Below, in pieces: positions 1 through 38,406 of a DNA stretch of 38,406 bases (positions are counted from its first letter, which is position 1; each line of letters starts with the position of its first letter). Origin of the DNA: Terriglobia bacterium. GTDB lineage: Bacteria > Acidobacteriota > Terriglobia > Bryobacterales > Bryobacteraceae. Location: contig JANYJA010000111.1 of the NCBI GenBank assembly GCA_025358575.1, positions 1-38,406 of the forward strand, in the 5' to 3' direction. A model generated the notes under the pieces. It was not told the DNA's origin. It searched no databases and saw only the letters and a list, made by a program, of their open reading frames with translations. Both the position numbers and the translations under genes were made by a program.

Positions 1-245
1 TTCGGCGATCGTGACCGCAGTGGCCCGCCGAAGAGATTCGGAACTAGCGACCGCGATAAAAGCGGACCCCCAAAGAAGTTTGGCTCTGGCGATCGTTCCG
101 GGCCCCCAAAACGCTTTGGTTCTGGCGATCGCGACAGCGGCCCTCCCAAGCGATTCGGCACCGGTGGCCCCCGCAAATTCGGTTCAGGCGGGAAACCGTC
201 GGGACCCCCGCGCAAATTCGGCTCGGGCGGCGGCAAGCCCGGCGG
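1..245 (+). repeat. Degenerate tandem repeat, about 36-42 bp unit, in coding sequence
   Basis: Imperfect direct repeats with a unit near 39 bp containing variants of ggcgatcg, ccccc(g/a)aa and ttcgg run through the open frame. They encode the FG-x-x-DR-x-SGPPKR unit. Copies diverge mostly at third codon positions on the left and become shorter and Gly-rich on the right. Confidence 0.7.
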
Positions 246-291
246 TCCACCGCGTGGTTCGCGCCCGCCGCGCCCTAGTCGCGATAAGTAA
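1..291 (+). CDS. C-terminal low-complexity tail of a truncated gene (basic GPP-K/R-FG repeats)
   Basis: The first reading frame is open from base 1 to a TAA at 289-291 and encodes 96 residues; the start lies outside the window. The residues form about seven imperfect copies of a 12-14 residue unit of the form FG-S/T-x-DR-x-SGPPK-R/K, grading into GG-rich and RPP-rich sequence. Such basic Gly/Pro/Arg tails occur at the C-termini of bacterial RNA-acting proteins, for example DEAD-box helicases and RsuA/RluB-type pseudouridine synthases, where they are thought to bind RNA. The catalytic part is not in view, so the parent enzyme cannot be named. The stop lies 17 bases inside the convergent methyltransferase gene. 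The strict codon-level repeat and the stop right after a Lys support a real coding end rather than a chance open frame. Confidence 0.7.
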   Translation, partial: FGDRDRSGPPKRFGTSDRDKSGPPKKFGSGDRSGPPKRFGSGDRDSGPPKRFGTGGPRKFGSGGKPSGPPRKFGSGGGKPGGPPRGSRPPRPSRDK

Positions 292-916
292 TTTCCAAAA
301 TCTGTCCGGCATAGACGCGAGAGACGTCGTATTTCACGAACGCCCCGCTGCCTTCCACCGCCCGCTCAGCTAACCCGCGCAGTTCCGGTCCCGTGAAGGA
401 ACGCCGGATCGATTGCCGTCCATCTTGAGCCGCGATCTTGCCGATGAACGGACAGACGAAGGCCGTGAACAAGGCGATAGGCAGCGGATGCCGCACCAAA
501 TCGAGGCACACGAACTTTTTGCAATAGCGCCCCACGTTGCGAATGAGCCCAACGATCCGCTCTTCATCCAAATGGTGCAGCACCATCATGGAGACGGCAA
601 CATCGGCCTGGGGCAAAGGGTCACAAGTGGCATCGGCTTGCACAATCGGAATGTGATACGGGCTTTTCGCGGGTGGCCGCAGTTCCACTCCCGTAACGCT
701 CGCGCCAGTAGCGCGCTTCAGTTCATCCAACAGCGCGCCATCGCCGCAGCCAATGTCGATGATGCTGCGGGGCTGAATCGATTTCACGCGCTTCGTGATG
801 GCCCGCATATCGCCGATCAGCGTGTGAATCAACTTTAGATCGCGATGGAAGGAAGTGAGCAACGCCTCGGGTGCGTCCGGGTCGTCCATCGTTTCAAGGG
901 TAAGCGAGCGCTGCAT
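275..916 (-). CDS. Class I SAM-dependent methyltransferase
   Basis: This 213-residue protein has a clear SAM-binding motif I (IIDIGCGDG, residues 52-60), followed by an acidic end of strand 2 (VTGVELR) and a VLHHLDEE stretch at motif IV, all typical of UbiE-like class I methyltransferases. A hydrophobic segment (LPIALFTAFVCPFIG) sits after the core and could be a substrate lid or membrane contact. It resembles the methyltransferases often found beside type III polyketide synthases, but no such synthase is present here, so the substrate is unknown. It starts at ATG 916, 45 bases from the divergent isomerase-like gene. Its 3' end overlaps the stop of the left-edge gene by 17 bases. Confidence 0.8.
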   Translation of the reverse strand: MQRSLTLETMDDPDAPEALLTSFHRDLKLIHTLIGDMRAITKRVKSIQPRSIIDIGCGDGALLDELKRATGASVTGVELRPPAKSPYHIPIVQADATCDPLPQADVAVSMMVLHHLDEERIVGLIRNVGRYCKKFVCLDLVRHPLPIALFTAFVCPFIGKIAAQDGRQSIRRSFTGPELRGLAERAVEGSGAFVKYDVSRVYAGQILEITYRD

Positions 917-961
917 TGATTCCAGTATGGCGGCTGCGGACGCATCGCTGTAAACTAGCCT

Positions 962-1882
962 GTGATGTCGATAACGCGCCGTACTTTCGTTTCCGCGCTA
1001 ACAGCCGCACCTCTGCTTCGCCCCGCATCGAAGGGCACCGCAATCCGTCTTGGGGGGCCCATTTTCCTGAAGTCGGAAGATCCGCGCGAGCTTGCCAAAG
1101 AGCATCGGCGCCTCAGTTACAGCGCGGCTTATTGTCCCACCGCGAAAGTGGAGGAGCGCGAGCGGGTCCGCGCCATCATCGAGGCCTTCGCCGCTGAGAA
1201 CGTCGTAATAGCCGAAGTCGGCGCGTGGAAAAACATGCTCGATCCGGATGCTTCCGCGCGCAAAGCCAACATCGATTACGTCTCAGAGCGAATGGCGCTG
1301 GCCGAGGCCGTGGGCGCGCGATGCTGCGTTGATATCGCAGGGTCCTACAATGCAAAAGTTTGGTACGGTCCCCATCCGCGCAACCTCTCGCGCGAGTTCT
1401 TCGACGCGACGGTGGAGAATTGCCGCCGCGTGATTGACGCCGTGAAGCCAACGCGCACCAAGTTCACAATCGAGATGATGGGATGGAATTTGCCGGATGG
1501 ACCCGGCCACTATTTGGAATTGATTCGCGCAGTGGATCGTAAAGGCTTCGGCGTCCATATGGATGTGTGTAATGGCGTGAACAGCCCCGAGCGTTTTTAC
1601 AACAACCGCGCGTTCATTCACGAATGCTTTGCGAAGCTTGGGCCGTGGATCGCGTCGTGCCACGCTAAGGACCTAAAGTGGGAGGTCGAGTTAAATGTCC
1701 ATTTCGTCGAAGTGATTCCGGGCCGCGGTGAGATTGACTATGGCACTTATCTCAGCGAACTAGCCGCGCTTCCAATAGACGCACCGCTCATGCTGGAACA
1801 TTTGAAGACAGCTGAAGAATACGATGAGGGGCGCGCATATATTCAGAAGGTCGGTGCGGAGAAGGGATTACGCTTCGCGTAA
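962..1882 (+). CDS. Sugar phosphate isomerase/epimerase-like TIM-barrel protein with Tat-like signal
   Basis: This 306-residue protein belongs to the xylose isomerase-like TIM-barrel (AP endonuclease 2 fold) family. Candidate metal ligands appear at the expected barrel positions: E171 (FTIEMMGW), D201 (VHMDVCNG), H234 (SCHAKDLK) and E279 (LMLEHLK). The N-terminus has a twin-arginine pattern (ITRRTFVSA) followed by a short hydrophobic stretch, which suggests Tat export; many acidobacterial and planctomycete members are exported in this way. Start is GTG 962 or the next codon, ATG 965. The substrate is unknown, most likely a sugar or inositol derivative. The 3' end overlaps the convergent cydB stop by 15 bases. 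Confidence 0.8.
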   Translation: MMSITRRTFVSALTAAPLLRPASKGTAIRLGGPIFLKSEDPRELAKEHRRLSYSAAYCPTAKVEERERVRAIIEAFAAENVVIAEVGAWKNMLDPDASARKANIDYVSERMALAEAVGARCCVDIAGSYNAKVWYGPHPRNLSREFFDATVENCRRVIDAVKPTRTKFTIEMMGWNLPDGPGHYLELIRAVDRKGFGVHMDVCNGVNSPERFYNNRAFIHECFAKLGPWIASCHAKDLKWEVELNVHFVEVIPGRGEIDYGTYLSELAALPIDAPLMLEHLKTAEEYDEGRAYIQKVGAEKGLRFA

Positions 1883-2917
1883 AGGGGGCTGGGTAACGCT
1901 TCGTCGTCCCCAAAAATGCCAGTAAAGAAACGCGAAGTAGCCCAGCGCGAGCAGCACTCCGGGGATAAACCACATCAGCCCGATCTTTAAACCGTAATCG
2001 CCTGCTACGGTGTTGTAGATGGTGAGAGAGCGCGCCGTATTTTCGTTTGACGGCAGCACGTAAGGGAACAATCCAAACGCCGCACTCCCTAGTATCCCGA
2101 TCAGGAAAGCGCAAGACCCGATAAAAGAACGCGTGTCGCGTTTCTTGGTTGAACAGAAACGAACCGCGGCCAAGCCGGCCAGCGCGAGCACCGCAAACAC
2201 CCCGCCCCACGGTTGATCCAGAAATCGCTCCGCAAGATGCGGCTGAACCTGAAAGCTGGCGAAGGTAATAACGATAGTAATCGCAAACACCGCCCACCAA
2301 ACACGCAACCCAAGGCGGCGGCATCGTTCCCGCAGTTCTCCGGCGCTGCGCGCTGCCACCCAAACGGCCCCATGCATCGTAAGAGCCAAGGCCGCGGCGA
2401 CACCGATCAGCACGGTGTACCAGTCGATAATTCCGGGATCTTTGCCTGGCGCGAAATTGGTCCAGAGTGCGAGAAATCCGTAGCCCTCTTCATCAAGAGG
2501 CAGGCCCCGCACCACGTTCCCCAAAGCCGCACCGAAGAAAATCGCGAGCAGCAAGCTTGAGAGGGCGAAGATTACATCCCAGAACGCGGGCCACAAACGG
2601 TCGTGCAGATGGTCGCGAAATTCTACCGCGATGCCGCGCAGCATCAGCAGCCATAACACAATCATCAGCGGTAGATAGAAAGCGCTGAAGCCGCTCGCAT
2701 AGAGCGCGGGGAATGCGAAATAAAGCGTACCGCCCGCGGCGAGCAGCCAGACTTCATTTCCGTTCCAGACCGGCCCGATGGAGGCAAGCACTTCCTTTCT
2801 TTCGGAATCCGTGCGCGCAACGAACAGGTGAACGATGCCCGCGCCCAAATCGAAACCATCGAGCACAACATAAACGACGAGCATGAATGCGACAAGGCAA
2901 AACCAGAGCGCGGGCAT
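1868..2917 (-). CDS. cydB: Cytochrome bd ubiquinol oxidase subunit II
   Basis: CydB is the second membrane subunit of the cytochrome bd quinol oxidase, which reduces oxygen to water in the cytoplasmic membrane at low oxygen. The protein has about eight to nine hydrophobic segments. It carries the family hallmarks near the N-terminus: VLDGFDLGAG and, after it, IGPVWNGNEVWLLAAGG. I place the start at ATG 2917, four bases after the cydA stop, giving 349 residues and starting MPALWFCLV; an in-frame start at 2950 would add 11 uncharged-to-basic residues and overlap cydA. It is co-transcribed with cydA. The 3' end meets the convergent isomerase-like gene with a 15-base overlap. No cydX-like small ORF or cydCD was seen. 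Confidence 0.93.
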   Translation of the reverse strand: MPALWFCLVAFMLVVYVVLDGFDLGAGIVHLFVARTDSERKEVLASIGPVWNGNEVWLLAAGGTLYFAFPALYASGFSAFYLPLMIVLWLLMLRGIAVEFRDHLHDRLWPAFWDVIFALSSLLLAIFFGAALGNVVRGLPLDEEGYGFLALWTNFAPGKDPGIIDWYTVLIGVAAALALTMHGAVWVAARSAGELRERCRRLGLRVWWAVFAITIVITFASFQVQPHLAERFLDQPWGGVFAVLALAGLAAVRFCSTKKRDTRSFIGSCAFLIGILGSAAFGLFPYVLPSNENTARSLTIYNTVAGDYGLKIGLMWFIPGVLLALGYFAFLYWHFWGRRSVTQPPLREA

Positions 2918-2921
2918 CGAA

Positions 2922-4253
2922 TTACACGGGCTCCGCCGCGGTCGGACCATGCTCGATTTCGCGGTGGACGAGGAACAAGAACAGAATTCCGAGCACTGTG
3001 TACATCCCCATGAATCCGATGAGCGTGAAGAGTCCGCTGCCGGCGGAGACGCGCGGCGAGGTGCCCACGGCCGTTCGCATCAGCCCATAAATGAGCCAAG
3101 GCTGCCGTCCCACTTCAGCCGTGATCCAGCCCGCGGTGGTGGCGATATAGGGGAATGGAAACGCGAGCATCAGGAGCCACAGCAGACTTGGCGTGGAATA
3201 CAAGTTGCCACGCCACAAGCGCCACGCGCAGAGCAGCATGATGGCGATCAGAATGGTTCCGAGGCCCACCATGATGTGATAGCAGTAATAAAGCAGGGGG
3301 ATGTTGTCGGGCCATTGGTCGCGCGGAAATTCGTTGAGGCCGCGCACCTTCGCTTCCCAGCGCTGATAGGTCAGGAAGCTCAGCATTTTCGGGATCAAAA
3401 TCGGGTTATCAAGAGTTAGCCGCTCCGTATCGGGCTGCCCGACGAGCGCTAATCCCGCGCCTTGTTCGGTTTTAAAAACCCCTTCCATCGCGGCCAGCGT
3501 GGTGGGTTGGTACTCCGCAACCATCTTGCCTTGGCGGTCTCCCGTTGGAAACAACATCATGATGGTCGCGACGGTTCCGGCGATTACTCCCAGCCGCACG
3601 AACGTTTTTCCGAAAAGCTCACTGCGCCCAGCCAAAATATAGAACGCGCCGAGCGCCGCCATCACAAAACTGCCGGTCACCACCGCGGCGGTCATGTTGT
3701 GCCAGTACTGCCAGAGCGTCCACGGATTGAAAATGAGTGCTTGAAAACTGGACAGAGTGATCTCGCCGTTGTGCCCCAACGCATAACCGACCGGGTGCTG
3801 CATCCACGCATCGGTCGCGATGATGAAAAATCCGGAGAGCCACGATCCCGCGAATACACAGAACGCGGCGAACCAATGGCCCGCTTGGCCGAGCCGCTTT
3901 TCACCAAATATGAACAGGCCCAAAAACGCCGATTCCAGGAAGAAGGAATACACGCCTTCGAGCGCCAGCGTCTGGCCGATCACTCCCCCGGCAGCCTTCG
4001 AAAATCGCGCCCAATTGGTCCCGAACTGAAATTCCATTGGGATTCCAGTCACCACGCCCATTGCGAAATTGATGGCGAAGATCTTGGCCCAGAACCTCGC
4101 CGCGTCGTTGTAATGCGCGTTGCCGGTGCGCCAAGCCATCGTCTTCAAAATGACGATCAAGAGCGCAAGGCCCATCGTCAACTGCGGAAACAAATAGTGG
4201 AAAGTGATCGTGAAGGCAAATTGCAAGCGATGAATCGCGAGGGCGGCGTCCAT
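2922..4253 (-). CDS. cydA: Cytochrome bd ubiquinol oxidase subunit I, short Q-loop type
   Basis: CydA is the haem-bearing, quinol-oxidising subunit of cytochrome bd. The 443-residue length is short compared with about 520 for E. coli CydA. The missing length falls in the quinol-binding periplasmic loop, so this is a short Q-loop enzyme as in Bacillus and CIO-type oxidases. Conserved residues are in place: H19 (ITFHYLF), E99 and E107 (LALEGVYSFFLE), H185 (QYWHNM) and the GW-x-x-x-EVGRQPW motif near residue 390. ATG 4253 starts one base after the alpha-galactosidase stop, an unusual partner, so translation is probably coupled. cydB follows four bases downstream. Whether it is cyanide-insensitive cannot be read from sequence alone. 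Confidence 0.95.
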   Translation of the reverse strand: MDAALAIHRLQFAFTITFHYLFPQLTMGLALLIVILKTMAWRTGNAHYNDAARFWAKIFAINFAMGVVTGIPMEFQFGTNWARFSKAAGGVIGQTLALEGVYSFFLESAFLGLFIFGEKRLGQAGHWFAAFCVFAGSWLSGFFIIATDAWMQHPVGYALGHNGEITLSSFQALIFNPWTLWQYWHNMTAAVVTGSFVMAALGAFYILAGRSELFGKTFVRLGVIAGTVATIMMLFPTGDRQGKMVAEYQPTTLAAMEGVFKTEQGAGLALVGQPDTERLTLDNPILIPKMLSFLTYQRWEAKVRGLNEFPRDQWPDNIPLLYYCYHIMVGLGTILIAIMLLCAWRLWRGNLYSTPSLLWLLMLAFPFPYIATTAGWITAEVGRQPWLIYGLMRTAVGTSPRVSAGSGLFTLIGFMGMYTVLGILFLFLVHREIEHGPTAAEPV

Positions 4254-4254
4254 A

Positions 4255-5436
4255 TCACGGTTCGATCTTTACCATCACAACGCCGTGGCTAGGCACTGTG
4301 GCGGAAAAGCTCGATTTTAATTTACCGAGATCCTTCTTGCTCCAGAGATCGCGCACGGAAGCGGAGATATGGTCTGGATACCCGAGTTCGTTCCACGAGA
4401 CCGACATTTGTTTCTCGGCCCCGCTCCGGTTCAGCAGCGCGACCGCGCGGTTGCCCCCGTTCAACTGCTTAGACCAGACTTCAAAATCACCGTCATCGCG
4501 AATCTTGCGGCCCTGCATTCCAAGTGAGTCCTGGTCGACCGCGATCACATCCTTGTTGAGAAGAATTTCTTTCGTCTCCGGCGTCATATTGCGAATATCG
4601 TTGCCAGCCATCAGCGGCGAAGCGAGAATCGCCCACAGGCTAAAGTGCGCGCGGGCTTCGGTGTTGGTCAAGCCTCCGTTGCCTACTTCAAGCATGTCGG
4701 CGTCGTTCCAGTGTCCTGGCCCGGCGTAGGATTCCAGACCCGCTTCCAGATCGATGATCTTCGTCCAGGCTAGCCCGCCCCAGTCCTTCTTGCAATCCCA
4801 GCAGTCGACGATGTCGCCCGTCGCGCGCCAGAGATTGCCAACATCTTTTGCCCAGAGCCACGGCTTGGTGGAGCCCCATTCGCAGAGACTGAACACTATC
4901 GGGCGGCCAGTCTTGGCGAGCGCATCACGCATGAGCGTGTACGCGGCTTCGGAGTTCTGCTTACCGTTGTTGCACCAGTCGTATTTCACGTAATCCGCGC
5001 CCCAAGCGGCCCACTGGCGCGCGTCCTGAAATTCATAGCCCCAACTTCCCGGACGGCCGGCGCAAGTCTTGGTGCCGCTATCGGAATAGATCCCGAACTT
5101 CAAACCCTTGCCGTGGATATAATCGGCGAGCGCTTTGATGCCGGAGGGGAACCGCTCCGAGTCGGGAACAATGTTGCCGTTAGCGTCGCGGCTGATCTGC
5201 CAGCAATCGTCGATGACGATGTATCGATAGCCGGCGTCCTTCATTCCCGTGCTGGCCATAGCGTCGGCGGCTTGGTGGACAACGTTCTCGTTGATGTCCT
5301 TGCAGCCGAATTTGTTCCAGCTGTTCCAGCCCATTGGCGGGGTGAGAGCGAGGCCGTTGTCGAGTGCGATGAGCGAAGGCGCGGCGCAAAGTGTCAGCGC
5401 GGCGAAAGCGAGCGTTAGACGAATTCGAGTGGACAT
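4255..5436 (-). CDS. Secreted alpha-galactosidase, glycoside hydrolase family 27
   Basis: This 393-residue protein begins with a signal peptide (MSTRIRLTLAFAALTLCAAP) and then a GH27 (alpha/beta) barrel. Family hallmarks include LTPPMGWNSWNKFGC (31-45), YIVIDDCWQ (72-80) and the nucleophile motif YVKYDWCNN with D153. The acid/base is probably D208 in RATGDIVDCWD. The C-terminal part after about residue 300 is the usual beta-sandwich. It removes terminal alpha-galactose from oligosaccharides or polymers in the periplasm or outside. It lies 38 bases downstream of the serine hydrolase gene and one base upstream of cydA, in the same direction. Alpha-N-acetylgalactosaminidase activity is an alternative within GH27. 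Confidence 0.92.
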   Translation of the reverse strand: MSTRIRLTLAFAALTLCAAPSLIALDNGLALTPPMGWNSWNKFGCKDINENVVHQAADAMASTGMKDAGYRYIVIDDCWQISRDANGNIVPDSERFPSGIKALADYIHGKGLKFGIYSDSGTKTCAGRPGSWGYEFQDARQWAAWGADYVKYDWCNNGKQNSEAAYTLMRDALAKTGRPIVFSLCEWGSTKPWLWAKDVGNLWRATGDIVDCWDCKKDWGGLAWTKIIDLEAGLESYAGPGHWNDADMLEVGNGGLTNTEARAHFSLWAILASPLMAGNDIRNMTPETKEILLNKDVIAVDQDSLGMQGRKIRDDGDFEVWSKQLNGGNRAVALLNRSGAEKQMSVSWNELGYPDHISASVRDLWSKKDLGKLKSSFSATVPSHGVVMVKIEP

Positions 5437-5474
5437 AGTGTGCGACTGACAGTCTACAACCTATGAACGGGCTC

Positions 5475-6701
5475 TCACTCCACGGCTGCCTCGCCCATGG
5501 TCATAAACACGTCGCGCATGGAATCGGTTCCGCCATTGGAGCGCTGCACTAGCATGATCCGAATCAAGTCGTGCTTCGGGTCGATCCAACCTTGCGTGCC
5601 AAATGCCCCGCCGTGCCCATAAGTCCCTTCCGAATGCCCCACCAACTCGCCCGACGCGTCCTTCACCACTTCCCACGCGAGCCCGTAGCCGGTGCCGCCC
5701 ATCCATCCCGAAGGGTTCAGGTCCCCCGTGTGCACCTTCGTCATAAGGTCGACAGAGAATTTCGAAAGGTAACGCCGTCCCTTGTAGGTGCCGCCGTTTA
5801 GCATCATCTGATAAAAGTTGAGCAGGTCTTCAGCGGTGGAGTAAAGACCCCACGCGGGAGCCGGATACGTCGCGCCTTGCCTGTACTTTGCAGGGTCACC
5901 GCCAAGAATCGTCGCGGGCGATCTGCCGAGCTTGCCGTTCTGCGATTCATAGACCATTGCGATGCGCGGAATGCGCTCGGCAGTCGGATAGAAGTAGCTG
6001 TCCTTCATCCCGAGCGGCTTCAGAATGTGTTCCGTTATGAAGTCCTCGTACTTTTGCCCTGAGCAGACTTCAATAATGCGACCTAGAATGTCGATGCCCG
6101 GGCTGCTATAACTCCAGTGCGTGCCGGGTTGAAACAGAAGCGGCTGGCGCGCGAACACTGGCATCAAGTCGGTCAGCGAAATGTTCATCTGCTGGTTGTA
6201 ATTCCTGATCTCCGAGGGCGCGCCGTCGAACGTCCCGGAAGTGTGGGTCATCAAGTCGCGAATGGTGACAAGCCGTAGTGGCGTACTCGCGCGCGCGGTA
6301 TCAGGACCAATGGTCGCTGCCACGCGCTGGCCGCGAAACTCCGGCAAATATCGCTCCAATGGATCGCGCAATGCAAGCAATCCCCGATCGGCGAGCATCA
6401 TGATTCCGACCGCGGTGACCGGCTTGGTCATCGACATGATCTGGAAGACGGTGTCTTTTTGCATGGGGCGATGGGCCTCAATGTCGGCCATTCCTTCGGC
6501 GCTGAGCTCCGCGATTTTCCCGTGACGAGCAACCAGTGTCACAACTCCCGCGACCGTTTGATCGTCGACGAAACGCTTCATCCGCACGGGAATCTGGTCG
6601 AGCAGAGTTTTGTCCATTCCCGTGGAGCGGTCGACGCGGTCTTGCGCGTGAATCGAAAGTGTAGCGAAGCAAAGAAGAAAGAGTGTACGCATGGAATTCA
6701 T
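5475..6701 (-). CDS. Secreted serine hydrolase, beta-lactamase (class C) family
   Basis: This 408-residue protein has a signal peptide (about residues 1-20, ending SIHAQ) and a beta-lactamase/transpeptidase fold. The catalytic SxxK tetrad is S90-M-T-K93, the YxS/N motif is Y198-S-S200, and the third motif is HGG at 363-365. These are typical of class C-like esterases, D-aminopeptidases and PBP4-like proteins rather than of resistance beta-lactamases. The true substrate is unknown. ATG 6701 overlaps the TGA of the upstream VOC/oxidoreductase fusion by four bases (ATGA), so the two are translationally coupled. The alpha-galactosidase follows 38 bases downstream. Confidence 0.88.
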   Translation of the reverse strand: MNSMRTLFLLCFATLSIHAQDRVDRSTGMDKTLLDQIPVRMKRFVDDQTVAGVVTLVARHGKIAELSAEGMADIEAHRPMQKDTVFQIMSMTKPVTAVGIMMLADRGLLALRDPLERYLPEFRGQRVAATIGPDTARASTPLRLVTIRDLMTHTSGTFDGAPSEIRNYNQQMNISLTDLMPVFARQPLLFQPGTHWSYSSPGIDILGRIIEVCSGQKYEDFITEHILKPLGMKDSYFYPTAERIPRIAMVYESQNGKLGRSPATILGGDPAKYRQGATYPAPAWGLYSTAEDLLNFYQMMLNGGTYKGRRYLSKFSVDLMTKVHTGDLNPSGWMGGTGYGLAWEVVKDASGELVGHSEGTYGHGGAFGTQGWIDPKHDLIRIMLVQRSNGGTDSMRDVFMTMGEAAVE

Positions 6702-8605
6702 GGGTGGGTGCCGTTTAGATGGATCGTCTGGCCGGTTGCCGCAGACTTTCGCGCAGCCTCCAGAATTTCAATCACTACAAGATTAGTGTCGAGCGACGAG
6801 AGGCCGGACGGTTCCGCTTCGCCACGCACAACGGCGGTGAGGTACGAAATCGGATCGTCATATCGCGGATTGAGCGGCGGCGCTTCCAGTTCCACTTCAT
6901 CTTTGCCGGGCGCGCGTTCGCGAATGCGGTCCATGCCGACCGTGCGCACCGACCCCGTGGTGCCGTAAACCTCGAGATCCTTGCGGTCGAAAGGCCAATT
7001 CCAGGACGCCTGGATGATGCCTATCGCGTGGGCATACGTGACCATGACGTCGGCTTCGTCGTCAACTTTTGGATAGGTTTCCGGTTTCAGATGTTGCGTC
7101 ACCGCGGTTACACTCAGAGGCCGCTCGCCGTTCATGAGCCACGTCATCAAGTCGGCGCCATAGCAGCCGAAATCGAAAAGCGCCCCGGCACCGTTCCGTT
7201 CGGGATCGGAAAGCCACGACAGAAACTCCGGCTGCACGCCAATCTCTTTGGGTCCGCGGTGTCCGTCATGCGCAACCATCTTTCGGATCTCCCCCAGCTT
7301 GCCCTTCTCGCGGGCAAACGAATACGCCGCTTGATTGCTGCGATGCCACGTAGTTTCGTAATTCACCATCACGTTAATGTGGCCCTTTCGCGCGGCGGCT
7401 TGCATGGCGCGGGCTTGACCGACGCTCACGCTCAGCGGTTTCTCCATCATCACTTGGATGCCGCGAGCGGCGCAGGCCTCCACGACGCGCAGGTGATCGA
7501 AAGTATTGGTGAAGACGACGACCGCTTGCGGCTTCGTCTTGTCGAGCATGTCTTCAAGGCGCGTGTAGAAGAGCACGGGGTCTAGTTTGTAGTGATCCGC
7601 GTACTTTATCCCGAGCGCGGCGTCGGGCTCCGCGATGCCAACAATCGAGGCGTCATAGCGGCCCGCAAAGTGATTGAGAAATCCGGCGACGTGTCCGTGG
7701 ACCAGACCCACCAGACCCAGACGCATGACTGGCACTTTGCGAAGATCTTGAATTTCGGTGCGGGTGCCATCGGGATCGTAGACATTGATGGCCCAGATAT
7801 TTTCCGCGTTGACGACGGGTCTCAATCCAGGAGTCGGCACAATGCCGCGATCCAGCAATTCACGATACGGCGCCGAAATCTCCGGCACCTCGAAATTGAT
7901 GTGATACATGGATCCGTACTCCGCGGTATTCGGCGGCTTGCTGTAGATCATTAACTCGACAATGTCGGGCCGCTTGCCGGGAGTGACGAGCTTGATGAGG
8001 CGCAATTCGCCTCCGGGAGAATAGCGCCACACTTCCGCCAACCCAAGCTGATCGTGATAAAAGTGCATTGCGGCATCGACATGCTCGCGCGGAATCACAA
8101 CGCCCACATGTTGCAAGCGATCGGAAATGCGGCGCGTATCCATGAACTTTCCACGCGCATTCGAATGAAGCGAGCCGTCGAAATACTGAACAAACTCAAT
8201 GCGCTGATTTTCGGGATCGCGCAAGCCGAAGTTCATGTTGCCGTCGCGCCCTCTGGCGACTGCGGAGGGAGACAGCCCACGCGCCGTGAACTGGCGCCGT
8301 AAAGTTTCGATATCCGGCGTCTGAAAAGCAAGATGGGTGAAGCGGACCGGCTCGCCGGCCGGGAGCCCCGGCGAAAGTTCAATATACTGCTCGTCGTTGA
8401 CCTTAAAAAATGCCATTGACGTTTCGCCGGAATCGTTCTTGAGATCGAAGGCTTGCTGGAAGCCGAGTTGGCCGGTGTAGTAAGCGCGCGCGCGTTCCAG
8501 GCTGCTGACGCGAAAGCCAGCGTGTGCGATTCCGTCAATCGGGAGCGGCTGAGCGCCGAATCGAACCCCAACAAGCAGCAACAACATCCAAAGCAAACGA
8601 GCCAT
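6698..8605 (-). CDS. Fusion protein: two VOC (glyoxalase-like) domains plus Gfo/Idh/MocA oxidoreductase
   Basis: The open frame encodes 635 residues without interruption. Residues 1-18 form a signal-like hydrophobic segment. Residues about 23-142 and 164-290 are two vicinal-oxygen-chelate modules, each with an H near the start (GIAHAGF, LQHVGVV) and an E near the end (RIEFVQY, TEIQDL), the usual metal-ligand positions. At M294 a Gfo/Idh/MocA dehydrogenase begins (MRLGLVGLVHGHVAGF), with the EKPLS motif of this family about 100 residues later. This oxidoreductase is normally a separate protein of about 340 residues. M294 (genome 7724-7726) lacks a good Shine-Dalgarno, so fusion is more likely than two genes, but an internal start is possible. 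It overlaps the serine hydrolase start by four bases. Confidence 0.85.
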   Translation of the reverse strand: MARLLWMLLLLVGVRFGAQPLPIDGIAHAGFRVSSLERARAYYTGQLGFQQAFDLKNDSGETSMAFFKVNDEQYIELSPGLPAGEPVRFTHLAFQTPDIETLRRQFTARGLSPSAVARGRDGNMNFGLRDPENQRIEFVQYFDGSLHSNARGKFMDTRRISDRLQHVGVVIPREHVDAAMHFYHDQLGLAEVWRYSPGGELRLIKLVTPGKRPDIVELMIYSKPPNTAEYGSMYHINFEVPEISAPYRELLDRGIVPTPGLRPVVNAENIWAINVYDPDGTRTEIQDLRKVPVMRLGLVGLVHGHVAGFLNHFAGRYDASIVGIAEPDAALGIKYADHYKLDPVLFYTRLEDMLDKTKPQAVVVFTNTFDHLRVVEACAARGIQVMMEKPLSVSVGQARAMQAAARKGHINVMVNYETTWHRSNQAAYSFAREKGKLGEIRKMVAHDGHRGPKEIGVQPEFLSWLSDPERNGAGALFDFGCYGADLMTWLMNGERPLSVTAVTQHLKPETYPKVDDEADVMVTYAHAIGIIQASWNWPFDRKDLEVYGTTGSVRTVGMDRIRERAPGKDEVELEAPPLNPRYDDPISYLTAVVRGEAEPSGLSSLDTNLVVIEILEAARKSAATGQTIHLNGTHP

Positions 8606-8649
8606 AAGCAGTTCTCAGGTAGCTTGTCACAGAGCGCCGCCCGGCGCAA

Positions 8650-8677
8650 ATGACCGACGTCGCCATTCTGCTAGAAT
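8650..8677 (+). promoter_or_regulatory. Possible sigma-70-like promoter of the tRNA-Ser gene
   Basis: A -10-like TAGAAT (8672-8677) lies 16 bases after a weaker -35-like ATGACC (8650-8655). Transcription would begin near 8684, giving a leader of about 18 bases before the tRNA. The call rests on box similarity and position only. Confidence 0.35.
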
Positions 8678-8701
8678 TTAGTTGACCCGAAGCACGAAAA
8701 C

Positions 8702-8791
8702 GGTGAGGTGCGAGAGCGGTTGAATCGGGCGGTCTCGAAAACCGTTGAACCTTCACGGGTTCCGTGGGTTCGAATCCCACCCTCACCGCCA
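8702..8791 (+). tRNA. tRNA-Ser (anticodon CGA)
   Basis: A 90-base tRNA with a perfect seven-pair acceptor stem (GGTGAGG at 8702-8708 with CCTCACC at 8781-8787), G discriminator at 8788 and encoded CCA at 8789-8791. The anticodon loop CTCGAAA gives CGA, which reads UCG serine codons. The T arm has GGTTCGAATCC, and the long variable arm is typical of class II tRNAs such as serine. The D arm begins GAGAGCGGTTGAATCGG. It lies alone between the minus-strand fusion gene and the plus-strand NAD-binding protein gene. No phage-like genes or att repeats were seen next to it. Confidence 0.96.
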
Positions 8792-8942
8792 TACGGACTA
8801 GGGTTGCCGAAGTCGCGACCTTGCTCAAGTATGAGACTCTCTCCAAGCAACTCCCGGTCTTTGTGGACTCCTCGCGGCTAGATTGTGCGACGAGTCATTT
8901 GCGGATGGCGGTTTGGCGCAGATTATAAGATGGAATGAATCT

Positions 8943-9602
8943 ATGGATGTGATTATTTTCGGCGCGACCGGGATGGTTGGGCAGGGAGTGTTGCGCGAAT
9001 GCCTGCTCGATCCGGACGTGAATCGCGTGGTCACGATCGGGCGCAACGCGACGGGCCAACAAAACGGGAAACTTCGCGAGATCGTGCATCCAGATCTTTG
9101 GGATTACTCGGGAGTAGAGGGACAGCTTGCGGGTTTAGACGCATGCTTCTTTTGTTTGGGCGTCGGTTCGGCCGGGATGAGCGAGGAACGTTATCGCCAC
9201 GTCACGTACGACATCACGCTGGCCGCCGGTCAGACACTGGCCAGACTGAATCCGCGGATGACGTTTATTTTTATATCCGGCCAAGGCACGGACAGCACGG
9301 AAAAGGGGCGCATTATGTGGGCGCGCGTAAAGGGTGCAACTGAAAATGCCCTGCTGCTGCTGCCGTTTAAGGGCGCGTATATGTTCCGCCCAGGCGTGAT
9401 TCAGCCGTTAAATGGAATTCGCTCGAAGACGAAACTCTATCAGACGTTCTACACGCTGCTCGGCCCGCTGCTTCCCGTGTTACGGTCGCTCTTGCCGAAC
9501 TTGGTAACGACCACGGAACAACTTGGAAAAGCCATGCTGACGGTCGCCAAGCACGGCTGGCCCAAACGGGTGCTCGAGACCCGCGACATCAACGAAGTTT
9601 GA
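8943..9602 (+). CDS. NAD(P)-binding Rossmann-fold protein (atypical SDR / epimerase-like)
   Basis: The N-terminus MDVIIFGATGMVGQGVLREC is a dinucleotide-binding GATGxVG motif typical of atypical short-chain dehydrogenases (NAD-dependent epimerase, NmrA or HTATIP2-like). The 219-residue length, the FISGQGTDST stretch and the later MFRPGVIQPLNGI segment match that group of small predicted oxidoreductases. No clear YxxxK pair is seen, so catalysis is uncertain. I chose ATG 8943 because it sits directly before the Rossmann motif; an upstream in-frame start at 8883 would add 20 residues that do not resemble the family. It stands just downstream of the tRNA gene. Substrate is unknown. Confidence 0.82.
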   Translation: MDVIIFGATGMVGQGVLRECLLDPDVNRVVTIGRNATGQQNGKLREIVHPDLWDYSGVEGQLAGLDACFFCLGVGSAGMSEERYRHVTYDITLAAGQTLARLNPRMTFIFISGQGTDSTEKGRIMWARVKGATENALLLLPFKGAYMFRPGVIQPLNGIRSKTKLYQTFYTLLGPLLPVLRSLLPNLVTTTEQLGKAMLTVAKHGWPKRVLETRDINEV

Positions 9603-10078
9603 AATGCAGGGGTTTCCGACATCGGTACACCGTGGCGCGGCGGAGTCGTTCTACTGATAAATTCCTGCGCGCGGCGTGTGGGCTCAATCGCCGACCTGCA
9701 GTCTCGATGGCTGCCCTACTATGGCGAAGAGTTGCGGCGGAACGGCTCCACATGGTGCGGGAATCGTGCCAATTGAATCTTGAACGAGTCCGTCATGCCG
9801 CTGCCCGAGGGCTGCAATTCTACGCGTCTGACCGGCTCTATTGTGCATTCCAGGAATTTTTTCAGGCTCTGTTTATTGCACGTCGAGTCTATCCCATCGC
9901 TTATAACAAATGGATCCAAGAGCAAGTCTCCGGTTGGCTCGGTTTGCCGGAGTTGTATGAGGAATTGTCGCCTGTTCTCGCACTTCGACAGTTGAAGGAC
10001 CACGAATTGAACCAGCGAGCCAAGCAACTGCGCGAATTGCTGGAACGATGGACTTTACGCTTGGCCAATCGCGGGTAG
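9603..10078 (+). pseudogene. Probable frameshifted remnant of a nucleotidyltransferase-like (DUF4037-type) gene
   Basis: No single intact frame looks coding throughout. In the frame of base 9681 one reads GSIADLQSRWLPYYGEELRR, after GTPWRGGVVLLI, then a stop. From about 9755 a different frame (that of base 9599, an open frame to 10078) reads a plausible helical protein: CQLNLERVRHAAARG, then FQEFFQALFIARRVYP, AYNKWIQEQV and a Leu-rich end. This order (I-x-DLQ segment, then a helical bundle with R-x-YP-x-x-KW) resembles the C-terminal half of DUF4037-type nucleotidyltransferase-like proteins as I remember them. The switch of frame near 9735-9765 and the absence of a nucleotidyltransferase core suggest decay. 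The 9599-10078 frame could still be a functional short ORF. Confidence 0.35.
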
Positions 10079-10342
10079 CCGTTCCTCGTCGGGGGCTGGA
10101 ACGTAACCGTTCTGTACCAGAATCTCGCGGACATGCTCAAGCCTCTCGGGCAGCACATAGAAAAATGCGCCGATGCGGTCGTTTTTGAAAATCACACCGC
10201 CCCGGTAGGTGTCAGCCTCAACGCCGTAATCGACGCCAGACTCAGTAAGCAGCTTCTCTAAAGCCAGCGCGTCATTTAACCGGCGACCGACATAAAGGAG
10301 CCGGGCATCGCGCCCTTCGAAAAATTGGGATTCCTGCTTCAT
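10055..10342 (-). CDS. Small conserved-looking protein, possibly DUF2007-like
   Basis: I place the start at ATG 10342, giving 95 residues beginning MKQESQFFEGRDARLLYVG. A longer in-frame start at 10504 would run across the dprA start and adds Arg/His-rich sequence that does not look coding. The body alternates short strands and helices (ARLLYVGRRLNDALALEKLL, VDYGVEAD, AFFYVLPERLEHVREILVQNGY). This is reminiscent of the DUF2007 / GlnB-like small proteins that have been called putative signal-transducing proteins, but the match is only by pattern. It is divergent from dprA with 45 bases between the starts. Its end overlaps the decayed nucleotidyltransferase frame by 24 bases. Function unknown. 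Confidence 0.6.
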   Translation of the reverse strand: MKQESQFFEGRDARLLYVGRRLNDALALEKLLTESGVDYGVEADTYRGGVIFKNDRIGAFFYVLPERLEHVREILVQNGYVPAPDEERLPAIGQA

Positions 10343-10387
10343 ACGGCGTTTTGGAGAATTCGGGCATAAACCCGCACCTTTAATGGT

Positions 10388-11566
10388 ATGCCCTCTACTA
10401 CCGTGAGTCGCGAAGAGGAGTTGCACTGGCTGGCGCTGCGGATGACGCCGGGGCTCGGCACGCGCAAAGCAGGGCTGCTGGTGGAAAGGTTCCGTTCGCC
10501 CCAAGCCATTTTCCGCGCATCGCGCACTGAGTTGGAGGGCGCGGGCATTAGTGGAGCGGTGGCTCAGAGTATAGCCAGCGGGTGCGCTTTCGACGAAGCC
10601 GTGGAACAGCAGCAGAAGATCCTCGATTGCGGGGTCGAGCTGATCCCAATTGGAGACGCGCGGTACCCGCGACTGCTGCGAGAAGTGTTCGACCCTCCCG
10701 TCGTGCTGTTTGTGCGCGGGCAGACCGATCTGCTACAAACAGTGATGTTTGCGGTTGTGGGGACGCGCCGCCCGACGCCCTACGGCGCGGCGGTTGCGGA
10801 GAAGTTCTCGGCGGATTTGACACGCGCGGGGCTCACCATTGTGAGTGGAATGGCGCGCGGGATCGATACGATGGCCCACAAAGGCGCACTGGGGGCGGAA
10901 GGCAAAACAATCGCTGTCCTGGGGTGCGGAGTAGACGTGGTGTACCCATCCGAGAATCGCAAAATTGCGGCGGACCTGGCGGTAAAAGGGCTGCTTATCT
11001 CGGAATTTCCCATGGGATCGACGGCATTTCCGCAGAATTTCCCGATCCGCAATCGCATCATCAGTGGAATGAGCACGGGATTGTTGGTGGTGGAAGGCGC
11101 CCAATATAGCGGTTCGGCGATCACGGCGAAGCTGGCACTCGACCAGGGCCGTGAGCTATTTGCGGTGCCGGGAAACGTCACTTCAAAGATGAGCTGGGGG
11201 CCAAATCTGCTCATTAAGCAAGGCGCGAAATTAGTGCAGGATTGGAATGATGTCATTGTGGAACTGCCGCCCGAGGTTCGCCGTAAGTTAATAGATGATG
11301 GCCGGAATCGCATTTTGAATCAAGGACTTACGCTACCCGCTGCGACTTCTGACGCATTCCAGACATCTCTATCAATTGGCCCCGAAGGAGAAATTAGTCG
11401 TAAGGTATTGGAGAGGTTGCGGGTGGATGCCGCAAAACACCTCGACGCTTTGTTGGAAGAGATGGACACTTGTTCCGCCTCGGAATTGATAGCGGCGCTG
11501 TTTGAGCTGGAGATGCTGGGGTTGGTAAAGCAGCTACCGGGCAAGAATTTTGTTAGAGTGTGGTAA
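10388..11566 (+). CDS. dprA: DNA processing protein DprA (Smf)
   Basis: DprA binds incoming single-stranded DNA in natural transformation and loads RecA onto it. The 392-residue protein has a SAM/HhH-like N-terminus (LALRMTPGLGTRKAGLLVERF) and an extended Rossmann core with GTRRPTPYG (125-133), SGMARGID (153-160), AVLGCG, YPSEN, the NRIISG motif (222-227) and EGAQYSGSA. A winged-helix DprA C-terminal domain follows from about residue 330. Length and domain order are normal. Start ATG 10388 gives the usual N-terminus. topA follows 49 bases downstream in the same direction, a common bacterial arrangement, so the pair is probably co-transcribed. Confidence 0.95.
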   Translation: MPSTTVSREEELHWLALRMTPGLGTRKAGLLVERFRSPQAIFRASRTELEGAGISGAVAQSIASGCAFDEAVEQQQKILDCGVELIPIGDARYPRLLREVFDPPVVLFVRGQTDLLQTVMFAVVGTRRPTPYGAAVAEKFSADLTRAGLTIVSGMARGIDTMAHKGALGAEGKTIAVLGCGVDVVYPSENRKIAADLAVKGLLISEFPMGSTAFPQNFPIRNRIISGMSTGLLVVEGAQYSGSAITAKLALDQGRELFAVPGNVTSKMSWGPNLLIKQGAKLVQDWNDVIVELPPEVRRKLIDDGRNRILNQGLTLPAATSDAFQTSLSIGPEGEISRKVLERLRVDAAKHLDALLEEMDTCSASELIAALFELEMLGLVKQLPGKNFVRVW

Positions 11567-11615
11567 CTTCGGGCGGAAGCGTGTTCGAAGGTGAAGTCAG
11601 GAAGCAAAGTCGAAT

Positions 11616-14075
11616 ATGGCAAAGTCTCTGGTAATCGTAGAATCGCCGGCAAAAGCTAAGACGATCAACAAATATTTGGGCAGCAACTTTATTGTGAAGG
11701 CGTCGCTGGGTCATATTAAAGACCTGCCGAAGAAAGACCTCGCGGTAGACGTCGAGAACGGCTTCAAGCCGCATTACGTGGTGATCGAGGGCAAGAAAAA
11801 GCTCATCAGTGAGTTGAAGGCGGCGGCGAAAAAAGTAGACAACATCTACCTGGCGGCCGATCCCGATCGCGAAGGCGAGGCAATCTGCGCCCATTTACAA
11901 GAAGAGCTGGATGGCTCGGTGAATGGGGTTCGGCCAGCTAAAGCGCCGAAGATTTTCCGGGTGATGTTCAATGAAATCACTAAGAACGCGATTCAGAAAG
12001 CGTTTGAGACGCCGCTCACAGTAAACGTACACCTGGTGGAAGCGCAGCAGGCGCGGCGAGTGCTCGACCGGTTAGTGGGCTACAAGATTTCGCCGCTTCT
12101 TTGGGATAAGGTTCGGCGTGGCCTCTCGGCAGGACGCGTACAGACGGTTGCAGTGCGCGTGATCGTCGAACGCGAGCGGGAAATTAAGGCCTTTCAGAAG
12201 CAAGAATACTGGACGGTGGATGTCGATCTGAACGCGAAGAAGGCACCGCTGTTGACGGCGCGGCTCTTCAAGCAGAATGACGCCACGCCGGTGATCTCGA
12301 CCCAGGAAACGTCCGATGGACTGGTGGCGGATCTGGGGGACGTGGAGTACAAAGTTCGCTCGGTCGGAACGAAGGAGAAGCGCCGGAATCCGGTAGCACC
12401 CTTTATTACGTCCACGCTGCAGCAGGATTCATCGCGCAAACTGCGGTTCAGCGTGAAGCGCACCATGATTCTGGCGCAGCGCCTGTATGAGGGCGTCGAA
12501 CTCGGCAAGGAAGGCTCGGTCGGGCTTATCACTTATATGCGTACGGATTCCACCCGCGTGTCGAATGACGCCGTGGAAGAATTGCGGGCGTTCATCGGGG
12601 AGAAGTACGGCCCTCAATATCTGCCGAAGGACCCGAACGTTTATAAGACCAAGAAGGCGGCGCAGGATGCGCACGAAGCAATTCGCCCGACGTCCGCAAT
12701 GCGGACGCCCGACGACATGGCGAAGCATCTCGCGGAGGATGAGCTGAAGCTTTACCGGCTGATCTGGATGCGCTTTGTGGCATCGCAGATGATGCCCGCG
12801 GTTTTCGATCAGACGACGATTGACGTGGAGACGAAAGGCGCGTCGGGGACGGATTATCTGTTCCGGGCAACGGGTTCGGTTCCGAAGTTCGACGGATTCC
12901 TGGCGGTCTACGAAGAAGGCAAAGACCAGCGCGATGAAGACGATGAGGAGTTGAAGCACCGGCTGCCGCTGGTTACCGAGGGCGAAGTATTGCGCTTCAA
13001 GGCTCTGCGTCCGGAGCAGCACTTCACCGAGCCGCCGCCGCGCTACAACGAAGCCACGCTGGTAAAAAAGCTGGAAGCGGACGGGGTGGGGAGGCCTTCG
13101 ACATACGCGTCGATCCTGTCAACCATTCAGGAACGCGAGTATGTCACCAAAGAGGGCGGCCGGTTCACTCCGACGGAACTGGGCATGGTGGTGTGCGACC
13201 TACTGCTGGAGAGTTTCAGCGACATCTTTGAAGTGAAGTACACGGCGCGGATGGAAGAAGAGCTTGACGAGATCGAAGAGGGCAAGCTCGACTGGCGCAC
13301 GGCGATGTCGGAGTTCTACGAGCGGTTCACGAAGGATCTGGACCATGCCGCCGAGCACATGACCGACATCAAGCGGATGGAGCGCCCGACGGACGAAATC
13401 TGCGTGAAGTGCGGCAAGCCGCTGGTCATTAAGTGGGGCAAGCACGGGAGCTTTATCGCATGCACCGGGTATCCCGAGTGCACGTATACGCGCGAGTTGA
13501 CGGTAGACTTGCCCGATATAGAAGGAGCCGACCTTAGCGAGCAGGGTGAAGAAGAATACTGCGAAAACTGCGGACGCCCGATGGTGCTGAAAAAGGGCCG
13601 GTTCGGGACGTTTTATGCCTGCACCGGATATCCGGATTGCAAGACCACGAAGCAGATCGGCGGCACGCAGAAGAAGGCCGACGTAAAGCTGGATGAGAAG
13701 TGCCCGAACTGCGGCAACAACATGGTGCAGAAGTTCGGGCGATTCGGCGAGTTTACCGCCTGCAGTAATTATCCGACCTGCAAGTATGTCAAGCAGAAAA
13801 CAATTGGCGTGAAATGTCCAGACTGTTCCGAAGGCGAAGTGATTGAGCGTCGGTCGAAGAAGGGCAAGACCTTTTACGGATGCAACCGGTATCCGGATTG
13901 CAGTTTCGTGGCTTGGGGAAAGCCGGTTCCGGAGAAGTGCCCGGCGTGCGGCAGCCCGTACATGATTGAGAAGTTTTTGAAGGCGGGGCCGGTGCTGCAG
14001 TGCCCCAACGCGGAGTGCAAGTTCAAGAAGGAAGTGGAGCCGGAACCGGCGGCGGTTGAGCTGCTCGCGACATAG
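11616..14075 (+). CDS. topA: DNA topoisomerase I (type IA)
   Basis: Topoisomerase I relaxes negative supercoils by cutting one strand through a 5' phosphotyrosine. The 819-residue protein has an N-terminal TOPRIM domain (LVIVESPAKAKTI, with acidic ADPDREGE at residues 81-88). The catalytic Y307 lies in GLITYMRTDSTRVS, and SAGRVQTVAVRVI is the expected domain II/III motif. The C-terminal third has five successive four-cysteine zinc-ribbon modules, each of the form C-x2-C or C-x2-CS followed by CxxYPxC or similar, at about residues 595-800. E. coli has three of the zinc type. It starts 49 bases after dprA, with AGGAAG upstream of the ATG. Its last 53 bases overlap the 3' end of pqqE on the other strand. 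Confidence 0.97.
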   Translation: MAKSLVIVESPAKAKTINKYLGSNFIVKASLGHIKDLPKKDLAVDVENGFKPHYVVIEGKKKLISELKAAAKKVDNIYLAADPDREGEAICAHLQEELDGSVNGVRPAKAPKIFRVMFNEITKNAIQKAFETPLTVNVHLVEAQQARRVLDRLVGYKISPLLWDKVRRGLSAGRVQTVAVRVIVEREREIKAFQKQEYWTVDVDLNAKKAPLLTARLFKQNDATPVISTQETSDGLVADLGDVEYKVRSVGTKEKRRNPVAPFITSTLQQDSSRKLRFSVKRTMILAQRLYEGVELGKEGSVGLITYMRTDSTRVSNDAVEELRAFIGEKYGPQYLPKDPNVYKTKKAAQDAHEAIRPTSAMRTPDDMAKHLAEDELKLYRLIWMRFVASQMMPAVFDQTTIDVETKGASGTDYLFRATGSVPKFDGFLAVYEEGKDQRDEDDEELKHRLPLVTEGEVLRFKALRPEQHFTEPPPRYNEATLVKKLEADGVGRPSTYASILSTIQEREYVTKEGGRFTPTELGMVVCDLLLESFSDIFEVKYTARMEEELDEIEEGKLDWRTAMSEFYERFTKDLDHAAEHMTDIKRMERPTDEICVKCGKPLVIKWGKHGSFIACTGYPECTYTRELTVDLPDIEGADLSEQGEEEYCENCGRPMVLKKGRFGTFYACTGYPDCKTTKQIGGTQKKADVKLDEKCPNCGNNMVQKFGRFGEFTACSNYPTCKYVKQKTIGVKCPDCSEGEVIERRSKKGKTFYGCNRYPDCSFVAWGKPVPEKCPACGSPYMIEKFLKAGPVLQCPNAECKFKKEVEPEPAAVELLAT

Positions 14076-15162
14076 GCGGGTCGATGCGGTATACCCATCC
14101 CGATTGACTCGCGCCTTCGCGCCCTGCGTTCACGCGCTGCACCACCTCTTCAACAATGCCATGCGCCGGGGCGAGCGTGCAGACTGGGTCCGTGGCTTTG
14201 TCGTCGCCCGTTAGCAAGAACGCCTGACAGCGGCAGCCCCCGAAATCCCGCTCGCGGCGTTCGCAGCTGCGGCACGGTTCCGGCATCCAGTCTTCACCGC
14301 GGAATCGGGCAAAAGCCGGCGATTCCTCCCAGATCCAGCGGAGTGATTGTTCGCGGACGTTTGCGAATTGAATTCCAGGAATTACACCCGCGGCATGGCA
14401 CGGCAGGACCCGTCCAGCGGGGTCAATCAGCATCAACTGCCGCCCCCACCCGTTCATGCATGGTTTTGGATATTTCGCATAATAATCGGGCAAAACGAAT
14501 TCAATCCGCAGGCGGCCTTTGAGACGCTCTTGCGCAGCTTCGAGAGTCTGAACGCAACGGCGCAGTTGATCGCGCGTGGGCAGCAGCGCGTCCCGATTGC
14601 GAAGCGCCCAGCCATAGTACTGCACATTTGCGATTTCCAGACGCTGTGCCCCGCTCCGTTCCGCGAACCCAATCATCTCGTCCAGGCGGGCGAGATTGCG
14701 GCGGTGCACCACGATGTTGATGGTGAACCCGATGCGTCGTTTACGAATGATCTCGGCCAGACGCACCTTGAGCGCGTGCGCGCGGGTTCCGGCGAACTCA
14801 TTTGCTTCGGATTCTTCCACGTCCTGAAAGCTCAGCTGAATGTGATCGAGGCCAGCCGCGATGAGAGCGTCGAGACGCGCTTCATCCAAACCCACACCTG
14901 AGGTAATTAAATTTAAGTAAAGGTCCGCTTTTCGTCCGGCGCTTACGAGATCCAAAATATCAGCCCGCGCCATCGGTTCGCCTCCGGTGAGATGCAGTTG
15001 CAGGACACCCATTGCCGCTGCCTGGTTGAAGATCGAAATCCAGTCGCTGGTCGCCAACTCGCCGGAACGATGCTGCATTTCGAGCGGATTCGAGCAATAC
15101 ACGCAATGCAGCGGGCAGCGATGGGTCACTTCCGCGATCAAGGCTTGGGGCGTGTATTTCAT
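14023..15162 (-). CDS. pqqE: PqqA peptide cyclase, radical SAM/SPASM enzyme
   Basis: PqqE makes the Glu-Tyr carbon-carbon bond in PqqA, the first step of pyrroloquinoline quinone synthesis, with PqqD as peptide chaperone. The 379-residue protein has the radical SAM cluster motif C16-x3-C20-x2-C23 (THRCPLHCVYCSNPL), followed by HLTGGEP (57-63). The SPASM domain supplies C235, C255, C297, C300, C310, C312 and C328 for auxiliary Fe-S clusters, in the order expected for PqqE (EPCRSC then GGCRCQAF). ATG 15162 overlaps the pqqD stop by four bases. It is the last gene of the operon. Its tail, rich in Pro and Ala after residue 355, overlaps topA by 53 bases. Confidence 0.97.
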   Translation of the reverse strand: MKYTPQALIAEVTHRCPLHCVYCSNPLEMQHRSGELATSDWISIFNQAAAMGVLQLHLTGGEPMARADILDLVSAGRKADLYLNLITSGVGLDEARLDALIAAGLDHIQLSFQDVEESEANEFAGTRAHALKVRLAEIIRKRRIGFTINIVVHRRNLARLDEMIGFAERSGAQRLEIANVQYYGWALRNRDALLPTRDQLRRCVQTLEAAQERLKGRLRIEFVLPDYYAKYPKPCMNGWGRQLMLIDPAGRVLPCHAAGVIPGIQFANVREQSLRWIWEESPAFARFRGEDWMPEPCRSCERRERDFGGCRCQAFLLTGDDKATDPVCTLAPAHGIVEEVVQRVNAGREGASQSGWVYRIDPPMSRAAQPPPVPAPLPS

Positions 15163-15440
15163 GCGTCCTCGACGACACCCCGGTCGCGCAGGCGCATAAG
15201 AATGCCGATTACGTCGCTCTCAATCCTCGCGGCGTTTTCGGAAGGAAAGAGACGGGACAATTCATCGACAATGGTCCCGACCGTGCGCTGCCCGTCACAG
15301 AGTTCGAGAATCACGCGCGCCGGACCTTTCATCTTTAACGCGCCTTCAGGCACGAGCAGCATGTCTTTCTGACTTTCCGAACTCCCCAGCCGGCAACCAG
15401 GACCGAGGCGCGGCACTGTTGCGGACACAATCTGGTTCAC
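15159..15440 (-). CDS. pqqD: PqqA-binding peptide chaperone PqqD
   Basis: PqqD is a small RiPP recognition element that binds the PqqA precursor peptide and delivers it to PqqE. This 93-residue protein has the family layout: a beta-strand start (PRLGPGCRL), the conserved LLVPEGALKMKGPARVILEL stretch, then CDGQRTVGTIVDELSRLFP and a helical end with LRDRGVVED. The start is GTG 15440, which overlaps the pqqC stop as GTGA; its own stop overlaps the pqqE start as ATGA. Translation is therefore likely coupled from pqqC through pqqE. The size matches stand-alone PqqD rather than a PqqCD fusion. Confidence 0.95.
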   Translation of the reverse strand: MNQIVSATVPRLGPGCRLGSSESQKDMLLVPEGALKMKGPARVILELCDGQRTVGTIVDELSRLFPSENAARIESDVIGILMRLRDRGVVEDA

Positions 15441-16147
15441 GGTAAGAGGGCTCCAGGCGGCGGCCAGCCAGGTTCCACATAGGCGAAGTAAATGGCGTCA
15501 AGTTGCGCCCACAAGATGTCGCACTTCGCGCGCAAAGCGGCAACGGCGAGGTCTTGTTCGGCCGAAGTCCGGGCGTGTTCGGTCACCCACGCCAGCGCGA
15601 ACTGCGCGTCTTCGGGAGCTTGCGTCAAACGGGCGTTGAAATAAGTCAAACCACCGGACAGCCATGGATAATGCAGCTTCAGCCGGTCCACGCGCAGAGA
15701 GATGAGGTCGCGAGAAAACATCTCGGTGAGCGAGGATGCAACGGCCTCGAGAAAACTGTGCTTCGAAACTAGTTCGAGGTACGCGTTGACGGCGTACCGG
15801 ACTCCGGGGAGCACTTCAGCGCCCGAAACCACGCGAGCGCGTTCGAGTCCAGTGGCCTCCGCAAGCTGAATCCATTTTTCGATGCCCCCTGGGTGCACGC
15901 CGTCGCCGTCGTGGTCCACAATCCGCTTTCTCCATGCGACACGAAAGGCGGGGTCTTCGCTCCGGGAAAGGATCACGGCGTCTTTGATGGGAATAATGCT
16001 CTGGTAGAAGTACCGATTCAGCGCCCAGGCCTGAAGCTGAGCACGCGTCAGTTTTCCTTCATGCATCAGAAGATGGAAGCGGTGGCGGTGATGATAGCGC
16101 TCCGGGCCGACGCCGCGTAAACGCTGTTCCAGGTCCGTGGGCGTCAC
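15437..16147 (-). CDS. pqqC: Pyrroloquinoline-quinone synthase PqqC
   Basis: PqqC is the cofactor-less oxidase that closes the last ring and oxidises AHQQ to PQQ. The 236-residue all-helical protein carries the expected active-site segments: an early HHRHRFHLLMHEG, WALNRYFYQSIIPIKDA, RIVDHDGD, SKHSFLEAVASSLTEMFS and, near the end, AKCDILWAQLDAIYFAYV. These provide the His, Arg, Tyr and Lys residues known from the Klebsiella enzyme. The start is GTG 16147, overlapping the pqqB stop (GTGA). The 3' end overlaps the pqqD start. The protein has normal length and no fused PqqD. Confidence 0.96.
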   Translation of the reverse strand: MTPTDLEQRLRGVGPERYHHRHRFHLLMHEGKLTRAQLQAWALNRYFYQSIIPIKDAVILSRSEDPAFRVAWRKRIVDHDGDGVHPGGIEKWIQLAEATGLERARVVSGAEVLPGVRYAVNAYLELVSKHSFLEAVASSLTEMFSRDLISLRVDRLKLHYPWLSGGLTYFNARLTQAPEDAQFALAWVTEHARTSAEQDLAVAALRAKCDILWAQLDAIYFAYVEPGWPPPGALLP

Positions 16148-17052
16148 AGGTCGATCTCCATTCCATCGTACGCAACTTCCCAGCCGGAATCGCGGACAGT
16201 TCGATATTCCGGGCTTTCTTCGTCCAGCATTGGATTTGTATTGTTGATATGGATAAAGATCTTCCTGGCGCGGGTGAGCGTCGCCAAGCGTTCCAGGCTG
16301 CCGCCCGCACCCGAAATAGGAATGTGGCCGATCTGCAGCGCCGTGCGGCCAAGTCCCGGAATATGCATGGGCTCGCCATTGCTCCAGAACGTGCCGTCAA
16401 AAAGCAAAACATCGCAGGATTCTAGGCGCTCAATCAAAGCCTCTGGAACACTTCCGCAGCCGGGCAGAAACGCCAGTTTCCCGCCACCCGATTCCGGTGA
16501 TAGAAGCAGTCCGATATTGGACTCTTCGGGATCGAATGCAGCCGCGCGCGTCTTGCTCACGTAACCGGGAAATGAATCGACCAGCGGCACGGCTTCCACG
16601 CGGGTGCCGCCGGTTGTGAACGCACGGTCGATGGGAATGTCATGCCAGTGCACTTGGCCCGCGAAGCGCTTCAAGACTCCGAACAGGCTGTTGTCTTCGG
16701 TAAGAATCCGGCGAATCGCGGTTGTGGCATGAATCTGAAAGGAATGAAATTCACGCAGCAAGAGCAGGCCAAGGATCTGGTCCACTTCGGCGGAAGTTAC
16801 GATGACGCCAGCGATTGGAGAGCGGCGCCCATTGCTCGGCCAGAGTTCCGGTGAGGCCTCAATCTGCAACCGCAGATCTGGCGACGCATTGACTAGTGCC
16901 CAGTTGTCTAAATCGCAACTGAAAACAAGCTGGGTTTGAGTGCGCGCGGTGCCGGAGAAATGACCTTTCCGAATGCTGAAACAATTGGGGCAGGAACAGT
17001 TCCACTGGGGAAAGCCACCTCCGGCGGCACTACCCAGGATTTTTACCCGCAT
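16144..17052 (-). CDS. pqqB: PqqB, metallo-beta-lactamase-fold hydroxylase of PQQ synthesis
   Basis: PqqB has been described as an iron-dependent hydroxylase acting on the Glu-Tyr intermediate. The 302-residue protein has the family start KILGSAAGGGFPQWNC with C19, C21 and C24 (structural zinc site) and the family end FIHINNTNPMLDEESPE plus EVAYDGMEI. One position is odd: in characterised PqqB the segment after the third strand reads T-x4-DH-x2-GLL, but here it is TSAEVDQILGLL with Q92 where His is usual. This may alter the metal site, or it may be a lineage variant. ATG 17052 has no strong Shine-Dalgarno. pqqA lies 86 bases upstream, and the gene runs into pqqC with a four-base overlap. Confidence 0.95.
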   Translation of the reverse strand: MRVKILGSAAGGGFPQWNCSCPNCFSIRKGHFSGTARTQTQLVFSCDLDNWALVNASPDLRLQIEASPELWPSNGRRSPIAGVIVTSAEVDQILGLLLLREFHSFQIHATTAIRRILTEDNSLFGVLKRFAGQVHWHDIPIDRAFTTGGTRVEAVPLVDSFPGYVSKTRAAAFDPEESNIGLLLSPESGGGKLAFLPGCGSVPEALIERLESCDVLLFDGTFWSNGEPMHIPGLGRTALQIGHIPISGAGGSLERLATLTRARKIFIHINNTNPMLDEESPEYRTVRDSGWEVAYDGMEIDL

Positions 17053-17081
17053 GCGAGGGAAAGGGGTGAAATCAGATCAAG

Positions 17082-17125
17082 AAAAACTGACGCCGGCGAG
17101 CACGGCAAAGTCATCACTGGCGCCG
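17082..17125 (-). terminator. Possible weak attenuator between pqqA and pqqB
   Basis: On the minus strand a CGGCG (17125-17121) can pair with CGCCG (17098-17094), and an overlapping ACGGC/GCCGT pairing is also possible. A T5 run (complement of 17082-17086) follows seven bases after the stem. In known pqq operons pqqA transcript exceeds that of later genes, so partial termination here would make sense. The stem is short with a long loop, so the call is tentative. Confidence 0.25.
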
Positions 17126-17138
17126 TTTTGAGAGAATT

Positions 17139-17216
17139 TTAGAAATCGGCGTTGCTGTAAGAATTGATTTCGCAGCTCAGGCAGATTTCTTCGACCGTAG
17201 GCGTTTCCCAGTTCAT
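17139..17216 (-). CDS. pqqA: PQQ precursor peptide PqqA (25 residues)
   Basis: PqqA is the ribosomal peptide whose Glu and Tyr side chains become PQQ. The frame from ATG 17216 to TAA 17139 encodes MNWETPTVEEI followed by CLSCEINSYSNADF. The crosslinked pair is E16 and Y20 in E-I-N-S-Y, the invariant E-x3-Y spacing of PqqA. Length (22-29 is usual) and the MxW start with an EEIC stretch match PqqA of Methylobacterium type. AAGGAAG lies about 7 bases upstream of the ATG as a good ribosome site. It is first in the pqqABCDE order, 86 bases before pqqB. It is too short to be found by ordinary ORF length cut-offs. Confidence 0.93.
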   Translation of the reverse strand: MNWETPTVEEICLSCEINSYSNADF

Positions 17217-17272
17217 TGGATTCTTCCTTTTATCCAGCAAGTTGCGGATTCATTCAGATTACCATAGCTCCA

Positions 17273-18496
17273 GTGGACGCCAAGACCGGGCAAATCGGAA
17301 CCTTTCATGCGCTGCAAAACCGCGATTTCCGGTTATTGTGGATCGGGCTGTCGGTATCCGCCGTAGGAACGTGGATGCAGATAGTCGCGCAGAGTCTCCT
17401 CGTCCTTGACCTGACGCACGGATCGGCGCTAGCCCTGGGGACCGTTTCGGCGGCTCAGGCAGTTGCTTTCCTCCTTTTCGCCCCAGTCGGCGGCGGCATC
17501 GCGGACCGAATAGGCAAGCGAAAGTTGCTGCTTCTCACGCAAAGCATCATGATGGCCTTCGCATTTTTGTTGGGGTTGCTGGCGGCGCTTGGCATGGTTC
17601 GTTTCTGGATGATTCCGATGGTGGCTTTCGGCAGCGGTGCCGCATTGAGCTTCGATCAGCCTGCCCGCAATGCTTTGGTGACCGAATTGGTTCCGAATGA
17701 GAGCCTGATGAACGCAGTCGCGCTCCAATCGGCGGTGTTCAACGGAGCATCGCTTTTGGGCCCCGCTCTCGGAGGGCTCGCGCTAAGCAGACTCGGGTAT
17801 GCAGGGAATTTTTTTCTGAATGCGGCAAGTTTTTGGGGGGTTTTAACAGCCCTGGTTCTCATGCGCGAAGCGCCTGCCGTAGTAAGGCCCGTCGGAAGAT
17901 TGTTCGATTCGGTGCAAGAATCTTTGACTTTTGTGCGCCAGGACGCCGTGCTGCCATGGGTAATTGTTGCGTTTGGCGCACTGATGTTCTTCGGTCCTTC
18001 TCCAGCACTGATGCTGCCGTTGTTTGCGCGGCAGGTTCTGCATGCCGGCCCGTCGGAACTCGGCTTCCTGTTTTCCGCTGCTGGAGCCGGGACGGTGGTG
18101 AGCGCGCTGATCGTTGCATCGTTGGGTGACCTTCGGCGTAAAGGCCGGTTGCTGCTGTGGTCGATCCTGATCTGGGTAGTGGCCCTGGCCGCCTTCGGCT
18201 TAAGCGGAAGCTTGGGTGTCGCAGTCCCCGCGTTGTTCCTGCTAGGCGCGGCGCAGAACGGAGTAGGAGTTGCGAGCGTGACACTTTTGCAGACACGCGT
18301 TCCGCCGGCCATGCGCGGACGCGCTATGAGCCTAAACACACTGCTGATTATGTTCGTTCGTCCACTCGGGGACTTTCCCGCGGCAGCACTGATTGGGGCG
18401 CTCGGGTTGCGCTCGACAGCCCTGGTGGGTGCTGCGGCAGTAGCGATCACGGCTGGAGCGATCTTTGTGGCCCGACGAGCAGTCCGCGACGCCTGA
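17273..18496 (+). CDS. MFS transporter (EntS-like, 12 membrane segments)
   Basis: The protein has the major facilitator layout with about twelve hydrophobic segments. It begins with a cytoplasmic leader FHALQNRDFRLLWIGLSVSAVG, and the loop between segments 2 and 3 carries GGGIADRIGKRKLL, the MFS signature. FDQPARNALVTELVP after segment 4 is typical of the EntS/MFS_3 group of exporters. I prefer GTG 17273 (408 residues, starting MDAKTGQIG after Met replaces Val); an in-frame TTG at 17216 would add 19 residues and overlap the pqqA start codon. It is divergent from pqqA with 56 bases between, so it may share control with the PQQ operon. Cargo is unknown. Confidence 0.88.
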   Translation: MDAKTGQIGTFHALQNRDFRLLWIGLSVSAVGTWMQIVAQSLLVLDLTHGSALALGTVSAAQAVAFLLFAPVGGGIADRIGKRKLLLLTQSIMMAFAFLLGLLAALGMVRFWMIPMVAFGSGAALSFDQPARNALVTELVPNESLMNAVALQSAVFNGASLLGPALGGLALSRLGYAGNFFLNAASFWGVLTALVLMREAPAVVRPVGRLFDSVQESLTFVRQDAVLPWVIVAFGALMFFGPSPALMLPLFARQVLHAGPSELGFLFSAAGAGTVVSALIVASLGDLRRKGRLLLWSILIWVVALAAFGLSGSLGVAVPALFLLGAAQNGVGVASVTLLQTRVPPAMRGRAMSLNTLLIMFVRPLGDFPAAALIGALGLRSTALVGAAAVAITAGAIFVARRAVRDA

Positions 18497-18599
18497 ATCG
18501 TACGCGGAAAGATCGTATTCTCTCGGATCTTCTAAGAAACATCGGGCGTAAGCGGGGGAGAATTAGCTCCAGCGCGACTATGGATTTAGAACATCACGC

Positions 18600-19199
18600 G
18601 TGGAAAGCAAGATAAAACAGCGCACGCCAGAGTCGCCTGGGTTTGAAGGTATTGCCGAAGACCGCAAACTCGTCTCGGCGATTCTGGCTGGCGACCGGAA
18701 AGCTACGGCCGAATTCGTCGCACGCTACAGCGACCGGATTTTCGGTTACGTCTGGCACAGGATGCTGCCACGCACCGATCTGGTCGAGGACTTGGTTCAA
18801 GATATTTTCCTCAAGGCCTGGAGAAGTTTGGCGCAATTTCGATATGAATCCGACCTCGCGAACTGGCTGCTCGGCGTAGCCCGCCATCGCGTGGCGGAGC
18901 ATTATCGCAGGCGACTGCGAGAATCGCTCGAGCAGGTGGAACCCAATGAACTAACAGACGAGCTCGCTGGAATTGAGCCGCCCTGGGATGAGGAATTAGA
19001 CCGGCAGCGAGTACGCGAGCGAACGCAATTGATTCTAGCCACTCTGCCTGAAGATTACAGCATTGCGTTGCAGTGGCGGTATTGGGAGAAGTGCACCACG
19101 CGCGAGATGGCCGTGCTTACGGGCAAAACAGAGAAGTCAATGGAGAGGCTGTTGGCGCGGGCCAGAGAGGCTTTTCGCAAGAGGTGGGATCATGAGTGA
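18600..19199 (+). CDS. ECF-type RNA polymerase sigma factor
   Basis: The 199-residue protein has sigma-70 region 2 at about residues 37-101, including RIFGYVWHRM, DLVEDLVQDIFLKAW and the FRYESDLANWLLGVARHRV stretch. It also has region 4 at about 140-198, with a helix-turn-helix in CTTREMAVLTGKTEKSMERLLARAREAF. Regions 1 and 3 are absent, as in ECF (extracytoplasmic function) sigma factors. The start is GTG 18600, because no in-frame ATG precedes region 2. Its stop TGA overlaps the next gene's ATG region by eight bases, so it is translationally coupled to a small Cys/His protein that may be its regulator. Its target promoters are not evident in the window. Confidence 0.92.
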   Translation: MESKIKQRTPESPGFEGIAEDRKLVSAILAGDRKATAEFVARYSDRIFGYVWHRMLPRTDLVEDLVQDIFLKAWRSLAQFRYESDLANWLLGVARHRVAEHYRRRLRESLEQVEPNELTDELAGIEPPWDEELDRQRVRERTQLILATLPEDYSIALQWRYWEKCTTREMAVLTGKTEKSMERLLARAREAFRKRWDHE

Positions 19200-19530
19200 C
19201 CGTTCGCGGGACGACCGATGGATGGACGAAGTGGGGGACCGAACGATGGCATTCAGTATGCCGGCTCCGTCGCGATTCAAGGCGAAGCTCTACTCGCGAC
19301 TCGTTGAGGCGCAGGCGCAATCCACTGGCCTGGCACCCTTATCGCAATCGAGCGCAAACGGTTTCGGCCTCTGCATATTCGAGAAATTGGTTCACATTGC
19401 GCCTGTTGGCGCGGCCGTTGCAACGCGCAATCCATGCCGGATTTGCCACGCACGCGTGATGGCTGAGCGCCTGGAACACGCGCCGATCTATTGGCCGCAT
19501 TGCCCCTACGTGCAATTTCAAAATCGATAG
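19192..19530 (+). CDS. Small sigma-coupled Cys/His-rich protein of unknown function
   Basis: ATG 19192 lies inside the last codons of the ECF sigma gene (overlap of eight bases), and the frame runs 112 residues to TGA-free open end at 19530. It has no signal peptide or membrane segment. The N-terminal 45 residues are charged and contain APSRFKAKLYSRLVEAQ. After a Ser/Ala linker comes a conserved-looking C-terminal module: GLCIFEKLVHIAP, then NPCRICHARVMAE and PIYWPHCPYVQFQNR. Candidate metal or redox ligands are C61, C82, C85, H86, H96, H103 and C104. CxxCH is also a haem c motif, but there is no export signal, so zinc binding is more likely. Coupling suggests an anti-sigma or accessory role; I do not recognise the family with certainty. 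Confidence 0.75.
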   Translation: MSDRSRDDRWMDEVGDRTMAFSMPAPSRFKAKLYSRLVEAQAQSTGLAPLSQSSANGFGLCIFEKLVHIAPVGAAVATRNPCRICHARVMAERLEHAPIYWPHCPYVQFQNR

Positions 19531-19647
19531 GCCGACCGTGCCGGGGACATGTTTGGGCACATAAACAGCGACGGAACATTTTCAAAAGCAGCTGGGCAAA
19601 TTCCTCACCAAACCTTAACTCAACAGCCGGTACACCATGTTCTAGTC

Positions 19648-20331
19648 TTAGAAGTACTTCACAAACCCAAACAGGTTCCGGAAACTTGCTAGCATCCGGT
19701 CGCCAGGCGGCGACAACTGCGCGCTGATTGGATTCGAGCGCGCGGTCTCGGCGAAAGAATACCGAAAGGCCCATCCGCGATACACGCGAAGATCAATACC
19801 GACTGCGACGTGCAAAGCCACTGCTGCGGAATCAAAGCGCTGAGGCCGTGGAATGCCGTTTGACGAAGATTGGCTTGTGGGGACCGCTTTCAAGCAAACC
19901 ACGCCCGTGCCCACCGACAGAAAGGGCCGTGCCCAACTCGACCGCTGGCGAAAATAGAGCAACAGGCTGGCCAAACCCGAATACTGCCGGATCGAGAAAG
20001 CCTGCTGGTAGAAAGCCGTGGGTAAAGCTTGCAACGACGCGAGTGCCGCGTCATTCCGGTTCCACAAGTAATCCACCTGGGTGCTGAAATAATCGTTCCA
20101 ATGAACGCCGGCGAGAAGGTCAATCGTCGGTCCGTTCTCCGGCTTATAGGAGGAGGCGCTCAACGCCGGCGGATGAAGAACCGTTTTTCCGTCGGCGGAA
20201 AGCGCATCAATTCCACCGAGCCCTCCTGCAAAGAAGCGGCTTTGGTCGGCTCCGCACACTGGCAGCCCGAGCGTCAGTGAAAGCATCACGCCCGCAAGTA
20301 TTGCCAGATGAAATCTGATGCAAAAGAACAA
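19648..20331 (-). CDS. Outer-membrane beta-barrel-like protein
   Basis: This 227-residue protein starts with a signal peptide (hydrophobic residues 8-24, then GLPVCGA). Alternating hydrophobic/aromatic strands follow, such as PTIDLLAGVHWNDYFSTQVDYLW, GLASLLLYFRQ, RPFLSVGTGVV, LHVAVGIDLRVYRGWAFRYSF. It ends with an aromatic Phe (FGFVKYF), as outer-membrane barrels recognised by BAM do. The likely fold is an eight-stranded porin/OmpA-like barrel. The TTG at 20331 is the outermost start; a later GTG/ATG near 20289-20286 would still leave a short signal. It sits 14 bases downstream of the lactonase-like gene and probably shares its transcript. Function unknown. Confidence 0.7.
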   Translation of the reverse strand: MFFCIRFHLAILAGVMLSLTLGLPVCGADQSRFFAGGLGGIDALSADGKTVLHPPALSASSYKPENGPTIDLLAGVHWNDYFSTQVDYLWNRNDAALASLQALPTAFYQQAFSIRQYSGLASLLLYFRQRSSWARPFLSVGTGVVCLKAVPTSQSSSNGIPRPQRFDSAAVALHVAVGIDLRVYRGWAFRYSFAETARSNPISAQLSPPGDRMLASFRNLFGFVKYF

Positions 20332-20345
20332 TCTTCTAGATTACG

Positions 20346-21446
20346 TCAGCGCGCGGCGAGGCCGGTCGCGGAGAGATCCAGAGTTCCGAATGTCCCGCTA
20401 TCCGAAAGGCTTCCGTCCTGGTGGACGCGGTATCCCTGCAGGGTTCCGGCTTGGCCGTTAAGAATATAAAGGAAGCTGCTGTCGCGGGTCATATCCATAT
20501 CCGTGGGCCCCGCACCGGCCGCGGCCGCGATCCCATTGCCAATCACATGCAAGGAGCCATCATGATCCAGCAGATAAGCCGAAAGGTTGTTGCTCGCCGT
20601 ATTCGATACATATACATAGTGATTGTCTTTCGTCACCGCAATCCAGCACGCGGCAGCCTGCCCGTTGTTCACGGGACCGGTAATTAATTGCAGCGTACCG
20701 CTGGAGGAGACATTGTACGAAGAAACGGCGCTTTGGCCGGCGGTACCGCCAAACGCGTCAGTAACAAGCAAATGGCCATTTCCGTCGAACAAAAAACCGA
20801 ATGGAGTTTGTCCCGTGGATGGCTGGGGGTTTGGCCCCACCAGCGTTCCATCCGTTTGAACCACGTACGTGTCAATCAGGTTTGTGGCCTTCTCGGTCGT
20901 GAGCAGCAGCCCCCCGTCGTTGCTGAATCCAATCTGGGGTGCGACCGGCGACGCCGTGCTGAGCGGCCGCGTAGAATTCGGAATGGCCGCGAGTCGGCCT
21001 TCAAGCAAACGGAAACCTGTTACATTCGCGGGGCTGCCGGCGTTCAGCACGTACACCAAACCGTTATAAATGGCGATGCTCTCCGGCTGCGCGCCGCCGG
21101 AAGGCGTAACACTCACGAGTTCGGGCCTGCCTCCGCCGACTTCAAATACCGAAATGGAGTTATCCCCGGCGTTGACGGTGAGCAGCCACCGGCCCCCCTT
21201 CGTCATTTGCACGGCATTGCTTGAGCCCAGTGCCGACCCCGTGCCTGCGCCTCCAGTTGGGAGCGATGAATCCCACGTCAACGCTCCGTTAGCAGCCCGG
21301 CGAAATGTGACGAGCTGGTTTAGTGGCGCGGTATTTGTCATCGTGTATACTTCGCCGGGACTAGAATCCCTCGCGCTGTCCACGTTTTGACCTTGCATCA
21401 GCAAAGCGCAAAGCGGCAGGATCGTAAAATTCAGTAGTTTCTTCAT
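20346..21446 (-). CDS. Secreted beta-propeller protein, lactonase/YVTN family
   Basis: The 366-residue protein has a signal peptide (MKKLLNFTILPLCALLMQGQ) and then about seven repeats of a beta-propeller blade. Repeated elements include GRWLLTVNAGDNSISVFEVG, NGLVYVLNAGSPANVTGFRL, HYVYVSNTASNNLSAYLLD and SSFLYILNGQAGTLQGYRV. This pattern (YV-x-N-x2-S-N-x-L-S-x-Y) is that of the 6-phosphogluconolactonase-like / YVTN family. Export argues against a cytoplasmic pentose phosphate role. Similar proteins in acidobacteria are usually of unknown substrate. AAGGAG lies 12 bases before ATG 21446. It is divergent from the secretin gene and upstream of the OMP-like gene. Confidence 0.85.
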   Translation of the reverse strand: MKKLLNFTILPLCALLMQGQNVDSARDSSPGEVYTMTNTAPLNQLVTFRRAANGALTWDSSLPTGGAGTGSALGSSNAVQMTKGGRWLLTVNAGDNSISVFEVGGGRPELVSVTPSGGAQPESIAIYNGLVYVLNAGSPANVTGFRLLEGRLAAIPNSTRPLSTASPVAPQIGFSNDGGLLLTTEKATNLIDTYVVQTDGTLVGPNPQPSTGQTPFGFLFDGNGHLLVTDAFGGTAGQSAVSSYNVSSSGTLQLITGPVNNGQAAACWIAVTKDNHYVYVSNTASNNLSAYLLDHDGSLHVIGNGIAAAAGAGPTDMDMTRDSSFLYILNGQAGTLQGYRVHQDGSLSDSGTFGTLDLSATGLAAR

Positions 21447-21610
21447 GGCTATACATGTCTCCTTGGTCTCGAGTCCTTCCTGTGGAAGGAGTCTTGTGGA
21501 TAGTCGCTCCCAGGACCGATATCCCCCGACAACGTCAAAACTTTTTTGTAGTCATTCGGACAAAATTCCATAAACCTGCACGCCCGGCTTGCGCTATCCG
21601 TCATATCTAT

Positions 21611-23176
21611 TTGCAACGATTAGCGATACTTACAGCAGTTCTACTCTGTTGTGCTCATGTGGCAATGGCATCGCCTGCTTCAGAACTTTATAAGCGGGGC
21701 CGCAAAGCCGAACTTGCCGGGGAAATGTCGCGTGCGTATCTGCTTTACGCGGAAGCGGCGGCCCTGGAACCGCACAAGCACGGTTACTGGCAAAGAGCGG
21801 ATGCAGTGCGCTCGCGGGCGGCCATGGAATCGAAGCCGAAGCTCGCCGCCGACGCTGAACCGGCAGCAGACTCCGCGTTGCCCGATGAACCGCCGCATTT
21901 CGACAGCATGACGGCGAAGGACCTGGCGGAAGCGCGCCAGCCAAGACCGGCTAATCTTCTGCAGGCTAAGCCGGGCCGCCAGAATATCGATATCCGGGGC
22001 GATGGTAAAGCGCTCTTCGAGCAAGTGTCCGCTCGCTTCGGGCTCCAGTCCGTGTTTGACAGCGACTATACTCCCACTCCGTCTTTTCGGTTTCGCATGG
22101 AAGACGCGGATTACCGCGATGCGCTTCATGGCCTTGAAGCCGCCACTAACTCCTTTGTGGTTCCACTGTCGTCGAATTTGATAATGGTGGCGGTAGACAC
22201 CATGGAGAAGCGCAACGACCTTGAACAGACCATGAGCGTGACGGTTCCGGTGCCTCAAGCGCTCAACAACCAGGAACTCATTGAGATGGCGCAAGCCATT
22301 CGCCAAACCGTCGGTATCGAAAAAATGTCTTGGGACGTGGCGGCTGGGCAAGTTTTCATTCGCGACCGCGTGTCACGCGTACTCGCCGCTCAGAAGCTGT
22401 TTCAGGATTTGCTCACGTACCGCTCGCAGGTGGTGATTGAGCTGCAGTTTATTGAGGTTCACGCAAGCGACATGCTCACTTACGGATTCGATCTGCCGAG
22501 TAATTTTCCGCTGGTATTCCTCGGGCAGTTCCTGAACTATAAGGGTTCGATCCCCTCCGCCCTGAGTGGTCTGGCCCTGTTCGGCGGCGGCCGCACGTTG
22601 TTAGGAATCGGGCTCACCGACGCCAGTTTCTTCGCCAACATGAGCAAAACGTCCGCCCGGACACTGCTGAAGACTGAGATTCGTTCCGTGGATGGCCAAC
22701 CCGCTACCCTAAAGATTGGCGACAAATATCCGGTTCTTACAGGCGGCTACCTGGGCACCATCACCCAGCCGGGAGCTGTGTTCCGGCCGCCGCCATCCTA
22801 CACGTTCGAAGATTTAGGGATCAGCCTGAAAGTGACCCCCCACGTGCATGGAATGAATGAGGTCTCTCTGGATATCGAAAGCGAATTTAAGGTTTTGACA
22901 GGGCAAGCGCTTAACGGCGTGCCAATTATTTCGAACCGGCAAATTAACTCAAAGGTGCGGCTGATTAACGACCAATGGGCGATTGCCGCAGGATTGATGA
23001 CGGAGTCAAATACAAAAACAATTACCGGGATGGGCGGACTGTCGCGGGAGAAACAGAAGGATCGTGCGGAGGTGCTGGTGCTGATGAAGCCCCGTTTGAT
23101 CGGGCTCCCCCCGGATCAGATCGTGACGCAGCCGTATCGGATTGGATCGGAATCGCGCACGCTCACACCACTCTAA
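21611..23176 (+). CDS. Secretin-like outer-membrane protein (type II/III secretion family)
   Basis: The C-terminal half matches the bacterial secretin family: VVIELQFIEVHASDMLTYGFDL, then KIGDKYPVLTGG, LKVTPHVHG, and the signature NGVPIISNRQINSKVRLINDQWAIAAGLM. Ahead of it are a short TPR-like segment (SELYKRGRKAELAGEMSRAYLLYAEAAALEP) and an N-domain with an AMIN/N0-like DIRGDGKALFEQVSARFG. I chose TTG 21611 because it places QRLAILTAVLLCCAHVAMA directly at the N-terminus as a signal peptide. An in-frame ATG at 21455 would add 52 residues and almost touch the divergent gene. The protein is then 521 residues. No other secretion or pilus gene is nearby, so it is an orphan. Partners must be elsewhere. 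Confidence 0.82.
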   Translation: MQRLAILTAVLLCCAHVAMASPASELYKRGRKAELAGEMSRAYLLYAEAAALEPHKHGYWQRADAVRSRAAMESKPKLAADAEPAADSALPDEPPHFDSMTAKDLAEARQPRPANLLQAKPGRQNIDIRGDGKALFEQVSARFGLQSVFDSDYTPTPSFRFRMEDADYRDALHGLEAATNSFVVPLSSNLIMVAVDTMEKRNDLEQTMSVTVPVPQALNNQELIEMAQAIRQTVGIEKMSWDVAAGQVFIRDRVSRVLAAQKLFQDLLTYRSQVVIELQFIEVHASDMLTYGFDLPSNFPLVFLGQFLNYKGSIPSALSGLALFGGGRTLLGIGLTDASFFANMSKTSARTLLKTEIRSVDGQPATLKIGDKYPVLTGGYLGTITQPGAVFRPPPSYTFEDLGISLKVTPHVHGMNEVSLDIESEFKVLTGQALNGVPIISNRQINSKVRLINDQWAIAAGLMTESNTKTITGMGGLSREKQKDRAEVLVLMKPRLIGLPPDQIVTQPYRIGSESRTLTPL

Positions 23177-23178
23177 AC

Positions 23179-23214
23179 AAAAAAAGGCGCGCCAGCCCGA
23201 AAGCCGACGCGCCC
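23179..23214 (-). terminator. Rho-independent terminator of the arylsulfotransferase gene
   Basis: On the minus strand, 23 bases past the ASST stop, GGCGCGTCGGC pairs with GCTGGCGCGCC (two mismatches) around a CTTTCGG-type loop. Seven T residues (complement of 23179-23185) then TGTTT follow. It lies between convergent genes and may also slow plus-strand transcripts of the secretin, though that side lacks a T run. Confidence 0.75.
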
Positions 23215-23236
23215 AAGGAGTAAAACTGGCTATTGC

Positions 23237-25141
23237 CTACGGAGCTGCGGTGTACAAATCCTTCATCCGGAAGCTTCGATAGCTCGAGGCTGCCGCAGTC
23301 AACTGGTAGCTAATCGGGCCAGCGGGCGTGAACTCGATGTCCGAGTCGAACGCCACCGGCGGCGGGCCGCCGATGCCGGGTTGGAAGTGAAAGTTTCCAT
23401 TGGCGAGGCGCTGCGCGCTCCCGACAGCGAACGCATATACGCCGCTATCGTAGTAAACGGGGCTGACCGTGCGGGCCGCTTCATTGACCGTCAGCACCAT
23501 CCCGCGGCTATGCTCCGTGACGCCGGGGTTCTGGGCGACGCGAGTGTTGCCATTGTCCCAAACCGTCATTAAGGTGTTGGCCCCAAGTTCAAAACCCGCG
23601 TCGTGCTGGTGCGTGAACCAGGGGTATGGGTCTGAGCCGCTGACAGTGAAATCCCCGGCATTACCCATCTTCCACAAAACATTTCCCGTCCCGAAGCCGT
23701 TGTTGTAGTCGATCTTAATCACCCAGTCTTGATGGCGAATCGAAGTGACGATGCTGCCGTCACCCGCTTGATATTGGCTGCTGTTAGAGTGGAGCCAGTC
23801 ATTCGCAGCACCACCGATCGGGATGAGCAATGGAGGGCAACCGCCGCTGGGTCCGTTACAAACCTCGCCCAAAATCGCCGTCCGGTTCACGTCTAAGTGG
23901 TCGAATGAGTTCCAGGACCAGGTCAGCTGAAAATTCTGATCCAACACCAGGATGTAATCGCCCAGGATGTCGACACCCGCCGGGTTGGTGCTGCCCTGTA
24001 TGCCGCAGCAGGGATAGTTCTTTTCCGTAGTGCCGTGAACCAGGGTGTAGCCGTTCGGCAGGCGCGCGGCTTCGTGATGGAAGGCACCCGTCGGTGATTT
24101 CCCCTGGGCAGCCAACTGCTCTGAGATCCGCCCTACGTTGGTTTCCCGTATCGCGTTTCCGGCCATGTCTATTTCCCGCAGAATCTGCTGGCTAGTTACG
24201 GAACTGACCGAATTCGGCCCGTTCATGATCATCAGGAAAGTGCCGCCGCTTACTGCCCGGGGTGCCAGTGCACCGGTCTGGGTCGGATCGTTCGCAACGC
24301 CGGCGTAATACCAAATGGGTGCCGTGGTCAAGTCAATGGCCGCCGGAAACACGATTGGATTTGTCGGGCTTACTGGTCCCAACGTCAGGTAGCTATGCAG
24401 AATCACGCTTTCGGTGAGATCCGTATTGGTCTGAGCCGCGATTGTCGTGGTCTCAGTCGGGAACGTCACCGCCAGTGCTCCGGTGGTGTACGTCATCGCT
24501 GGTCCGGGCGTTGCGACCCCTCCGGTGATCACTTCGTAGCGCATGCTATATTGCGTCACCGCCCTCATTCCGCCAATGTAGAAATTGACGCTTTGGCCGC
24601 CTGTTGGGCAAGCTTTGGTGTTCGTCAACACGCTAAATTTGGCTCCCACTCGTGCGAAGCGAACTCGGATCGCGCTGCCCGTGGGGCAGGTCGGAGCACT
24701 GTAGAGAGCTACCAGCGGGTTGGCTGTATTCGAAATCACGGGGGTGGTCCCGATTACCAGGGATGTAGCGGAAAACTGGGCGGTCACGGAAGTTACGCTC
24801 AGGGTAGTGTTATTTCTGACGTCGACTTTAACCTGGTAGGCACCCTCTTGCGTGCTCGGAGTCCATTGAAAGGAGGACGCTTGCGCGTAATCGCGGTTAA
24901 TCGCAAATGTTGCACTCGATCCGGCCGGCCCGGTGCTAAAACGGTATGTTAACAAGCCTGCGGATGTATCCGACGCTGTCACAGTCCAGGTAATTGGGGT
25001 GCCGAGGGGTTGAGGTGAAGAAAGGGACGGCGTCATTGTGACAACTGGCGTCGCCGATAAATGCGTAGCAAAAGGCCCGAGGGCCACGACGCCTGCCGCA
25101 AAAAGCAGGCCTCTCATAGTGGTCTGTATTTGAATCCGCAA
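23237..25141 (-). CDS. Secreted arylsulfotransferase (ASST-type, PAPS-independent)
   Basis: The 634-residue protein has a signal peptide (MRGLLFAAGVVALGPFATHLSA from residue 9), then about 200 residues of Ig/fibronectin-like beta sequence. From about residue 255 it is an arylsulfotransferase propeller. Family marks are FHHEAARLPNGYTLVHG (H355, H356), ANDWLHSNS (H451), GSIVTSIRHQDWVIKID (R469, H470) and WFTHQHDAG (H511, H513). In E. coli ASST the sulfuryl group is carried on a His, with further His and Arg in the site, and these match in style. Such enzymes move sulfate between phenols in the periplasm. The start may be TTG 25141, with GGAG eight bases before it, or ATG 25117. A terminator follows. 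Confidence 0.87.
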   Translation of the reverse strand: MRIQIQTTMRGLLFAAGVVALGPFATHLSATPVVTMTPSLSSPQPLGTPITWTVTASDTSAGLLTYRFSTGPAGSSATFAINRDYAQASSFQWTPSTQEGAYQVKVDVRNNTTLSVTSVTAQFSATSLVIGTTPVISNTANPLVALYSAPTCPTGSAIRVRFARVGAKFSVLTNTKACPTGGQSVNFYIGGMRAVTQYSMRYEVITGGVATPGPAMTYTTGALAVTFPTETTTIAAQTNTDLTESVILHSYLTLGPVSPTNPIVFPAAIDLTTAPIWYYAGVANDPTQTGALAPRAVSGGTFLMIMNGPNSVSSVTSQQILREIDMAGNAIRETNVGRISEQLAAQGKSPTGAFHHEAARLPNGYTLVHGTTEKNYPCCGIQGSTNPAGVDILGDYILVLDQNFQLTWSWNSFDHLDVNRTAILGEVCNGPSGGCPPLLIPIGGAANDWLHSNSSQYQAGDGSIVTSIRHQDWVIKIDYNNGFGTGNVLWKMGNAGDFTVSGSDPYPWFTHQHDAGFELGANTLMTVWDNGNTRVAQNPGVTEHSRGMVLTVNEAARTVSPVYYDSGVYAFAVGSAQRLANGNFHFQPGIGGPPPVAFDSDIEFTPAGPISYQLTAAASSYRSFRMKDLYTAAP

Positions 25142-25361
25142 GGAATTATCTCCGTTTACTTATTTCTCAGGACCCGGTGGGCAGCCATAAAAATGAACTG
25201 CTGCCGGGGGCGAGTTAGAATTATTGGCTTAGGATGGATGGTACGGTAAATTACTAACGTTGTCAAGGTTTTATTGGTCTGGAAGTACTGGCGATCCAGG
25301 CCGCGCGAGGTGGCGTGTAACTATCTTTTGATCGCTGGAAGAGCCGCGGATATGTGGGCCC
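25142..25361. other. Intergenic region between GT and ASST genes, no gene seen
   Basis: These 220 bases have no coding frame that resembles a protein. On the minus strand a GGAG lies just before the ASST start. The stretch is AT-richer than its neighbours (attactaacgttgtcaagg, ttttattgg) and probably holds the ASST promoter, but I do not assign boxes. Confidence 0.4.
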
Positions 25362-26639
25362 CTAGACGAGAGATTCGAGCAACTCGGCGGCGCCATCCGC
25401 TCCCTTTGTTTTCCGAAAGCTCGCCGCCAACTTCTGGGCATTCTCCCGGAAGGAATTCTCGGTTAGAATTCGGTTCACTAAGCGCTGAATTTCCGCCGGG
25501 GTGCAATGTTTCGGGTTCAGGCGCAATCCGGCACCCGATTCCACCACTCTTTGCGCAATTTCCGGCTTGTCCCAGTCGGTGGGCACCGAAATCAGCGGCA
25601 GCCCGGCCATCAAAGTCGCGAGGACGGTCCCCGCCCCTCCCGTAGTCACAACTAAGTTGGTCAGCGGCAGCAACTCGCTGTGCGATACCCAGCGACCGAC
25701 ATGCATATTGGGCGCAAGTTTTCCAAGACCCAGTTCGCCCGGATCGCGATCCGACCCGGTCGTCATAACCACGCGCACCGGCAGATCGCGGAGACCCTCC
25801 GCCGCCGCTTGCAGAACAAAGGGGCGGTTGTTGTGTACCGTGCCCTCAGTGACGTGCACCCACGGCAGGTCCCGCGGAATCTGGCGCAGCCACTCCGCTG
25901 ACCCGGCATTCTGGGGGGGGTTCCAGGTAAACGGCCCGACATAGTGAACGCTGGGCGGCAAATCGTGCCGGTTGTAATCGAATTCGCGCGTTGCGGGCAC
26001 AATGTAAAGCGGGAGCGTGCCGGTATAGGCGCTCACCGACATCCCGAGCTTTCCCAGCCCAAACGCGGAGCGCACATCGTCCACCTCGTGGCGGAACCCC
26101 CGGTTGCTGATCCCCGTGGCTACGGCAATTGCTCGGCTGGCAAGTTTAGCCGCGCGCGTTTTAGGCAGTGGCAGCCCCAGGCCGAAAGGAGGCGCGTCGG
26201 GACCCGGTACCATGCAGCCCGGCACAAAGGAACTCAGGACTACTGGTATCTTTCGCAGTTCGTGTGTGATCAGGACGGGCGCCCACAGCGAGGGATCGCA
26301 GACCAACGCGTCAGCCGGCCATGTCTCCAGGATGGCTTCGACATCGTTAGCCTGCTCACCCAGAGTCCCCAGGAGCCACTCGCGTACCGTCGCCTGTAGC
26401 CTAAGCATCCCGCGCCTTTCGAACGACCCTCGATCGGGCCGAAAAAGCCGCGCATAGATGGGCTCTTCTGGAAACGTGAACGGATGGTAACCGAATCCTT
26501 CGCTGCGCACCACGTCCTCAGCGCTTCGCCCGGTGTAGAAAGCAACCTCGTGGCCACGCCGCCGCAAGGCGTGCGCAATAGCCATCTGCGGGTACACGTG
26601 GCCAGGGAAGGGCCAAGTGGTGATCAGGAAACGGGGCAT
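25362..26639 (-). CDS. Glycosyltransferase, GT1 / MGT-like family
   Basis: The 425-residue protein has two Rossmann halves (GT-B fold). The N-terminal half starts FLITTWPFPGHVYPQMAIAHAL with H14, the likely catalytic base position of GT1 enzymes. The C-terminal nucleotide-sugar site is VVTTGGAGTVLATLMAGLPLISVPTDWDKP (331-359). Most GT1 members have HGG here; this one has TGG, so the His that contacts the donor phosphate is replaced by Thr. The end ILTENSFRENAQKLAASFR is normal. Enzymes of this type glycosylate macrolides, flavonoids, lipids or carotenoids. It starts nine bases after the SDR stop and is probably co-transcribed. A 220-base gap without a gene separates it from the ASST gene. Confidence 0.88.
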   Translation of the reverse strand: MPRFLITTWPFPGHVYPQMAIAHALRRRGHEVAFYTGRSAEDVVRSEGFGYHPFTFPEEPIYARLFRPDRGSFERRGMLRLQATVREWLLGTLGEQANDVEAILETWPADALVCDPSLWAPVLITHELRKIPVVLSSFVPGCMVPGPDAPPFGLGLPLPKTRAAKLASRAIAVATGISNRGFRHEVDDVRSAFGLGKLGMSVSAYTGTLPLYIVPATREFDYNRHDLPPSVHYVGPFTWNPPQNAGSAEWLRQIPRDLPWVHVTEGTVHNNRPFVLQAAAEGLRDLPVRVVMTTGSDRDPGELGLGKLAPNMHVGRWVSHSELLPLTNLVVTTGGAGTVLATLMAGLPLISVPTDWDKPEIAQRVVESGAGLRLNPKHCTPAEIQRLVNRILTENSFRENAQKLAASFRKTKGADGAAELLESLV

Positions 26640-26648
26640 GGGCTCGTG

Positions 26649-27491
26649 TCAGCGGGGCTTGGTGACCATCCGCAACACCTGGCGGAAGTAAATTTTTTCA
26701 AACATTTCCCCGGGCAGCAGATTGCGCGCGCGCAAGAGCCACCCGGCGCGGCGTCCGACAATATAGCGGAGTCGCGGGGGTGTGTCGGTCAGAGCCCGCC
26801 CCACTGCCTGCGCTACGTCGGCGGGCGTCGTCGGGGCCGTTTTCAAGATTCTGTCGGCCAGCCGCTCGGATTCGCTAAACCAGGCGTAATAAGCGCTTTT
26901 GGGGTCCGCCGCCGCTTTCGCCACATTGCGATTGGCACCCCAGATATCGGTCCGCACCATGGCGGGCGCAACCAGACTCACCGAAATTTGAAGCGGTGCC
27001 ACTTCCAGGGCGAGCGATTCAGCAAACCCTTCCAGCGCGAACTTCGACGCACAGTAAGATGTCAGCGCCAACGAGCCGATTCGCCCCCCGATCGACCCCA
27101 CCATCACGATGCGCCCGCGGCGCGCCTCGCGCATGAAAGGCAGCACCGCGCGGGTCACGCGCATGACGCCGAACACATTTGTCTCGAAAACAGCTCGAAC
27201 GTCGGCTTCCGGCACATCCTCGAAATAGCCGCGAACCTGAATACCGGCGTTATTCACCAGCGCGTCGATCGCGCCGCATTTCCGCACCACCGTGGCTACA
27301 GCAGCGCGCGTTTGCTCGTCATCGGTCACGTCAAGCGGCACAACCTCGACGCCCGCATTGGCGAGCGCCTCGGCCCGCCCCGGATTGCGTATTGCTCCAA
27401 AAACGCGCCAGCCATTGGCGTGCAAATGCACCGCCGTTTGCAGGCCGATCCCCGACGATGCGCCTGTTACCAATACCGAGCCCAATGGCAT
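26649..27491 (-). CDS. Short-chain dehydrogenase/reductase (classical SDR)
   Basis: The 280-residue protein has the classical SDR set: cofactor motif TGASSGIG (9-16), LDVTD (52-56), NNAG (79-82), catalytic S132 in GSIGG, and Y145-x3-K149 in TSYCASKF. The acidic residue expected for NAD preference after strand 2 is replaced by R and N residues (GAIRNPGRAEAL), which suggests NADP(H). The C-terminal 60 residues (RYIVGRRAGWLLRARNLLPGEMFEKIYF) are basic and amphipathic, as in SDRs acting at membranes on lipids or steroids. It lies 28 bases after the TolB-like gene and nine bases before the glycosyltransferase gene. Confidence 0.9.
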   Translation of the reverse strand: MPLGSVLVTGASSGIGLQTAVHLHANGWRVFGAIRNPGRAEALANAGVEVVPLDVTDDEQTRAAVATVVRKCGAIDALVNNAGIQVRGYFEDVPEADVRAVFETNVFGVMRVTRAVLPFMREARRGRIVMVGSIGGRIGSLALTSYCASKFALEGFAESLALEVAPLQISVSLVAPAMVRTDIWGANRNVAKAAADPKSAYYAWFSESERLADRILKTAPTTPADVAQAVGRALTDTPPRLRYIVGRRAGWLLRARNLLPGEMFEKIYFRQVLRMVTKPR

Positions 27492-27519
27492 GCGAACAGT
27501 AGCATAGCAGGTGCGCCGG

Positions 27520-29295
27520 TTATTGCAGATTTACGCGAACGGTATTCGCGGCTTGCCCGTCCGCCATGACCGTTAAATCGACTTCGCCCAGCCCAGCTAA
27601 GCCCTTCGGGAGAAGCACCACCAACTGGTCCAGGCCGGGATAGGTATTCTGCGGTCCGGAATACTTTACCGGCAGCGTCTGCCCGCCGATCAAAACCGTA
27701 ACATTCGACGCGCCTCGCAGTCCGGTGCCGAAAAGATCCAAGTAAACCTGGTCTGCCGCCCCAAGATTGATCGGCGTCGACGCGCAATTGAGCCCCGCAA
27801 GGTCGCATTTGAAGATCAAGAGATGCGGCAGGGTCAACCCCTGCGTGACCGGCTGAACATATGCAGCGGCTACCCCTTTGCCGTTCTGGCTGGCGGTATA
27901 AATTCCCGGCGCGGAGGCGGCCACTTGAAGGGTTGAAATGGATGCCACTTTTCCGTTCATGGTGAACGCGGCAGTAGCCTTGCCCGAGGCCGTTCCGTCC
28001 GGTACCAGGTAATTCACCTGCCCTGGGGAGGCGTAGAAAAGCGGCGCATTACGTTGGGTCCCTATGCTGTCGGTTACGGCGACCGTGACCCCTCCCAAAC
28101 TCAGCGGCAGCGTCGTTGAAGTGGTCGCGGCAGCCGAAAGTGACAATCCCCGCCCGAATGTGCTCACAATGGACCCTGCTGCAACAGTCGCCGCTGAACT
28201 AGCCGAATGGATCGTGGTGGAACTCGTATCCAGGGTGATGAGGACAATTTCCCCCACCGAGTTAATGGGATCGGTCAGCATCGTCGCCACGAACTGCGTG
28301 CCGTCGGGACTCCACGAGTTATCGGCGCATGTAACAAAAGGCAGGTGTGAGAACTCCGGTGCCGTGGAATCGTTGAAATAAGTCAGCCGCACCTTGTTGC
28401 TGCCATCCGGGCTCATGATCCAGAAATCGGTCGCCACGTTACCATTCCTTGGCGAACCGTTTCCCATGCTGGACATCCATACAATGCCGTTACCGCTTGG
28501 TGAGATTTGGCTGTGTTCGTCCCAGTTGTCCATAGAATTGGTCAGGTTCACCAGTTCCTCGGTTTGCAGATCCAGCGAATAGATATCGATATCCAGTTCG
28601 CTCTGACCCAAAGCCAAATTCCCCGAAAAGTAAATTTTCGAATCATCGGGGCTAAAGCTATGAGTTTCATAGAAAAATTTCTGTTCGCCCGGCTGAAAGG
28701 TGCGCACATTGGAAATTCCGGGAACTCCGTTGGTCACGCGGAAATCGGCGACGCGAATCGCCCAAACTCCGTAAAGCCCCCCGCCCACGCCAGAAAGCCG
28801 CTCGGCCCACATCAAAAGGTCACCCTTGTGAGAAAAATGCGGGTGCAACACGCCCCCCTGGAACGGTGTGATGTTGGTCATCGGGTAAAACTTGGTTCCC
28901 GCGGCATCCATCACCCAGATGTCGTTATTTGCGCCGGCTCCTGGATTTGCCAGTTTATCGAGGGGGCCAGCCGCCACCTTCTGCGCCTGAAACGCGATCC
29001 AGTTTCCGGTTGGGTCCCAGGCCGGATTCCCGATGTGCCGGTTGGGAGGCACCTTGTCGCAGGTCAAACATACCGTGTTTGATCCGTCCGGGTTCATCGT
29101 GTAGACGTCAAAATAGCCGTCCGAGCCGGGCTGGTCGAAGGCGATGAGGTTGCGATTCGCCGACCAGTCTACTCGTCCGCCTGCGCCTTTAAGGGTCTTT
29201 ATATTTTTTACACGTGGCTCCGCGGCCCAAAGGGTTGAGATGAGAGATAGAAGGAGTATCGACGCTCGGCAATTGAGTCGGGCATGAAAGCGCAT
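27520..29295 (-). CDS. Secreted TolB-like propeller with Solibacter-type (TIGR03437) C-terminal domain
   Basis: The 591-residue protein has a signal peptide (LLLSLISTLWAA) and a TolB/WD40-like propeller. Typical blades are DVYTMNPDGSNTVCLTC, AWDPTGNWIAFQAQ, HSFSPDDSKIYFSGN and DFWIMSPDGSNKVRLTY. From about residue 365 it has the uncharacterised C-terminal domain found widely in Candidatus Solibacter: AATVAAGSIVSTFG, then APLFYASPGQVNYLVPDGTA, and later VYLDLFGTGLRGASNVTVLIGGQ with YPGLDQLVVLLPKGL. That domain is the best taxonomic hint in the window. It follows the sulfotransferase by 26 bases. A binding or structural role outside the cell is likely; no enzyme residues are evident. Confidence 0.85.
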   Translation of the reverse strand: MRFHARLNCRASILLLSLISTLWAAEPRVKNIKTLKGAGGRVDWSANRNLIAFDQPGSDGYFDVYTMNPDGSNTVCLTCDKVPPNRHIGNPAWDPTGNWIAFQAQKVAAGPLDKLANPGAGANNDIWVMDAAGTKFYPMTNITPFQGGVLHPHFSHKGDLLMWAERLSGVGGGLYGVWAIRVADFRVTNGVPGISNVRTFQPGEQKFFYETHSFSPDDSKIYFSGNLALGQSELDIDIYSLDLQTEELVNLTNSMDNWDEHSQISPSGNGIVWMSSMGNGSPRNGNVATDFWIMSPDGSNKVRLTYFNDSTAPEFSHLPFVTCADNSWSPDGTQFVATMLTDPINSVGEIVLITLDTSSTTIHSASSAATVAAGSIVSTFGRGLSLSAAATTSTTLPLSLGGVTVAVTDSIGTQRNAPLFYASPGQVNYLVPDGTASGKATAAFTMNGKVASISTLQVAASAPGIYTASQNGKGVAAAYVQPVTQGLTLPHLLIFKCDLAGLNCASTPINLGAADQVYLDLFGTGLRGASNVTVLIGGQTLPVKYSGPQNTYPGLDQLVVLLPKGLAGLGEVDLTVMADGQAANTVRVNLQ

Positions 29296-29321
29296 ATATC
29301 TACGCTAAACCCGAAGACCAT

Positions 29322-30275
29322 CTATTCGTAGCGATGGTGCCGCAGAAACGGCGCCAGGCGGCTTCGGATTGTTCTGAAGTTCTCTTGAACCTCGGGCAAA
29401 ATCTTCGGAGCGCGCGGTTCAATAAAATCGCGATAGGACGCCACGCTCTTTGGTTCCACTTCCAGAAATCGCAAGATCCCGCCAATCGCTTCGTCCGGAT
29501 CCGTGCAGAGATCCTCATAGCGCACCGAGATGTACTTGGCCTTCGGAACCGCACCGATATTCGCGAGATAATAATCCGCTACCTTGCAGATGTGCCGCGG
29601 TGTCATTCTCTTCCAAAACGGCCATTTGCTCGAGAAGAGAATTTTCGCCACGGCCAGGCGCAGCGGCTGCCGGAACAGCTTGCGGTACCACGGGGCGATC
29701 AGGGCGATGTAGTCGTTTTTCTTTTCAAGAGACGACCGAATCGCGCGGACCTGGGAATTGATAATGGCTTCCGGATGCCGGTGGATGAAGATGAAGCGGG
29801 CCTCGGGGAAGCTCTCGTGGATCTCCCGAAAACGGAGCACGTCCCAAGGGTTTTTGAGCAGGAGCGGCTTGGAGTCGCCGGCGGCGAACTCGATTTTGCG
29901 GCACATCTCTACGAACCGAGGAAGCGTCGCGGGGGTCAACTGCGGGCGGTTGTTTTCGGGGTCGATGATAAAACCGTACTCTTCGGGGAGATCCGGGGTA
30001 ACGCGGACGCCATCGATGATGCGGTCGGTAAGGCCTAATCGGATGAAGCGCTCGGCGAGTTCGCTCTTGGCTCGGTCCTGACTCCCGTTCAAGTGGTTGT
30101 TGAGGATCTCGTCATACTCGATTACGTGGTAAGCGGTGACTACGTGGAAGCATCCTGTATCGGCCAGCAACTGATATAACAACGTTGTACCGGAACGGTG
30201 GTCTCCCACGATGAATACCGGATGGAAAGTGATATTCAATATGCGGTCAAGATGCTTCTGATCCGGGGTATCCAT
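29322..30275 (-). CDS. Sulfotransferase family protein (PAPS-dependent type)
   Basis: The 317-residue protein has the 5'-phosphosulfate loop FIVGDHRSGTTLLYQLL (21-37) and a 3'-phosphate motif in FIHRHPEAIINSQVRAIRSS (163-182). KNPWDVLRFREIH (141-153) matches the usual KNP element. This layout is typical of bacterial sulfotransferases that move sulfate from PAPS to sugars, lipids or small metabolites in the cytoplasm. No signal peptide is seen. It is the first gene of the minus-strand run ST, TolB-like, SDR, GT, with small gaps. ATG 30275 is 108 bases from the divergent TIGR03437-like gene. Acceptor unknown. Confidence 0.85.
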   Translation of the reverse strand: MDTPDQKHLDRILNITFHPVFIVGDHRSGTTLLYQLLADTGCFHVVTAYHVIEYDEILNNHLNGSQDRAKSELAERFIRLGLTDRIIDGVRVTPDLPEEYGFIIDPENNRPQLTPATLPRFVEMCRKIEFAAGDSKPLLLKNPWDVLRFREIHESFPEARFIFIHRHPEAIINSQVRAIRSSLEKKNDYIALIAPWYRKLFRQPLRLAVAKILFSSKWPFWKRMTPRHICKVADYYLANIGAVPKAKYISVRYEDLCTDPDEAIGGILRFLEVEPKSVASYRDFIEPRAPKILPEVQENFRTIRSRLAPFLRHHRYE

Positions 30276-30383
30276 CGGGGAAGTCCCATCCTAAGCGATG
30301 CGGCGCGAGGGCTGCAAGGCGGGCGGGATTACACTCATTTACGCACGGGTACCGAAACTTTGGTTAAATGAACGAGGAGTCCT

Positions 30384-32111
30384 ATGAAACGTTATTCACT
30401 ACTATTCGCCCTATTATCGTGTTTTGCAATATCGGCGTCAGCGCAGCCTGTGATCGCGGCCGACGGCGTTCTCAGCGCGGCTAGCTATCTGCCGACAGCT
30501 TTCCCTGGCGGCGGCATCGCCCAGGGGTCTTTGTTTCTGGTTTTCGGAACCAACCTGGGTCCGGCGGCGATTGTGCAGGCTTCAAAGTATCCGCTCCCAA
30601 CAACGCTCGGTCTCGGGGGAACCACAATTCAAATTTCGGCTGGCGGAACCACCACACCAGCGATCATGGTCTACGCGCTGGCCGGTCAGGTGGCGGCGAT
30701 CCTGCCATCGTCCGTCCCAGTGGGAAACGCCACGTTGACGTTGACCTTCAACGGACAGACCAGTGCCGCTGTGCCCATCAAGGTCGTCAAGAGCAGCTTC
30801 GCCACCTTTACGCTGAACCAGGGCGGCACCGGGCCCGGGATTCTGACGGACGCTTCGTCTCCCACCAAGAATCCCGATGGATCGGATCAAGTGAATACGT
30901 TGTTTACAAGCGCGATTCCCGGAGATGTGATGGTCCTTTGGGGCACCGGGCTCGGCCCGGTAAGCGATGTGGCGAATGAAGCCGTTAAACCGCTGCCGGG
31001 CGACCTCGGATTCAATCCGGCTGTATACGTTGGCGGAAAATCGGCGACTATTGCCTATGCCGGGCGATCGGGCTGCTGCTCGGGGCTCGATCAGATTGTC
31101 TTCACGGTTCCCGCTGGTGTCAGCGGTTGCTACGTTCCCGTGGTGGTCGTGGTAGGCGGAGTTACCAGCACGTTCCCAACGATGTCGGTTTCGACCGACA
31201 GGCACACCTGCTCGGATCCAGTTGGCCTTCCGGACGCCTTGTTGAGCAAATACCAGTCGGGCCAAGATGTGCGCGTCGGCAGCATTTTGCTGAATCGCAT
31301 CAATCCGACACTTTCCGCGGGCGGCTTGTCGTTCGGGCTGAAGCAGGATTCGGCGGCGGCCAGTTTTTACAAATTTAACAGCAGCTCCGCTTCCGGTTCT
31401 TTGATCAGCCAGCGCAGCTTTTCATCTCTGCCTTCAACCGGAGGTTGCCTGGTGTATTTCTGCCGCAATGCTCTGTGCACACCAGCTAACGACCCGGTTT
31501 CATCATCCGCTTACTTGGATGCGGGAACCAGTCTAGCGATCACCAACGGAAGCACGAGCTCGAACGCAAACCAGCTTTTGAAAGAAACTGCTAAGGGCCA
31601 ATACTCGGCCGCGCTGGGCGGCGGAATTCCACTGCTTCCCGGCTTCACGCCCTACTATCTTGAGCCTGGCAGAACGGTGACGGTTAGCGGTATGGGCGGT
31701 GCGGACGTGGGCGGCTTCGGAGTCGGCACCACCATTCCCGCGGAGCTTGTTTGGACGAATGCGGCAAGCCTCACGACCGTGGATCGCACCAAGGATTTGA
31801 CGGTGAACTGGTCAGGCACTTCCGGTAACCTTGTGACCATCAATGGCAGTTCGACGGGCGCGGCTACTCCGCAGGTGACCGCGACGTTCGAATGTACTGC
31901 GTTGGCCAGCGCCGGCACGTTCACCGTGCCGTCATACATTCTACAGTCGATGCCCGCCAGTGGCACCATCACGCAAGGCGGCTTCACAGTGCCCGCCGGG
32001 TTCATTTTGCTGTCAAACTTTAGCGCCGCGACGCCGTTTACTACAACCGGACTTGATGTGGGTGCGCTGACCACTCTCGATGCCGGGGGCAAGCAGGCGA
32101 CCTTTCAGTAA
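30384..32111 (+). CDS. Secreted Solibacter-type (TIGR03437-like) beta-rich protein
   Basis: The 575-residue protein has a signal peptide (MKRYSLLFALLSCFAISASAQ). It then carries the elements of the Solibacter C-terminal domain from the N-terminal side: GVLSAASYLPTAFPGGGIAQGSLFLVFGTNLGP, PAIMVYALAGQVAAILPS, then VMVLWGTGLGPVSD and GRSGCCSGLDQIVFTVP. The rest is Ser/Thr/Gly-rich beta sequence with cysteine pairs (CLVYFCRNALC), probably an extracellular binding or surface protein. GAGGAG lies five bases before ATG 30384, a strong ribosome site. It is divergent from the sulfotransferase gene and 78 bases before the four-helix protein gene. Function unknown. Confidence 0.83.
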   Translation: MKRYSLLFALLSCFAISASAQPVIAADGVLSAASYLPTAFPGGGIAQGSLFLVFGTNLGPAAIVQASKYPLPTTLGLGGTTIQISAGGTTTPAIMVYALAGQVAAILPSSVPVGNATLTLTFNGQTSAAVPIKVVKSSFATFTLNQGGTGPGILTDASSPTKNPDGSDQVNTLFTSAIPGDVMVLWGTGLGPVSDVANEAVKPLPGDLGFNPAVYVGGKSATIAYAGRSGCCSGLDQIVFTVPAGVSGCYVPVVVVVGGVTSTFPTMSVSTDRHTCSDPVGLPDALLSKYQSGQDVRVGSILLNRINPTLSAGGLSFGLKQDSAAASFYKFNSSSASGSLISQRSFSSLPSTGGCLVYFCRNALCTPANDPVSSSAYLDAGTSLAITNGSTSSNANQLLKETAKGQYSAALGGGIPLLPGFTPYYLEPGRTVTVSGMGGADVGGFGVGTTIPAELVWTNAASLTTVDRTKDLTVNWSGTSGNLVTINGSSTGAATPQVTATFECTALASAGTFTVPSYILQSMPASGTITQGGFTVPAGFILLSNFSAATPFTTTGLDVGALTTLDAGGKQATFQ

Positions 32112-32189
32112 CAGGCGATTTTCCCCTCCCTGGCAGCCCAGTTGCATTAGAGAATGTGGCGAATCTTTCGCCAGGGAAGGGAATATCTC

Positions 32190-32654
32190 ATGGCTCTTGA
32201 TATTAAAGAAGTTCGTTCTACGTTGAACGGCTTGATTGAAACTTGCAAGGATGGCGAAGAGGGTTTTCGCAAGGCTTCGACCAATGTAAAAACCTCCAGC
32301 CTTCAGACTTTGTTCACTGAATTCTCGTCGCAACGGTCCAAATTTGCCAGTGAACTCCAGGTCGTGGTCGCGAAGTTGGGCGGTGAGCCGGAAAAAAGCG
32401 GAAGTGTGAGCGCTGCCGCGCATCGCGGGTGGATCGGGCTTAAATCGATGGTAACCGGCGAAAACGATCAGGCCGTGATCGCCGAGTGCGAGCGCGGTGA
32501 GGATGTCGCCAAAAACGCCTACCAGGAAGCTCTGGAAAAGGATCTGCCTTCTGACATTCGTTCGGTAGTGGAACATCAGCACAAGCATGTTCTAGAGGCG
32601 CACAATCGAGTGCGTGCTTTGGAAAACAAGACCAAGTCAAGCGGCTCCTACTAA
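32190..32654 (+). CDS. PA2169-type (DUF2383) four-helix-bundle protein
   Basis: The 154-residue protein is almost wholly helical: IKEVRSTLNGLIETCKDGEEGFRKAS, LQTLFTEFSSQRSKFASELQVVVAKLGGEPEKSG, then DQAVIAECERGEDVAKNAYQEALEK and VRSVVEHQHKHVLEAHNRVRAL-like end. This matches the PA2169 / DUF2383 ferritin-like family, whose role is unknown but which is often linked to stress. ATG 32190 is chosen because it follows an AAGGGAA site and starts MALDIKEV; an upstream in-frame start would add 12 residues. A perfect 11-bp hairpin follows the stop. Confidence 0.85.
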   Translation: MALDIKEVRSTLNGLIETCKDGEEGFRKASTNVKTSSLQTLFTEFSSQRSKFASELQVVVAKLGGEPEKSGSVSAAAHRGWIGLKSMVTGENDQAVIAECERGEDVAKNAYQEALEKDLPSDIRSVVEHQHKHVLEAHNRVRALENKTKSSGSY

Positions 32655-32678
32655 GTAGCTGAGAGCACTGCTCTTGCG

Positions 32679-32704
32679 GGAGAGGCCGGTCAACCGGCCT
32701 CTCC
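32679..32704 (+). terminator. Perfect 11-bp stem-loop after the four-helix protein gene
   Basis: GGAGAGGCCGG (32679-32689) pairs exactly with CCGGCCTCTCC (32694-32704) around a TCAA loop, 24 bases past the stop at 32654. There is no T run after it, so it may stabilise the mRNA end or act with a factor rather than as a classic intrinsic terminator. Confidence 0.55.
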
Positions 32705-32724
32705 GGCTAAATTCTGCCCATGCT

Positions 32725-32747
32725 TCCAATTCAAAAATTGAATTGGA
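32725..32747 (+). promoter_or_regulatory. Perfect 10-bp inverted repeat upstream of the GAF-ANTAR gene
   Basis: TCCAATTCAA (32725-32734) and TTGAATTGGA (32738-32747) are exact inverted copies with an AAA spacer, 50 bases before the ATG of the ANTAR gene. It could be a dimer-binding operator or form an RNA hairpin in the leader. It is not an obvious dual hexaloop ANTAR target. Confidence 0.5.
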
Positions 32748-32796
32748 CTCTGTGTCCCCGCGCTGCAAAAAATAGAAGTAGCGAGGGACCATCATC

Positions 32797-34071
32797 ATGA
32801 ATCTGGAAATGGTAAATTCATCGGAAGCCATGGGTAGCCAAGTCGCCCTGCTGCACCGAATCAGCAGTATTGTCAGCTCGGATTTGGAACTGGAAACAAT
32901 GCTGCAAAATCTGGTGGACATGATCATGCAGGTCACAAATTCGGATGCCTGCCTGGTATATTTAGCCGATCATGACGCGGGCCAAGTCGTTTTGAGAGCT
33001 TCGCAACTGCCGCACAGCGCTGAAATCGGCAACATCAAGATCAAAATGGGAGAGGGCGTTACCGGCTGGGTAGCCGTCCATAAATCGGTGGTAGCGCTGG
33101 CTAGCCACGCATCTTCCGACACCCGGTTCAAAGCGTTCCAGGGACTTCCTGAAGATACATACGAGGCCTTTTTGTCAGTACCGCTAGTCAGCGGCGGCGA
33201 CCTGACGGGCGTTATCAACGTACACCATCGCGAACCGCATCCCCACACACCCGACGAAGTGGCGCTGGTGACTTTTATTGGAGAACAGATGGGCGGGGCT
33301 CTAGCCAAGTCCCGGCTGGTCGAAAAATCGCAAAGCGCTGTAAAGCGGATGGAAACACTGGCTGCCGTGGCGCATACCATTGCCGCCGAAAGTTTTCTGG
33401 ATCGAATTCTGCAGGCGATTTCGGAAATGCTGGCGGAGACACTGGATTCGCAGGTGTGCTCCATAATGCTGGTGGATGAAGAGAAGAAAGAATTGGTGAT
33501 CAGTGCCGCCCGCTGCTCGTCGCCGGACTATCTCCACCGCATGCCGCTGAAGATTGAAGACTCATTAATCGGGAAAGTGGTGCGCGAAGGGCGGCCGCTA
33601 ATTATTCCTAACGTGCTTGCCGAGAAGCAGTATCGCTATCCGGAACTGGCGCGGAAGACGGGTTTGGCGTCGCTGCTTTCCGTGCCGATGCATTCGCGCG
33701 AGAAGGTTATCGGCACCATCAACATTTACACCCGCGATCAGCGTTTTTTTTCGGAGGACGAGATCGGCTTCGTAAAAGTGGTGGCGGGCCAGGCGGCGAT
33801 TGCGATCGAGAACGCCCGGCTCATGTCCGAAACGCTAGAGATGAAGCGCACGCTAGAAACGCGCAAGCTGGTGGAGCGGGCCAAGGGTATCCTTCAGGCT
33901 AAGCACAGCCTAACTGAAGAGGAGGCGTACCTGCGGCTGCGCAATGAAAGCCGGCGTTTGCGCCGTCCGATGCGCGATCTGGCCGAAGCCGTGATTATGG
34001 CTGACGACCTACATCGCAAAGAGGGCGAAAAGCCAGTGGTGCGAAAGGATCCGGCCGGAGATGTTATGTAG
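32797..34071 (+). CDS. GAF-GAF-ANTAR protein (predicted RNA-binding transcription antiterminator)
   Basis: The 424-residue protein has two GAF sensor domains: residues about 25-175 (LETMLQNLVDMIMQVTNSDACLVYL, ending in VTFIGEQMGGALA) and about 198-345 (with SLIGKVVREGRPLIIPNV and LLSVPMHSREKVIGTINIY). A short helix then leads to an ANTAR domain at about 350-405 (LVERAKGILQAKHSLTEEEAYLRLRNESRRL). The AKGIL and A-x-x-x-LR positions are the ANTAR hallmarks. ANTAR domains bind paired hairpins in nascent RNA and stop termination. GAF ligands are unknown. GAGGGA lies nine bases before ATG 32797. It is probably a one-component regulator. Its target RNAs are not clear in this window. Confidence 0.92.
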   Translation: MNLEMVNSSEAMGSQVALLHRISSIVSSDLELETMLQNLVDMIMQVTNSDACLVYLADHDAGQVVLRASQLPHSAEIGNIKIKMGEGVTGWVAVHKSVVALASHASSDTRFKAFQGLPEDTYEAFLSVPLVSGGDLTGVINVHHREPHPHTPDEVALVTFIGEQMGGALAKSRLVEKSQSAVKRMETLAAVAHTIAAESFLDRILQAISEMLAETLDSQVCSIMLVDEEKKELVISAARCSSPDYLHRMPLKIEDSLIGKVVREGRPLIIPNVLAEKQYRYPELARKTGLASLLSVPMHSREKVIGTINIYTRDQRFFSEDEIGFVKVVAGQAAIAIENARLMSETLEMKRTLETRKLVERAKGILQAKHSLTEEEAYLRLRNESRRLRRPMRDLAEAVIMADDLHRKEGEKPVVRKDPAGDVM

Positions 34072-34096
34072 GTTTGTGGGGGGGAATTGTCCGCTA

Positions 34097-34128
34097 CCGA
34101 TCCGGTCCACTGGAGATGGCCGGATCGG
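34097..34128 (+). terminator. Perfect 9-bp stem-loop after the ANTAR gene
   Basis: CCGATCCGG (34097-34105) pairs exactly with CCGGATCGG (34120-34128). The 14-base loop contains a smaller TCCA/TGGA pairing, making a long stacked hairpin 26 bases after the stop at 34071. No T run follows, so terminator activity is uncertain. Confidence 0.45.
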
Positions 34129-34251
34129 AATCGCGTCAGAAACGTGACAAGGGGGGTTGTCGGTCATTGTCGCGACTTTGCGGTTAAAACTAAGACGAAC
34201 AAACCCTCGTAAGTGTTCCGAAAAAAGTTGGTTCCGGGGAGTTTTTTCTTA

Positions 34252-36192
34252 TTATTCGGAGATTGCTTTCGAGTCAATCAACTTTTTAGCGGTAGCCAAA
34301 AAATCCTCCACGGATTTAGCGCCCTGATCCCCGTGCTTGCGGTTGCGCACGGAAACTTGGCCGCTCTGCTCTTCGCGATCGCCCACCACTAACATGTAGG
34401 GAATCTTCTGCAACTGGGCTTCGCGGATTTTTAGGTTTACTTTCTCGCTTCGATCGTCGATGATGACCCGCAATCCGGCGTCGGCTAACTTCTGCTTCAC
34501 ACCGCGAGCATATTCCAGTTGCCGATCGGTGATGGGCAGCACGGTTGCCTGCACCGGGGCCAGCCACATCGGGTATGCGCCCGCATAGTGTTCGAGAAGA
34601 ATTCCGAAGAAACGCTCCAGCGACCCATACAACGCGCGGTGCACCATCAACGGCTGGTGAGCTTTGCCATCTTCCGCAATGTATTCCAGCCCGAAACGGC
34701 GCGGCAAGGTGAAGTCGAACTGCACGGTGGAAAGCTGCCAGAGACGACCGATCGCGTCCACCAGCTTCATATCGATCTTGGGACCGTAAAAGGCGGCCTC
34801 ATCGGGCATCACCTTCACAGTGAGATTGAGACGGTCGGTGGCCTTTTTGAGCGCGCCCTCGGCGAGCGCCCATTGTTCGGGAGTTCCGTCGTATTTGCCG
34901 CTCTTGCCGTTATCCCAAGTTGAAAGCTCGGCTTCATATTTGTCGAAACCATAGGTGGACAGTGTGTCGATGGCGAATTGCAGACAGTTCACGACCTCGT
35001 CTTCGATCTGCTGGGGCGTGCAGAAAATGTGAGCGTCGTCCTGCGTGAATCCGCGCACGCGCAGCAAGCCATGCATCACGCCCGAGCGCTCGTAGCGATA
35101 CACCGTACCTAGTTCGCCCAACCTTATAGGAAGTTCACGATAGCTGTGCATCTTATCGCGATAGATCAAGATGTGGAAAGGACAGTTCATGGGCCTAAGC
35201 TGGTATTCGGCATCGTCCAGCTCCATGCGCTTGAACATGTTTTCAGCGTAAAAATTGTAATGGCCGGAAGTTTTCCAGAGATCGGCCCGCGCGATGTGCG
35301 GAGTGTAGACGAGGGAATACCCGCGGGCGATATATTGATCCCGCATCCAGTCTTCCAGAATCTTTCGGACCGTGCCGCCCTTGGGGTGAAAGAAGATGAG
35401 CCCGGGGCCGGCGAGTTCCTGAATGCTAAATAAGTCGAGCTCTTTGCCGAGCTTTCGATGATCGCGCTTCTTGGCTTCTTCCAAATTCACCAAATATTCA
35501 GCGAGATCCTTCTTGGTGAAGAAGGCAGTGCCATAGATGCGCTGCAACTGCTGGCGCTTCTCATCGCCTTTCCAGTAAGCGCCAGCGACAGAAAGCAGCT
35601 TAAACGCTTTAATCTTGGCAGTGCTGGCCAAGTGCGGGCCGCGGCAGAAATCGATGAAAGTCGGGCCCAGGGTGTACTCCGAAAAAATGTCGCCGGCCCG
35701 TTCTTCGATGAGCTCAACCTTCATGTGCTCGCCCATCTTGCGATACTTCTCAAGACCCTCCAACTTGGGCGACATCACGCGTTCATACTTCAGATCTCTG
35801 GCCTGAATCTCCCACATCTTGGCCTCAATCTTTTCGAGGTCATCGGGGGAAAAAGGGGTGGTCCGCTCGAAGTCGTAGTAGAAACCAGTGTCGATGGGCG
35901 GCCCGATGCCGAGACGCGTTCCGGGAAACAATTCCTGTACTGCAAGAGCGAGCAGATGCGCGGTGGAGTGCCGGTAGACCTCGAGAGCGGCAGGATCTTT
36001 CGCGGTCAGAATCTGGACGGTGGCATCAGCGTCGATAGGGCGATCCAAATCGACCGTTTCGCTGTTTACTTTGGCCGCGATGGCCGCATCCGCAAGCCGG
36101 GGACTGATGTTGCGGGCGATATCGATAGGGCGAATTCCCGCTGCAACCAACTGAACGCTACCGTCGGGCAAAGTAATTTGAATGCTGCTCAT
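34252..36192 (-). CDS. thrS: Threonine--tRNA ligase
   Basis: ThrRS charges tRNA-Thr. The 646-residue protein has the full domain series: TGS (1-62), the editing domain with H75-x3-H79 (YRHSTAHLL) and C183 (DFCRGPH), the class II catalytic core and an anticodon-binding end (LPITDRQLEYARGV to the C-terminus). Zinc ligands C337 (RPMNCPFH) and H388 (DDAHIF) are present, with a third His expected in PLMVHRALYGS. Motif 2 reads YRYERSGVMHGLLRVRGFTQDD. The start ATG 36192 gives the TGS domain at once. A 14-base palindrome sits just upstream in place of a Shine-Dalgarno. It is divergent from mutS2 with 140 bases between. Confidence 0.97.
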   Translation of the reverse strand: MSSIQITLPDGSVQLVAAGIRPIDIARNISPRLADAAIAAKVNSETVDLDRPIDADATVQILTAKDPAALEVYRHSTAHLLALAVQELFPGTRLGIGPPIDTGFYYDFERTTPFSPDDLEKIEAKMWEIQARDLKYERVMSPKLEGLEKYRKMGEHMKVELIEERAGDIFSEYTLGPTFIDFCRGPHLASTAKIKAFKLLSVAGAYWKGDEKRQQLQRIYGTAFFTKKDLAEYLVNLEEAKKRDHRKLGKELDLFSIQELAGPGLIFFHPKGGTVRKILEDWMRDQYIARGYSLVYTPHIARADLWKTSGHYNFYAENMFKRMELDDAEYQLRPMNCPFHILIYRDKMHSYRELPIRLGELGTVYRYERSGVMHGLLRVRGFTQDDAHIFCTPQQIEDEVVNCLQFAIDTLSTYGFDKYEAELSTWDNGKSGKYDGTPEQWALAEGALKKATDRLNLTVKVMPDEAAFYGPKIDMKLVDAIGRLWQLSTVQFDFTLPRRFGLEYIAEDGKAHQPLMVHRALYGSLERFFGILLEHYAGAYPMWLAPVQATVLPITDRQLEYARGVKQKLADAGLRVIIDDRSEKVNLKIREAQLQKIPYMLVVGDREEQSGQVSVRNRKHGDQGAKSVEDFLATAKKLIDSKAISE

Positions 36193-36195
36193 AGG

Positions 36196-36209
36196 GCTGA
36201 AATTTCAGC
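36196..36209 (-). promoter_or_regulatory. 14-base palindrome over the thrS ribosome-binding region
   Basis: GCTGAAATTTCAGC is a perfect palindrome three bases upstream of the thrS ATG. In the mRNA it could fold as GCUGA-AAUU-UCAGC over the place where a Shine-Dalgarno should be, and no other ribosome site is visible. In E. coli, thrS is repressed by ThrRS binding to leader hairpins near its ribosome site, so a similar operator is possible. Confidence 0.4.
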
Positions 36210-36332
36210 GTATCATGCGAGGCACTTAGACCCGCGTGGTACCAGACGGCTTTCAAATTAGCAGCTTTCGCTGGAACGCAGCAGCCGCCATTGAAAAAGC
36301 CTTCTTCTTCGTACTCCTGTCAAAATAGAATC

Positions 36333-38406
36333 GTGCGGTACACCAGTTCGGAAACCCTGGAATTCGAGGCGCTTCGCAATTTGATCGGACGTTACACGGA
36401 GAGTCCGCTCGGAAAGGGAGAACTTGCCAAGATGCAGCCGCAGACGAATCGAAAGGTGCTCGAAGAGGTCTTGGCGGAAACTGCCGAGGGCATCGGCTAT
36501 TTGCGATCCGCGTCACAGCCGCAGGCGGCGGGGCGCGGGGCGGCGATTCGGATTAATTTCAGCCAGCTTCCCGATCTAACTCAGACCATTTACAAATTGA
36601 AGATCGAAGGCGCGGCGCTCGATCCAAAAGAATTGTTCGATGTGATCTCGCTTCTGGACCACGCGGCGGATACCAAGTCGGTACTGACCGCTACAGCCGA
36701 ACGTTTCCCACGGCTCGGAGCGCGCGCCACGACGATCGGCGAGTTTCGGCCGCTTTTGCGCGATCTGGAAGGAAAAATTCTGCCCGATGGCTCGCTGGCC
36801 GATACGGCGAGCGTGGCGCTGAACCGGCTCCGTCGCGACATCGACCGTCAGAAGCGCAGCATCCATGAGTCGCTGGAACGTTTTCTGCGCGCACATCGCG
36901 ACGAAGGAATTCTGCAGGAAGAGATCGTCACCATCCGTAATGAGCGTTTCGTGGTGCCGGTGATTTCGGGGCAGCGCCGCAAGATGAATGGCGTCATCCA
37001 TGGCGCGAGTTCGAGCGGGCACACGCTATTCGTCGAGCCGCTTGAAACCATCGATCTAAACAACGAGCTGGTGCGGTTGACCGAAGAGGAGATGCGGGAA
37101 GTCCATCGCATTCTGCGGGAGCTTACCGAGAAACTGCGCGGGCACGCGGAAAGCATACGGGCAACCCTGGTGGTGGTCAGTGAATTAGAACTGGTCTTCG
37201 CCAAGGGCAAGTTCGCGATCGATTTTGATTGTGTGGTTCCGCGCTTCAGCACCGATTCGGATCGGCGCTTTGCATTGAAGGATGCGCGTCATCCGCTGCT
37301 GCAAGACGTCCTCCGCAAGCAGCGGAAGCGCGTTCAGCCCATTAGCCTGACACTCGACGACAGCTGCCGCACGCTACTGATCAGCGGTCCAAATACGGGC
37401 GGCAAAACCGTGACGCTAAAAACGGTGGGCCTGCTTTGCCTGATGGCGCAATCGGGGCTCCCGGTCCCATGCACGGAAGCGGAGTTTCCGATTTTCCAGC
37501 AGGTGCTTGCGGACATTGGCGACAACCAATCGATCCAGGCGAGCTTGAGCACGTTCTCGGCGCACATCTCGCACATTCGTGAAATGGCGCTCGACGTTAC
37601 ACCGGATTCTCTGGTGCTGCTGGATGAGATCGGGTCATCCACCGATCCCGAAGAAGGCGGGGCGCTGGGCGTGGCGTTGGTGGATCATTTCCGCGCGTCT
37701 GGTGCATTCACTTTAGCTTCGACCCACTTACTTGCGTTGAAGATTTATGGGGCCAATGCCAAGACGGTTTTGAATGCGTCGATGGGCTTCGACGAAGCGA
37801 CGCTAGAGCCGACTTACAACTTGCAGCTCGGGTTGCCGGGCAAGTCGGCGGGTCTCGATATCGCCACCCGGTTGGGAATGCCGGAAGACATCATGAAGCG
37901 CGCGCGGGCATCGATGAGCGACCGCGAGCTGGACATTTCGCGTTTCCTTGCGGAGTTGCACGAGCGATTGCGCGTGACGGATGAGCGAGAGAGAGAACTG
38001 GTGCGGGAACGTGAGCACTTGGTCGCGCGAGAGAAGAAGAATGCCGAGGATTCAGAGAAGCGGGAGTCCGCGAAGATTCGCGAACTCGAAGCGCGTTACG
38101 ACGCGATGATCGAGCGTTTCGAGAAAGACGCGAGAGAGGCGATTGATCGCATCGCGGAGTCTGGCGAGCGCAAGGTTGCGGAGAATGCGCTGCGCAAGGT
38201 TTCGCGGCTTAAGCGGGAGACGCAGGAAGAATTTGAATCTGCGGTTGCTACGAAACCGGCTGTGGCTGTTATGTCCTCCGCGCCTAAGCCGCGCATTGAA
38301 GAGGGCTCGCGCGTGCGGCTGAAAGGCATTCGCGATCTGGCCCGTGTTCGGAGGAAGCTGGGTGAGGACCGTCTGGAAGTGGAGGCGGGGTTCATGAAAT
38401 TGCAAG
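36333..38406 (+). CDS. mutS2: Endonuclease MutS2, C-terminus beyond the window
   Basis: From GTG 36333 the frame is open to the last base (691 codons). The start VRYTSSETLEFEALRNLIG matches the MutS2 N-terminus, followed by the MutS-type lever region (EIVTIRNERFVVPV, GASSSGHTLFVEP). The ATPase has Walker A GPNTGGKT near residue 352 and Walker B LVLLDEIGSSTDPEEG near residue 430, then the STH and GLPGKSAGLDIATRLG motifs. A long charged coiled-coil (about 535-635) precedes a KOW-like start (EGSRVRLKG). The Smr nuclease domain would lie past the edge. MutS2 acts in recombination control and in rescue of collided ribosomes. GTG is used because no in-frame ATG precedes the conserved start. Confidence 0.95.
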   Translation, partial: MRYTSSETLEFEALRNLIGRYTESPLGKGELAKMQPQTNRKVLEEVLAETAEGIGYLRSASQPQAAGRGAAIRINFSQLPDLTQTIYKLKIEGAALDPKELFDVISLLDHAADTKSVLTATAERFPRLGARATTIGEFRPLLRDLEGKILPDGSLADTASVALNRLRRDIDRQKRSIHESLERFLRAHRDEGILQEEIVTIRNERFVVPVISGQRRKMNGVIHGASSSGHTLFVEPLETIDLNNELVRLTEEEMREVHRILRELTEKLRGHAESIRATLVVVSELELVFAKGKFAIDFDCVVPRFSTDSDRRFALKDARHPLLQDVLRKQRKRVQPISLTLDDSCRTLLISGPNTGGKTVTLKTVGLLCLMAQSGLPVPCTEAEFPIFQQVLADIGDNQSIQASLSTFSAHISHIREMALDVTPDSLVLLDEIGSSTDPEEGGALGVALVDHFRASGAFTLASTHLLALKIYGANAKTVLNASMGFDEATLEPTYNLQLGLPGKSAGLDIATRLGMPEDIMKRARASMSDRELDISRFLAELHERLRVTDERERELVREREHLVAREKKNAEDSEKRESAKIRELEARYDAMIERFEKDAREAIDRIAESGERKVAENALRKVSRLKRETQEEFESAVATKPAVAVMSSAPKPRIEEGSRVRLKGIRDLARVRRKLGEDRLEVEAGFMKLQ

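Follow-up and report, generated by a model that had tools for sequence, protein, structure and literature searches.

A soluble Cys/His protein encoded with an ECF sigma factor in the Bryobacterales, proposed as a new sequence family of anti-sigma factor

Introduction

A stretch of 38,406 nucleotides from a contig of a Terriglobia bacterium of the order Bryobacterales, referred to here as the window, encodes an extracytoplasmic function (ECF) sigma factor whose gene overlaps that of a small Cys/His protein. Is this second protein a soluble anti-sigma factor of a kind unlike those already named and, if so, which genes would the sigma factor serve? The original prediction, made from the DNA alone, was that the protein is not a classical transmembrane anti-sigma factor and could be a soluble redox- or metal-responsive sigma partner belonging to a family yet to be described.

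A frequent means of recognising the soluble anti-sigma factors of ECFs is the signature Hx3Cx2C, which is given for the class I zinc anti-sigma (ZAS) domain in the available portion of PMC7406223. The kinds of soluble anti-sigma factor that appear in the available portions of two reviews are ZAS, partner-switch, mechanosensing and Asp23-type systems (PMC8999054, PMC8103513). A family that is without Hx3Cx2C and unnamed in Pfam or NCBIfam would escape recognition by that signature. Here, we describe the sigma factor and its partner, their joint occurrence, the promoter-like motif that accompanies them and the genes that may be their targets.

Results

An ECF sigma factor and its partner are encoded by overlapping genes

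The sigma gene (18600-19199, + strand) is an open frame of 199 aa with a GTG start, the start codon being uncertain. Its product matches Pfam Sigma70_r2 (4.5e-12) and Sigma70_r4_2 (3.8e-10), in agreement with the original identification, and the solved structures that it matches include SigH, SigE, CnrH and SigW. The same two domains, regions 2 and 4 only, as is characteristic of an ECF, were found in 19/19 of the ECFs that are paired with a partner. Against a profile of these paired ECFs, the one in the window's own genome reaches 256 bits, compared with at most 75 for the other 13 ECFs found there, and on these profile scores it forms a separate group. Six of the 13 precede PF13490 matches. 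No description of this ECF/partner pair was found in the literature searched, which included PMC8999054, PMC3174227, PMC8103513 and PMC7406223, some of it available in part and none of it including the 2021 ECF classification, in which the paired ECF may already have a group number.

The partner gene (19192-19530, + strand) overlaps the sigma gene by 8 bases (ATGAGTGA) and encodes 112 residues; its assignment draws on the open frame, on a family profile and on adjacency to the sigma gene, and we propose that its product is an anti-sigma factor. When the sequence was reread, the coordinates, the overlap, the length and the presence of C82-x2-C85-H86 were all as originally claimed.

The partner and the paired ECF occur together

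Searching 101 genomes with the single partner sequence gave a match at E 0.01 in 13, the window's own genome included. The candidates L012 and L013 (E 0.001 and 0.005), which have no adjoining ECF frame and no Cys motif, were dropped as chance matches. A scan of public contigs yielded five partner loci, all from metagenome-assembled genomes of Acidobacteria, Terriglobia or Bryobacterales, and a scan of viral contigs yielded no relative. With a 15-member profile, the partner was found in 35 of the 257 genomes of the window's order, and a 19-member profile of the paired ECF found that protein in the identical 35. In a class sample of 349 genomes the partner was present in 20 and the ECF in 21, with 20 shared, the extra ECF genome (G739) being without a partner. 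A sample of the phylum, with 396 genomes, gave a match to the partner profile in the window genome alone.

Forty-one loci were read, and two were set aside to leave 39 distinct ones: L018, a copy of L055 with an identical partner, and L082 (genome G022), in which the sigma frame continues into that of the partner, the partner being read as 116 aa (L005). The partner lies directly 3' of the ECF in 39/39 of these loci. The distribution across the order is identical as well, and on this point the original prediction stands: homologues lying mainly away from sigma genes, which would have refuted it, were not found. The two genes overlap by 1-17 bases in 33 loci, are separated by 3-8 bases in five and are frameshifted in one (L080), figures that depend on a choice of start codon that favoured short overlaps. 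Across 33 loci, distances between sigma factors correlate with distances between partners (r 0.646, compared with at most 0.238 in 2000 permutations), and this correlation partly reflects shared descent. In the class sample, seven genomes outside the order have the ECF; a full partner is encoded in five of them, one truncated ahead of the Cys module in G100 and none in G739, so some lineages can do without the Cys module. The sigma frame of G739 (locus L150, 5341-5943) starts late, and among the paired-type ECFs it alone lacks a partner.

The partner has a conserved Cys/His set and no recognised domain

Thirty-seven partners were aligned, excluding those of L080, which is frameshifted, and L075, which has a shortened sigma frame. 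By a simple hydropathy rule, as distinct from a transmembrane predictor, no clear membrane segment was found in any of them: the 19-residue Kyte-Doolittle mean is at most 1.56, and this highest value is that of the window protein. On this rule, the partner is not a classical transmembrane anti-sigma factor, as had been claimed.

The Cys/His set of the partner is C61-x20-C82-x2-C85-H86-x17-C104, all codons being on the + strand. C61 (codon at 19372-19374) is invariant, being kept in 37/37 aligned partners, while C82, C85 and H86 (codons within 19435-19449) are kept in 36, 35 and 36 of the 37, and C104, which belongs to a CPY motif (codon at 19501-19503), in 36. The original prediction had placed a metal- or thiol-sensing module in C82-x2-C85-H86 together with PHCPY. 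Its Cys positions and H86 are conserved, but at H103, the His of PHCPY, just 9/37 partners have His and 17 have G, and the invariant C61 had been overlooked. Departures from the set include C85S in L064 and the truncated partner of G100 (L081), which ends before the Cys module and retains only C61. In six loci, L074 to L079, the partner ends in CGH and so has one extra Cys and one extra His. The N-terminal unit, AP-x2-L-x3-I-x-SL/AL, occurs twice in the partners of L058, L069 and L070, which are 145-153 residues long, the similarity of the second copy being weak; the repetition of this unit in these three members hints that it may be a binding module.

Neither the window partner nor 15 members of its family gave a Pfam or NCBIfam match above cut-off, and the PDB held no match up to E 10, whether a single sequence or a profile was used. 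None of the 37 partners has a His at the position four residues before C82, so that all are without the zinc anti-sigma signature Hx3Cx2C, and hhalign comparison of the partner profile with eight PF13490 matches from the window's own genome gave a probability of 0.1. No link by sequence to a known anti-sigma domain was therefore found in Pfam, NCBIfam, the PDB or the PF13490 profile comparison. AlphaFold2 models built from six-sequence alignments had mean pLDDT values of 55.0 and 48.5 (two models). Based on these comparisons, we propose that the partner represents a new sequence family. The idea of a soluble sigma partner from an undescribed family is supported in part, by the pairing at 39/39 loci, by the conservation of its Cys/His positions other than H103 and by the want of a description in the literature searched.

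A promoter-like motif precedes the sigma gene and a nearby signal-peptide-like frame

Motif discovery upstream of 34 sigma genes, six loci having been left out in advance and L075 having no usable frame, looked for two short blocks 15-18 bases apart. The pattern GGGGG..CGAC stands upstream of 31/34 of these genes, compared with at most 6 in three runs on shuffled sequence. Column counts define it as GGGGGA, 14-16 bases and CGAC, with 28/34 sites exact by the script's pick; that pick passed over the true site in L049 and took a wrong one in L051. The spacer is nearly without information except for W at the two columns after GGGGGA and S before CGAC.

Counted over all 39 loci, allowing one mismatch in GGGGGA but none in CGAC, the motif lies 5' of the sigma gene in 36, and another copy lies 5' of a nearby signal-peptide-like frame, called by a hydropathy rule and not by SignalP, in 29, including two loci (L076 and L078) where all such second sites have one mismatch. 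Exact matches occur before the sigma gene in 32 loci and before the signal-peptide-like frame in 28, against averages of 0.8 and 1.1 for 71 permuted motifs; the highest permuted controls, with 20 and 19 loci, correspond to AGGGGG, the same sites in a shifted register. Many loci also have one-mismatch sites with no suitable frame after them. The sigma site is missing from three loci. L069 and L070 have an exact site 5' of a propeller gene that stands upstream of the sigma gene; in L078 no motif stands where it would be expected, and the first bases of the contig are unlike those of its close relative L076. Five loci outside motif discovery were also read; four have the motif before the sigma gene, and in the fifth, that of G739, it lies 14 bases after the sigma frame and before a propeller gene.

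In the window, an exact site, GGGGGA-N15-CGAC, is present at 18554-18578 (+ strand), 21 bases 5' of the sigma start codon. A second exact site of the same form lies at 21503-21527 (- strand), 5' of a gene for an exported beta-propeller protein and 56 bases before its ATG. This second site is not cleanly intergenic, because long open frames overlap 21503-21527, among them the longest-ORF call of a divergent gene at 21455. By reading, the divergent frame (21455-23176, + strand) is secretin-like; the start given to it by longest ORF overlaps the second motif, so that its true start may lie further in.

The window's genome contains 12 exact sites, compared with 7 for the reversed pattern, and the ten beyond the two in the window lie in open frames of at least 200 codons. 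Searching ten genomes with the narrower GGGGGAWT-N13-14-CGAC gave 31 sites, the reversed control giving 3, and 10 of the 31 are at the pair's locus; the stricter GGGGGAWT form matches neither site in the window. Twenty of the 21 off-locus sites were read, two from the window's genome and 18 others, the one left out being in G178 (C49), and by our judgement none stands before a clear exported gene. All but two of those read lie in open frames of at least 200 codons, as do some true sites. The off-locus sites count against a strictly local regulon, and targets distant from the pair's locus may exist.

The neighbouring genes encode exported and outer-membrane proteins

The gene behind the second site (20346-21446, - strand) encodes an exported lactonase-type beta-propeller (PF10282, 3.6e-20) and is our proposed target. 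On the same strand, 14 bases 3' of it and convergent to the sigma-partner pair, lies a gene for an outer-membrane beta-barrel (19648-20331; PF13505, 1.1e-07), whose start codon is TTG in the longest ORF. In 35/39 loci, a barrel gene belonging to one family is found downstream of the pair in convergent orientation, within about 1.1 kb in 33. The motif near the barrel gene faces away from it (32 regions), with the exception of L016, where a one-mismatch site faces it.

Ten representatives of the target proteins were scanned, and the matches were to NosD or beta-helix, Spond_N, Lactonase, DUF7482 and NHL-type propeller domains; one representative had a weak barrel match and one had no match. In L058 and L062 a divergent exported gene lies upstream of the sigma gene on the - strand with an exact motif of its own, that of L058 encoding a DUF7482 protein, and in L067 a divergent barrel-like gene likewise has its own motif.

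The window contains two further groups of frames that we named by reading. One is a cluster resembling that for PQQ biosynthesis (14023-17240, - strand), comprising frames like pqqE (14023-15162), pqqD (15159-15440), pqqC (15437-16147) and pqqB (16144-17052) and a possible short pqqA at 17139-17240 (- strand). The other consists of two adjoining frames at 1868-4253 (- strand) that read like the subunits of a cytochrome bd oxidase.

Discussion

Based on these observations, we believe that the pair is probably an ECF sigma factor with its own soluble, metal- or thiol-binding anti-sigma factor, the sigma factor driving its own operon and one adjacent exported-protein gene. An autoregulated sigma factor with a co-encoded regulator is the usual layout of ECF/anti-sigma genes. 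In our model, the partner would be made together with the sigma factor from the overlapping genes and would keep it inactive in the cytoplasm, probably by means of its N-terminal part (about residues 1-45). The C-terminal module of C61, C82, C85, H86 and C104 would bind a metal, either zinc or possibly an iron-sulphur cluster, or would serve as a thiol switch, and a cytoplasmic signal acting on this module would release the sigma factor. Once free, the sigma factor would read GGGGGA-N14-16-CGAC and so transcribe its own operon and one nearby exported-protein gene; in the window, the targets would be the propeller and barrel genes. Computation shows the co-occurrence and pairing, the conserved residues and the motif at its two places; binding to the sigma factor, its inhibition, the metal, the signal and the reading of the motif by this sigma factor are what we infer.

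A broader proposal, to which we would give even odds of being correct, is that the partner defines a new class of soluble anti-sigma factor. Such a protein would combine an N-terminal sigma-binding arm with a metal or Fe-S module of four Cys and one His that is unrelated to ZAS, and would control a lineage-specific ECF that has a promoter code of its own and a regulon confined to one locus, the exported target being exchanged between lineages while the motif, the sigma factor and the partner stay.

Gene pairing and co-occurrence suit any obligate partner, and the sequence does not fix the sign of its effect. The partner might instead be a positive cofactor or stabiliser, binding to the sigma factor, perhaps in the presence of metal only, and required for the activity of that factor. 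However, partners that are co-encoded with ECFs are mostly inhibitors, and G739 retains the ECF without any partner, though with a late-starting ECF frame; we regard a positive role as improbable. Similarly, overlapping genes and a shared promoter imply joint expression only, as would be the case for an effector that is made with the sigma factor and has no part in regulation, for example, a metal or redox protein serving the exported target. Such an effector would be expected to follow its target, whereas the targets differ among loci, from beta-helix, Spond_N and Lactonase proteins to DUF7482 proteins and NHL propellers, and the sigma factor and partner remain constant. This exchange of targets under a constant pair counts against the effector, which we consider an unlikely explanation.

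It is also conceivable that the partner is a strongly diverged class I ZAS domain, given that it is small and soluble, contains CxxC and adjoins an ECF, and that PF13490 matches follow 6 of the 13 other ECFs in the same genome. However, Hx3Cx2C is missing from every aligned partner, the profile comparison with the genome's own PF13490 matches gave a probability of 0.1, and 15 family members passed through Pfam and NCBIfam with no match above cut-off; a hidden ZAS domain would thus be very surprising. We therefore favour a soluble anti-sigma factor with a Cys/His module of its own.

Should this be correct, the partner would add a type of cytoplasmic sensor in the Acidobacteria, soil bacteria that are abundant but poorly understood, and the exchange of an exported target while the switch stays constant would be unusual in regulatory evolution. 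The system provides a predicted regulator, a predicted promoter and a predicted target, and is directly testable.

Among the known systems, ZAS proteins offer the first comparison; the examples given in the available portion of PMC8999054 are ChrR, with ECF11, RshA-type proteins, with ECF12, and the ZAS protein that regulates ECF270, a group represented by an Acidobacterium. Like these proteins, the partner is small, soluble and encoded with an ECF, and it has conserved Cys and His residues. Unlike them, it is without Hx3Cx2C, uses another set of Cys residues and has no profile similarity to the ZAS domain. In following the ECF gene, the partner gene resembles those of membrane anti-sigma factors of the RskA/RseA type, but its product has no membrane segment. 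WhiB-like proteins are small, soluble, four-Cys proteins that act via the housekeeping sigma factor; the partner is likewise small and soluble with four Cys residues, but their spacing differs and it has no Pfam match. Finally, CnrY is membrane-bound, whereas the partner is soluble and matches nothing in the PDB up to E 10, yet in the partner, as in CnrY, a short N-terminal arm may suffice to hold the ECF.
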